NCBI GenBank assembly: GCA_037176725.1
Contig: JAZBRS010000060.1
Location: 57,440,001 to 57,504,000 of the forward strand
DNA: 64,000 bases
Direction of reading: 5' to 3'
Source: Posidonia oceanica
Taxonomy: Eukaryota > Streptophyta > Magnoliopsida > Alismatales > Posidoniaceae
Part shown: piece after piece, positions 1-64,000 of the stretch
Position numbering within the stretch: position 1 is the first letter of the stretch
Layout: each line of letters begins with the position of its first letter
Notes under the pieces: generated by a model
Seen by the model: the letters and a program-made list of their open reading frames with translations, nothing else
What the model was told of the DNA's origin: nothing
Databases searched by the model: none
Program-made: the position numbers and the translations under genes

Positions 1-1961
1 ACCAATACTCCTTGCAGCACATTATCATTAATTCCCACTGTGATGACCAGTGGCAGCTCTTGCTTATGTGGAGGTGGAAGCTCTGAATCCTTGAAGACTA
101 TGTTTTCCCGTTCAAATTGCTGATTGGCTTTTTGAACTTGGCTTTCTTCCTCTATGTCTTCTTGTGGTTCCTCCACTACTACGGTGAGGTTGAACTGGCT
201 ATGGAGCTCCTTCACTGTTAGTCCTTCATCAACCTCACTATCCCAGTCATCATCCGAGATTGTCTCCCATTGTTCAGCTTGATTATCACAATCCTCTTCT
301 AGTTCAACATGGCTGTCCCAGTCCTCTGATGGATTAGGGAGTTGCTCGTCCTGGAATGCCATGACTTGATGCTTGGGGAGAGGGTCGTTGTAGACCTGTT
401 GAGATGTCCCTGTCTGCTTTCTTTGTTTGGCTCTTTTGACTAGGACATCCCATTCAAGCACATCTGCCTCCACCATGTCATAGACTATGTCCCTGAAGGT
501 CCAGCAGTCATTGATGTTGTGACCATGTATTCTATGGAATGGACAGTATTTGTTCCGGTCACAATTTGGCAATTCAGACCTAACTGACGGGAATTCGAGC
601 GCTTTTGCTTCCTCCAGTTCTATGAACATGTCGGCCAGTGTGACTGGTAGAGGAGGGTAATGGTCTCTTTTTCCCTTTTTGCGTGGCACTGGAGGGGGAA
701 TATTATGATAACCGGTCCCATTCCCAGTGTTGTTGGGGGGATTTCGGTTGTTGGCCTGGTCATTTTGATTACCCCTAGTCCATTGCGGCCGGGGAGCATT
801 CCACATTAGGCGGATCTGTTGCTGAGGAGGAGGATTATACCATGACTGCTGCTGCTGAGGAGGGTGGCTCCATGTTGGCTGCTGCTGAGGAGGAGGGTGG
901 CTCCAGGCTTGCTGCTGAGGAGGAGGGTGGCTCCATGTTGGCTGCTGTGAAGCCAGTATAGCCCTTTGATCGAATGGCCTAGGTGCGGGGCTCATCTTGT
1001 TGATGACTCCGATCACTCCCTCTATCACCTGTGCTTTCCGGCTTTTCTTTGGCTCCTCCATGAATTCATGCAAGTTTTCTTTAACGGAGGCTGCCACTTC
1101 ATACAAAGCCGTAACATTGGGGCAATAGGCATTCACTAGCCCCTTCTTCATTGGTCCAGTTGTATTTGCAATGAGGGTTTGAACCACTTGTCTCTCCGGA
1201 ATGGTCAGTCCTGATCTGGCCGCCATTTCCCGCCATCTGTTGGCGAATGTAACCCAGCTTTCGCCTTGCTTCATGACCTCCTTGCTTAGGTCGTGGAAGG
1301 TTGGCTTTGGATCTATCTTGTGCTGGTACTTTGTAAGGAAGCTCTCTCTGATTTTATCAAAGCTGCTGAGGTCTTCCTTGGAGAGAGTGAGAAACCAATC
1401 CATTGGCTCTCCTTCCAGTGAGTAGAAGAACAGGTGTATCACAAGCCCCAAATCATGGAAATAGGGGGCTAACTCCATTTGGAACTGCACCAAGTGACTG
1501 AGTGGGTTGGTGGTTCCATTGAACTTAGGAGTCTTTGGGTACTTGAAACCTGGAGGTAATCTAAATGGGGGGAACCGGCTCATGTCAAAGTTTGCCGGAG
1601 CGTGGGTATGCACCCCTAATGCACTGAGTATTTTTCTCATCTCATCCAAATTTGTTATCCCAGCTGATGGGGTCGGGACATGTGAATTGAAGGACGGATG
1701 GTTCTGCTGCTGATGGAGGTAGCTGTTGCAGAAATGTTGAGGCGCGACCTGCTCGTATCGCGGGGGAGATGCCTGGTGGTAATGATGATCCGGCAGAGGC
1801 TGATTGTCTGCCGGGGGTGGTCGGGGATGTCTCAGATAGACTATTTCCCTGTATTCGCCATGTGGCATGTGGTTGTGTTCCTGAGTCAAGGGATTGGCCT
1901 TTGAGTTATATGCTCCATTGAGCGCTGTGCCCTGTACTGGGTGGTTTGTGTGGATTGTCAT
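1..1961 (-). CDS. gag: Ty3/Gypsy gag (start of gag-pol), element A, open at left edge
   Basis: The minus-strand frame is open without a stop from an ATG at 1961-1959 to the window edge, about 653 codons; a TAG lies in frame directly upstream (1964-1962). It encodes a retrotransposon capsid polyprotein. A proline/glutamine-rich N-terminus is followed by a capsid-like domain (about residues 120-300) typical of plant Gypsy gag. Then come four short repeats of the type PPPQQQ-WSH (about 820-955) and a zinc-knuckle-like CPFHRIHGHNINDC at residues 473-486. The C-terminal part is acidic. The final codons at the edge (ELPLVITVGINDN) look like the approach to the aspartic protease, whose active site would lie just outside. 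It is intact as far as visible, so element A may be the youngest insertion. Family membership is clear; exact lineage is not. Confidence 0.9.
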   Translation of the reverse strand, partial: MTIHTNHPVQGTALNGAYNSKANPLTQEHNHMPHGEYREIVYLRHPRPPPADNQPLPDHHYHQASPPRYEQVAPQHFCNSYLHQQQNHPSFNSHVPTPSAGITNLDEMRKILSALGVHTHAPANFDMSRFPPFRLPPGFKYPKTPKFNGTTNPLSHLVQFQMELAPYFHDLGLVIHLFFYSLEGEPMDWFLTLSKEDLSSFDKIRESFLTKYQHKIDPKPTFHDLSKEVMKQGESWVTFANRWREMAARSGLTIPERQVVQTLIANTTGPMKKGLVNAYCPNVTALYEVAASVKENLHEFMEEPKKSRKAQVIEGVIGVINKMSPAPRPFDQRAILASQQPTWSHPPPQQQAWSHPPPQQQPTWSHPPQQQQSWYNPPPQQQIRLMWNAPRPQWTRGNQNDQANNRNPPNNTGNGTGYHNIPPPVPRKKGKRDHYPPLPVTLADMFIELEEAKALEFPSVRSELPNCDRNKYCPFHRIHGHNINDCWTFRDIVYDMVEADVLEWDVLVKRAKQRKQTGTSQQVYNDPLPKHQVMAFQDEQLPNPSEDWDSHVELEEDCDNQAEQWETISDDDWDSEVDEGLTVKELHSQFNLTVVVEEPQEDIEEESQVQKANQQFERENIVFKDSELPPPHKQELPLVITVGINDNVLQGVL

Positions 1962-2272
1962 CTAGTCCCTGGTATAGATCTTCAGGGGGATGGTCCGCAT
2001 CTGGCCTTCGTTGTCCTTCACCGAGGTGGGGTGGCTGCTGGAGGTTGTTTAGACATGACCTCGTTTGGGCTAATGTCTTTTCGTTTAAGAACTGATACAT
2101 GGCTCTGTACTAGATTGAATCTGGATCCAAGACTTCTTCGGTGATTGGGTGGTAGATTGTAGGCTCCTCTCCTGAGGTACTTGCTGAGTCTGACCTCTCT
2201 CTTTCTGGCTGATCAGCTTCATGGATTTGATTCATCATTACTGCAGTTTGTGAGATGGAATTGGCTTCAGGG

Positions 2273-2328
2273 CGTAATACGCCTCAGTATACGGCATATA
2301 ACGTTGGACGCAAGATGTCAGGCATTCA
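2273..2328. repeat. 28-bp hairpin units, site 1 (two units)
   Basis: Two abutting 28-bp units (2273-2300, 2301-2328). The second begins ACGTTGGACGC; a new ACGTCC starts immediately after it. Units resemble those at 2696, 3462, 4693 and 4922 but are more decayed. Confidence 0.6.
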
Positions 2329-2695
2329 ACGTCCCCAGTTGTATTTCCTCCAACTCTTTTCCTGTCTTTTTTCTTTCTTTCTCAGCCTTTCACTCTCTTT
2401 TTTTTTGGATTTTTGCTTTTCTTTTTTTTGATGATTTTATTTTCTCTTTTTTTTTTTGCTTTTTCTCTTTTTTGCTTTTCTTCTTTTCCTTTTTTTTTGT
2501 TTGTTTTTTTTTTTTGAAGGATTACAAGTGCGAAGAAAGGAAAATTACAAGAATTTTAATACAGGTTCCTAAAAAAAAAGTAAAAATAAATAGAGTTTTC
2601 CCTAACTGATATTGTCACTGTTTTGGATTTTTCAAAGTCTTCCTTGCCAAACAATTCACACAGAGGAGCTAAAATATGACAGCCACACAGAGAAT

Positions 2696-2751
2696 ACGTT
2701 AGACGCTTAATCTGCTGCGTACAACGTTATATGCAGGGATTTCAGCGGCCA
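2696..2751. repeat. 28-bp hairpin units, site 2 (two units)
   Basis: Units 2696-2723 and 2724-2751 both start ACGTTA and end in CA. The first pairs ACGC with GCGT across the unit. They are followed directly by ACGCCC. Confidence 0.75.
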
Positions 2752-3461
2752 ACGCCCTGTTTCAGAGAACTGCACAGCAACACTTTCAAACAGCGATTTA
2801 AGATTTTAATTTTGGTTTTCGCTTTGAGATTAGTGTTTTAAACCTGCTGTAGCTCTCTGGGTTCCTTAAGGCTTAGGTATGGTTTTTTTTTTGGATTTTC
2901 TAGGGCTCCTCACAAAAGAGGTGAATATGATTGGTACTATCCCCTATCTCAACTCCTGAGGATGCTAGGGGGAGCCTGAATACACTTAGGTCCCTACCCC
3001 GTAGAGGTAGAGCCCAGCGTACTCGGGATTGATCGGGTCACTCACGTATGTATAGACAAAAGAAATAAACAAACCACCGAAAGGGGAAGGAGGAATACAA
3101 GTCAAGGCTTGAGGTTCTAATTATCTTTCACAAGAGGCCAAGGAAGAAAGAGGGTCCCCAGCGAAAGACAATGACAATACAAGTACCTTTTCTAAGCCTC
3201 TTGCAATAGAGGTGCTTGGGACCTAGATGGTTACTTATATAACCCAAGAAATGACACAAGCAATTTAGTTCCCAATGAGGGCCATGCAAGTCATATAAGA
3301 AATATGTGATTTTTTTTTGTTAATTTTTTGGAAAGCACCCAAAGAAACTGAAGTTCCGGTCCCTACGGCAAAGCCGATCATCTCACACCTCAGTTCTTTA
3401 GGCCAGTTATAACAAAGAAAACTAAAAGAAATTTTAAAATAGAAGGGTTTCTGTTCAGTAG

Positions 3462-3517
3462 TCGTTAGACGTGGATATTGCAGCGTCCAATGTTAGACGC
3501 GTCAGATCACGCGTATA
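3462..3517. repeat. 28-bp hairpin units, site 3 (two units)
   Basis: Units 3462-3489 and 3490-3517 start TCGTTAGACG and ATGTTAGACG. Internal arms pair (GACG with CGTC; ACGCGT with ACGCGT). The next bases are ACATAC. Confidence 0.75.
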
Positions 3518-4253
3518 ACATACTGACAGTATTTTTTTCAAAAAAACAGTTATTTTTACAGATCACCCCCACGTCTGAGAATCCAAAGAAAAGGGGGAGG
3601 TGATTTTAGTTAATGACACGAAGAAAACAAACGAAAAGAAAGTCACGACGTCTCAAAACACTATGAGGAATTTCGTCGCTTCTCTAAATCATACGAGAAA
3701 ATAAGAAATTAAACTAAACTAAAAATGTCAATAATGGAGGAAGAAGAAAGAAAGGGTTATTTACCTTGCACAGGGGCACTTTTAGCGGTCCCACCGTGAT
3801 CACCAGATTGTGGATATGGAGTTTTGTGGAGCGAGGATGAAGATGACGAGATGGATGGTTTCTGGGGAAGAAGAAGGCTTCTTTTGGCTCCCTCTTTTGC
3901 TCGCTCTATCTTCTCTTTCTCGAGGTCCCCCTTCTTTGTATCCGACTTCATCACTCCACGTGTGATGGAATCGGTGTGATCGCCACTCTCGGTTCGCTTT
4001 CGCCGGCCCTCGAGATGCCTTTGGGGAGATGTAGTGTGGTTGTGGGTTCAGCTACCTTGGGACAACGCCAGCATTGTCCAAGGGTGCCCGTGCTCGGTAA
4101 GCTCTTTCTTCCTTCTTCCTCCTTGTATGACAAATGTTAGCAAAGTAAAACAAACAAGACAATATAAAAATGAATCAATATGTGTAGTAATCTATCCAGA
4201 GTTAGTAGAAATGAAAGTAAAGAAAACGTAGTGAGATACGTACCTGAGGGGTT

Positions 4254-4271
4254 TGATTCCCCTGGTTGCCA
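4254..4271 (-). promoter_or_regulatory. Probable primer-binding site of element A
   Basis: On the minus strand, one base after the LTR end (CTTTCA), the sequence reads TGGCAACCAGGGGAATC. It starts with the TGG expected opposite a tRNA CCA end, and its complement resembles a tRNA T-arm. I could not name the tRNA. Confidence 0.4.
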
Positions 4272-4623
4272 ATGAAAGAGATGTATGCCTAGTTAGAAGT
4301 ATATGAGCTTGAAATAAAAATGCTTGATTATACTACGGAATTAAACATGCAATATCAGAAATAAAAAAGAAATGAATGAAATAGAGTCTCCTTTGTCTAT
4401 GCACAAGGTGCAAACCGTGTTGGCATGAAGCCAACAACGACAAAAGGATCCTCAAGCTTCTTCTAAGACTCTCCTTCTTTCAAAAACTCTCTTCTCTCTT
4501 TCAATTTTTAAGGACCTCACTTCTCTAAGATTTTTAATCTCAAGAGCATGTGAGTTCCAAAAGTTTCTTAGCTCTTTGTTCTCTCAAAATTCCGGCCTCT
4601 CCACTCTGTAGGGGTACCCCTGC

Positions 4624-4630
4624 TTTTATA
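4624..4630 (-). promoter_or_regulatory. TATA box in LTR A
   Basis: TATAAAA on the minus strand lies about 350 bp upstream of the LTR 3' end and is followed by a C/T-rich stretch, as at a retrotransposon transcription start. Confidence 0.55.
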
Positions 4631-4692
4631 GAAGCAAGGGAGGAACAAAAAAGGACACAAATGCCAAGTCAGCAGAGTTTCCTGTTTTAGAA

Positions 4693-4748
4693 GTGTTATA
4701 CGCTGGAAGGCCAGCGTATAACGTTATAAGCAAGAGAACTTGCGTATA
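4693..4748. repeat. 28-bp hairpin units, site 4 (two units, in LTR A)
   Basis: Unit 4693-4720 contains a perfect 12-bp inverted repeat: GTTATACGCTGG at 4695-4706, loop AAGG, CCAGCGTATAAC at 4711-4722. Unit 4721-4748 starts ACGTTATAAGC and ends GCGTATA, with arms that again pair. Confidence 0.85.
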
Positions 4749-4921
4749 ACGACCTCTGAAGCATAACTGCCAGGATCAGAGAAGATTCTCCAATTAAGGA
4801 GTCTTTAAGTGTGATTAAACTCGACTTTGATGGCTTTGACCGGTCAACAGGTTCCAAAGAAGGCAAAAACATGATTTCTGGATTAGGCCAACTAAGGAAA
4901 GCTTTGGCTGACTGGGTTGCC

Positions 4922-5005
4922 ACGTTAGACGCTGGAAAGCCAGCGACCAATGTTAGCCGCTGGAAAACCAGCGCCCAACGTTGTACGCTGAGAATCCAGC
5001 GGACA
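4922..5005. repeat. 28-bp hairpin units, site 5 (three units, in LTR A)
   Basis: Three abutting units (4922-4949, 4950-4977, 4978-5005). Each has a central stem-loop: CGCTGG-AAAG-CCAGCG, CGCTGG-AAAA-CCAGCG and CGCTGA-GAAT-CCAGCG. The stem starts at 4930, 4958 and 4986, an exact 28-bp period. Confidence 0.85.
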
Positions 5006-5186
5006 ACACCCTTAATCAGTTTGACTTCCAAATTTGATCAAGACGTGAAGAACACTCAGGTTGCCAACATTTGGGGCTTAGAAAGGTATAGCACTTTGGA
5101 CTTGAGAGGAACATTTAGCTCAAGTGAGATTCAGAAATGGGTGGAGGGCCTCTAAAAGCGACCTAATGCAAGAGACTATCCTAACA

Positions 5187-5960
5187 TGAAGGGAGTGCCA
5201 AAACGGGGAATCTACAGCCACCAAATGACGGAGTTACATGCTGTGCAAAGTGTTGTGCAAGTGCAAGAGGCCGATAATGCGCCCCCATCGCCAAAGCTGT
5301 GAGGAGCTGGGGTGATGGTAAGGGCGGAAGTGTAGTGTGGTGAGCCTGCCAAACTACAGAGGGTTGCACCGGAATCTCAGGGATCAAGAGAGGATACGGA
5401 AAAGAAGGAGCAGGACCAGAAGAAAGGGCCATGCCTTGCAATCTCTGGGTCATAGCCCACAGATGTTGCGCTCGCATGGCAGAGGACTCGTTGACTGACG
5501 AGTCGGGATGTAAAGGTATGGCTGCCCAAGGGGGCACGAAAACAAAATAGCCGATAGGGACAAACCCTACAAAAGAAGTAGCCACAGCCGGTCGAGTTCC
5601 TGAAACAGGAAAGCCCAAGGAAGGGGCAGGAGTTGGGGTATCCAGAGCCCGAGTGGCGGTCACCGCGATAGAATCGGTGATGGGCTATATACTGACTGTG
5701 ACCCACGATTCCCCCGTGACAGACAGAGGGTCATCACGCACCTGGAAACGGAATGCATGGAAAGAAGGGGAAGCTGCAGTAGTAGGAGGGACCGAAGTCG
5801 AAAACTCCTCTAGTGCAACAGAAGTAAGAGGCTCATTGGCATGCTGGGCCATAGCTGACCGCGAGCGAGTATGGATAGGGCTGCGGCGAAAAGAAGGCAC
5901 ACGAGTCCTAGGACGAGATATCGTCGAAGCGACGAAAAGCTCGAAAAGAGGGGGGACCAC
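5187..5960 (-). pseudogene. gag: gag-like gene of element B, interrupted by element A
   Basis: One minus-strand frame runs from 5960 to the element A boundary with a single stop at about 5685-5687. The product is rich in proline, serine and alanine, with a short central segment (MRAQHLWAMTQRLQGM) resembling the N-terminal part of Tat-type gag proteins. Position supports gag: it lies downstream (minus) of the PBS and LTR of element B. The sequence switches to the LTR of element A at 5186/5187, so the 3' part of gag must lie beyond the left edge if it survives. I see no zinc knuckle here. The assignment rests mostly on position. Confidence 0.5.
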
Positions 5961-6979
5961 GGGGAGCTGCCCGTGACAGAGACGCTCGAGCTCCGGCTAA
6001 GGACCTCGCACCTACCTGAAACAGGCAAAACAACAGGTTAGAAACCTGGACAAGGACGCAATGCAAATTTTTATGGTGGTATGAATGGCACACTATGCAG
6101 ATGAATGTCCTAATATGCGCTCTCTCACCATATATATCCTGAGTAGGCTAAATACTCAGACAAGCTCACTGGGTTATGGGTTTACTACTCAGGTCAGAAA
6201 GAAGGTCCTCGCCTTCCCCTTATCCTAGCCGAAGCCAAGGGTAAAAGAGAGACAAGTGGTGAATTCGTAGGCCATGTCTCCTGTGGTAGCAGTAAGCGTG
6301 TATCTCTACAAACACCGACGCGACCCCGGACAAGGGAGAATAGACTAGCCGACCGTCCTACGCCTAAGCCATAGAACGAGAGACCAGACCTATCCTTCTC
6401 AGACTAGTAGGTGGACTCAGATGAGAAGATGCATGCTTTCTAAAATGTTCATTCATGCATAGATGCTCAAAGTTCTTTTTACTTGCATTTTATTTAGCCA
6501 AAGGGGATAGATTGCAAGTTTGGCTCTAGTTGTGCTTTGATTTTATTGTTTGGCTTTATTGTTGCTTTTAAATTAAGCCAAAAGGAGATGCAGATATGTC
6601 TCTAATGTCCTAGGCATGGCATATGCAAAGGGGAAAGAAACAAGGAGTCATGGCATGCAAACAACATACAACTAGGCAAAAGGCATATGCATGGCATGTG
6701 CGAATGTGTTGTGTGCATGATGGTGAAAAGAAGCATTCATCACATCAAAAGGCATGCAGCAAAATATGAGCAAGTTGTGGCATGGCATAAGTGTGCAAGT
6801 AAGCAATCACCACTCAAGAGGCAAGTAAGCATGGCAATAAGCGAGCAATAAAGCATGAACTAAGCATGTTAAAGCAAGCAAAGATAAGGCAAGCATAGAT
6901 AAAGCAAGCATAAGCATAAAGGCAAGCAAAAGTGAAAACCAAGCAAGCGAGAAAGCCAAACAAAAGTCGAAGTCTAGAA
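5961..6979 (-). other. Leader of element B
   Basis: Non-coding stretch between the PBS and gag of element B. It contains a possible splice signal pair near 6015 and an A-rich run of GCAAGCA/AAGCATA repeats at about 6790-6960. I see no gene. Confidence 0.5.
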
Positions 6980-6997
6980 TCCCTAGCGGAGTCGCCA
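6980..6997 (-). promoter_or_regulatory. Primer-binding site copy 1 of element B (tRNA-Arg type)
   Basis: Minus strand reads TGGCGACTCCGCTAGGGA, one base after an LTR end (CGCTACA). This matches, with one difference, the complement of the 3' end of plant tRNA-Arg(ACG), the primer known for Ogre/Tat elements. Confidence 0.75.
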
Positions 6998-6998
6998 C

Positions 6999-7190
6999 TG
7001 TAGCGATCCTGTCCATCGGCACGTCCATGTACGCTGCCAAAGCTCACGTGCACCGACCGACGAAAGGCCGCTATTAGCGAGTGGGTCTGAGGAAGGAAAC
7101 TCGACTCGAAAACACTGATAAAATGATAAGAGAAGTAAAAAGAAAGATAAAGGGGAAGGTCAAGTCAGGTTTCCCCAGCAGAGTCGCCAC
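6999..7190 (-). repeat. Duplicated LTR end plus PBS of element B
   Basis: The last roughly 110 bp of the LTR and the PBS occur twice, offset by 192 bp (LTR ends at 6999 and 7191; PBS at 6980 and 7172). Copies differ at many positions, so the duplication is old or came from recombination of diverged copies. Confidence 0.7.
7172..7189 (-). promoter_or_regulatory. Primer-binding site copy 2 of element B (tRNA-Arg type)
   Basis: Minus strand reads TGGCGACTCTGCTGGGGA, one base after CGCTACA at the LTR end. It has one mismatch to the tRNA-Arg(ACG) complement, at a different position from copy 1. Confidence 0.75.
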
Positions 7191-7989
7191 TGTAGCGATC
7201 CTATCTATCGGCACGTCCATACACGCTGCCAAAGTTCACGTGCATCGACTGACGAAAGGCTGCTATTAGCAGGTGGATCTGAAAAAGGAAACTCGACTCG
7301 AAAACACCGATAAAGTGCAGAAAAACAAAGATAAAGCAAAAGGGAGTCGCCACCTAGTCTATTGTCGGAAGACAAGGAAAACCGAGGAAAGCATGAAAAT
7401 ATGCAAAGGATGCAATGCCATGCTGAAATAAATGACTCGTGTCAATGGATGCAGACACAATGGTCCTTGCGGGCCCAGAGAAAGGGTAAGGACTCCTGTT
7501 ACGCATGGGGAAGGTGTTAGCACCCCCATACGCCTGAGGAGTGGTCTTTCTAAGCTAATCTCGCTCACATGTGTGAAATGAATGCTATGCTATGCCATGA
7601 ATGCTTTAGTATGCTTAAATATATGCTTAAATGCCAAGATGCATGAGGGAAAACAAAACATGCAATCTATGTACTCAGCTGCGCTGTCAGTGTGCCGAGC
7701 GGGACGGGCCCTAGTTCGTAAGAACTCTAAATAGTAATCATCATCGCCCTAGATGCAATGCAGGCGGGAAACAAAACGTCAGAGGAAAACCATTCAATGC
7801 AAGGATGCGGCATGCAAGGGAAAAACAAAACACCGATGGAAAACCACACAATGCAAGGATGTGGCAAGCAAGGGGAAATCGAGTAAGGATGCAGAAGTAA
7901 ACAAAACAGATAGTCGATGAGTAAACAGAGAAACAAAACTCTGCACATAGTCTGCTCTAGGCTCAGGTTGCGTGCTTGCAAGTCGTGCT

Positions 7990-8047
7990 GGATCTAGACG
8001 CCTTATACACGCGCCCAAAGGTCACGCGTATAATATACGTTAGATCC
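7990..8047. repeat. Inverted repeat in LTR B
   Basis: Outer arms GGATCTA (7990-7996) and TAGATCC (8041-8047) enclose TTATAC/GTATAA and GCG/CGCG arms between 8003 and 8033. It lies about 800-855 bp from the LTR 3' end. Confidence 0.65.
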
Positions 8048-8225
8048 TGTCGCTCACAGGACACGTTCCCAGAATCACAGAGAAGATCAATGTGTTCAAA
8101 ACACAAATACTTGGCAAACAGGAATAAAACCAAGTAAACAGAGATCGAGGATGCTGAAAAAGAATGCAGGGACTAAGATGCAAAGTCCTGGAAAGTGCAT
8201 GCAATGCAATAGTTAAGTCCTTAAT

Positions 8226-8480
8226 GCAATTTGGACTATGATGCAATATGGCAAAATGCAAGGGCTTAAATGCAATGCCATGAAATGATGCATGCAATGC
8301 AATAGAGTAAAGTCCTAAATGTGATAAGGACTAAGATGCAATATGGCAAAATGCAAGAGCTTAAATGCAATGCCATGAAATGATGCATGCAATGCAATAG
8401 AGTAAAATCGTAAATGTGATAAGGACTAAGATGCAAAATAGGAAACATGCAAGGACTTAAATGCAATGCCATGAAATCAT
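8226..8480. repeat. 95-bp tandem repeat in LTR B
   Basis: The word ATGCAATATGGCAAAATGCA and its variants start at 8241, 8336 and 8431, an exact 95-bp period. About 2.7 copies with a few differences. Confidence 0.85.
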
Positions 8481-9710
8481 GGATGTATGCCATAAAGGCA
8501 GCAGCTGGACCTAAGTGCAAATAGGCAAAACTATTGGACCTAACTGTAAAGTAGCTAAAATGCTGTGAATGCAACAGTTGGACTTGTATGCAATATGATT
8601 AAAGGACAGGATCTTAATGCAATGTGGAAAAATGCAATATGATTCTGACGTGATTTAAATGCATGTATGCAGGACCCAAATGTAATAAAACTATAATGCA
8701 GGGTTTTAACATAATGCAATAAGGTTTTAAAAGTGATTTAAATGTAAATGCAATGCAAGAAGGACCTGGATGTAATAAAACTGAAATGCCAGATTTAATG
8801 TTAATGCAGCTTGCATGCAATATGATTCGGCAAAAATAAAAGAAACATATGATAACTTAAGTAAAGGAACAGTGGTTGCTCACCTGAGAAGAAGCTGCTT
8901 GCCGGTGGAGTTGGTTGCTGGGCTGCTGGAGGCGCGTCCGGGCTTCAGCGGCGGCAGGGAAGGCAAGAGGGTGGTCCAACAGAGATGTGCCACCAGAGAG
9001 AAGGCTGAGTTTGGCTCTGTGGATGCGCTGGTGGCTCACCGGAGTCACGCCAAGCTCTGCCGGAGCCGGAGAAGAGGAAATCTCAAGAGGTTGGTAGAGG
9101 ACTTTGGGCCCAGGGAAGGGGTCCAGAAGCTAGAGGGAGGTCCACCAAGGGCGAGGGGGATGTTATTTGGCCGTGGCAGCGCTCGGAGGCCTCTGACGAC
9201 GTCGGTGGGTCGCGGTGCTGAAGCTCTAGTTCGCGGCGATGCTAGATGCTGTGACACGGGCTCTGCGGTGTTGGCCTCGGTCGTGGGAGGTCCGGCGAAG
9301 CTCGCGGAGGCTTGAGCGGGGCGGCGCGAGGTGATGCGACCAAGTTGCAGCAGTTGGGTTCGCCAGGGAAGACGACCTGAAGCAGAGGTCGTGAGCACAG
9401 CTGGGCGAGCTCAGGAGCGTTGTTTGGCTGCGGAGGAGGTTGCTGGAGGTGTGGTGATGCAGAGGAGTCACTTAGGAAGCAAGGTGGTGCAGTGGGTGCT
9501 CTTTGTGAGTGAAGGTGGATTTGGGTGCAAGAAGAGGAGGCTGCTGGTGTGCTGTGGCTTGGGATGCGAAGGAGGTAAGCCAGGGAGTGTGAGGAGCAAG
9601 CTAATTGTCTCGGGGGGCTAAGGGAATGGAATTACACAGCCGGGCTGAAGGAGAATTGCCAGCCGGGTGAGAAGAATTGCCAGCCAGAGGAAGGAGGTGG
9701 AATGGTGTTG

Positions 9711-9717
9711 TTTTATA
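9711..9717 (-). promoter_or_regulatory. TATA box in LTR B
   Basis: TATAAAA on the minus strand (context CTCTATAAAACAACACC), followed by a C/T-rich stretch; likely LTR promoter. Confidence 0.55.
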
Positions 9718-10350
9718 GAGGAGCAAAAACAGTGGATGTCGTTGGTGTGGATCTCAGATCCACATTGACGGCCAAGGAGGAGAAGGTGGCAGAGGAGGTT
9801 AGTCGTGGGTGGTTGCCACAAGTGCATGCTCTGGTGGTGAAGAAGGTGTGAAGGCAGTGAAGAAATCATGCTGTTGGTGGTTGAAGAAGAAATAAAATGA
9901 AGTGAAGAGAAGAAATAACAAGAGTTGGGCCCGGATCAATGAGCTGAATGGGTTTGGAAAATAAAGAGAAAATAAAAGGGTTGGGCTAGGTTAAGGCAGT
10001 GTGCTTGTGATGGAAATAAAGGAGAAAAAAGGAGAGGGTTTAGCAATGGGCTTGCACCATGGACTTGAATCATGGGCTTGTGTGGGCTTGGTGTAGGAAA
10101 AGGGGGAATTAGGGTTTAAAGCCAAAATGGGGTGTCTACAAATACACTCACGTAACACGAGGACGCCGCTGGAGGACACTCTACCATCGATCCAGTGAGC
10201 CGACTACCCACATCATCATCATCATCTCCCCAAGCGCCTTGTCCGCCCATTGACGAGTGGCGATCACAACAAAGTTGACAACGTACGTGGAAGCGCAGTC
10301 ATCTTCATAAACACCCCCAAATCCACATCCACAGCCACTGCTTTATCCTT

Positions 10351-11130
10351 GTGGCGATCGACTACTTCACAAAGTGGGTCGAAGCGACCTCCTACAAGAC
10401 AGTCACCGCCGCTGCCACGGAAAAGTTCATCAGGAATAACATCATCACCCGGTATGGGGTCCCGCATGCCATCATCTTTGATAACGACAAGAATTTCATA
10501 GCCCAGAGGATCGAAGACTACCTCCAGAGCTTCAAGATCAAGCATCACAGATCCTCGCCTTACCAGTCGCAGATGAATGGTGCAGTCGAGTCGGACAACA
10601 AAAACCTTATAAAGATCCTGAAGAAAATGGCAGAGACTCACAAGGACTGGCATGATAGGCTCCCATACGCACTATGGGCATACCGAACATCTGTTCGGAC
10701 CTCTACAGGAGCAACCCCGTATTCGCTAACCTATGACATGGAAGCAGTCCTGCCAATCGAAGTGGAAATACCTTCACTCCAGATTCTGACGGAAGCGGAG
10801 CTGGAAGAGGCAGAATGGGTCGAAGACCACTACACACAGTTGAACCTGATTGACGAGCACAGGTTACAAGCCATGCACACCTAGTGTTATCAAAAACAAG
10901 TGGCCAGAGCATACCAGAAGAAGGTCAGGCCCAGGAATTTTCAGCCCAGAGACTTGGTCCTGCGAGCCATCCATCTCCCAGACACTCGTGGCAAGTTCAG
11001 GCCCAATTGGCATGGCCCCTTTGTGATCAAGCGGATCTTCTCTAGCGGCGTAGCAGTCCTTGAGGACATGGACTGGTTCGAGTTGTTAGAGCCGGTCAAC
11101 TCCTGCTACCTAAAGAAATACTACCCGTAG
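10351..11130 (+). pseudogene. pol: Ty3/Gypsy integrase, 3' end of pol of element C
   Basis: The frame encodes the integrase catalytic core and C-terminus. It opens with AIDYFTKWVEA, continues with the second catalytic aspartate in IFDNDKNF (usually DNG) and the catalytic glutamate in NGAVESDNKNL, then the family landmark ALWAYRTSVRTSTGATPYSL. It ends with the GPF-type module GPFVIKRIFSSG and the terminal LKKYYP followed by TAG. One in-frame TAG at 10882-10884 replaces a glutamine codon usual in this family. Upstream, the frame becomes unrecognisable before 10330 and then meets LTR B at 10140, so reverse transcriptase and RNase H are not in the window. This belongs to element C, whose 3' LTR is at 21293. 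Confidence 0.9.
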
Positions 11131-12641
11131 CCTGGAGCTGTATCCTTACCTTGCAGAGCCTTCACCTGCATCCCATGCATCCACTACTAATCATACATTT
11201 AAAATTCACTACTTCACGCATTCTTCAACATCGCATGCCTTCATTTCTAAACATTTCTGAAGCATACACTAGCAACATCCACCCGCATTGCAACCACAAA
11301 AGCATCATCATCATTCATTGCAATCATGGCCCGATGATGAAAGTCGGAAGAGCTTGCCTACTCTGGAAGGAGTCGGTTTTCATCTCATCAGACGCTACTT
11401 AGACATCCTAACCAATGAGGGAGCCACCATCAAGTGAGAACAGATGAAATGCCCAAAACCCCCTTAGGACTTACACCTCTAGAGGGAGATAAAATGCTAA
11501 GGCATGAGCAAGAGTGTGAGCCAAAGAAAGAAACACATCTACAAGGGCATAAAAAGAAATAGGAAGACAAAAGGCGAAGATAGAAGCCAGTCCTAGAGAG
11601 AGGCGAGGCAGAATAGCCCTATCCCTGCGACTAACCTTGGAGAGGAGTCGAAGCCTGCGCCTGGAAGCCCACAATTCCTATAGGGACTAGCCACCCCTAG
11701 ATTGCAGCAGCTCCCCAGCACCAAACTAGGCACCAATTACCTCCAAGCCGGGAATAGAGTGAACCTGTATGTCTATGTGGGAGCAAAAGAAAATGAAAAA
11801 TGAAAAAAGTAGGTGTAGGTCCAAGATGGTTTGGCAGGGAGCCTGTTCTCACCACACCACCACTTGAAAAACGTCCGTCCCAAACAACATCACCTGTCTT
11901 GAAGTGCCACCGATAGTTAGGAGTCAAAGTAGAGTCTGGTGAGCCGAGAACCACTCCTCTCCTTCCCAGCAAGCATCAAAATCACTCCATATGCTGAGGG
12001 CGACAAAATCTGCATAAATCATTCATGCATTTACCAACACTAATCATCCTTCTTAGCCCTTCTCCTCCAACTCTGCAAAGGCCTCGCTCAGCATTGGGAT
12101 AGTACTCTACCAGGGGCGGATCGGCTGCCTTGAAACCAAAGCTCATCAATTCGGAGCTCCTACCAATGCTTACTCAACCACCACTTGATCAGAACACAAG
12201 CACGGAACCTTGGACAGGTCACCTTTGTCAACGCAGTAGAATGGAGCAAGCGTCGTTAGCTAGGGGCAGAGAGGTCATTTCAGGGGCAACAGACGGCACT
12301 GGCACAGTGGAATCCCTTAGGGACCATCGGGCATGCATCGTCTAGCATCACCAATGCCTGGATAAGGATCTGGATCCAAAACAGTAGTCTGTCCAGAATT
12401 GATGCACGGGTCCTGTGCACGGGTTCCATGCGCGTTTTATGCAGTATCCTGGTGACAGATTAGACAAGCAGCTCAAGCCATGGTTTTGCAGGAACAGGCA
12501 TGTACCAAGCTATGAAAAGGTGAACTCAGCATATAGGCAAATGGCACAACAAACACTTTGCATTAATCAAGTTTTCGGTTACATGCAAATAACCAAGACA
12601 AACACAAGATACAACAGATACTAAGCAAACCGCATGACTCC
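11131..12641 (+). other. Non-coding region of element C downstream of pol
   Basis: About 1.5 kb after the integrase stop with no coding signal that I recognise on either strand. It ends where the antisense DUF7745-like gene begins. A GGGTTCCATGCGCG word at about 12421 recurs in altered form at about 14239. Confidence 0.5.
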
Positions 12642-13927
12642 TCAGCTGCTCGAATCAGTTTGTGCCTTCTTGGAGCTCCCAGCATCACTGAACAGAGGGT
12701 TGCCAGGCAAGATCTCGCAGATAGGCCAAATCCCCTGTACCTCGATCACATACTCGGGGGTGTAGTTGGAGCCTTTTATCACCGCAATATCTGTCGACTG
12801 TACACCGCGGCGCGTCAGACGAGCCAGCTCCATCGTAATGACAGTCGAGTTGAATGGATAGAGCCAGAAGAACTCAAGCACCGTGCTCTCGACAAAAGCA
12901 TCCTTGCGGAAGCCGAATTGCCGCATCACCCGGATGGGATGGTACTCGACACCCCCGGTGAACCCCGGCAGAACTACCAACTGCATGTCGAGGGCACTGA
13001 AGAAAACAGTGAAGGGCTCAACACTGGACGGGACTATGCGCCAGGTCACTGCATCCTCGGTCAAGGTTTCCAACTTCTCATACTCTTCGCGGACGCTCTG
13101 GATGGTCCGAGCGTGACCACTACGGCAGTAGGCCTCAAAGGCAGAACTCTGCGGGCGCAGAATCTCCACCCCCAGATGTCCAACCAGCCAGACCTGAAAA
13201 GAAAGCATGTCAATGATAACAGAGCTAAAACTGAATAGTTGATCAAGCAACAACAAATGATGTTATACTTGTACCAGGGCCCCGCATCCATGGAAGAGGC
13301 GGCAACGATGCGATACGCGGTCCAGCCTGCGGTAAGTCTCCACCAGAATCACCGGTGCTAGATCAATCTGCCGAGTCACCATAGCCAGCGCGATCTCAGC
13401 AACTTCAATCGCGACTATCATCCGGCCGTGACTGAAGATCAGCTCCCCCAAGAAGCGGGGGACAAAACCCCAAAGCCACATGTCATCTCCAAGCCCGACA
13501 CGCCTCCAGGAAACCTGATCAAAGTACTCCAAACAGAGCATGGGCACCTGTCCGTCGGCACAAATCAGTCTCTGCTTGCAGTCAACAGTGGAGAGTCCCG
13601 TCAGCTGACTCAGAACCGAGGCATATCCATCACGCCTCATGAACTCTACTGGCCCCAACAACCTGGAGAAGCCGTAGATCCTACGCACTTCCTCCAATGG
13701 GCATCAACTCTGCTTTGCCAAAATGGAAAATGTGGTGCGCAAGCTTCCAGAACCTCGCGGCGACGCACAGGAGGTGCCGACTAACCTCCACCTCGGCCAC
13801 GTTCAAGAGCTTGGACGAGATGCCCCACAACCACAGCCTCTCGCGGTCACCGATGGTGAGCTCGCCGATCCATCCTCAAAGAACCTCAGAACAATGCATC
13901 GAGGTCACCAATGTGGGGAATCCCTAC
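12642..13927 (-). pseudogene. Antisense DUF7745-like extra gene of element C
   Basis: Two clear exons on the minus strand, 13697-13269 and 13193-12642, are joined by a 75-bp GT-AG intron (13268-13194). Splicing gives GCGALVQ joined to VWLVGHLG. An upstream segment (about 13927-13700) holds RFWKLAHHIFHFGKAELMP. Missing two bases after MP would restore the family-like run into LEEVRRIYGF, so there is a frameshift near 13700. Other landmarks are YHPIRVMRQFGFRKDAF and a C-terminus rich in serine. The pattern fits the DUF7745 family found in plant retrotransposons. It lies antisense between integrase and 3' LTR, as known for extra ORFs in Tat/Ogre elements. Function unknown; family call from remembered motif pattern. 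Confidence 0.65.
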
Positions 13928-14691
13928 AAAGATCAAGGGGCAAAGGTTATCAGTGTGTTCCAGCCCCTCCAAGGCAAGCAAAAACAAAGAAAATCGAGCC
14001 AGGAGAAGCCCAACTGGCCTGCAAAAGTGGGTACAGCCGCCGACAGCAGCGGGGCAAAAACTGCCTTGCCGACGCACGTGGGTCGAGGAGGGACTCACCA
14101 TGTTGCTGAGGAAGGGAGAAGGAAGTTGCGGGGTACACCAGAGAACAAGGTGGAAGCACTCACTGGTGGAGAGAAAGGGAGTTAAAGTCACCCGAAAAAG
14201 AACCGCTCGTGTAACCCATGACTCTGAGCAAAAAACTATGCGTGGGTTCCATGTGCGATTTTGATATGCAGATTCAGTGCGTGGTTTTTACAGTAAATTT
14301 TGTAGAAATCTACTTGCATTACTCAACTTGCCCAACTGGCGTAAATTCTTCAAACACCTGCAATCAAAGCCAAGCATTCATCCAAAGCATACACAGACAC
14401 ACAACACAGGTTGTCACAAAGGCAGTTTTGCATTACAAAATTAGATAAGCAGTTTGCATTACAATTACATTCAGTTTACAGAATTCATAATACATCTGAG
14501 CGACAGCAAAGGAAAAGCTACAACTACAACTGGCAAGTCATGCCCTAGTTGTCCTCCTTGTCTGAGTCTGCGTCCCTCTTCTAGGCGTCGAGAACGGTCC
14601 GCTGAGCTGCTTTCCAGCGTAATCGCTGGGAGATCATAGCAGAGGTGGCCTGGGACTGTGAAGGGCCCGGAGCAGAGCAACTCGCCCCCGC
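13928..14691. other. Spacer between the two antisense genes of element C
   Basis: No gene supported. Overlapping short plus-strand ORFs at 13911-14264 are not conserved-looking. A GTGCGTGG-type motif cluster occurs at 14229-14290. Confidence 0.4.
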
Positions 14692-16880
14692 CTAGTCATC
14701 AGCGTCAGATACATCCTCCAGGTTGAAGTCGATGCTGAAATCGCTGCTTGACCTGGTGTTGACAGCAACGAAGGGGCTCCCGCCCTAAAATGCAAACACA
14801 GAGCAGTCAGAACAGGCATAAGAGACTAATTACAGACATTTCTTAAGTAAATTCATACCTCTGCGAGTGCCATCTCCCGCTACGCCTGTTTCAGAGAATG
14901 CAAGAGTGTCAGAAATAGAATAACATGCATTTACAGGATTTAAATAGCTAAATGGCATATTTGCCTTCGCCCGCCGCATCTTCTCGTAGAAGTCCGCTAG
15001 TCTCTCCTCGAAGCTCTGTCGAAGGTTAAAAGACAGCTCTGAACATGTATCTACAGCAACGGCAGTTCATAACAATGAAAAGATAGATTACCTGGGCCTA
15101 ATCTTCGGCAAACCACATGCCCCGCTGGCTCTCCCTCAACTCCTCGGAGAACAGGTATGGCCAACCCACTCGTCCGAACCAGTCGAGGTAGTCATCCTGA
15201 CTGACCTCTCGGATGGTGTACTGACTCCTAGCACCCAAAGCAGCAGTAACAGACAGCTGGGCGGCAGCATGGGTCACCGCCCGAGACGCCATGTCCTCTA
15301 GAGGAGGCACCGGGATGCTGAAATCATCTGTGAACTGGTGACAGACGCACCCCGAAAGGTAGTACGTGAACTTCTTCAAGCAAAAGAATTTCACCTGGGT
15401 CCTCCTCAATCTTCGGGCAGAGTTCAGTGAAGCCCAATCCAACCCCTCGTAGCGTGTGAAGGGCTGCAACTCCACCTGTCAACAAAATAGCAACTAAACA
15501 TCAGAACAGCTTATTTAAACAGTTACTCAGGTAAAGGAGCAGAAGAAATTTTCACTAGGCTCACCTCATCCAGGCCCACCAAGTCCAGCAAGTACTGGTA
15601 AGCCTCATAGTTGTAGATCCCCAAAGCAGCACGGTGGTCCGGCTCGCACCACTGTCAGGGTAACGGCAGGAGCTCGGGGCGGAGGCGGAAGAAGTAGTGG
15701 CCCACCAGGTGTGCTCGACGGCCTAGTATTATCGAATAAACAATCAAAATGATTAGTGCAAGTGACAAGATAAACAGAATTTAAACAAGCAAACAGATAT
15801 CAATTTCAGATCAGTTACTCACCGTCAGCAGCGGGTACAGGCCGATGTAGGAGCGATGGTTCTTCCGAACCACCTCATCAAGCCCACAGAAGAGGTAGGC
15901 ATAGCTTGTGCCACCTAGGTCATACTGCCCGAGTTGATCCACATCTGCAATGTACATCAGCCAGTCTATGTAAACGCAGTAGCCAGACAACTCACATAAG
16001 ATCAGCCCAAGTAGCTCGAGCAGGAAGTGACGCAGAACATAGCCTGCCTCCCTCAAGCCGGGTGCGGGGTTCCGCCAGAACTGGGACCACTCCCGTATCC
16101 ACTTCAACCGGAGGTAATATGACGAGCGAGTCACCTCAGGGGCCTTCCTCCCTAATAGTTGCGGCACCTTGGAGAATCCTTGTGCCACCTTCCCAGCAAT
16201 GGGCTCGCCACTGAAGCTCAGCCCAGTTAGCAAAGCCCAGTGGTTGGGTAGAACAGTCATTTCCCGATACAGGAAATGGAAGGTGTGGGTCTCGTGCCGC
16301 CATCACTCCGCCAGCGCCCGGAAGAACTGGTAATGGTCGTGGATCGCCGGGATCTGGAGAAAGCTCCCGAACGGGATCTAGTGTAGTAAGAAGTCCTGGA
16401 GGAACTGGGGCAGGCACCGGAAGTGTGCCAGCATAGGTGCCTAGTGGCACCGCATCACCCGCCTCGCCATACCATCCTAGTAAAACAACAAGTGTAGAAA
16501 TTAGCAACCAAACATGTGCTCAGAATTGATGGGCTACTAGCAAATAGAAGTGAGCTTACCACAAAGTCGTTTCGATCGCAGATATGTTCCTCGCTAAGCA
16601 AGCAACCACGATAGTTTCCAGCCTCCTGCCAAAGACAAAGCTAGAGTTAGCCCTCAGTCAGCAGAGCGGAGACAGAAATGACAAAGACAGAAGCAATAAT
16701 TAAAGCTTACCTCTCGGGGAACCTCCAGCACGGGACTACCTGAACCCTCGTGCGAACCCCGTGAGCCCGAGGCACCGTGAGACACCCAAGAACTCGAGGC
16801 TCCCTGGCTCCGGGACCGCGAGCTCGAGCCACTCCCACTCACTACGTGGGAGTCCGCACTAACATACTCTGAGTCAGACT
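14692..16880 (-). pseudogene. Antisense plant-mobile-domain (PMD)-like gene of element C
   Basis: A decayed multi-exon gene on the minus strand. Visible exons are about 16880-16711 (Ser/Gly-rich, ending VPRE before GTAAGC), 16625-16560 (22 residues), 16476-15823 and about 15723-15566. Further pieces follow at 15475-15090, about 15020-14965, about 14890-14860 and 14785-14692. The large exon carries the PMD signature ETHTFHFLYREMTV followed by LLTGLSFSGEP. Three in-frame stops occur in it (16443-16441, 16380-16378, 16305-16303), others at about 15659 and 15100-15098. Each fits a C-to-T change of a Gln or Arg codon. PMD proteins occur both in host genes and in Gypsy/MULE transposons. Antisense position after integrase suggests the retrotransposon form. 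Exon ends other than the first three are approximate. Confidence 0.7.
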
Positions 16881-19124
16881 GTCAGAGTGAAATCACAGTC
16901 AATGCATTTTCTCTTAGGGCTTAATGTAAACAAAGCATACAGGCATTATACATTACAGTGGCATCAAATGCAGGCAAACCCGAACAGTATAGCAGTATGT
17001 AAACCACAACATGCATATAAATTTTGTGACAGCGAAAAGCTCGAAGGGTTTACAGATGTCACTAAGTTTAGGCATACAGACTGGAACATGTAGGCACAGG
17101 TGGAATATCAAAAACCTCCTAGTCCTGGTATACGGGCAGAATGCACAAGCAAAATAGGGCAACATGCAAGCGTGGGGCACGATGAACATGGCACACATAG
17201 AAACAGGGTAGAAACAGCTTAAATGGCACGATCAAGCATGGATATTGCTAAGCCAGGCATTTAAACATGGATTATGCAGGAAAATCTGTCAAAGACTCAA
17301 TCAGGCTCAGAATCAAGAATCGAGGCACAACATCAAATATGCAAGCATTATGTCAAGCAAAAAAAACAAAAAACAAAACAAACAGTTGGTGCCCTGCCGG
17401 CCGAGCACCTGCGCAGCACCGCCGGCCATCCATGCGGAGCCACAGTTGCCCAAGGACCATGGCCATCGAGCAACCGCCGCCGTCCTCCCCATGCGAGCCT
17501 CGCCACACGTAAACCACCAACAGCCGACGCCACCAGGGCACCGAGCCGTGTTCGCCGCCGACGGTGCGTCGCAGAGGGGGAGGGCACAACAACAATAAGA
17601 ATGGAGGAAATGTCGCGGAAGGAGTAGGAAAGAGGGCTTACCAATCTGAAGCTCGCCGGAGTAGCTCCCCAGCCGTCGTACGCCTCTACCTCCGCTCACC
17701 ACTGCAAACCTCCACACACCCTTCACCGCCGCATGCCGCGCACTTCGCCCCTGCACCCTCACCGCACACCACGACTACTGCCCTCACCCGCTCATAGCCG
17801 CTCACCGGAGAACCGAGTCCAAGCCGTTAGAAATGAGAGGGTACAATAGGGAGGAAGCACTCATGCAATGAGGAGGAGTGGGGAAAGAAAACAGAGATCA
17901 GGGCACACACATGGCATTAATAAATAAATAAAAAACTTTGCAAAGTTAGCTAGTGAGTTAAATAAATGAATAGTATTTTTGCATATCAACTTGAAACAGT
18001 TTGGAACATTGATGCACTTGGCTTGAATTGACCTACATGGAAAATATGATCTAGTGGTACCCACCAAAGTTTGAAAATTCCTAGCAAAATTCGTATCCAG
18101 GAATTAAAGTGTAAATTACCTGTAAACTTGCAGTTCAGTCCCCGACGTTTGCAGCATTGTACCAGCACCCCACGGCCCGACCAAAGTTGTCATGCACTCC
18201 TTGAATCTAGTGATATTGTCAGAAAACTCCTCAGGAAAGCAGAATTGCTCCAATGCCCCTTACAATTCCGCAAAACAGCACATAGGCCCCTAACTTTTGC
18301 AGGAACAGCAAAATCTTCTCCTGTACTTGGCAAAGCCTCAGTCATGCCTACCACGGACACCAGAGACACCCATCAGTGCTTCTCGCATTACAATTGCCCC
18401 AGAATAGGCAGCATGGTAGTAGTATTTGGCAAAATTGAAAGAAACCCCCTGCAATTCAAGGAAATTGCAAGCAAGCCCCCAACTTTCAGGAACTCAATTG
18501 AGCCCCTCAGAATCATGAGGATGCCTCCACAAAACCTGGCCAGGCTATAAAAACTAGGAACAGCCAACAAAAATCGCAGCACTAGGAAAATTGCAGAAAG
18601 ACCCCTATAGTTTATCGGAATATCAGAGCCTCCTCAGATTAATGCCGGAACCACCCAGAACGTTTCCCGGCGAGGGGACCCAGCCACAGCATTCATCAGT
18701 TGCCCCTGGAACAGGCGGAATCGCCATGCACCCTCTATTGGGAATTTTGCACTAATGCCCCCCATCTTTCCACAAAACTGTAGAAAGCCCCGTGAGCGCC
18801 CTACACAGTAACGGCATGCTTACAGAGCGCCCCTCAGCCTGATACGCCCTTCAGAGCATGCAGCAGTCGAGCAGGAGCGTAGAGACCCCTGTAGCTGGGT
18901 AAATTGCGATGATACCCCTGCAGTTTGGCATGATTGCATATATGCCCCTATCAGAGCAGAAGCCATGGATTACCCCTCGAGGCGATGCAGATGCAGATCA
19001 CCGGCCTGACGCTCCAGAGCGCATCCGCTGCCCAGACCCCTTCCTTTGGGTTGACACCCCTAACTATCACAGGACCGTCTATGAACCTCTTCCATACCCT
19101 ATGGTTTTGGTACTCTCGTTATCT
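16881..19124. other. Non-coding internal region of element C
   Basis: No gene supported. A GC-rich patch lies at 17390-17810. From about 18110 to 18960 degenerate repeats of roughly 50-60 bp contain CCCCT followed by TTTGGCA-like or AATTGCA words. It could contain the promoter of the antisense genes, but I see no decisive element. Confidence 0.4.
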
Positions 19125-19963
19125 CTGCGATCGATAAGTCCAAAACTTATCACGTCAAGCCCTCTTTGCGATCAGTAAGTCCGAAACTTATAATCTCACC
19201 CTTTCTGGTCGATAAGTCTGAAACTTATCACTTCTTATTCTCTTTTGCGGTCGATAAGTCTGAATCTTATCCTTTTCGGTCGATAAGTCCAAAACTTATC
19301 ACTTTTGCGGTCGATAAGTCCGAAACTTATCCTTTCCGGTTGATAAGTCCGAAACTTATCACTTTTTATCCTTTTGCGATCGATAAGTCCAAAACTTATC
19401 CTTTCCGGTCGATAAGTTCGAAACTTATCACATCACTCCTTTCACAGTCGATAAATCCGAAACTTATCACTTTTCACCCTTTTGCGATCAATAAGTCTGA
19501 AACTTATCACTTTTTATCCTTTTGTGGTTGATAAGTTCGAAACTTATCACTTTTTATCCTTTTGCTGTCGATAAGTCTGAAACTTATCCTTTCCGGTCGA
19601 TAAGTCCGAAACTTATCACATCACTCCTTTCATGGTCGATAAGTCCGAAACTTATCACTTTTTATCCTTTTGCGGTTGATAAGTTTGAAACTTATCACAT
19701 CATTCGTTTCACGGTCGATAAGTCCGAAACTTATCACTTTTCACCCTTTTGCGATCGATAAGTCCAAAACTTATCACTTTTTATCCTTTTGCGGTCGATA
19801 GGTCCAAAACTTATCACTTTTCACCCTTTTACGGTCGATAAGTCCAAAACTTATCACTTTTTATCCTTTTACGGTCGATAAGTCTGAAACTTATCCTTTC
19901 TAGTCGATAAGTCCAAAGCTTATCATATCATCTTTTCTGGTCGGTAAGTCCGAAACTTAACAG
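19125..19963. repeat. Tandem array of 23 GATAAGT/ACTTATC hairpins
   Basis: Twenty-three units, spaced 29-43 bp, each carry GATAAGT, five bases (mostly CCGAA or CCAAA) and ACTTATC, a 7-bp perfect inverted repeat in most units. Spacers are variants of ACTTTTTATCCTTTTGCGGTC. The ORFs that cross it are by-products of the repeat. It lies between the antisense genes and the 3' LTR of element C. Confidence 0.95.
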
Positions 19964-19970
19964 CTCTAGC

Positions 19971-20448
19971 CTTTCGCGTGACTTCGTATCGGATGGACGG
20001 AGTCCCACCGACTTGTTTCCTAGTACCAGACGGACGACGACAAGCCATCCTTTCGCGCGACTTTGTACCGGACGGACGGAGTCCCGGTTGCTTCTTTCCT
20101 CGTACCGAACGGACGAGGACAAGCTATCCTTTCTCACGACTTCGTACCGGACAGACGGAGTCCCGCCTACTTGTTTTCTCGTACCAGACGGACAAGGACA
20201 AGCTATCCTTTCGCGTGACTTCGTACCGGATGGACGGAGTCCTGCCTGCTTGTTTCCTCGTACCGGACGGACGAGGACAAGCTATCCTTTCGCGCGACTT
20301 CGTACCAGACGGACGAAGTCTTGCCTTTTTGCCTCCTCGCTCCAAACGAATGAGTACAGGTCTTTTTTCCTTTTGCATGACTTCGCACCGGGCGGACGAA
20401 GTTCCGTTTGTTTTGGTTCCTTGTTCCAAGCGGTCAAGGACCATTTTA
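19971..20448. repeat. 79-bp tandem array (six units)
   Basis: Units begin CTTTCGCG or variants at 19971, 20050, 20129, 20208, 20287 and 20370 (periods 79, 79, 79, 79, 83). Each holds two GGACGGA-type words with flanking GTACC. It directly follows the hairpin array; because 79 is not a multiple of 3, the crossing ORFs are not repeat proteins. Confidence 0.95.
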
Positions 20449-20449
20449 A

Positions 20450-20880
20450 CCCTTTCCTTTCGAGCTGATAGCCCTAACTGCTCGATTGACACCCGTCATA
20501 TTGTCTAGTCCTTTCCTTTTGGGTTGACAACCCTAACTACTCGATTGACAACCGTCAAAATGTTTGTGAGGGCTGGCAACCCAAACTGCCCAGGTGACAT
20601 CCGTCAAACTATTTGGCACTCTTCCCGATGCCAAGAGCGTTTAAGCCACCCATAGTATCATCTTCCTGATACCAGGGGCATCTTTTTCACTGCCTTCGGT
20701 ATCGTACTCTCTTCTTGTGCGGGCTGGTAACCCAAACTACTTAGACAGCATCCGTCATAATGCCCGACGTTTTTTCCTTTTTCTTGGGCCGATAACTCAA
20801 ACTATCCAGTGATGAGTCCGTCAAACTCCTTGGGCCGATAACCCAAATTATCTGGCATTGAGTCTGTCAACTCACCATTC
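20450..20880. repeat. Third tandem array, GGGCTGGCAACCC / GACATCCGTCAA type
   Basis: Degenerate units of roughly 60 bp with a GGGCTGGCAACCC- or GGGCCGATAACCC-like word followed by a TGACA..CCGTCAA word. The same word pair, reverse-complemented, occurs at 34700-35510 and 36940-36990 in element G. Confidence 0.75.
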
Positions 20881-21292
20881 ATTGCATCATTTGGCATCAC
20901 ATCAGCACCAGCATAACATCGCATTACATTCCTATCAATGCACAGCATAGCGCATCTGCACGTGTCCCTAGCAGAGCATTAGGGCACACCAGCATCACCA
21001 GCGCTCAGAGCGAGGCAGAGCTCGGTGCACAGTATCGGCATCACTACTGCATGCACACATTAGCATCACGCGAACCTGCACGCACCCTCAGCGGAGTTCA
21101 GCGCACATGAACATTAGCATTGCTAGCATGACACTCGCATTTGCATCGCGGCAGCGAGCCACGACCTTCGGTGTATCCACCGGATAAGTGACTCACACCA
21201 ATACCTAACTCTCCCATCGACTCATGGTAAGGTGTCTTGTCTACCCTGAGCAGCGGCCTTGATTCCCTCGACCTCGTTCAGGGAAGGACATC
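20881..21292 (+). other. 3' untranslated end of element C with polypurine tract
   Basis: GCATCA-rich non-coding DNA ending in GGGAAGGA (21281-21288) just before the LTR at 21293, a probable polypurine tract. The last roughly 130 bp align by eye with the reverse complement of 33744-33870 in element G. Confidence 0.6.
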
Positions 21293-23871
21293 TGTAGACA
21301 CCCCAATTTTGCAGTCGATCGTCGACAGGAATCTCCGGAGGAACGTGCTCGGAAGCAATGGATCCCACATTCCAACCTAAACCTATCCAAAACCTATCAC
21401 ACCACTAGCCATCTTAGCCTTGAGCCCACTTGGCGACCCAACGTCCAAGGAATGGGCCCAAAATCCACTACAGCAGCCTCAGTCTGGATCCTGCGCGGGT
21501 TTGTTGCGCGTGAATCGTGCATGGTCCCCAGTGTTAGTTGGACTTGCGGAGGTTCGCACGCACCGTTGACCCGTGCAATGGCCTCCTACTGACACGCACA
21601 ACTCTGGGCACATACCCTGGGCTACCACAGACGTCAGGCACCTGTCCCATCCTCAGCCAACCACCCCGTTTGCTGCCAGCCACCTGCACAAGTCAACCCT
21701 CGTGCATGCACTATGCATAGCCCCTACAGCCCTCCATGCATGGTACGTGTACCCTTTTGGCAGCTTTGCGTCGCACGACTGCACAGCCCTCGCCCTGCCA
21801 CCCTGCCACCCTGCCGCCCTGTGCCTCACTCCCGTGCACGCCACCTCCTACCCAACCTGTGGTTGCCAGGGCAAAACCACGCACAACCCCGTTTCTCTAG
21901 AGACAGACTCCACTGCCGAGAGAGAATCCGAGCACTCCAGCCTCCCTCAAGCGAGTCCCTAGCCTTCCCGTGCAAGAGTCAATCCCTGAGAGCACCCCCT
22001 TGCAACCAAGCCTCCGGTCCTGAGCTCTCCCGCACTCCTCCGCGACACACCCGCCCTCCGTCGTCCATCGTGCATCACCGACGTCAAGAGAGATACCTCC
22101 GACCTCACACGCAAGTATAATTCTCATCCCTTAGCATAGAAGCATCCTCCTCTAGCTTTGTATGCCCTCCTTAGTGTCGATTGCATGATTTATTTGGGTT
22201 TTATCACTGATTTGTCATGTCCAATGATGGGTTCACTGCCCGTACAAGGCCGCCGATTGTTGAGTGTGTGGCAGGCCCCATCTCGGCCACCCTTGCATTT
22301 CTAGCATGCCTCGCATCCTCCCCTTCCTCTCCCCCACAGTCCAGTGCGCTCCAGAGGGGCTTCTTGAGCTCTTAGCCTCCTCCATGGCCGGCGAGCTCGA
22401 AGAACTCCGACGCAACCCAACCTCGATGGGGAGAGGTAACGGTGATTTCTTTTCGTTTGCATAGCATCCTCATAACTTCTCCTTCCCTTCCCGATGCTCC
22501 CTGACGCTCCAGGGACGTTCCTTCGGGCTTGCGGCCTCTACCGTGGCCGACTGAGTTCGAGGACGTCGGTGTCGACCAAGGAGAATGGGGAGGAGAGAAG
22601 AGTGCGAATTCAACCTCGCATAGCACCCTCTCGACTCTCCCACGTCTCCCTAGTAAGCCACTGCCATGCTCCAGGGTTCCCAACCCTTCCAATGGCTGGT
22701 GAGCTCGACGGTTTCCGGCGACGCGCAGCGGAGGTGGGTGGATCGATCCACACACCCACCTCGCATCATTCTTGCATGGTTTTGCTCCTGGACACCCCCT
22801 TTTGCTTAATCGAGGGTGTCCAATGGCTTTCGAATCGAGTCGAACCTGCAATTTGGCATTGGCAGTCCACTGTCGAGAATAACCTGGCGTGCGTATTGCA
22901 TGCGCGTGTTTGATGCACATTTGTGCAAGGATACAGACGGTGGATAGAACGTTGGTTTGATGTTTTCCCTTCAGTTTTCATGGCATCTTTGAATTTGATT
23001 TGGCCTCCTAGCATGCTTTGTCGAGGCCCCCATATCATGGCATTAAACATCCCTTTTCCTTTTATTTTCACTTGACCCACACTTCACTTGTATGCTTTCT
23101 CTTCCATGCATGAGCACACTTGGATCTACCCTAGAATTTCCATTCCATGCATGACTAATGTCTTCCTGAGCATATTAAGTCATTTAAAATACTTTTCAGA
23201 ACAATGAAGTCCACTGTCTGGGCTAGTGAACATCTTGTGCGTGTAGTATGCGTGGTTTGACTGCGTGTTTTGCATGCATGGCTTTTACAGTATCCAGACA
23301 AACTCTGGACTAAGCATTTCCTTGGTTTGTCTCCGCCGTTTTCAATTGGATCTTGCACATTCATGTCCTGAGCATGCATCCCCACCATATTTTCAACATG
23401 TATCATATCATTAGGCATATGTTAAGCTTTCATCATGTTTTCAAAGCTTGACAGCCATCGCCTTGGGCGTACATTAATGGGCATGATTAGCCTACATTAG
23501 CCACATATGAGTAGATTGGCCTAAAAAGACCGAATTTCTCGGGCGTATCGGGGGTGTCTAATACCTTCCCCGTACGTAATAGGAGTCCTTACCCTTTCTC
23601 TGGACCGCAATGACTTTGTGTCGCATACATTTGGGTCGGATTTGTATGTTTTTGTATCGCATGAGAAATTCTGCATGTTTTTCGCATCCGGTTTTCCTTG
23701 TCTTCCAGTTTCTTCAATAGATTAGGTGATGACTCCATGTTTCCTTGATTTTCCTTCGTACTCGCCTATTTTCCGGTGTTTTCCCTGTGTCGAGTCCCCC
23801 TCGAATGCACCACTCACCGTGACTTGATCCCCTTCGGGGGGCCCTGCGGGCCAACCGCATCGATAGTCACA
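21293..23871 (+). mobile_element. 3' LTR of element C (Tat/Ogre-like)
   Basis: It begins TGTAGACACCCC directly after a polypurine tract and ends GATAGTCACA at 23871, similar to the end of solo LTR D. It contains the family block ACCTTCCCCGTACG followed by AGGAGTCCTTACCC near 23563. It is GC-rich in its first 1.5 kb. Overlapping ORFs on both strands (21538-22920) are not supported as genes. The right end is inferred from similarity with LTR D, so it is approximate. Confidence 0.7.
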
Positions 23872-24427
23872 CCTACGCTAGGAAATAAATTACTAGAAAG
23901 CAAATTGCAAGAAAATAAAATGCAAGAATTAAAAGCTGAGAAGAAATTATTTACAATGTTAGAGGATTGCCCCTGGAGTTACCTCCCTTGTGGAGGCAAT
24001 CTGCCATTATCTTTAGCAAGTGGCCCCAGCCCCTTCTTGCTCAAAGAGGCAAGGTCGTAGTTCACTGAAAAAGCTGCTAGGCTGCCGAGGTCGAGGGTGG
24101 TGGCTTTTAGCTCAGTGTCTTCTAAGAGTGCTCCAGATGAGTTGTTGCCTTGGATGTTCCGTGGTGGGGGAATCTGTTGAGAGTTAGGAAGAACGTTCGA
24201 GACATGGAGAGTAATGTCGTGGACTTCTTCTAAGTGGAGAGGAGAGACTTGAACTACTTTCTTCGAATCCAACGGGTGTGTGTGCAGAAAGAATTGGTCG
24301 AGAACCGCTTTAGCTTCTTCCTAACTGCGAGTAGCCTTGACTTTGTGATGGAAATCCTCAACATCTGCCTTATATTCCGGACTAATGGACTCGTCTTCTG
24401 ACTTGCCAGCAACCTCCTTTATGATGG
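23872..24427 (-). pseudogene. Unrecognised coding-like region, split by solo LTR D
   Basis: A minus-strand frame reads from about 26800 down to 26742, then skips the solo LTR and one copy of its target site. It continues from 24427 to about 23978 with few stops (one TAG at about 24320 and one TAA at about 23977). The visible protein is about 150 residues, acidic, with repeated short hydrophobic stretches (for example LHLEEVHDITLHVSNVLP). I do not recognise the family. It could be part of an older retroelement or a gene fragment. Continuity across the LTR insertion supports that it was one unit before the insertion. Confidence 0.4.
24423..24427. repeat. Target-site duplication, left, of solo LTR D
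   Basis: GATGG immediately before TGTAGACACCC; the identical GATGG follows the LTR at 26737-26741. Confidence 0.85.
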
Positions 24428-24629
24428 TGTAGACACCCTAATTTGACTACCGTTTGGCAGATTTCACTTGGGGATCGAGCTCAGAAATCTAAAACCCCAC
24501 TTTCCACCAAAACCCCATCTCAACCCTAAAACTCAACCAAAACCCTAACATTTCTCCACCAACACAAACTTTGGCCCATTAGAGACCCACTAGGCCCATT
24601 TAGAAGCCCTATTGAGACAAGAGGGTCAG

Positions 24630-24738
24630 GTCGCCAGTCACACAGGCGACTGGACGTTGTTGTCACCACTCGTAAGGGTGACTCAGTCTGTCGCCACTAA
24701 CAGCGACGACTGGATTTGTCGCCTACAAGTGCGGTGAC
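24630..24738. repeat. Hairpin array 1 in LTR D, four units
   Basis: Units start at 24630, 24662, 24690 and 24718. Each has a 6-base arm, exactly 9 bases, then a 6-base arm: GTCGCC/GGCGAC, GTCACC/GGTGAC, GTCGCC/GACGAC, GTCGCC/GGTGAC. The second unit is a compensatory version of the first. Confidence 0.85.
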
Positions 24739-25964
24739 TCACCTGTTCAATCTTCTCCCGTGCAAACTGCCGCGCGTCATGACCTGCAACCATGCCGCCC
24801 ACCTGTTGCCATGCACGCCATGCCTGCCAGTGCTCTAGCCTATGCCTCTAACACCTCCCACGCCATGCCCTACCACCTACGACCTTGACCAAATAAAAAC
24901 GACCTCTTTCCCACAACCCAATAGAGGGTGGTGGACACGCACACAAGGAGGAACCCATTATCGCCGACTTCCACACACTTTGGCCGGCCAATTCCCTGGC
25001 TTCCAGAGCCACCCACGTCCTCCTGAGCGATCCCCGAGCTTCCCCGGACACCGACATAATCTCCCCCAGGCTTCCCAAGCCTCTCGCACCATCGTCTTCC
25101 CCAACTCCGGTGAGCCACCCAAACTTCGGCGGCAACCCCGTTTCGCCCGTCCGACATCGTAATCTCCCTCCTCACACACTGGGAAGCATCTCCGGACGTC
25201 CCCGAGCACGTTCCAACATCACCGAGCAACCGCCGCTCCCTCCAACGCCGCCGCGACCTCCGTGCCTTCCAACTCCGGTAAACCACGTCGGGGAGCGCAA
25301 CCGCGCACCCTCGCAGGTGAGCGAGTCCTCATCTGCCCTCGTGGCATCCTACTCTTGCTTCCTAGATGGTTTAATTGCATGTTATCTAGCTAGCTCGCCG
25401 TATTTAGTTTTCTTCTTCGGCGAAAGGCGTCGCCGGCCGTGTGAGGCCGACAGGCCGTTGAGCTCAGCTGGAGAATGTCCTAGCTGCCTGCATTGCATCC
25501 TCGAACCTCCCTCTTCTTCCCTCAGCGCTTCCCGAGCCTCGTAGCAATGTCTAGTGGCTTGCCGACCTTCCCCAAGGTCGGTGGATGTCTGTTTCCGACG
25601 AGAAAGGGACGGAGGTGGAGGAGGTCGTCCAAGCTCGTTTTTCCAGTTTTATTGCATAATCATGTTCTCTGATATGCCATGTTGCTCTATGGATGTTTAC
25701 TTTAAATTTTCGATATTGTTTGCATAGCCAAAATGGGTGCCAAAGTTCACTGCCTGGGATTGTTGAGTTGCTTCCGGCAGTCCTCCGGCCGACTTTGGAC
25801 CGCCACATCTCATGGTCCAGGCGTCCATTCTGCGCAGTGTTAGTTTGATTGTGTTCCTGGATGTGCCTTCTGCATTTCCACCTATTTGGTTCCATGTTTT
25901 GCATCGTCTGAGTGCCTTTTCATCGGCAATGAAGTCGTCTGGTTGGTGGCCTGCACAAGGTCCA

Positions 25965-26069
25965 GCCACCGCTCTCGACGGCGACATGTGCCGCCACCTC
26001 TCATACAGGCGACGAGCCTTGTCGCCTTGAGAACCGACGACTGATCTTGTCGCCCATCTGACCGACGAC
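25965..26069. repeat. Hairpin array 2 in LTR D, four units of 28 bp
   Basis: Units start at 25965, 25993, 26021 and 26049, an exact 28-bp period. Arms with a 9-base spacer are GCCACC/GGCGAC twice and GTCGCC/GACGAC twice. Confidence 0.85.
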
Positions 26070-26736
26070 TGTGCCTAGTGTCCAGACAGTAGCCCCATCC
26101 TTTGTTTGCTGCTTTGGATTTCCATCCCCTTAGCTTATTAAACTCTGTTTTTAGTTTCCTAATTACTTTATCACTGCATCATGGCATTTTAGCCCTAATC
26201 ACCCATATTTAGCATGTTTTCCACTAAACATAGCATGCTTTCAAATGGCATTTAGGCAAGCAAAGCATTCACAGCATACATAGCATTATCGCCTACGGGC
26301 GTATAGTTAAATGCAAGCATTTGCCGAAATTCTCGCATATGCGAGCGATTAGCCTTGAAAGACCGATTCCTCGGGCATGTCGGGGGTGCCTAACACCTTT
26401 CCCACACGTAACAGGAGTCCTTACCCTTTCTTTGGCCCGCAATGACCATTATGCCCTTATCCTAGGCACAAGTCATTTTATTTTTCATAGCATCGCATCC
26501 ACTTGCATGTTTTCTATGCTTTCCTCGGTTTTTCTCGTCTTCCCGATTTAATAGACTAAGTGGCGATTCTCTTTTGTCTTAGCTTCGTGTTTTTCTTCGC
26601 ATTTTCCCGATGTTTTTGAGTCGAGTTTTCTCCTCGGATTCACTGCTGACCGCGGCTTCCCCCTTCTCATGGCACGATCGCACGTGAGCTATGACAGCGC
26701 GCGAGACCCGTCGTGGCCGAGCGGCGGATGGTCACA

Positions 26737-26741
26737 GATGG
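26737..26741. repeat. Target-site duplication, right, of solo LTR D
   Basis: GATGG, identical to 24423-24427. Confidence 0.85.
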
Positions 26742-26859
26742 GTGTATCTAAGTTTGTACCATTCTTGAACTAAAGTCCAACTGATATGAAGTGACTTGAT
26801 AGTGACCAAGTGTAACCATCCCAAACCGCAATGTCGGATGACCGACACAGGTGAAAAAG
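26742..26859. other. Short segment between LTRs D and E
   Basis: Continues the unrecognised minus-strand coding-like region of 23872-24427. It contains TGTCGG/CCGACA arms at about 26831-26846. Confidence 0.4.
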
Positions 26860-27832
26860 AAAGATCACGGCCAATGGTGGATCCAAGGATGAATCGACTC
26901 GAAAACACCGGAAAAAGCTAAGAAAATAAAGGATAAAGCAAAAACAGAGTCGCCACCTAGTCTATTAAATCAAAAGACGAAGAAAACCGAAGAAAGCATG
27001 AAAAACATGCAAATGCGTGCAATGTTATGCAAAAATATGACTCGTGCCTAGGATAAGGGCATAATGGTCATTGCGGGCCAAGAGAAATGGTAAGGACTCC
27101 TGTTTCGCACGGGGAAGGTGTTATGCACCCCTGATACGTCTAGAATCGGTCTTTCTAGGCTTTTCGCTCGTGGGAATGTCGGCAGTGCTTGCCTTTAACT
27201 GTACGCCCGTAGGCTTGGGATGCTATGTCGTGCTATGAATGCTTTAAAACATTTCATTACATGCCTAAATGCCATGAATGCTTTAAATATCAAGATACAT
27301 TATGGGAATTAAATGTGCAATCTATGTGTTCAACAGCGCTGCCAGTGTTCTGAACCAGGCGTGCCTCGGTTCATAAGAACTCTAGACAATAAGCATCATT
27401 GCCCTAGATGCAATGCAGGCACGAAACAAAACGTCGGGAGAAAACCATGCAAATGCAAAGAGGCGGCATGCAACATGAATTTATAAGTCATGCAAAACTT
27501 AGCAAAACCATGCAAAAGACTAAACAAAGTTGAAATGCTATTATGCAACGATAATCAAAACAGGCAAACAAAACCAAAGCGACACGAGCCACGAACAAGG
27601 CGGCAACAAAAGGCTCAGTCCATTGTTTGGAGCCAGGCCTGAGTCGCTGGTCATCACGGCGACAGTGCACGTCGTCGCTGTGCGCAGCGATGGTGCAAGT
27701 CGCCGCTCTGACTGGCAGCCAAGGCTGCTACAGGCTTGCCAGACAGCAAGCTTTGCCGACCGACCAAGCCATGCAAACGGTCGTGAAACCTGCAAACAAG
27801 CACTCACACAAATAGATGGCATAGTGTAGTAA
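26860..27832 (-). mobile_element. Truncated LTR E (Tat/Ogre-like), 3' part only
   Basis: Matches the 3' part of LTRs B, F and G (ACTCGAAAACACCGG near 26898, GAGTCGCCACCTAGTC near 26947, GGGGAAGGTGTTA near 27112). It lacks the TGTAGACACC start, and ends where LTR F begins at 27833. It carries a hairpin array at 27643-27719. Confidence 0.65.
27643..27719. repeat. Hairpin array in LTR E, three units of 28 bp
   Basis: Units start at 27643, 27671 and 27699. Arms with a 9-base spacer: GTCGCT/GGCGAC, GTCGTC/AGCGAT, GTCGCC/GGCAGC. Confidence 0.8.
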
Positions 27833-28679
27833 CCCTGAAAATCGGCACGTCCATGCACGATGCCAAAGCTCGCGTGCACCGACCGATAGTAGGTCACTAT
27901 TAGCGGATGGATCCGAGGAAGGAAACTCTACTCAAAAACATCGAAAAAAAGAGGAAAAAACAAAGATAAGACAAAACAGAGTCGCCACCTAGTTTATTAA
28001 ATCGGGAGACAAGGAAAACCAGGGAAATGCATGAAAAACATGCAAAGGGATGCAATGCTATGCAATGATATGACTCGTGCCTAGGATGAGGGCATAATGG
28101 TCATTACGTGCCAAGAGAAAGGGTAAGGACTTCTGTTACGCACGGGGAAGGTGTTAGGTACCCCCGATACGTCCGAAGAATCGGTCTTTCTAAGCTTATC
28201 GCTCGCATATGCAGGATGTCAGCAATTACTTGCCTTTACTGTACGCCCGGGGGACGAGAGATGCTATGAATGCCTAATGAATGCTTAATTGCTTGCTTAA
28301 TATGTCATGATGCATGAATGAAATTAAACGTGCAGACTATGTGCTCAGCAGTGCTGCTAGAGTTCCGAACGGGCAAGCCCTAGTTCGTAAGAACTCTAGA
28401 CAGTAAGTATCATCATCCTAATGTAATGCAGGCGGAAAACAAAACGGCAGATAAACCATGCAATGCAAAGCGACATGCGACATGGGTTTATAAATGATGC
28501 AAGCTTTGAAAACATGCTAGAAATCCAATAAAAGCGAAAATGCAGCAAAGCGGTGATAAACAAGCTCGGGAAACAAATCTGAAAGCAAACGAGCGAAATG
28601 AACGAAATGCAAAGCGGTAAACAATGGTGGCTCGGCCACTGTCTGAACTGCAGGCCTGGTCACCGCCCTAAGCGGTGGC
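27833..28679 (-). mobile_element. Truncated LTR F (Tat/Ogre-like), 3' part only
   Basis: Its 3' end is TGTAGTAACCCTG (plus reading) at 27833, followed by the same family blocks as LTRs E and G. It stops abruptly at 28679/28680, where A/T-rich DNA starting TAGGGGTGTCAG begins. The last bases hold one hairpin GTCACC-N9-GGTGGC (28659-28679), the start of the array seen in LTR E. Confidence 0.65.
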
Positions 28680-29199
28680 TAGGGGTGTCAGAAATCCGAA
28701 ATTATCCGAAGATCCGTTCCGAATCCGCATCCGAAATCTCAAATTTTTATCCGAAAAAATATTCGACGGACTGAATTCGAATTCGAAAAAAATCGAATCA
28801 AATACGGATGTTAATACATCCGATTTGAAAATATCCGAATTCGAAAATTTAATATTATTATTTATTTATTTTAAATTAATTAATCTGTTTACATGTAAAA
28901 CTTAAGACATAAGTATCTAATAATTAATAAATAAAAATCTAAGTCCTATCTTTACAAAATCTACATATATATATAATTATATATATATATATATAATCCG
29001 AAAAGAAGTGCCCATACCTGGCTGTACTTTAAATTTAATCTTTCCACAACATTCCCACGTACACCATACTTGGCTGTACTTTAAATTTAATCTTTCCACA
29101 ACATTCCCATATACACCATACCTGGGTACTTTAAATTAAAAGCATCTGTCAGTTCATAAGAAGCAAAAACGTGCACATCCCATATTCCCATTGGCAATG
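28680..29199. other. A/T-rich insert, possible hAT-like end
   Basis: It begins TAGGGGTGTCAG, a start common among plant hAT-type elements, followed by repeated ATCCGAA words (to about 28850) and a long A/T stretch with an AT dinucleotide run near 28970-28995. Two copies of a 52-bp repeat start at 29020 and 29072. I found no matching inverted end, so the type is uncertain. Confidence 0.4.
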
Positions 29200-32100
29200 T
29201 GTAGTAATCCTGAAATTCGGATCGTCCATGCACGATGCCAAAGCTCGCGTGCGCCGATCGGAATTAGGTTCACTATTAGCGGTTGGACCCGAGGAGGGAT
29301 GCTCTACTCGAAAACGTTGGAAAAGAGGAAAAAACAAAGATAAGACTAAATCAGAGTCGCCAACATGTCTATTAAATCAGGAGACAAGGAAAACCGAAGA
29401 AAGCATGAGAAATCATGCAAAAAAGAAAGAAAAAAGAATACAAATGCTATGCAAATGTGACTCATGCCTAGGATAAGGGCAATATGGTCATGTGCACCAA
29501 GAAAAAGGGCAAGGACTCCTGTTACGCACGGGGAAGGTGTTAGGCACCCCCGATACGTCCGAGAATCGGTCTTTCTAGACTTAACGCTCGCATATGCAGA
29601 AAGATGCATGCTGTGAATGCCTAAATGCTTTGAATGCTTAATTACATGCTCAAATGTATGCTCTAAGTGCCAAGATGCGTGTAGGGAATTAAACGTGCAA
29701 TCTATGTGCTCAGCTGCGCTGCTAGTGTTCCGAACGGGCAAGCCTTGGTTCGTGAGAACTCCTAGGCAGTAAGCATCATCGCCCTAAATGCAATACAGGC
29801 GATAAATCAAAGCAGTGATAAACCATGCAAATTCGAAGTGGCATGCAACATGGGAAACAAAAACAGGGCGGTGAAGCCTAATCTACATGCACGAGAAAAC
29901 AGATCTCGAAAACGATGTATGCAATGCAAATGATAAGACAATGAATGCTATGTAGTGATTTAGGTGGGCTTATCTTGAAGATCTAAGGTCTGATCTGAAA
30001 TAACTTTGGTTAGAATGGAATATCATTCAACCAGGAAGACCTGGATAGTTAGATCGTAAAGATCCAACGGTCCGATCAAAAGTTATTCAGGAATCAAGTC
30101 AGGTGGCTCAAGGACCAGGAAAAGTGGTCTAAGTAGGGGTCTAAGTGCAAGTTACCCTTATGTGTGTGCAATGCAGGGTGTGCTACATGTTATGAAGCTA
30201 ACAATGTTAAAACAAGTGCAATGGTGCAGTATGCAATGATATGGGAGTGCAATGCATGCAAAAATGCAAATGTAGGGACCTAAGTGCAATTAAAATAACT
30301 ACAGGGGCCTATATGCAAAAATATGGCAAAAAGGCAATGCAACAGGGTAAATACATGATAAGAACTAACAATGCAATATGGTATGCATGCAGAAGCAAAA
30401 TGCAACATCGGATAAAAGAAGGCATGCTACAGCAAAAGATAGGGACCTATATGCAATACAGGAAAACTATAAGGTTTATGTGCAAAGCAGAGCAAGATGT
30501 GAATTATGCAGCATTTGGACCTACATGCAGTTCAAAAAATATAGTGGACTTATTTGCAATGTAAGACAGACATGCAAGCAGGTAAGTAATTGAAATTAGG
30601 ACCAACATGCAATTAGCATAAACTATTTGACTAAATTGCAAAAGCAAGATAAACAAGCAAGCATGCAATGATCTTAACATTTTTGGACTGATATGCAATT
30701 GAAACAAACTATTGTATTTTACTGCAATGCAATATGATTTAAAATGCAACTAGAATGACATTTAAATGCATAAATGACTAAAATGCAAATAAAACAAGTT
30801 ACTAGACTAAACAGCAATGCAATATAGTTTAAAGCATGATTTAAATAAATGATTAAATGCAAACTGGACTGATATGCAATTATAATATTTTTCTGGGTTT
30901 TTATGCAATGCAATAAGGTTAAAACAGGATTTAAATGAGTGATTCAAAGCAAAATGGACTGAAATGCAATTAAAGCATTTTTTTGGGTTTTTCTGCAATG
31001 CAATAAGGTTAAAATAGGATTTAAATGAGTGATTCAAAGCAAAATGGATTGAAATGCAATTAAAGCATATTTTTGGATTTTTCTGCAATACAATATAGTT
31101 TAAAACATGAAATAAATGAATGTTGAATGATCTGAGGATTGATTTGCAATTAAAACATGATTCTGGACTTTTATGCAATGTTAAAATGCAGAAATAAATA
31201 ACTAATTCATGATCTGAGGACTCAGATGCAAATAAAATAAATAACAGGATTAAAATGCAATGTAATAAGGTAAAATACATGATTTAAATGCTGTGATGAA
31301 TGATAGGAGGACTTAGATGCAATTATAGCAAACCACAGGATTAAAATGCAATGTAATAAGGTAAATAGCAAAATTAAATGATTACTGATATGGTCTAAGA
31401 ACTTAGATGTGACAAAAGTAAAATACAGAATTAAAAATGCAATGCAATAAGGTAAACATGACATTTAAATAATTACTGATATGATCTAAGGACTGAAACG
31501 TAATAAAAATAAACTGTAGAAATTAAATACAATGTAATATAGTTTTAATCAGAAATTAAATGAAATTTAAACTGACTCTGGACTGGAAGGCAAATAAACT
31601 AAACCTAGGGACCTAAATGCAATGCAGTAAAGTAAACAAGTAGAAATTAAATGATTTGAATTGAAATTGGACTGAAACGTAATAAAAATAAACTGCAGGA
31701 ATTAAATGCATTGTAATATGGTTTTAATCAGAAATTAAATGAAACTTAAACCACAACTGGACCTAAAAGTAATAAAAATAACCTGCAATAATTTACTTTA
31801 ATGCACTGAATCAAAACAAAAATCAAAACTATAGCTTGCTACAGTGAATAGTGATCTTTGAGCTTCTGCCACCTACGCCGGAGAAGGAAGGTCTGCCACG
31901 ACGATCCGACGGGCGTGCGATGGTGTGGAGGTGTCCGGAGGCTGGAGGGCGGTTGTCCGGTGGTTCTAAAGGGCTCGGCGGTACATGATGGTAGTTGGAG
32001 TGGCCTGTCGACGTGGGTGGACCTGCTGTAGAGGAGACCGGAGGTGGAGCGAGGGCTGGGGGCTGCTGCGGCGCTCGGGGAGCACAAGGCTGAGCTGCCG

Positions 32101-33743
32101 GAGGTCGGGCGGAGCTCGGGGTGCGGTTGGCAAAAACGGAGCTGGCCGGGAGCGCGACGGCGCTGCAGAGGCTCGCTGGAGAAGATGACTGTAACGACGG
32201 AGGCGAAACGGCGCACTAAAGCCCTAAATCTATTTCTAATTGCCTAAGAAGCACGAGAAGCATGCAAGGAATTCAGAAATGGGGTCTGTTACCTGTGGAG
32301 GAGGCCGGAGCGTGCTGCCGGTCCCGGGTGGGTGCGCTGCTGTAGGTGGAGGCCGTGGCGGCGCTACGGGTGTCCTCAGCGGTGCACGGCGATTGGGGCG
32401 AGTTGCTGGAGCTCTGAGGATGCTTCAGAGCCAATCAGAAGTGGATTTGGCCGTCCAGAACCCAGTTTTTGGATTTTGTGTTCACTGTGATTTTTGAGTG
32501 GTTTTCCGGCAATATGGCTCCCTCTGGGCCGTGGGATCTCTCTTTGGGATTGGTGGATGGCTGAGGAAGAGGATGTAGAGGTTTGGGGAGGCCGTGGGTG
32601 GCTGTGCTACTGGGGAGGAAATTTTGGGTTCGGTCTGAGTGTGGGTGTTTGCTGTTGGTGTGGGAGTGTATTTTTGGATCTAAATTGCCGCCCTTGGATG
32701 AATTGCTTGCCCCCAGAATGCTGTGAATCCCCTCCGTTTGAAGGTTGCAGAGGATAGGTTTTGTTCTGTGCTTGAAGGCCACTGAAGTGAGTGGCAGGAG
32801 GAGGTGTGGGCTTGGCGTGAAGGCAGTGAGTTGGCTGGCATTGGCAGTGGGTTGTGAGTGGGTGCAGAGGTGGAGTGTGTTGGGTGTGTTTTGGGTGCAG
32901 ACGTTGTGAGTACAGGGGTTGAGTGTGCTGCAGATGGATTTGAAGGAGGAGGGAAATGGCAAGGGGAAGAGTCGAGCTGGCTGGAGAAAAAAAAAATAGA
33001 AAAAAGGAGGAAGGAGAAGGCTGTGGGCTTTGAGCCGAGCCTGGAAAAAGAAAAAGAAAAGAAAAAGGAAAAAAGAAAGGGGATAAGTGGGCTGGGCTGT
33101 GTGTTGGCTTTTGGTAAAAAAGAAAAAGGGAGGAAAAGGAGAGTGACTGTTGGGCTTGGGCTAACTTGGGAGGAAATGAAGGAAAAAAGGGGGAGAAAAT
33201 AAGAAGGAAAAAAAAAGAAGAAAAGGGGTTAGTGGGCTTAGGAGGAAATGAAAAAAAAAGGAAAAGAAATGAGGGAGTGAGTGTTGTGGGCTTGGGCTGA
33301 AATAGTTTTGAAAGAAAAAAGAAAGAAAAGAAAGAGGAGAAGAAGAAGAAAAGGAAAGAAAAGAAAGAAAGAAAGAAAGGAAGGAAGATGGATTGGGCTT
33401 GGCTTTTGTGTGGGTTTTGGAAATGGGTTTAGGGTTTTGTGTGTGTGACCTAGGGTTTCTAGGGTTTAGGGTTTTGTGTGAGTTAAAGGCTAGAATTTAT
33501 GTGAGGGGATCCTAGGATTTTTCTAGGGTTTTAAATGTGGATTTCCTAGAATTTTCTAGGATTTTAAATGTGGATTTCCTAGAGTTTTTTAGGGTTTTAA
33601 CCTAGGGTTTTTCTAGGGTTTAGTGAGTGGCTTTTGGGTTTAGAAAATGGGTGTGAGTTTGGGTTTGGTTTTGGGGTTTGTTTTGAAGCCACCAAAGAGA
33701 GAGACTTAATAGCACAAAAAATTGAAAAAATGGGGTGTCTACA
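29200..33743 (-). mobile_element. 3' LTR of element G (Tat/Ogre-like), 4.5 kb
   Basis: On the minus strand it starts TGTAGACACCCCA at 33743 and ends ATTACTACA at 29200. The sequence to its right matches the pre-LTR region of element C, so this is the 3' LTR of a minus-strand element. It contains the family blocks near 29350-29560, an inverted-repeat segment at about 29970-30085, a roughly 90-bp periodic region (about 30880-31800) and a GC-rich block (31850-32450). A purine-rich tract spans about 32980-33390. ORFs in it are not supported as genes. Confidence 0.7.
30880..31800. repeat. About 90-bp periodic ATGCAATGCAATA repeats in LTR G
   Basis: The word TGCAATGCAATAAGG and variants recur near 30903, 30992, 31082, 31257, 31346 and 31437, followed by AATTAAATGA-type words. 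It resembles the 95-bp array in LTR B but is more diverged. Confidence 0.65.
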
Positions 33744-34292
33744 CATGTTCCTCCCTGAGCGAGGTCAAGGGGACCGAGGCCACTACTCAGGGTTGACAAG
33801 ACACCCCATCTGACAATGATGAGAGCCAGATGTTGTTGTAGACGTGAGTCACTTATTCGGTGGATGCACCGAAAATCATGACTCGTCGCCAAATGCAGAT
33901 GAATGCGAACAGCAGGATGCTGTGCCAATGCAAAGGCTAGTGCACGGTGCTTATGCAGATGTTATGCTTACGCTAATGCTCATTGTGCTGTACTTCTCTA
34001 GGGGAAAGCGGGTGATGCATGCACATGGAAAAGGTGGAAAATGCAATGCAATGGTCGTCGGGCAGTACTTCGGGAAAGCCAAACGACCGGGTGCGCTGAG
34101 CGGTGTACAGCTCTAGCGCGGGGGTGCTGTTTGCTAAGCTTCTGTTGTAGACGTAGGCGATGCAAGTGCTGAAAATAAAAGGCTGAAAGTAACGATGCAG
34201 TGAATGTGCATGCGGCGGCGGGCACGTAACGCTCGGGAAATGGAGTGTGGAAGTTGGTGTAATGACTACAAAGAAGTAGCAGTGCAATAAGA
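33744..34292 (-). other. Pre-LTR region of element G
   Basis: The first roughly 130 bp (33744-33870) are the reverse complement of the polypurine-tract region before LTR C. The rest is ATGCAATG-rich non-coding DNA with no gene that I recognise. Confidence 0.55.
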
Positions 34293-34666
34293 ATGCAATG
34301 TTATGCAATGGGGCACGCGAAACTGAGAAAACGATCCCAGGCCGCGTACTACTGCGAGTATCATCCTAAGCCGGCAAGCTGCAAAAGTTTTATGGGTGCT
34401 GAGGATGCTACCTTAGGCAATACACGAACTAGGGGTTCGAATCCTAAGCGCGCGATGCTATGCAGTGAAATGCAATGTATACACAGTGGAACGCCAAGCA
34501 TGCGAAATCGAGAAAACGATACTGGGGCCACGCACTACTGCGGGTGCCATCCAAAGCCGGCAAGCTGCGAAAGTCTTGCGGGTGTCGAGGATGGTACCTT
34601 AGGCAATACGCTAGCCAGGGGTTCGAATCCCAAGCATGCGATGCTCGTGTGATGATGAGATGCAAA
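34293..34666. repeat. 186-bp tandem duplication with perfect Pol III B-box words
   Basis: Two copies with 186-bp period; both keep GGGGTTCGAATCC (GGTTCGAATCC at 34434-34444 and 34620-34630). No convincing A box or clover-leaf is present. Confidence 0.6.
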
Positions 34667-34699
34667 TGCCATGCAACAGAATGCTATTACACTACAACG

Positions 34700-35510
34700 A
34701 AAGGGTGATAAGTTAACGGACCTATCGCCGGATAGTTAAGGAGTATCGACCCTCTGAGGAGTTGACGGACTTATCACCGGATAGTTGGAGAATATCGGCC
34801 CGAATGGGGGTGAGATGATACCAAGGGGCTGCCAGACGCACCTGGTACCGAAAGCATTAACAGGCCAGCGAGTCTGTCAAGCAAGAGAGGTGGTGACAAG
34901 TGGGATGACTTGTAATCATGAATGCAACGGAAATACCATACTCGAAGGTGTGGCAGAGGTCTGTAGATGCTCCCGTAACAGTTGGGGATGTCAGCCCGAT
35001 GCAGATGGAAATGGGATACCATGGGGCAGCAAAATAAAGATGCCCCTGGTATCGGTGAACGATACCAGGGGACAACTGAAGCCCCCATGGCATCAAAATG
35101 CAAGGTGGAGACAACACTAACGGGTTTGTCAGCCGAGTAGTTTAGGAGTACCAGCCCGAATGCAGTGGAATGGATGTAAAGGGGTCACCGTGCGAGGTGT
35201 AATGCCGGTGGGGAATGCAATGAGATAATGCAGAGAAAATGCAGGGTGATAAGTTGACGGACCTATCGCCGAGCAGTTAGGGCTGCCAGCCCAATGAGAT
35301 AGGGGGTGATACCACAGGGTAGCAAAAAGATGCCCTTGGTATTAGGGATGATACCAGGGGACAGCCTAAGCGCCCGTGGCATCGAAATGCGAGGATGGAT
35401 GGATGATAAGTTGACGGACCTATTGCCAAATAGTTAGAGATATCAGTCCGGATGATAAGTTGACGGACTTATCGCCGAGCAGTTAGGGCTGCCAGCCCGA
35501 TGTAAGGAAT
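34700..35510. repeat. GATAAGTTGACGGAC array of element G
   Basis: Units contain GATAAGTTGACGGACCTAT, a TAGTTAGGG-like word and GCCAGCCCGATG, with a stray copy at about 36941. Reverse-complemented, these correspond to the third array of element C (20450-20880). Confidence 0.7.
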
Positions 35511-37159
35511 GCAGAATAATGTAGAGAGAAGACAGGAAACCCCTCGCGGTAGGTGTGCAATGGTCTCAAAGTGGACATGCGATGCTACGTCACGGAGTGA
35601 CAAACAAGGGACATGCCGGTCATCAAGGACCTACCCAACGCGGTGGGCGGCAAAATTTGAAAAGCGCGGAGCCTTTGAGTGAGGCAGGTAAAAGTGCTCG
35701 TCCTTGGTTCCAATTTTCGAAAACAAAGAGAAGGGAAGATAAAAATATATTACAACATGCATTTTTTGGTGGCTTTGGACTCAAAGCAACTATGCTAAAA
35801 GGATGCCTCTGCAGTTTTTGACTCAGGAGATCCCGATCCTCGAGCAACGTCATGCCGAGTTGTGGCTAGTGACTCTCTTTCTCACTCTTGGTTCGGGATG
35901 AGGCATTAGCTTTACAGAGTATAGCCTTTGGTTGCACGCAGGTAGCAGAAGCGTTGGATGTAGCTTTACAGCCTCCGTCTCAATTCCCCGGGGACCGACT
36001 ACCGCTTTTGACGCTCACGAATAGATCTTTCTTTTTCCCTCATGAGTGATTGAGGTTGCATCTAGCCTGCCAATGAGGTAGTTGCTGTCTGCACAGGGGA
36101 TTAGAGCGTGCTACTGCGCTCGGAGGGTAGGGCCAGGTTCTCCTGATATGGTATCCCGTGCAGTTGACACTGCGGTGCTTGAAGTTGATAGCTGAGGGGG
36201 CTTCGATGCTCATCCGAGTCACTCCTCTCATGAGCGCCTTCTTTCTTCGACTTCTGTCTTCATTTTTCTTTTATGCTCAGCATGCATATCTTGTTATCAT
36301 ATTTTTTGCTCACATGATCTCTATTCTTTTGGATATGCATGTCTTCGCCCTCTTGGGATAGCAGTCCCGAGTGAGGCGTTAAGAGTTCGACTGATCGGCG
36401 TACACCTTCAGTCTCTGCAATGTGCTTGTAGCCTCTGGCTATGCTCTGCTCTGCTTTGGTCCTCTGCATGTCTGGTGGACTCTCTTGATAAGGTGGATCT
36501 CACTTTTGGGAGTTTTGAACTCAACGAGATGTTCTATTCTGCTCTTAGTCTCACTCTGTAGCCACATGCAAGAAATGGCATTGTTCGAGTGAGACTAGCC
36601 TGAGACTGTCACTGCTTGGCATCCTCTTGGCGCTACTTGTTTGTCCGTAGCTGGGTTTCGGATTATATAGATGTTTGTGGGTTTTATATTTTTTAGAAGG
36701 GGAAGGGACAAACATGTTTTTGGGTTTTTTGCATTGGTTTTGTATTTTTATGGTTTTTGATTTAGAAAAACATAAAAAAGGGAAAACCAACAGCAAAGCG
36801 AAGCAAGTATTTTTGATATTTTTGGTGTTTTTTTTGGTACTTTTGTCTTTTATAGGATGCAAGAAATGATATGTACATGCAGAAAGTGAAAATGCATGAG
36901 AGTGGCATATATGTGCAGAGAGTGGCAGATATGTGCAGAATGATAAGTTGACGGACTTATCGTCGAGCAGTTAGGGGTACCAGCCCGATGCAGTGAATGC
37001 ATGAAGCAGAGAGGAATGCGTGTTTTTAGGTTTTGTTGATTTTATGCTTTTTATGATTTTCTAGGAAAGCGAAAAAACGCAATGACAAAACAAAACAAAA
37101 GAAAAGAAAAGACAACGTAGGAAACAAAAAGAGAGGTCAGAGAGAGACTTACCTGTCAG
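35511..37159. other. Non-coding internal region of element G
   Basis: No gene recognised on either strand. Reverse transcriptase and integrase are absent although gag lies next to it, so the element has lost pol or is a non-autonomous form. A/T-rich tracts occur at 36660-36860 and 37020-37130. Confidence 0.4.
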
Positions 37160-38230
37160 CAACCTCGGGAGGGAGGTGCCGGGTAGCTCCTACGCTGCTG
37201 ACGCTGTCGGCGGGGTCCAATATTGGCAGTGCTGGGAGCATTGGGGCTACTAGAGCTGCTGACGGCAATGCGAGGAGCACTAGGGCTACTGGAGCAGGGG
37301 GAGAAGCTAACTTGGATGGTGCTGCGACCAGGCTTGCTATCGACGCTGCCGCTGCATTCGAGCGTCCCTCGGATGGACCAGGGAAAGAAGGCAGAAGGAG
37401 ATTGTGCCGATGGGATCGGAATGATCCACTGGGGTGGAACTGAACTTAGAGAAGGCTGGGATAGACCCCCGAGGTTTCGGCATCTACGAAGCCTGTAGGC
37501 TCGGAAGAGGAAGGGTCGACTACACTAGGGTGTACGAGTGCAAGTGCAGGTGTATGTGCAAGTGCTGCCTCCTACGCGTTAATGCTGATGATCCTGCGAT
37601 CGATCAGGCGTTGGACGGCATTCCGGAGAGCGAGGCAGTTATCTGTCAAGTGCCCGGTGGCCCGATGGAAACTGCAGAACTGATCCGTATCATGCCACCA
37701 TGGAGGGGGATTTGGTGATGAACGGACAGCCGGGAGTCTCAGGAGCGACTCAACTCGAGAGAAGATGACGCTCAGTGACTCGGGCAGAGGGGTGTAATCA
37801 CACTTAGCCCGACGAGGTCATCTTTGCCGAGCGGGTGCGACGTGATGCACGGGCTCGACGGTGGCAGTGTGGGCAGTGGGTGCATAATTAGGTGCGTGCT
37901 CTGGCAGAAAAGGGTCTGGTTGACTCTCTGCATAAGCAGGCTCTTCGGGAGGATCGGCGTTTACTTCGGTGAGCTGCTCGGAGCAGTCGGGAGCGGAGTT
38001 GTTGTCGTTGTTGTTGCTATTGCCGCTGTGGTGATTGCTGGATGTGTTGGCCTGCCTAGCCAATGCAGAAAGCGTGGGGAAATGCCCACTTCGCAGTGAG
38101 CTTTCCAAGCGGGTGCCAGCCCTAATCAGCGATGCATGACTAGTGATGTGCTGAATGCAGAGCAGAGTCCCAGTCACTAGTAGCGCCCCTTTTATGATCA
38201 TCTCGATAGATTCCGCCTCGGAGGGTCTAT
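37160..38230 (-). pseudogene. gag: Tat-type gag of element G
   Basis: One minus-strand frame reads through from about 38200 to 37160 apart from TGA at 37820-37818 and TAG at 37574-37572, plus one further stop. Landmarks in order are an N-terminal HITSHASLIRAGTR, a low-complexity Asn/Ser stretch, and the typical YTPLPESLSVIFSRV segment. A zinc-knuckle-like CSFHRATGHLTDNC followed by LRNAVQRLIDRR comes next, and the tail is proline/alanine-rich. The N-terminal end is cut where Copia sequence begins at about 38230. Both main stops fit C-to-T changes. No protease or polymerase follows on the minus strand. Confidence 0.75.
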
Positions 38231-38239
38231 CTTATTTTT

Positions 38240-39008
38240 AGTCTCTTTGGACACATAGTTAGTAGAAATATCAAGCAGTGGTTGGTTTTGTTTTAGACTT
38301 TGTTCATGACTTAACAAAAAGACCAACCAACTCATCATTTGATACGGGAGTGATCCTTGAAATAATTGAAGCAACTATATGATCAAAATCAGGACCTAAA
38401 CCATTCAAGATTGATTACACTAGATCAACATCATCAAAACGATACCCATCACCATTGAGACTAAGAGCAAGGCCTTTTGCATGATGCATATACTTTGTTA
38501 TTGACTTCTCACCCTTTTTAAGAGCATTTAATTCAAATTTATACTGAAATACTGGAGCTTTGGATTTGGTAGCAAAATACTTATCAAGAAAGACCCAAAC
38601 ATCTATTAAAGTATCCAGGCCAACCAATTGAGATCCAATTTCCTCCGAAATAGAGGATATAAACCAACTTAGAACCAGTTGATCCATTTTGTGCCAAACA
38701 AGGTAATCAAGATTATGAATAATACTGGTATTCTCACCTTCAGTTACCTTGATCAGCTGTGGTGGACTCGGACATGTTCCATCCACAATTCCCATCAATT
38801 CAAATGCATTAAACAAAGGAATGAATTGTGACTTCCACAATGCATAATTCGAATATGTAAGCTTATGTGATACACTATGCTGTATTGCTGATGGAGGAAT
38901 GCCACAAGAAGAAAACGATGATCCAACCATCCTAGGAGACGCACTTGAACTTGCTGCACTTGGACTTGTGCTTGCTACTCCAAATGCTGCTCTCAAATCC
39001 ATTGCCAT
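38240..39008 (-). pseudogene. gag: Ty1/Copia gag, 5' part
   Basis: The minus frame from ATG at 39008 encodes a Copia gag N-terminus: a Ser/Ala-rich start, then LTYSNYALWKSQFIPLFNAF and VDGTCPSPP, then ISSISEEIGSQLVGL and YFATKSKAPVFQYKFEL. These are hallmarks of the plant Copia gag (UBN2-like) domain. A stop at about 38415 interrupts it. The frame to 38260 (FDHIVASIISRITPVSNDEL) still matches, after which the sequence joins element G. Protease, integrase and polymerase are missing. Confidence 0.8.
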
Positions 39009-39335
39009 GACTCCAATAAAAAACTATCAGAAACGAGGCTTTGAGATTTCCTTTAGGATGAGGAAATGAATAGAGCACAGGAGAAGAAGAAGAAGGAGAA
39101 GGTAGAGAAAGCAATGAAACAGTAGAGAGAAAGAGGATGACCGGGAGAAGTGTAATGGCTTGACAATACCACTACACTATTCATTTATTTATACTTATAT
39201 CTATTACAATTGAAACAACAACCATAACAAACTTCATAACAAACGCTTCTCCCAACCACTAGTATCATGCCAAGTGGATTTGTTACAACTAACTTAACAA
39301 CCTCCTATTATATACTAACAACAACTAATACCACA
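39009..39335 (-). mobile_element. 5' LTR remnant of the Copia element
   Basis: The minus strand begins TGTGGTATTAG at 39335, has TATAAATA at 39193-39186 and a C/T-rich stretch, then runs to the gag ATG. No Met-tRNA primer site was found, so the LTR end and leader seem deleted. Confidence 0.6.
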
Positions 39336-39555
39336 TTCTACTTATTTCAACATTTCTTATTCTACATCCAAAGAGGATTAAGAATTTTAAAATCACTTAT
39401 TTTTGATATAAAAATATTTTAAATAGTTTCGATTATATCTAACAGTTTAGAATTATAAATTAATGATTTGATATTGAGATATAAAGAATTATCCTTAAAT
39501 ACTTAAAGGACTGTAATTAACTCAAAATCCCTTTCATATAATAAGAACTAATATT
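39336..39555. other. A/T-rich spacer
   Basis: No feature seen. Confidence 0.4.
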
Positions 39556-40466
39556 TAGGGTGCGTTTGGAACTACTATTGGATAGCTTCTGGGGTCTAGA
39601 TTTTAAGAGAAGTTGAAAATATGTAGAAGGCACCCCAAACGAGCCAACTCACCACTCGTTTTTGGATTGTGCATTTGCACCCACACAGAAGCGCACCCTT
39701 CCTTCGCTTTTGGCAAAAGCGTGCTTTTATCACAACAAACACCCCAAACTAGCCTCGCTTCCTTCGATTCTGGCCATTGGTAAACGATCTCTGCCCTAGC
39801 TCCTAACATTTTCCTTCTCACCTTCCCCTTTCAAGACTCGCTCTCTCTCGCCCCTCCTCCCACCAGACGCCCTCAGATCTCTCGTCTCCGATTTGCCTTT
39901 CCCCTTCCCCCTACATGCTTTCTCTCTTGCCCCATATTCCACCAAACGTCCTCTCTCTCTTGCCTCCAACGCCTCCGATTTGCCCTTCCCCCTCCCCCCT
40001 ACACACACTCTCTCTCTCGTGCCCCTTCTTCCACTAGGCAACGACGAGAACATCCAGCAGTGACGGCACACGAGAAGCTTTCGCTTTCGGTTCTCGGTTG
40101 AACATTCAATGACAGCGGTGCAGATGTCTATAGATCTCATCTCTGTTGACAAGGTAAGGTATAAGGGCAAGGTAAATCGGAAGCATCAAAGATGAGAGAG
40201 AGGATGTGTAGAAGGAGGAGAGAGAGAGAGAGCATTAAGAACTCAAGGAGAGGGAGACGGAGAGGGAAGGTCGGACAAGGTCTAGGGTTAGTTACTTCAT
40301 GGGTATTTTTATCTTTAACACAAATGGATAAATTAGAATCTAGAATGGGTCATTATTTTGTCAAATAAACTTTTACCATTTTCCATAGAAGCTGGCTTCT
40401 ATAATTCATGTCAAAAGCTGACTTCTACCAAATTAGCCAAAAAAACTACCCTAAACGCATCCTTTT
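39556..40466. mobile_element. MITE-like element with GGGTGCGTTTGG ends
   Basis: The left end TAGGGTGCGTTTGGAAC and the right end, read in reverse (AAGGATGCGTTTAGGGTAG), are similar. Inside is a C/T-rich, exon-like block (39800-40170) containing ATGACAGCGGTGCAG and a GTAAGG donor-like site at 40153. No transposase. The superfamily is not certain. Confidence 0.45.
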
Positions 40467-41040
40467 AGACCTTGTTTGGAACCTCCTAAATGCTGAGATT
40501 CTGATTTTTTTTCTAGAAGTTGGCTTTTGAGAGTTTTTGTAGAAGTTAGATTCTAGGTTACCTTCAAAAATCTTGCTTCTACAAAAACTCATTGACCCTG
40601 TTTGAAACTACTTTTGGATAACTTTTCGGTAGTTAGCTTCTGACAAACCATGGAAAACCACAAAAGCAGTTCCAAACAGGGTCTAGCTGTCCCACTTTTC
40701 ACAGAAGCTATAGCTTCTGGATGAGGGAAACCATGTGTAAATTTATGATTTTCTAGAAGCTAGCTAGAGGAAGCTATTGGTAGAAACTGGATAAATAAGA
40801 TATGTAATTACAATGCTAACCTTATTATTTTTGTAATTATTATATCTGTGATGAGAGAAAGGGAGAGATATGTAATTTAACTGTTGGTAGAATCTAACTT
40901 TTATCAATAGACTTTTATTTATCAAATAAGATTTTTGAAGATAACCTAGAATCTAGTTTTTACAAAAACTATCAAAAATCAATTTTTTAAAAAAACTCTC
41001 ATTTTTGCATTTAGGAGGATCCACATGAAGCCTTTATTAG
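40467..41040. mobile_element. Fold-back element next to the STE24 promoter
   Basis: The left arm (40470-40580) and right arm (about 40925-41030) are inverted copies over roughly 100 bp. Examples are CCTCCTAAATGC versus GCATTTAGGAGG and GATTCTAGGTTACCTTCAA versus TTGAAGATAACCTAGAATC. No coding capacity. It contains a smaller element at 40594-40683. Confidence 0.7.
40594..40683. mobile_element. 90-bp mini-MITE nested in the fold-back element
   Basis: Ends GACCCTGTTTGAAAC and GTTCCAAACAGGGTC form a 15-bp inverted repeat with one mismatch. Confidence 0.6.
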
Positions 41041-41286
41041 CAAAGAAAGGGAAGGGGAAGGAAAACTATGGAAAAAAATCCTAAGTAAAAATAAAGAAAT
41101 CCATGTTAATCTTATTATTTTTGTAATTTACTGTTCGTAGAATCCAACTTCTACGAATAGGTCTTCGTTACGAGCTGAAGACATTCTTTATCAGCAAAGA
41201 AAAGAAAGGGGAAGGAAAACCCTCCCTCTCCGTCCCCACTCGTAGCACTGGCTCCTCCCTCCTCTCTCCCTTCGCAGGGCGCGTAA
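41041..41286 (+). promoter_or_regulatory. Promoter-proximal region and 5' UTR of STE24
   Basis: Only about 250 bp separate the fold-back element from the start codon. A roughly 30-bp sequence (TTAGCAAAGAAAGGGAAGG and variant) occurs twice, at about 41037 and 41192. A C/T-rich stretch (41218-41280) precedes the ATG, as in many plant 5' UTRs. No clear TATA box. Confidence 0.45.
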
Positions 41287-41317
41287 ATGGTGTTCCCTTA
41301 CTTGGAGGCCGTGCTAG
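41287..41317 (+). CDS. STE24: STE24 exon 1 (coding part)
   Basis: Encodes residues 1-10 plus one base; TAA at 41284-41286 is in frame upstream. The ATG context is A at -3 and G at +4. Donor is GTAATC. Confidence 0.93.
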
Positions 41318-44300
41318 GTAATCTCGATTCCCCCTCCACGGCTCTCTTCTCCGTTCTCAATCGCAGCACCGCGTCCTATTCCATCTTTCCTCTACCATTC
41401 TCATTTCATCCTTGAAGTAGATTGTTTGCTCAAGTCGTCATGATTTCCTCCGCTGCTGCTGTGGAGCACTTTATTTTTCTTGTTTTCTTCGCAAAGAATC
41501 GGATTTCAGTGGTCTTTTCCGGGTTTAAAACGAGTAAAAGATGCGATTTTTGTGTGTGTGTGTGTTTTGATTAGTATGGAGGTGGTTCCATGTGTTTCTT
41601 GTTGGTGATGTGGTGGACAGATTGAAACTGGGAGTGTGGTTTGACCATTGTAAGCAAGATGGAGAGGATAGACTTTGTTCCTTGGTGGTTGACTGTTGAG
41701 CACCAGAAATGATTATTGAGTACTTCTCCAGTACTTCTGGTTCAGGTGGTAGTAATTGTTCTTTTTACTTATGATGTTGAACGTTTACAGTGTTTGGGCT
41801 AAAGATGAACCATTATGGTGTTGATCTCTATTCTAAATGCTTTCTTGGAATTTCTATGATTCATCGTATGTGTATCTCTTTTCTGTTTTTTTTTCCGTCT
41901 TCATTTGTGAGGGACTATGGCAGTGTACATGAGCTAGTCTTGGTTGTTTCTGTTTCATTTATTTCATTTGCATTTGAAAGTTGATACTACGTGGGGGGTA
42001 ATTGTTCCATATACTTAACTCATTCAAGCAGCTAGAGAGAGTGTATTGCTAGGATAATCGATCAATCTTCATTTCCCATGCTATATCACAGTTGCTATTT
42101 TTGGTTCTTTTGTGGTAGTTTGTGGCTTTGTGCTACTTATTATGGTCATCTTCCAGTTATTAGGTCAGCTAGAACCCATGGTCGCTCATTTTAGGATATT
42201 ATTTTGAGTTCCAATAGAGGGCTACTGTGCACTTGCTCATTTTGGTAGTTTTCCTATTTGCAGGATTTATAGTCTCTGTTTACATTTTTGAAACGTATTT
42301 GGATGTTCGTCAGCATGCTGCCCTAAAGCTTCCAACCCTACCTAAACCATTGAAAGACATAGTTAGTCAAGAAAAGTTTGTGAAATCTCGAGTTTATAGT
42401 CTTGACAAAAGGTTTGTATTCTTTCCTAGTTGGCGAATTAATGTTTGTTTTTCTTTCAACAAAGCTATTTTATTTGATAACACTTGTTGCCTTAAAAGTT
42501 TACTTTTCATTAGTTAAGGGTTTGTTTTATCTTTCAGCCATTTCCACTTTGTTCATGAAGCCATCACTGTCCTTACGGATACAGCAATCTTGTATTTTGG
42601 TGTATTACCTTGGTTCTGGGATGTGAGTAGCTGAAATATAAGCTATAGTTTTTTTCTTTCTCATTAGACATTTTCTTCACTAGTGGTTCTCTTGTTGCAG
42701 AAATCTGGAAATTTTCTGGTGTACCTCGGCTTGGATGCGGACAATGAAATAATGCATACACTTTCCTTTCTAGGAGGTGTAATGATTTGGTCACAGGTTT
42801 AAATACTTTCACTTGCCTTGAGAATAGAAATTTATTTTTGTTTAAGTTTAGAATGTCTAACTTAAGGAATAAGAAATTTAATGATTAAAATTTGTCTCTT
42901 TATTATTACTCAACATATTCAAATTTAAACTAGTTTTTTGCTTCAGGATGTGCTAGTCAATTTGGTTGGCTAATGCGATGAACTACCTGTGTCAATTATA
43001 TCAAATTCAGTAGGGTAGTCTCTTCTACATGTTTGTAGGCTATACGAGTGCCATGTTGATTTCTAGTTTTCTATAATAGGATTGGTCTGAGCTATATCCA
43101 ACCAAGTTTTATGATGTTTCCAGTCTTCCAGACAAACTAAGCAGTCAATTTTATTCATGATTTTCCAAAAGTCATAAAGTGCTTTGCTGAACTGACATAC
43201 GTAGGAAACATTTGGAAAAGCCTATAGAACCATTGTCTTGGTTGGTTTCAAACAAGGTTATTAAGGCAGATGCCTAGGCGCCCGGGCGGTAATGGATCCA
43301 ACAAGGGTCCATTGTTTCATAAGTGTTTCCAAGGGCTTTTTCAACCGAAAACACTCAGAATACCATCATTTGGACCTTTGTTTTTGTTGTTAAGTATTGA
43401 TTTTTGTTTACAAGTTAATTTGTGACTTTTAAATACTGTGTTTACCTTATTTGTTGTTTAAATTTTGTATTTTACATATTGACAATGTTAATTGATGTTT
43501 TCTTAAGTTTAAAGTAGGTATATTAATGCATGATACTATTTAACAATGTGTTATTTTATTTAATTCTAAGTATATATACAAGTCTGAAAAAAAATTGATT
43601 AATTTTGGGCACCTAGGTGCCCAAGGCTGTTGCCTTGTCGCCTTAATAACCTTGGTTTCAAATGTTTTGAGAAGCATATGCTTCAAATTTTAAGAGTGTC
43701 ATTCTTCTGTCAATCTTCAAAAGGAAAAAAAAATCCAAGAGAGTCTCGTACACTTGAAAACTGTATCAAAGCACAAAATTTTGTTTAAAAACAAACAAAG
43801 CCCTTGCTTTTTCACAGCTTATATGTTTCTGCTGCATCCAATAGTAACAATGGATCAACTTACCAATTGTACACACAAGAGAACTCTCTCACCACATGCT
43901 CTTCTTCTCCTCCCCCTCCTCCGCCTCAAGTCTCTTTTAAGCCATCTCCTCCTCTTCCTGCTCCTCCTAAGATATCTTTTAACCTAATTCCATCTAAAAG
44001 GTTTCTTCTCACTATTTTTTGTTTACCATGAACTCTCCTTTGAAGCTTCTCTACAAAGTAAGCCTCAGTTCTTTTTTAACCCAACTTCTTCTCCTTTTCC
44101 TCCTCCTAGTAAGCCTCGCGTTTCTTTAACACAACTCCATCTAGTAGGTTTGTTCTAGCTATTCTTTGTTTACCCATGGACTCTCCTTTGAAGCTTCTCT
44201 ACAAAAGAAAGACTGGGATACTGTCTCCCTCCACCTCTTCTTTCCATCTCTCCTCCTTTCATTGGCAATACTTTAGAGATTGGCGCTCTCTCTCTCTCGT

Positions 44301-47300
44301 TCACTTTGTCAAGCTAAGGTGATGTGGAAGTCAAATGTGTGCCCACCCACATACTTTTTAGGTAGTGAAGCATGCTATCTAAATTAAAGCTACAATGCAA
44401 CTCTTTGCCTATCATAGTCCATCCAAGTAAAAGTTGCCCAAATTAGGTCCTAGACATTAAATAGGAAAGGTGCCTACTTATGTTTAACCAAATATACAAA
44501 AAAATAGCAAGATTTAAATAAATATCCGATTGGGATATGAAAAAGGCATTATATGGCTGGGCGTTCAACACCCATCTTGCTTATAATACCTTGGCGTCTA
44601 AGAGGTGCCTAGGTGGGCTCCTTGATAACTATGCGATGCACTTCCTCCGGTTGTCTTTGATAGTGATAATTCCTTTTCTTGTAGAGTGTTCCTTTTCAAG
44701 GAGAAGCTATTGTGACTTGAGCATAAAAAAGGGGGTGGAAAGAGGTATCGAGGAGGAAGGTTGATGTATTTCTTTAGTTTTTTATTAGTAATGTTATCCT
44801 TTAGTAGCTCTCTATGTGGTAGGAACCAACGAGTATTGAGAGCTATTGTGTTCTGTCTCTAAGAGCTATCATTTTTGTCGAACAGAAATATGAGAGGTGG
44901 TGGATGGGTATACATATATACCATTGAACTTCATGTACATGTTCTTTCATTAACCCTTAGTCTTTTCCTAGTCAATCACTTATGTTTCATCTTCATCAAG
45001 AATAAGTGCTTCCTTTCCACTAGGACATGCAACCAAAATCATGTTTCTTGCATTAAGCATGTTGGAAATTTGTTATCCGTCAACCAGATCTCTATGCAAC
45101 CTTATATCCCTCCCAACAAAAGCCACCTGCTCTGATCTTCATAATCTTTAGTCTGTGCTCAAAATAAGAGCCAATATCCATTAACCATTTTTTGTTTGTC
45201 CATTTGCCGACTAGTCAATCCCCTCCATAATATGATTTCAAATTCCTAATCACAACCTTCTTAGATGGTTCATCTTACCAAAATCCTGGTTGAGCAACAC
45301 CTTTTCCATACCTATAAACAACAATCTTCTACCTTAGCACACTCCCATAGTAACTAGAATATTACTACCTTTGCTTCTAGCAATTTTGGTCATAATGGTT
45401 TCTTGTTAATGATCTTTGCATACAATGTCTCAAGTCACTAATTGGACAATATCACCTCTCTCAAACACCTACTTTATCCATCTTCTGAAGCTCTTCTTGT
45501 TGCCCTTGATGATGCCTAAAACGATCTAAAGGCTGACATATGGAAAATGAGATGCTAATCAAACTGCTCACAGAGACAAATAAGCCCCAGTCCTGGTGCT
45601 TGCCTCTTAATACTGCAAGATCCTTTTGATCTTATCACATGAAGGTGCCTGGTCTTGGTTTCAAAGTTTCATAGTTGATACCCAGTCCTAAATATACCTA
45701 AGCAAAAACCTCCTATTTTCTGCTAAAAAAATCTTGTTGGTCTGTCCTTTTTATCTACACAAATATGATTTCTCATCTTTGAAGCTATTTATGAAAATTT
45801 TCTTCTAGTGTGATATTATTTCAAACATCTCACCAAGAATTCAACTCTGCGGGCTTGGTTCTTGCTTATGTTACAGAAGATCAAAGTTTCATTTGCTTAA
45901 AACACTAAAAAATGTGTTATACTTTCGGTTATTCTTTCACCAATGCCCTATGTTCACGTCCAAATTAAACACAAAAAGGGAGGGTACGTCATGTATGTGA
46001 GTGTCTTCTTGTAGTGAAAACGGCATCTGAATTTCCATCGATCAACACTGGAACTTTCATGGTTACCACTTACCATAGGTTCATAATTAGTGAACTATTA
46101 ACAATCTATGCTATCCAGCAACCATGAAATCCTTACCCTTTCACCATTCGTTTCATAAGCAGAAGAGGATATTTTCATAATTACTGTGTAATGTCTTTGG
46201 TCCTTGTACCGTTTGGATGATACATGAGAATCACTTAAGGGCCTCACATCTCAGAACTCCACCCAAACTTAGATATAGACAATTGAGATCTCCTGTTAGA
46301 AGCTACTTATTCTTGCTGGAAATCACCAAAAATCCATTTGGGCCCTAAGACTTTCCAATGTCCACGTCAAAGACAAGTACTTCCCTGAGATCTAAAGATG
46401 AGACCAGACAACCCTGCTTCCTCATTTTTGAATTGAAGTTTTATCTCTTATTCCCTTTATTCTCACAATGCTATGTCTAAATAAGTCATAATTCTCAATC
46501 AACACCGTCTTCCTCAGTTCAATATTTTCAGCAAAATTTTTAGTGAAGTAAAATCATCCACAAAAAGACGAACCATAAGAGGAGATGCAACATTTCTTAT
46601 GTGGTTGGTCCATTGGCATTTGGCAATGGTTTGCACCTGAAACTTCCCCTATATGAATTCTTATAGAAGCTTTTAGTAGAGAATATGTTGCTCCCTTCAG
46701 TGAACCAGACCTTTTTAATCCTTGTGAATTTAATTGGCACAATCGGCGCTCAGTCAACACCACAAAGGCATTGAGCTAGATGGCTGAATGTTCTTACTTC
46801 CCTGTTCCAATGGCTGTAGCTGTTGAAATATTGTTTGAGCTATAGTTATCTGCTGTAGTGGATTTGTAGGAAGCATAGATTTGTGGGATGATATGTTGCT
46901 CCGAGTTCCTCCAGATTCCTATGGTGCATTCCAGCACCATTCAAGCCCTATGAAGTCTTCTACACAAACCACTAGTAATATGGAATCGATGTCCCTGTTA
47001 GAATAATTATATATTCTAGTAGAATGACTATATATTCTAACAGTATCCATTGTCTTTCTATATTCCTTGTTTGAAAATACGTAGTTCTGCCCTTGTTAAG
47101 AAGACTTAGTATTGTTCACTTATTTTGTATAATTAGTCTGTGCAAGGGAGACCTTGTCTTATTGGACCTAAGTTTTCTTTTGATGATGAAAATGTTTGTA
47201 AATGTGGTTAGAAGTGTGTAAATAAGTACAGATATTATTTTCTTGTATAGCTATGTGTTAGCAACTCAGTGTGTTCCTATTGTACAACACCAATTCGGTT

Positions 47301-50300
47301 ATAAATTGATTTGTGATCTTAAATGTTATGCTAAATACAAGTTTTAGTTCCTTAAGGTGTTTTCTTTTTACATGGAGTAAGACATTGTTTTTCATGGTAT
47401 AATGTATTATGTACTTCCTAAATGAGAATTCCCTTCGTTTGATATAAACACATTGTTGTAGGTCTACTGCTTGTTCATTGTCCTTATTGATGTGTCTATG
47501 CGAGTTAATATTAACATACTATTTGCATGTATGCAGATCACGGACTTGCCGTTTTCATTGTATTCAACTTTTGTTATCGAGGATCGCCATGGTTTCAATA
47601 AAGTTGGTTGACTTTATTTAAATTTATTTTGAATGTCTTTATCTGAATTCACTTTGACTATTTGATGCAATTTATATTTTTCTTCTAACAGTTGATTCAG
47701 TCTTGTCATTGTACTGAGTTTACCTTTGTTTCTTCCTTGTAGCAAACAATGTGGTTATTCTTCAGAGACATGGCAAAGGCAATTATGCTTACCATTTTAA
47801 TAGGACCACCCGTTGTGGCAGCAATAATCTATATTGTGCTGGTATATTAGCTTCTACACATTTTATTTTCAGTAGTTGGAGTTTTTTTCATAATTTTCTT
47901 TTTGGTTGGTTTTACCTTTCCCCTTTTGCAGACAGGAGGCCCTTACTTGGCGATCTACCTTTGGGGTTTTATGTTTGCCTTATCCATTGTGATGATGACA
48001 CTGTATCCCATCCTAATAGCACCCTTATTTAACACATTCACTCCGGTAAGTTTATGCATTTTGCTACAAGCTTGCGTAGAAACTGATTTTGGTTAACTCT
48101 TGATGTGCTACTTTCTGTTAGATTTGGATCATCATTTTACAATTATTTATTAGTATCATTTATGTATTCATTTTATTAGTATTTTTAACTATTTATTTGT
48201 CCCACTCATTTACTTGGTGCAAAACATTTTTCTAATAATTATTGCTTGCTTGGTAGACATAACTGTCGTTTTTCAACCATGATGCAGCTTCCGGAAGGAG
48301 AACTTAGAGAGCAAATTGAGAAGCTTGCGGCTTCTCTCAGGTTTCCCTTGAAAAAGCTTTTCGTGGTTGATGGATCTACAAGGTCAAGCCATAGCAATGT
48401 AAGTATTCAAACATCGTATCTGCCTTTAGAGGTTAAAATATCTATAAGAATTTCTCTCTCATCCAAGAAATATTTCACTGACTATGATGCAGAAGAGTTA
48501 TTTGATTAACGACGAGCACATATTAATTTAATATCCTTTTACTTATAATTCAATTGTGTATGTACTATAAATTATTTTTCGCTAGGTTTCTTGTATCATT
48601 CCTGAAACTTTAAGCAGGGTTCTAGTATAGAGATCTGACATGGTCAAAATTTTCAATATGCATTCCTCTTTCCCTAAGATCCATGTTCCATGATAAATGA
48701 AAAAAATGTGTATCAGAAGATATTGGCATCAGCACAACCTATATAGGGTGGTTACTGGTTAGTTTGCAATTTTTATTTGAATGTACATATTCACATATTA
48801 ATTGCTTATGCGATAAATTAATAAATCTCGTATGTTTTGGCTGAGTCTTCGTTAGATCTGATTGAGGTCAATTAAGTTATCTTGATCAATTGCTTTCAAT
48901 TATATTAATTAGTCATTGTCATGCTTGTGGTTGAGGCTTCATTAGGTAAATATTAATTAGTCATTGTCATGGTTGATTCGTTTAGTTCGTTTTATATTGG
49001 TTTAAACTGCACTAGTGAAAAGCACGTGCTAAATTGCACGTGATAAAGCATTTTACAATAAATAATTACTACTAAAGAAAGATGCAATCACTAAACAATA
49101 TAGAATTTGAAATATAGTTAAAAACTCAAAATATTTAAAATGTTGAACAATTTAGAACTAAACATGTGTTCTATTCAACGAGTTATACTAAAAACATTGT
49201 CTGGTTATCAATGCTTTATAATCTTCTTATAAATCCTTGGAGGCAACTTTGGAACTTTAAATGTTACTATGTTTTGAGTAAAACAAAAATTAGCACCTAT
49301 CAACAGTAATGTAAGTGCCGAGCTTCTCTTTGATATTTGTATGTCTCATTATACTGATGATGCAACCTAAACAACAAATAATTAAATTTGATTATAGACA
49401 AATCTAAATATTAAGTGGTAGGAGTACAAATATGTAAACAAAAAAGGACAAATCTAGGTAAAGGTTCCAACTCTACCAAAATTAAATAAAATTGGCACCT
49501 ATCAACGGTAGTGTAAGTACCAAGTTTCTCTTTGATATTTGATGTCTCACTATATTGAGAACGCACCCTAAACAATAAATAATCAAAATTGATTATAGAC
49601 AAATCTAAATATTAAGCAGTAGAAGTACAAATATGTAAAAAAGAAGAAGACAAATCTATGTAAAGGTTTCAACTTTAACAAAAACAAATAAACGATACAG
49701 CAACTGAGACTAAATATTTGATGAAGCTATATGCATAAACTAATAATTTGTATTGTAAATTAAAATAAACACCACCTACGTCATCAATCATATGCCACAT
49801 CAACCATTTTTTTATCCACGTATTGAATAAATATCCTTTGCACATGGTTACATGGTTATATATTAAGTTGATAGTACATATTTAATTGAAGCAATACACG
49901 TAATAAGAGATTTATTCTATACCAACACACATATATATGGAATTGAACCAATAAACATAATAAGATTTATTATATATCTTAAAATTTGTTATAAATCCTT
50001 TGTACATGTATAGGTAGGAAATGTTCCCCTTTTCTTGATAGGAGTGGTAAGGACTATTCTTTTCAGAAAAAAGAAGAAGAAGATAGAGACTACTAATTTA
50101 AGATCACATGCAAGATCACCTTATAGGCTGGACCAAAAAATGGTCTTTGTTTTAAAACTTTAAGACTACTAATTTGGTAATTAGATTCCACACCATAAGA
50201 CCAAACCATAGGAAAGTGAATTTAACTCTTGAACTCCCTCCATCACAAAATTACAAGTACAATATTTCTTGATGTGGAATTGAGAAATAGTTTTGAATTC

Positions 50301-53300
50301 AACCAAGTATGTAGTTCCAGAAAAGGAAATGGGTTGGATTCCATGTTGTTGGACGTTATGTATGCATATAGAACCACTACATGGGTTAAATTTAACTGTT
50401 CAACAATTAAAATGTAGAAATAAATCCAAACATCTGAAAATAATAAAAAATCCAGAAATGATGGGCATCATCTCCTCACATAGAAGCACTTTTCCAAGAA
50501 AAACAAACAAATAACACCAAACAAAATAAAAAAATCCACATTTGATTCCAAAAATACACCATCAAAACCAAACCCAGCCTGGATATCCAATATCCAATTC
50601 CTCCTCCCTCCTTTGGTGATGTCGACGCTGTAGCATCCACCATCGCCCCACCACTCGTTCGCCATTTGGGTGATGTACCTTTGTCACCCTTCCTTCCAAG
50701 CAGAGGACGCCATTGTTTGCCTCGACCCGTTCGACCTCTTTGCTAGCGAGGACCTCTTCAACGACCTTGTCGTCTCCCTTTCTCTCCTTAAAGAGATTGC
50801 CGTCATGAAGGAGCAACGGAGCATGGTGATTGGAGTTCTCATGGTGCTGTAGTCCTTCGAGTGGGTTTGGTGTTCAACCAATGGAGCATCTTAATCGCCA
50901 CCGTTGTCGTCTAAGCTGCCATCGTCGTGTTCCTGTCGATTGGGGGTAGAAGTTGGACCTAATGTTGCACGTTGTCGATGTAGTTGCACACTGTATCGCA
51001 CAATTGAACATTGACTCCACGTCTATCGGAGTAAGTAGACCTAGAAATCGGGTTGGGTCGGAATTAGAAATCCCCCGGCCTTAGCACGGCCCATGGCCTT
51101 ATTTATTTTGGATCGAGCTGAGACTAGGTCGCACTGGGCCTATTTCGAGCCGATTCTGATGAATTTATGTAATTTTAAAATTAATAAGGAAATTGAGAAA
51201 TCATATTTAATAACTCAAATACATTGATAATACCATAAATGGTTGTTAATACATAAAAGAAAGGAAATAACATTACATCGAAATTAAAAAATAACTAAAT
51301 CTTCGTTTGTGTTGTTGGTAGTCGAAGACGAAATCAAGTTGTAGCGTTTACGATCATGTGCTTTCTATAGCTTTACATAATTTTTCATATATCTGTGTAG
51401 ATAAGTTATTGGAGTACAAGGTTTAAATCAAAACCTACGATTGCAATAATTGCAAAAATAATAGAACTCCTCATTTTTATCTTTCCCGAAGACATGCATC
51501 AATTCCGAATGTCATGTTGGATCCATCATGAAAACTATTGAAAGATTAAAATTCAAAAGAGAAAGAAGAGTAATGAAGCAGCAGAGGATAGATGTTTGCT
51601 TTTAGAAGTGGACGTTCGTTTTTTGACACACAAAGTTCTGTGTCAAAATCGGATCGGATGTCTAGTTTTACAAAACATAGTAAATTCTGTGTTAAACATT
51701 CGTACATTCATTATTCACATTCACATTCACTTTCAATCATTCGCATTCATTCACATAGACATATTCACATCCATTCATTCATTTCAAATCACATTCATAA
51801 ACAAGATTTCCATAAGAGCAAAATTCATTCCTTTATAAATTCAATTACTTTATAAATTCAATTAAGAAGATTGTAAAATACATAATTGTATGAAAATTAC
51901 ATGAAATATGAAGAAACCTGAACAAAATCTATTAAGGAGGAAGATATGATCCAAGTACATCTATAATATGAGACATTGATATTGATTTGTGTTGCATATC
52001 TCGCTTATATTCCAATCTCCAATTGAATAGGTATTCCTCGAGCTTATCTAATAGGTCTAGTTGCATTTAGACTTGTACTTCTTCTTCTTCTTCGTACTCT
52101 TAAGTGGATTCCTTTTTTTGTTCTTCTTTTTCTTGCATTTGTGTTGGAGGAGGTTAGTAGAAGAAGATGCATCACGTCCACATCCACGTTTGCTTCTTGA
52201 AATCAATTGGCTTCGGACGAAATTTGAGCAGTTATATCATTGATGATGTTCGATAAATGATTCTTTTTGAATATCATTACGATAATAGTTTAAAATATGA
52301 GTGATAAGGCTATCATACCAAAGGTGAGTTCTTTTGGTAGCTATGAAGTAAAGTATATACTTCACCTAATTCACCTTTGGATGTTCAACTACAAATTGGG
52401 TATATATTTTACTCAATTCACCTTTAATGCATTATAAATTGTGAAACCACCATGTGGATGTTCAAAATTTTGAAAAGCTATAATTCTTTTTTGAAGAATC
52501 CCAATCCCTGTCAACATATTGATAAGTGACACACAAATAAGGGGAATTATTAAGACCAATTCAAACATTAGAAGTTAATGCTACTTTATATTTTAAATTA
52601 CCTAGAGTTTGAATTAATTTTTATTTACTTAGGAATATTTCCAATTTGATAACATTAATGTGCTTTGCCTAAAATCAATTTTCTGTTGTAATGTCTCAAG
52701 ATAACAGGTCACATGTCTTCTTAAATATCCTGTCCTTCCTAAATCACCACAAGTAAGATTCTTGTTATATATATTACATGTACATTTCCTAGGATCATTA
52801 AACTTTTGAGTTAAATAAGTCCAAACATCTTATCTTTTTTTTTTTTCTGGAGTTTTGAATATTAGAACTAGAGGGTGTGGGTTCTAAATCTTCTATTGTC
52901 ATTTCTATATTATCTAAATTTTTTACTGGATTTTGATTGTTAAGAACAAAATCATTTGATTCATTGGCCATTATGATTTATGAAACAAAAATAAACTACT
53001 ATGATAATAGTACTAAACACTTCAAAAAAATTAAAAGAATAAATTGTAAAATGAAGGGTTAAGAAGAGAATAAGAATGGAGAAGAAAGGAATACCGATGG
53101 CAATTGACGAACATGTGAAGAGTCAGAGAACCTAAGACCAAGAACTTCAACTTTTATTTGAATACTTAGACTTGAGAGTAAGATTACAAGAAGCTAAGAA
53201 CTTTGAGAAATAAAAAGAAGTAAGAAATTTTGTGTGGATGGAAGAGGAGATAGGGTACTATTTATTGATGTTTCAAGACTCCAATAGTTAGAAATAAAGT

Positions 53301-56300
53301 TATTGGAAAGAATAAAATTGTCAAAGAAGTATTACAACAACTAGAAATACAACTGTTAGAAAACGAACGTCTATTTGATCCAATGGTTGTATTTTATGGT
53401 TGTTGAAATGTAAAAGTAAAAAATTTAGGAAAAATATGGAACGAATGTCTGCTTTAGAAGTAGACGTCCATTGGAAATGGACGTCCACTTGATCTAATGA
53501 CTTTATTTTATAGCCATTGAAATTTTGATATGTATAAAATCAATAAAAAATAGACGTCTATTTTGAAGAATGGATGTCTATTTTTTAGTCGGAAAGTTCT
53601 CACGAAGAAGCGGACGTTTGTTCCTTAAAATAGGACAGATGTCCTATTTTTAAAATGGACGTTCACGTTTTATTTTATATAATTAAAATACATTATAAAA
53701 TAATTATTATAACTTAAAAATTAATATTAATATTTATATTTAAAATTACATATTTTTATTTTGGGCTTATTTCAGGCCTAAACTAGGCCATAAATTTGGG
53801 CCTGGGCCAGACAGTGTCCGTGTCTGTGTCGTATTCGGACTGCGGTTGGGCCATGTTTGGGGCCATGCTGGGCTGCAGGCCGCAAGAGAAAATTCCCGGC
53901 CCTATTCTGGTCTGTGGCCCTATCGCACTTGGGCTGGGCTGACCTGGGTTCCATTTCGGTGGCTTGGCCCAAATTTCTAGGCCTAGGAGTAAGATTGAAT
54001 GAAAAAATGTGTCAACAATTATTTCCAACATACAGACACCTCTCTCCTTCCCTCTAGATTCTTTGATTTCATCTAAAGTTCTGGGCTCCCTCCTTGCAAT
54101 AGCCACAGAGTCAAGGGTTCTCTCTTTCTAAATTACATGTTTTAGGAATTGGATTTCGAAGTTTTAGGAAAGAAGTAGCTATGATGCACGTGCCTTACGT
54201 CTAAGTGCTAATGGTTATGCATATGTGACATTTTGATGGTGAAATTCTTTTAGAAAATTTACAGGTTATGTAGTCCTCTCCGTTGCTTCCCTTGCTTCTT
54301 TCAAGTCCTGAAATCTCCTCTTTGTTTTTTCTTCTTCTCTATGCAGTATATGTTACTAACATCTTATTCGATTGACATGGAGATTTGAATTAGAAATAGT
54401 AATTTTCAAATATTGTGATGACGTCAATTGGTCTTTGTAAACCCAATTGATCTTGTAATACTATGATGATGTCAATCCAATCTATCTTGTATACCGATAC
54501 TTCTATTTTTAAACATGGAGATTTGATAAATTTTATAGCTATAAATCAGGGAAATTAATGAGATTTCAATTTTAATTTAGGAAAGATTTCAAATTGACAT
54601 TAATGAGATTTCAATTTTAAAATTTAAACAGAAATTACGTTTTTTGGTAATTTTGTATTACTTAAATCAATGATGTTTGAGTAAATAATAAATTAAAAAA
54701 AGGGTAATTTGGGGCATTCACAAATTTCCTGTCCATTGGACGGGTGGGGGAGTGTTCCTTTAATGGTATAGATTATTTGACTGGCTTAATTTTGTTAGGC
54801 AAAGTAAGTTTAATCAACGCTTGTTTCAATGAATTCTTTCTGTGATGATTCGTATCCGATCAAGGTGAAAAGATCGATACATGTCAACATATGAGTTATT
54901 TTGTATTCCATTTGACATTTTTTTTTCTTAATACAAGTGAATTTTGAAGAAGCATAGTCACATGGATATAGTATCATCAGCTTACATGCATTCATTGTTT
55001 AGAGACCCTTGCCTCTTTCTTCTCATCATACTTGAGGATGTTATTTGTATGAAAAGTCTGACATAACTTTACAACCTTAAGAACTATACTAGACCATTTT
55101 CATGCGCATACTTGTTACTTATATCTATATAAGGTAAAACACTGATATGACAGTAAATGCCTAAGATATGTCAAAAATGAATTACATTGTAATACAAGTA
55201 TCTTGGTGTACATGAGGCCTCCAACTATTTCCAGATTAGTGAAAAGAAAATAATGAAAATCATTTTTTTAAAGCAATGGTGAGAACATTTTATTAATAAG
55301 AACAGTAATAAAACAAACATGGAAGGTCAAAAATCAACTTGGTACATCTGATATGCGTCCTGTTTGTTATCTCATGAATGGCACCTTTGTGAATGTCTTA
55401 CACTTTCTTCCTTGTGCAATTTCAATTTGTAATGGTTGAGCTTATATTTATGATGGGAACCATCTACCATTTGTCCATTCCACACCCACATGGGACAACA
55501 CTTTCATCACTGCTAGATGGGTAGACCAAATTAGTATTTGTGTTTTTATTTGTAATCTGCATTGTTATCATTAGCATTTCTTATTTTTTCTGTCAATTTT
55601 TCTATGTAAAGAGAAGAGCACTGAGCACCTTTATGTTGCTTAGTTGCTTATGATATTGTTTTTCACATTTTCAGCTTATTGTGAGATTTCTCTTGTTATT
55701 GGGGTTGTAGTCTTGTATCGTATTGTAGTTTGCTTCTTTGTCTTGGGATTGTGTTGTAGTTCTATTCTCTCTGTTTCCTATAATTTTGGAACAAAATGCA
55801 GGGATGATGAAATGACATCAGTGATTCTCGTTAGTGCTAAGAAATGTGTTCTTATTTTGATTAAGACATTTTGTAATTGAATTATTTTACTGTCTTTTAG
55901 CAAATCGAGGCACATCAATTTTTTTTTGCAAAAAACTAGATGTAATCTAGGACATGTAGTGCAACTTTATTTGAACTTGAATTATAAACTTGAGGATGGA
56001 ATTTATCATTTAAAATTTCAGTTGCTCATATACTTGGTATGAAGAAAATGACGTGTGATTTAATTTTCATTTTTTAGAATGAAAAAGCTACAATTTTTAA
56101 AATTAAATATTTTTGAACTTTCTTGGAACTAAACTTGAAACAGTATTACTTGGGGAAAAAACTAAATTTAACATATTAATTTTTTTTAATTGTGATTAGT
56201 TTTGTCTCTGTTTTTTGTATTTTTGTTGAAAAAGCAGCAGCTATGAATAGACAACATTTGTTGCTTATTCTCTTCATTTGCTATTCTTTTATTTCTTATT

Positions 56301-59300
56301 TAAACTTATCTCTGGCCTCTTTAGCAATGTTGGTTATTTGTTACTTTTCTCTGTCATCAGTTTGCATTGGCTTTCAGCTTTATATATTTTAATATTATCA
56401 GCTGCCTTCTTTGAGGGTCACGCATCTCTTTTCAATTTATTTTCCTTGTAACTTTATATGCATTTTTTATTTTTCTGACAATGATTTAATGAAACTTGCA
56501 GGCATATATGTATGGATTTTTCAAGAACAAGCGTATTGTTCTATATGACACGCTAATCCAACAGGTATTATATAATTCTTTATTTTTTTCTAGATGAGGT
56601 AGTAAAGATATTGGTCTTTGGGATTTAAGCTATTTTTTATCAAGGATTTTGAAGAGCCAAGCAACTTAGGGCTCCTAAAAAATAGACAGGTTGTGTAAAA
56701 AGCTTTAGATAGAATAGCAAATTATTATTTTTTATCAACTAACTAAATTCTTTTCACTAGTTTATTTGCATATATTAATTACCATTAATAAGACGATATA
56801 ATTATATATGTACTTGCTTACGTACATATGTATCTATTGTACCTTATTACCATTAATAAGATATAATTATATATGTACTTGCTTATGTACATGTGTATCT
56901 ATTGTACCTTCAATTTTTAGCTCCTGTATTGTCATTTGTTTATAGTCTTTGGTTTTTCTCTCATAATTAAGCCGTAGTTTTTTTGTGATTGCTTGTGAAG
57001 GAATAGAAGGGATGTCTCAGTCTGAGTCAATCAGATTAAAAATTGTATAGGTGCATTTTAGGGCTTGAGTTTAGTCTGGGACTTTGGATCAAACCTAAGA
57101 CCGATGATTCATGATACCAACTGGCTAGGCTTCGTATTTTTGTTTTACCAGCGATCTCTTCCCTTCCTTATTCCGGATAGTGACCAACCCCAAAGTTAGT
57201 TGTTGGGGATGCATGGGTTGAGGGGGCCTGGGATTTTTCTTTTTGAAGAAACTTGGAGGATGATGATATCATGACTCGCTAGTTTGCTAGAGTTGCTCAA
57301 GAATGCAGTGCAGTTCTCAGAGGGCACTGATTCATGGGCATGGTCTGCTACATCAAATAAGGATTTCACTGTGAGAAGTGCCTACATCTGGCTCCTTGGT
57401 GGTGATCTAGCAATATTTGATTTCCGAAAATGGGTATGGCAGGACAAATCACTTCTTAAGATGAGATTCTTTATGTGGGTTTTTGTTAGAGGGAGGATCC
57501 TTACAGAAGTAAGAAGGGAGGTGTGGGCGCAAGACAAAGAATCAGTGTTTATTTTGTTCCTCTGAAGTGGAGTTCACAAGAACATCTTTTTACCCAATGC
57601 CCATTTGTCAAGAGTTTTGAAGTGAAACGGGGGAAGCATCATCTGCAAATAGACTTTGTGGATTGACATGATCTCTGGCTTTTCTTTGATACTCTTTCTT
57701 GGCGAGGAAGGAATAGATTGCATTGTGTATAGGTGAAGCTTATTTTACATGCAGGTGTTGGAGCATCTGGATGCAGAAGGATAAAATGCTCTTCAGTAAC
57801 GATAGAGCATTCATGCCAGCTTCGGTTGAGAACTGTTGGCAATTTTTCTGCTATGGAACAGGATTTTACTTGGTGTAATGGAAACAGATTTCTGGGCCAG
57901 TTTTGTATAGCTTTCTTTATTGTTTTTTTGGATCCTATGATTCTCGTCTATGGATCTGGTATTTTTCTGGAGATCTGATAAATAAATGAAACATCCTCAA
58001 AAAAAAAGTAGGGCTTTTATTTATGCTCAACAATGACAAACTACTTGATCAATGGCTTGCAACATCTATAGAAGAATGGAAATTATAGTTGTTTATTTGA
58101 ATTTATGTAGTATCTATCCCCTCAACTGATTTTTTTGCCCTTAGTCTGCTTTGGAGTTTGTTAGTTTATATTTGTACTTATTGTCTATTGATGTCAATCA
58201 GTTCAAAATTCAAATGCTTTTCCCAAAAGAGGTTCAATGTTCGAACTTGCCAGTCCAACTGTACTTTTTTGATTATATCAATATTTCTGAGATAGTCTAG
58301 AGGCTTGGATAGAATCATAAAGAGTGGCCTGAAATGCCAAGTGTTTGCTCTGAGCTGCGTATATATCTTGTGAAGCTGTTATCTTACAAGCATAGTGGGT
58401 GAGTCTTGACGCAATGGTAAGGCTGCTCTATTATGACCTAGATGTCATGGGTACAAAACCAGGAAACAGCCTCTCCGCATGTGGCATGAGACTGCATAGA
58501 CATGGACCTTTCCATAATCCCACATTATTGGGAGCCGTATGCGTTAGGTCTGCCCCCTTTTATCTTACTAGCATATGCTTCTTCTCTCATATTTATTTTT
58601 AAGTTATTAATTATTTGATCATGCTGCAGTGGCTTCATATATGAGGTTAATGTGGCAGTATATGCATATACAATCAACATGGTTGTATACACTTCATTTT
58701 CTGATTTTTGTTTTTTTAAATATTTTAACCATATAGATTACATTAGTCTACTATGCACTATATGCTATTAAATTTTCATAGCTATCTGATTATAATAACT
58801 CCATCTAAAAGCTCCAGGTTTTAGTAAATTTCACCAAATTTCAACCGTTGAAATTGCAGATCATTCAAACAGTATACTTAGCTCCAAAAATTATGAAATT
58901 AGAGTATGTTATAGAATATAAAGTGGATAAGATGTATTATATTTTGATTCATGAGATATTAATGAAAAATACCGAATATATGTAGTATGCAGCCAAGATA
59001 GCTATATATGCGTTATACTATGCAACACATTTTGCCTTTATCTCCTTTACATTTTCCATTAATCCTGTTAATATAGGTTATGCTATATTAATGTAAAATG
59101 TAAATTCAGACTTGTAGAAGGAATCATACAAATCAGGACACACATATAATAATTTTTTGTTGATAGCTTAAAATGTAGAGAAAGTTTTCAATGTATGGGC
59201 ATTAACCATCGTTATTACAAAACTATGGCTCTCCCCATCTTTATTACAAGACTACGGCTTTGACGAGCCACATAGGCAGGCCCACTGCCGCATGGCTCAC

Positions 59301-62300
59301 CAGAATTTCCTTTGTTTCTTAAAATACAACACCTCACAGACCGTTTGTGAAACAAAGGAAGAGAACATAGGTAGTGTATATCCATGTTCTTTGTATCGAA
59401 CATGCTCAATCGTCTACTGTGTTTTGTAAGAAGAAGAACCAGTTGAACATGGTGCATATATTTTGTGTTTGATGCAAAAAAAAGAAAGAATAATTACAAG
59501 CCAAGTGATGGTGGGTCTGTTACATGAACGAGCGATAGTTTTATGATAAATATCGGGAGAGCCATAGTTTTCTTATAAAAATGGTCAAAGTCCATAGAAT
59601 GTAAAATTTTCCTAAAATGTAACATGTGATTTAGAAAGTTAAAAATGATTTCATCTCAAGGGACTTGTATGTAATAGTGATTTGTAATATTTTTTTGCTA
59701 TTGGAGTAATATGTAATAGTTTCTTATAGGAGGACTTATATAATGTTCTCTAGTGGATAATTACGTGAGAAAGGACAAAAATGTTACTAATTGGGTGGAA
59801 GATAAAAATTGTAATTGCTGATAGTATAAATAAATGGATAAAATGGAGTTGCATACGAGTGTACAGCTAATAAGTTGTGCATGAAGGATCAACCACCATT
59901 AAATTGCTATCCTATGGGTATAATGTGTGTAGGAAAAAGACAAAAAAAAAGAGAAGAATGACTTCAGCCGTTCAGGAAGAATCAAAGGGTCAACAGTACA
60001 TGTACAGTCATGTTGGTTGTGCATTCATGCACAGTAAATGACATGAAATATTATTAGAATTATGTCAAGCATATTATTGTTATTAATTGAGATGTCATGG
60101 GTAAAATCATAATTTCCGATCAAGGAATGACGTTCAGGATATATTAGAACTAATTGTAATGTCATAAACAAAAATATTGTTCCATCAATTTAGGGAAGAT
60201 TGAAATGGAATTTTGTATAATATGATATTGGGATTACCTTAAGGATACACTTGAAATTAAGTGGAATATTCTAGGTGAAATGGTACTTTCAATTTGGGTT
60301 GAAATTCCATCAAGGATATAATGTAATTAATTGAAAAGTCATGGGCAATTTTGAAAATTCACTTATGATGCAAATGAAAGGACAAATTTGTAAATTTACT
60401 TGGAGGCAAGAGGAAAACATGTCAATTACTTGATCAACTTCCTTATTAAGGACTACTATGTAAATCTACTTTGAGCTTGAGGAAAGTAGGTCAAGTATTT
60501 GACCTACTTCTGTATGTAGGTATATGATAAGGGTGGTACCCAAGCATGTCAATTACTTGATCTACTTCCTTACTAAGGCCAAATCCGTAAATCTAGTTTG
60601 AGCTAGACGAAAGTAGATCCGTAAATCTACTTTGAGCCAGAGGAAAGGAGGTCAAGTATTTGACTGACTTTCATATGTAGGTATATGATAAGGGTGATAC
60701 CCAAATAATTATCAAGGCATACAATGAAAATCTAGTAATTGAACAAAGAGTAAAGGCATGAAACCACAATAATTGAAAATTAAAGCGTGATGATGAAATG
60801 GAGCAGTGCTTTGGAATTTTTTGTGATAAAATAATATGTATCATACTAAAAGGAAAATTTTACGGATATCTATACGTTTGACCATGCTTCATGGTACAGT
60901 GTGTTGGGTAGTTAAAAATGAACATGTTCAAGGTTAAATTGTAGCTGAGAATTAGGACATTAAGATGGATAAGTGGTAGTTCTCTGAGTGATAAATTAAA
61001 AAATGAGTTCATTCGCAATAGGGTGAAGGTAGAACAAATTGAGGATGTAATGAGAGAGAACCGTAGTAGATGGTTTGGTCATGCTCGAAGGAGACCTATG
61101 GTGCACCTATAAGCAATGTTTAGAGAAGAAGGCACTTAGTGCTTAAGCGATGGTGAAAGTTAAGGTGCACAATGCGCCCTTGATTAATTCATGCTCTGTG
61201 CAAATTAAGCTGCCGTTTATGTAGATTAAGTGCCCGCTTAATGGCACTTAATCCGATTGTGTGGGTGCATAATTCCCAACTATTAGCAAATTTAAGACCA
61301 TCATGCATTTCCTTCTTTAACCTTTGAACATTATTTAAGGTACCAAAATCTCAATATAATCCTCCCCTTGCATCCTAAACACTACCACATCAGTTGTTTT
61401 CTGAGTTTTTTTAGCATATTTTGAATAAAATGATTTTTTTGTAAAAGAATCCTGGTCATACTTTCATGAAGTGATTGCTTAATAATTTTAAGTATGTCAA
61501 TACGTACTTTAATTAATTGAAACTATAAACATTGCATATAAGAAATAGAAAATCTATTAAAGTTGGAGTTAAAAGAGAGAGGAAAACCTAAGGATGCATA
61601 AGTTTTACAGAGGATGCACCACAATAGTGGGATTAAGGCATGGTTGTTGTAAACCAGTTAGTTTTTCTTTTTCTTTTGAATATTTTCCTTAACCATTACT
61701 TATATTGTAAAAATGTGACAACTTTCAGTGCAAAAATGAGGAGGAAGTTGTTGCTGTTATCGCACATGAACTGGGGCACTGGAAACTCAGTCATACATTA
61801 TATTCATTCGCTGCTATCCAGGTATGATTGATCTCTTTCAGACAACAAATTTCTGACAAAGATGTCCAATTTTTTATTAACCTAATTCAGACTTGGGTCT
61901 GAGTTTGGCAATCATTGTGTTTTCTATTGTTGTATGATTATTCATTTCTGTTTAAGTTATACTCATAATTTCTGGTTTTCCCACTGTTATTGAGTAAGTT
62001 TTCAAGGTGTTATATGTAAAAGCTTGTTGGAATAACATGAACATGGACAGGAATTTGTGATTATCTCATAATGTGGTTAAAAATCATTTAGTATATGTGA
62101 ATTCTACAATACCTTGAACCATGCTTCATCAATAAATCAAATTTCAGATGTTCTTCCTGCTGTCTATGATGTTTGTTAGTTTTACTTGATGCTGTAGGTC
62201 ACTACGATTTATCATACTTTTTACAAAAATTACTACTAATATTTTGTTTACTTGTTATATCTTCCAGGTTTTAACATTCTTGCAGTTTGGAGGATATACA

Positions 62301-62381
62301 CTTGTAAGGAACTCAAAGGACTTGTTTCTGAGTTTTGGCTTTGAGACTCAACCAATACTCATTGGCTTCATCATCTTTCAG
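41287..62381 (+). CDS. STE24: CAAX prenyl protease 1 (STE24/FACE1), 11 exons, C-terminus beyond window
   Basis: Integral membrane zinc metalloprotease (M48 family) of the endoplasmic reticulum that removes the last three residues of prenylated CAAX proteins. CDS exons: 41287-41317, 42264-42411, 42538-42622, 42701-42796, 47537-47602, 47743-47841, 47932-48045, 48288-48398, 56502-56564, 61729-61821, 62268-62381. All introns are GT-AG and the joined frame gives 340 residues. Hallmarks: IFETYLDVRQH (18-28), ALKLPTLPKP, PFSLYSTFVIEDRHGFNKQT (125-144), GGPYLAIYLW, RSSHSNAYMYGFF and the zinc site HELGH (284-288). Plant orthologues are about 424 residues. The missing roughly 80 contain the third zinc ligand, and I did not find that exon before 64000. 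An in-frame TAA directly before the ATG fixes the start. No disabling change seen. Confidence 0.97.
41318..42263 (+). other. STE24 intron 1
   Basis: 946 bp, T-rich, GT-AG. No other feature seen; ORFs within are chance. Confidence 0.85.
42264..42411 (+). CDS. STE24: STE24 exon 2
   Basis: Residues 11-59 plus two bases; first transmembrane segment and the ETYLDVRQH motif. Confidence 0.96.
42538..42622 (+). CDS. STE24: STE24 exon 3
   Basis: Residues 60-88, starting S-HFHFVHEAIT and ending LPWFWD; a transmembrane segment. Confidence 0.96.
42701..42796 (+). CDS. STE24: STE24 exon 4
   Basis: Residues 89-120, including HTLSFLGGVMIWSQ. Confidence 0.96.
43245..43252. repeat. 8-bp target duplication, left, of hAT MITE
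   Basis: GTTTCAAA, identical to 43655-43662. Confidence 0.9.
43253..43654. mobile_element. hAT-type MITE in intron 4
   Basis: 402 bp with perfect 15-bp terminal inverted repeats (CAAGGTTATTAAGGC at the left, its reverse complement at the right). Identical 8-bp target duplications GTTTCAAA flank it. The CAAGG start and 8-bp duplication are diagnostic of the hAT superfamily. Subterminal CCTAGGCGCC / GCACCTAGGTGCC words also pair. No coding capacity. Confidence 0.93.
43655..43662. repeat. 8-bp target duplication, right, of hAT MITE
   Basis: GTTTCAAA, identical to 43245-43252. Confidence 0.9.
43890..44210. repeat. 148-bp C/T-rich tandem duplication in intron 4
   Basis: GAAGCTTCTCTACAAA at 44042-44057 and 44190-44205 end two imperfect copies that share AACTCCATCTA-like and TTTGTTTACC words. 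Confidence 0.65.
44990..45150 (+). pseudogene. Possible Copia pol remnant
   Basis: A short plus frame contains NLLSVNQI, similar to the pre-integrase region of Copia polyproteins, amid stops. Weak evidence; it may be chance. Confidence 0.25.
46996..47042. repeat. Palindrome with TGTTAGAATA ends
   Basis: TGTTAGAATA at the left and TATTCTAACA at the right enclose A/T-rich DNA with TATATATTCTA repeated. The TGTTAGAATA start recalls Copia LTR ends. Confidence 0.5.
47537..47602 (+). CDS. STE24: STE24 exon 5
   Basis: Residues 121-142, ITDLPFSLYSTFVIEDRHGF; strongly conserved loop. Confidence 0.97.
47743..47841 (+). CDS. STE24: STE24 exon 6
   Basis: Residues 143-175, QTMWLFFRDMAKAIM, then a transmembrane segment ending AAIIYIVL. 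Confidence 0.96.
47932..48045 (+). CDS. STE24: STE24 exon 7
   Basis: Residues 176-213, TGGPYLAIYLWGFMF to PLFNTFTP. Confidence 0.96.
48288..48398 (+). CDS. STE24: STE24 exon 8
   Basis: Residues 214-250, LPEGELREQIEKLAASL to STRSSHSN; donor GTAAGT. Confidence 0.97.
49280..49690. repeat. 202-bp tandem repeat inside the Helitron
   Basis: CACCTATCAAC starts at 49294 and 49496. Both copies continue with GTAAGT, CTCTTTGATATTTG and GATTATAGACAAATC words. Confidence 0.8.
50560..50880. other. Exon-like GC-rich fragment inside the Helitron
   Basis: A GC-rich island in A/T-rich DNA. The plus frame 50670-50852 gives a 60-residue peptide with DPFDLFASEDLFNDLVVSLS and a stop. It may be a captured host gene piece, as Helitrons often carry. 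I do not recognise the source. Confidence 0.4.
51028..51035. repeat. 8-bp target duplication, left, of hAT element
   Basis: GGAGTAAG, identical to 53986-53993. Confidence 0.9.
51036..53985 (-). mobile_element. hAT transposon with decayed transposase, nested in the Helitron
   Basis: 2950 bp with imperfect terminal inverted repeats (TAGACCTAGAAATCGGG at the left; TAGGCCTAGAAATTTGGG read inward from the right) and perfect 8-bp target duplications GGAGTAAG. Near the right end are repeated GGACGT / TAGACGTC subterminal words (53350-53660). On the minus strand from 52971 lie remnants of a transposase N-terminus. A CATTCA simple repeat lies at 51700-51800. The two ends and duplication make the call firm. 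Confidence 0.9.
52690..52971 (-). pseudogene. hAT transposase N-terminus with BED-type zinc finger, broken
   Basis: Starts MANESNDFVLNNQNPV at 52971 (minus), followed by a Lys-rich stretch. A shifted frame then holds VWTYLTQKFNDPRKCTCNIY with downstream LRRHVTCYL, matching the W...C-x-C...H layout of a BED zinc finger in plant hAT transposases. Frameshifts and stops follow, and no catalytic domain is readable. Confidence 0.6.
53986..53993. repeat. 8-bp target duplication, right, of hAT element
   Basis: GGAGTAAG, identical to 51028-51035. Confidence 0.9.
56502..56564 (+). CDS. STE24: STE24 exon 9
   Basis: Residues 251-271, AYMYGFFKNKRIVLYDTLI. Confidence 0.97.
57060..58008 (+). mobile_element. 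5'-truncated LINE (L1-like) with poly(A)
   Basis: Decayed frames read FPSLFRIVTNPK, then VGDAWVEGAWDFSF, RNLEDDD, FTVRSAYIWL, WVWQDKSLLKMRFFMW and a terminal WSIWMQKDK. This is the order of the reverse-transcriptase tail with zinc-binding region of plant L1-type LINEs. A run of nine A's ends it at about 58008. TAGGGCTT occurs near both ends (57059 and 58010) as a possible target duplication. Stops and frameshifts make it inactive. Confidence 0.8.
58381..58394. repeat. Target duplication, left, of SINE
   Basis: ATCTTACAAGCATA; the right copy at 58562-58575 reads ATCTTACTAGCATA, one mismatch. Confidence 0.75.
58395..58559 (+). mobile_element. tRNA-derived SINE, Au-like
   Basis: About 165 bp. 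An A-box-like GACGCAATGGTAAGGCTGC and a decayed B box GGTACAAAACC are followed by CAGGAAACAGCCTCT, the best known word of the plant Au SINE family, and a T-rich end. It is flanked by a 14-bp target duplication with one mismatch. Confidence 0.8.
60400..60705. repeat. 161-bp imperfect tandem repeat in intron 9
   Basis: GTATATGATAAGGGTG starts at 60520 and 60681, each preceded by GTCAAGTATTTGAC. AAATCTACTTTGAGC-like words recur within. Confidence 0.75.
60948..61112 (+). pseudogene. RTE-like LINE reverse transcriptase C-terminus
   Basis: An uninterrupted frame from 60948 to TAA at 61110-61112 reads RIRTLRWISGSS, then KNEFIRNRVKVEQIEDVM and ENRSRWFGHARRRP, the typical tail of plant RTE/LINE polymerases. 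No upstream part is recognisable. Confidence 0.8.
61729..61821 (+). CDS. STE24: STE24 exon 10 (zinc motif)
   Basis: Residues 272-302; HELGH at 284-288 provides two zinc ligands and the catalytic glutamate. Confidence 0.97.
61822..62267 (+). other. STE24 intron 10
   Basis: 446 bp, T-rich, GT-AG; nothing else seen. Confidence 0.85.
62268..62381 (+). CDS. STE24: STE24 exon 11 (last in window)
   Basis: Residues 303-340, LTFLQFGGYTLVRNSKDLF to LIGFIIFQ; donor GTATTT. The next exon should begin with a His-Thr-rich conserved stretch and is not in the window. Confidence 0.96.
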
Positions 62382-62864
62382 GTATTTTTCATTGAGGCTT
62401 CATTCTCGACCTTGATAGCTCTTTCCAATGTTTGGTCATTGAAATCATTATGATCTTTAGAAACGGTTCATACATAACTATTACTTTCCTAACAATCTGA
62501 TTTGATAGTTCACAGGATTCTAATAATTGATCCTATCTACCAATTAGATGGCTAAGAACTAAATATAATATTTTATTTGCTTGCCCAAGCCGCATATTGT
62601 TCACTTTGAAGGAGGTGGCTGTGTGTGAAAAAAAAAGCTTTGTGAATCCTTAAAAGGTTGTAATGGTTCAATGGAGGTTAGAAGTTGTGTTCTTAGAGGA
62701 TTAAAGCTCCATATTAATTCGATTCTTACTTATCCTAGTTCCTAGACACCTTATGTAGCGTTTGGTACAGTGGAATGAACTCTGAATGGAATTTGGAATG
62801 GATGGTATGGAGTGGAATGGAATGAACCTAGACCTCCCTTTTCTTTCTTTACGGTTTTGCCAAA
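62382..62864 (+). other. Start of STE24 intron 11
   Basis: A/T-rich intron. From about 62756, TAGCGTTTGGTACAGTGGAAT followed by repeated GGAATGGA words may be the left end of an insertion carrying the OST3/6 copy; I could not find a clean matching right end. Confidence 0.5.
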
Positions 62865-63400
62865 ATGCTCTCCCTCCTCCTTCACCTCCTCCTCTCCCCC
62901 GCCATCTATGGCTGTAGAGACAACCTTGTCTCTGGCCTCATCACCCTCCGCTCCCCGTACCCTTCCGGCGTGATCCACCTCATCGATGACCTCGTATCCT
63001 GTTTCCTCACCTCCCCACCCCCCCCCCCCCCCCCCCCCGATCCCTCGCCCCTACTCCCTCCTCGTCTTCTTTGACGTCGCCCAACTTCGCCACGAGTTTG
63101 ACCTCCACCTCCTCGAGATCCGCATTGAGTTCGACCTCCTCTCCTCTTTCCTCTGACGGACCTCGCTTCCTTCTCCCGCCTCACCGACTCCATGGTCGAG
63201 TTCGTCGAGGCCAGATCGAGTCTCTCCATGGGCAAGATCCGTCGCCGGTCTCAGGGTGCTAGATGGTGTTCCTGGTTGTCCTTGCGGCGATTACGGTGTC
63301 GTTCGCTATCCGGAGGGTTTTATGTGGAGAGACGATGTTCCACGACTCCATGGCCGTCAGGTGCGGCGAAGGAGGGAGGGGTCTGTGGGGAAGCTCGTCG
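62865..63400 (+). pseudogene. Broken intronless copy of oligosaccharyltransferase subunit OST3/OST6
   Basis: Three successive frames carry the order of a plant OST3/OST6 protein, an ER membrane subunit of the N-glycosylation complex with a thioredoxin-like lumenal domain. From ATG 62865 come a hydrophobic signal peptide and SGVIHLIDDLVSCFLTS. After a run of 21 C's (63018-63038) a shifted frame gives YSLLVFFDVAQLRHEF. After a TGA and what appears to be a deletion of about 100 residues, another frame gives LTDSMVEFVEARSSLSMGK. The third shift gives a transmembrane segment VFLVVLAAITVSFAI followed by GETMFHDS. GC-rich inside an A/T-rich intron, it is clearly foreign to STE24. Nothing indicates it is expressed. 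Confidence 0.75.
63018..63038. repeat. Homopolymer of 21 C
   Basis: A run of C at the first frame break of the OST3/6 copy; length may be uncertain for sequencing reasons. Confidence 0.8.
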
Positions 63401-64000
63401 GGTTTTTTTTTTTTAAACTTCCAATGGATAAGGAATTTGATTCCTTGTCTCTTAGGAAAGAATGAAATTTCTATGTTTAATGGGAATTTGATTCTCAAGA
63501 GAATTCGAGTGAAGAGGTGAGAATGGCCTGGTTGACATGTTCATTAAGCATGTTCTCTCATATGTATTTTGTAATTGTTATGTTGGCTGTAGTCATTTAG
63601 CATGTGTTTTGCAAAAACATTTTGAATTGCATTCGTGAATCATGTCTTAATTCAAGGAAATGCCTTTAAACATGCAGATTGACACACTTGTTACGTTAAT
63701 GTTTCTTTGAATCAATGTTTAAAAAAACGGAAAATGGCCTCTACACGGGTTGAGTTTCTAACGGTTGAAACTAAATAAAATAAAATAAATATATGGCATG
63801 CATGCAATCAACAAATACCTCAATATATAAAATTATTATTCAAACACAATAATTTAATTCAAAACACATAACTTAAATACATGTAATTATCATTCAACCA
63901 TGACTCCATGAGTGTGTCATTACCATTTAACCATGAGTAATTTCATTCAAAAAACATAAAGTAAATAATTAAATAAGAAGCATGACAAACAACGAAATAC
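63401..64000 (+). other. Continuation of STE24 intron 11
   Basis: T-run at 63403-63414, then A/T-rich DNA to the edge. No exon of STE24 found. Confidence 0.5.

Follow-up and report, generated by a model that had tools for sequence, protein, structure and literature searches.

The window, as the whole 64-kb stretch of DNA analysed here is called (C59:57440001-57504000 of a 2.96-Gb assembly), contains short self-complementary units belonging to one minus-strand Ogre/Tat-like LTR retrotransposon, element A, with a length of 22,246 bp by coordinates. Its features in the window are as follows.

3..1961, minus strand: gag open frame, running off the window; weak Pfam gag match (E 8e-4, below the cut-off)
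2274..2330, minus strand: leader site L1, two units (2274-2302, 29 bp; 2303-2330), from the unit listing and covariance model
2698..2753, minus strand: leader site L2, two 28-bp units, from the unit listing and covariance model
3464..3519, minus strand: leader site L3, two 28-bp units, from the unit listing and covariance model
3809..5216, minus strand: 5' LTR (TGT...ACA), 1408 bp; its partner LTR at C59:57422971-57424377 is 96.2% identical
4625..4630, minus strand: TATAAA at base 587 of the LTR, predicted core promoter; the only TATAAA/TATATA match found in the LTR
4695..4750, minus strand: U3a, a pair of 28-bp units that ends 64 bases upstream of the TATA-like box, from the unit listing, covariance model and LTR copies
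4924..5007, minus strand: U3b, three 28-bp units, from the unit listing, covariance model and LTR copies
5217..5221, no strand: 5-bp target-site duplication GCCAC, with its second copy at L030:2966-2970

Beyond the gag frame of the window, a protease with a G-patch, RT, RNase H and integrase come next, on the minus strand in locus L029. This order, in which the gag match is weak, together with the 5-bp duplication is that of Ogre/Tat Ty3-gypsy elements, and the giant size of 22,246 bp agrees with such elements, which reach about 24 kb (excerpt of PMC6317226). When a second, archaeal-type RNase H was looked for, one 196-aa frame was found to match both RVT_3 and RNase_H over the same residues. 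The extra PMD frame of Ogre/Tat elements is also present: PMD-A, a 391-codon antisense frame between the integrase and the 3' LTR (L029:1030-2202), matches PF10536 with an E-value of 8.6e-9, above the cut-off. PMD was found in 57% of Ogre elements (excerpt of PMC6317226), and PMD and G-patch are extra domains of plant Gypsy elements (excerpt of PMC9289625). With its PMD domain and Ogre-like build, the element is likely to come from a plant genome.

The first-pass annotation had described eleven units of exactly 28 bp at five sites of one element, nearly all beginning with AYGTTA and ending with CA or TA and most folding on themselves, and this observation as a whole is partly confirmed. An unfiltered search of the 64-kb window with a covariance model based on these units recovered the same 11 on the plus strand (E 5.4e-10 to 1e-4) with no further window match at E < 0.05 (the next best, at 51621, had an E of 0.054), so that the eleven self-complementary units at five sites are present beyond chance; LTR and leader do share one kind of unit. 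The register was corrected from the AYGTTA start to GTT...AAC, in which the units start at 2274, 2303, 2698, 2726, 3464, 3492, 4695, 4723, 4924, 4952 and 4980, two of them ending with AAT instead of AAC. The length of 28 bp holds for ten of the 11 units, the first (2274-2302) having 29 bp; in the earlier register all 11 end with CA or TA, whereas only 6 of 11 begin with AYGTTA, which is not nearly all. In six units, 9 or more of the 12 arm pairs are Watson-Crick, and in the other five 6-8 are. The stems of the U3a units are perfect or near-perfect (12/12 and 11/12), and the unit at 4695 is the sole window 28-mer in which all 12 arm positions are paired.

Numbered along the LTR, U3b occupies bases 210-293, followed by U3a at bases 467-522 and the TATAAA at base 587. 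Seven more units flank PMD-A outside the window, four on one side (L029: 521, 549, 596 and 624) and three on the other (L029: 2401, 2444 and 2472); no TATA was seen by eye beside these PMD-A arrays. None of the 18 unit positions known for the window element, 11 in the window and seven in L029, falls within a listed open frame. The arrays are thus non-coding and are found upstream of the TATA-like box of the LTR, in the leader and flanking antisense PMD frames on either side.

Both arms of a unit are copies of one 9-base half-site, GTT-R-K-M-CGC (GTT-[AG]-[GT]-[AC]-CGC). Taking 26 unit positions, each represented by the majority of its one to 24 copies, the 52 halves gave G 50, T 52, T 49, A28/G24, G26/T23/A3, A41/C10/G1, C 50, G 51 and C 49 along the half-site. 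The half-site may resemble the GCGTTNAACGC motifs in peanut DNA. For one half-site variant and spacers of 9-12 bases, exact matches to GTTGGACGC-Nk-GCGTCCAAC were counted genome-wide: 55 at k = 9, 13,952 at k = 10, 82,515 at k = 11 and 67 at k = 12, with none for a reversed-pattern control at each k and about 0.014 expected by chance. The spacer is thus 10 or 11 in 96,467 of 96,589 exact pairs, and this mirror-image signal of 28-29 bases occurs at tens of thousands of places in the genome besides the window element. Since amplification makes the copies of a family non-independent, the evidence lies in the ratio between the spacers and not in their count. When facing half-sites were counted in 22 ten-kb loci (L009-L030) and the window element, with one mismatch allowed per half, the spacer was 10 in 152 cases, 11 in 17 and 9 in one, the remaining spacers among the 12 commonest listed all being 31 and above; back-to-back halves had a spacer of 0 in 86 cases. 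A Markov control gave none at facing spacer 10 and none at back-to-back spacer 0.

These counts bear on a neutral origin, in which the units would be an old palindromic minisatellite without function that slippage and template switching had multiplied within a few amplifying lineages. The tandem arrangement and the non-coding places agree with such an origin, and elements of this kind commonly hold tandem arrays (excerpts of PMC11963269 and PMC6317226). However, the spacer sequences vary widely among the genome-wide matches listed, while only 122 of the 96,589 exact pairs have a length of 9 or 12, and units parted by gaps of 15-19 bp still keep the geometry. As there are many substitutions but hardly any indels, the length of the spacer appears to be constrained.

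The geometry was further compared between families, using twelve 1-kb stretches from the first listed matches on contig C1 together with L033 and scanning spacers of 7-15. The 13 samples contained 37 units with spacer 11 and three with spacer 10, and with the units masked they fell, together with two references, into five groups by flank similarity; that several flank groups have one geometry in common also speaks against neutral repeats. One group, L040, L044 and L045, has the LTR start and core promoter in common with element A. Where element A carries its U3a pair of 28-bp units with ATA halves, these relatives carry at the homologous place two 29-bp units, the halves of which are GGA in 10 of 12 cases and AGA in two; the half-site variant thus differs over the whole array, and the spacer length with it. 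Relative to the window copy, the half-site core bases are kept at 20/24 (L045), 21/24 (L044) and 20/24 (L040), whereas half-site positions 4-6 agree at 5/12, 5/12 and 4/12 and the spacers at 8/20, 8/20 and 10/20, respectively, which also speaks against neutral repeats. In the same order, the upstream flank agrees at 43/59, 42/59 and 43/59 and the core promoter at 89/109, 73/99 and 87/110. The advantage of the half-site core bases over the core promoter is modest. Another repeat family, in L015 and L017, carries 14 and 4 units, respectively, with spacer 11 in 17 of 18. In these comparisons, the site arrays are common to several LTR families.

Copies of element A were studied in 20 ten-kb loci, each centred on a near match to the unit at 4695; because fetching used the U3a sequence, U3a counts are biased and those of the other sites are not. 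The layout is the same in all 20 loci: U3 has two units plus as many as three more, and the leader, in loci that include it, has two pairs and a further one or two units. The U3a pair lies at the same place in 20/20 LTR copies (all fetched with the U3a pattern), and the number of U3b units changes between copies. Unit pairs dispersed over many places might suggest a small MITE-like element inserting as unit pairs; a mobile cassette had been considered in the first-pass annotation. The U3 arrays are nevertheless orthologous in these copies, among which neither a clean empty site nor a target duplication was found (20 LTR copies, fetched by the U3a site), and the changes in number resemble tandem gain and loss within arrays. 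A mobile cassette therefore finds no support and is highly improbable.

The changes in U3b number would also suit neutral repeats, as would the diversity of the units, which in U3 is not below that of their surroundings (0.069-0.134 versus 0.062-0.096, 20 copies); by eye, many changes in the U3 copies are of the CpG-decay type. In the leader, the units have diversities of 0.135, 0.151 and 0.105 against 0.218, 0.124 and 0.136 for the flanks (eight copies). Since this is expected for dead copies, the comparison of diversity within element A speaks neither way. Weighed against the constrained spacer length, the gapped arrays and the comparison of families, a neutral origin is regarded as unlikely.

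The central argument of the first-pass annotation was that pairing is preserved despite base changes, as it would be if the arms formed the stem and the spacer the loop of a structure selected for pairing, either a stem-loop of the genomic RNA or a hairpin source of small RNA. Within the 11 window units alone this holds weakly: 98 of 132 arm pairs are formed, compared with 87.8 for permuted arms (p 0.002), and among 500 shuffles four reached the observed share of paired cells and 12 reached the covariation score. Without the two U3a units the signal is weaker (75 versus 69.6, p 0.065). Over the 26 unit positions the claim does not hold: the nine half-site bases are paired in 187 of 234 cases against 186.3 expected (p 0.48), and the three variable arm bases agree within units in 42 of 78 cases against 41.2 expected (p 0.46). 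Because the variable arm bases agree no more within than between units, the argument from compensating changes fails, and a covarying RNA hairpin was rejected as a candidate. Sense-strand mismatches of the G.U and A.C types are balanced (8 and 9; 9 and 12 in a first version), with no wobble excess. In a 25-unit set, pairing of the inner spacer bases exceeds chance (33/75 versus 23.5, p 0.012), an effect that is weak, comes mainly from the U3 units and is not significant without them (20/60 versus 17.0, p 0.23). Among the genome-wide matches listed, 44 N11 spacers had 73 of 176 positions paired against 64.2 (p 0.07) and 42 N10 spacers had 66 of 168 against 64.9 (p 0.46). A hairpin, moreover, needs no loop held at 10-11 bases. 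The good U3a stems, the covariation of the window units and the inner pairing in U3 notwithstanding, an RNA role is quite improbable, and the case serves as a warning that small samples of inverted degenerate half-sites can mimic a covarying RNA stem.

Several copies contain a second antisense frame, PMD-B, found in L009, L014, L017, L021, L024, L025 and L027 and having 28-37% identity to PMD-A. Its Pfam support is weak, with a match below the cut-off in L027 (E 2.4e-6) and none in L021. A single LTR-bounded span (L014 and L034) holds both PMD-B and PMD-A, and the alignment of the window element skips the PMD-B block, as if it had been deleted. PMD-B is preceded by three units, beside which no TATA was seen by eye, and in five loci is followed by four units. 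In all five loci with the latter array (L009, L014, L021, L024 and L025) the fourth unit is followed within about 10 bases by an antisense TATAAA, and beyond that TATAAA, in L035, another PMD frame (926-1279) matches PF10536 with an E-value of 5.5e-9, above the cut-off. With the TATAAA of the LTR on the sense strand and this one on the antisense strand, the arrays adjoin promoter-like sequence on both strands, and one factor could therefore co-regulate the sense and antisense genes.

The arrangement is thus one of inverted half-site pairs, 10 or 11 bases apart, arrayed beside the predicted promoters of the element. A length of 10-11 bp is one helical turn of B-DNA, so that the two halves would face one side of the DNA, the arrangement required by a protein dimer; where units stand in tandem, adjoining halves would form, back to back, a second palindrome without a spacer. 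From this geometry we infer protein binding, a dimeric state and activation or protection: the units are probably DNA sites at which a protein dimer would activate or protect transcription of the element. The interpretation given in the first-pass annotation is partly supported. Its view of a selected structure rather than a simple minisatellite is upheld, half-sites and spacer length being fixed and spacer sequence varying, and of its three possible roles that of paired protein-binding sites fits best, whereas RNA stem-loops and hairpin sources of small RNA lose support. The binding protein could also be a host repressor that binds the arrays and silences the elements. Several families with one site, as a host factor would permit, and the silencing role of host PMD proteins (excerpts of PMC7156037 and PMC9899485) agree with this, but under repression one would expect the lineages to shed the sites, whereas the arrays persist beside predicted promoters, and half-site variant and spacer have changed together; this alternative has little probability.

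Extra ORFs, tandem arrays and PMD are already known in such elements, while no description of the half-site or its spacing was found in the open papers searched. A full-text search for the half-site letters matched 172 papers, and the titles of the 30 listed point to unrelated subjects. The present element resembles Ogre/Tat elements with PMD ORFs in being a giant Ty3/gypsy element with a PMD frame, a G-patch beside the protease and long non-coding parts, and differs in its inverted half-site arrays, which are not described in the excerpts of PMC6317226 and PMC9289625. Retand, according to an excerpt of PMC11963269, likewise has an antisense ORF between pol and the 3' LTR, nearby tandem arrays and a proposed regulatory role; however, that ORF is TRP28 rather than PMD, and its arrays are highly variable, family-specific and of 8-100 bp, whereas here one geometry extends across several families and the arrays are also found in U3 and the leader. 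In the excerpts of PMC6317226, PMC9289625 and PMC11963269, the reason for the extra antisense genes and arrays of Ogre/Tat and Retand is left open. The DOWN motif of the MAIN/MAIL1/PP7L system is also a promoter motif tied to PMD-domain proteins, but its sequence in the MORC1 promoter, CATGCAGTTT, is unlike GTTRKMCGC, and direct binding is not shown in the excerpts of PMC7156037 and PMC9899485; this Arabidopsis motif was rejected as the half-site. The VANC21/VANDAL21 system of Arabidopsis is similar in that a short motif is arrayed in the non-coding parts of one transposon family, as are the 18 unit positions here, that motif variants differ between related families and that the element carries an extra gene (excerpt of PMC5735166). 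VANDAL21, however, is a DNA transposon with a short direct motif, YAGTATTAY, in contrast to the inverted pair with a one-turn spacer in an LTR element, and the binding of VANC21 to its motif has been proven in vivo and in vitro (excerpt of PMC5735166), whereas the binder here is a candidate only.

By this analogy, a protein encoded by the element itself, of the antisense PMD family, is proposed tentatively as the binder; a host transcription factor is possible as well and is ranked slightly below it. We know of no PMD that binds DNA. A fuller VANC-like circuit of giant plant LTR retrotransposons, in which antisense PMD proteins would bind the one-turn-spaced half-sites in U3, the leader and antisense promoters, would activate or de-silence both strands together and would evolve jointly with the sites (from ATA to GGA and from spacer 10 to 11), giving about 100,000 copies of one cis-code, is a more doubtful extension of the sequence patterns. 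An element-encoded binder would mean that sequence-specific anti-silencing is shared by DNA transposons and LTR retrotransposons, and a host factor would mean that a very large reserve of its sites lies in this genome. With its exact geometry, counted at 96,467 places for just one half-site variant, the site provides a direct probe, since one 29-bp oligonucleotide could be used to fish for the binder, and each PMD product can be tested against the 29-bp site. Structure prediction for the PMD-A product, alone and with an eight-sequence alignment, was unusable (mean pLDDT 34 and 31), and no sequence relative of PMD-A was found in the PDB; a protein search with PMD-A returned two relatives.

The block with PMD-B, an antisense frame that differs from but resembles the Plant Mobile Domain frame PMD-A of the window element, is present together with its arrays in other copies and, judging from sequence comparison, seems to have been lost from the window element. 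Alignments of this element to three PMD-B-carrying copies (L009, L014 and L025) and to L035, a locus with another PMD frame, jump at position ~7160 of L030 (C59:57427160), which covers a part of the element outside the window. At the locus spanning L009 and L031 (C1:6113200-6127200) the PMD-B array is followed by TATAAA and then by a gag frame, which is 89% like that of the window element and is oriented opposite to the adjacent LTR; this locus is likely to be rearranged or nested. The 17-bp gap separating two units at L009:9664-9680 is a short inverted repeat in its own right and resembles a shrunken unit; its version in the related copy L024 is GTTTTAACTCGTAAAAC.

Units, mostly of 29 bp, are also carried by a separate repeat family, which is perhaps an LTR and starts with TGACACCCC:
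L015:5906-8270, 14 units, inside a gag-like frame
L017:9272-9910, 4 units, inside PMD-B

The window element further encodes a G-patch domain, which, according to PMC9289625, is already known in other plant Gypsy elements:
L029:7654-9480, minus strand, frame with the G-patch domain (PF01585, E 3.5e-10) after its protease-like part

A long tandem array at window positions 19234-19959, the repeat unit of which includes the inverted pair CTTATC...GATAAG, has no sequence relation to the 28-29-bp half-site units. Two further tandem repeats in the window are ATGCAAT-rich:
8196-8485, repeat of ~95 bp
30814-31180, repeat of ~90 bp
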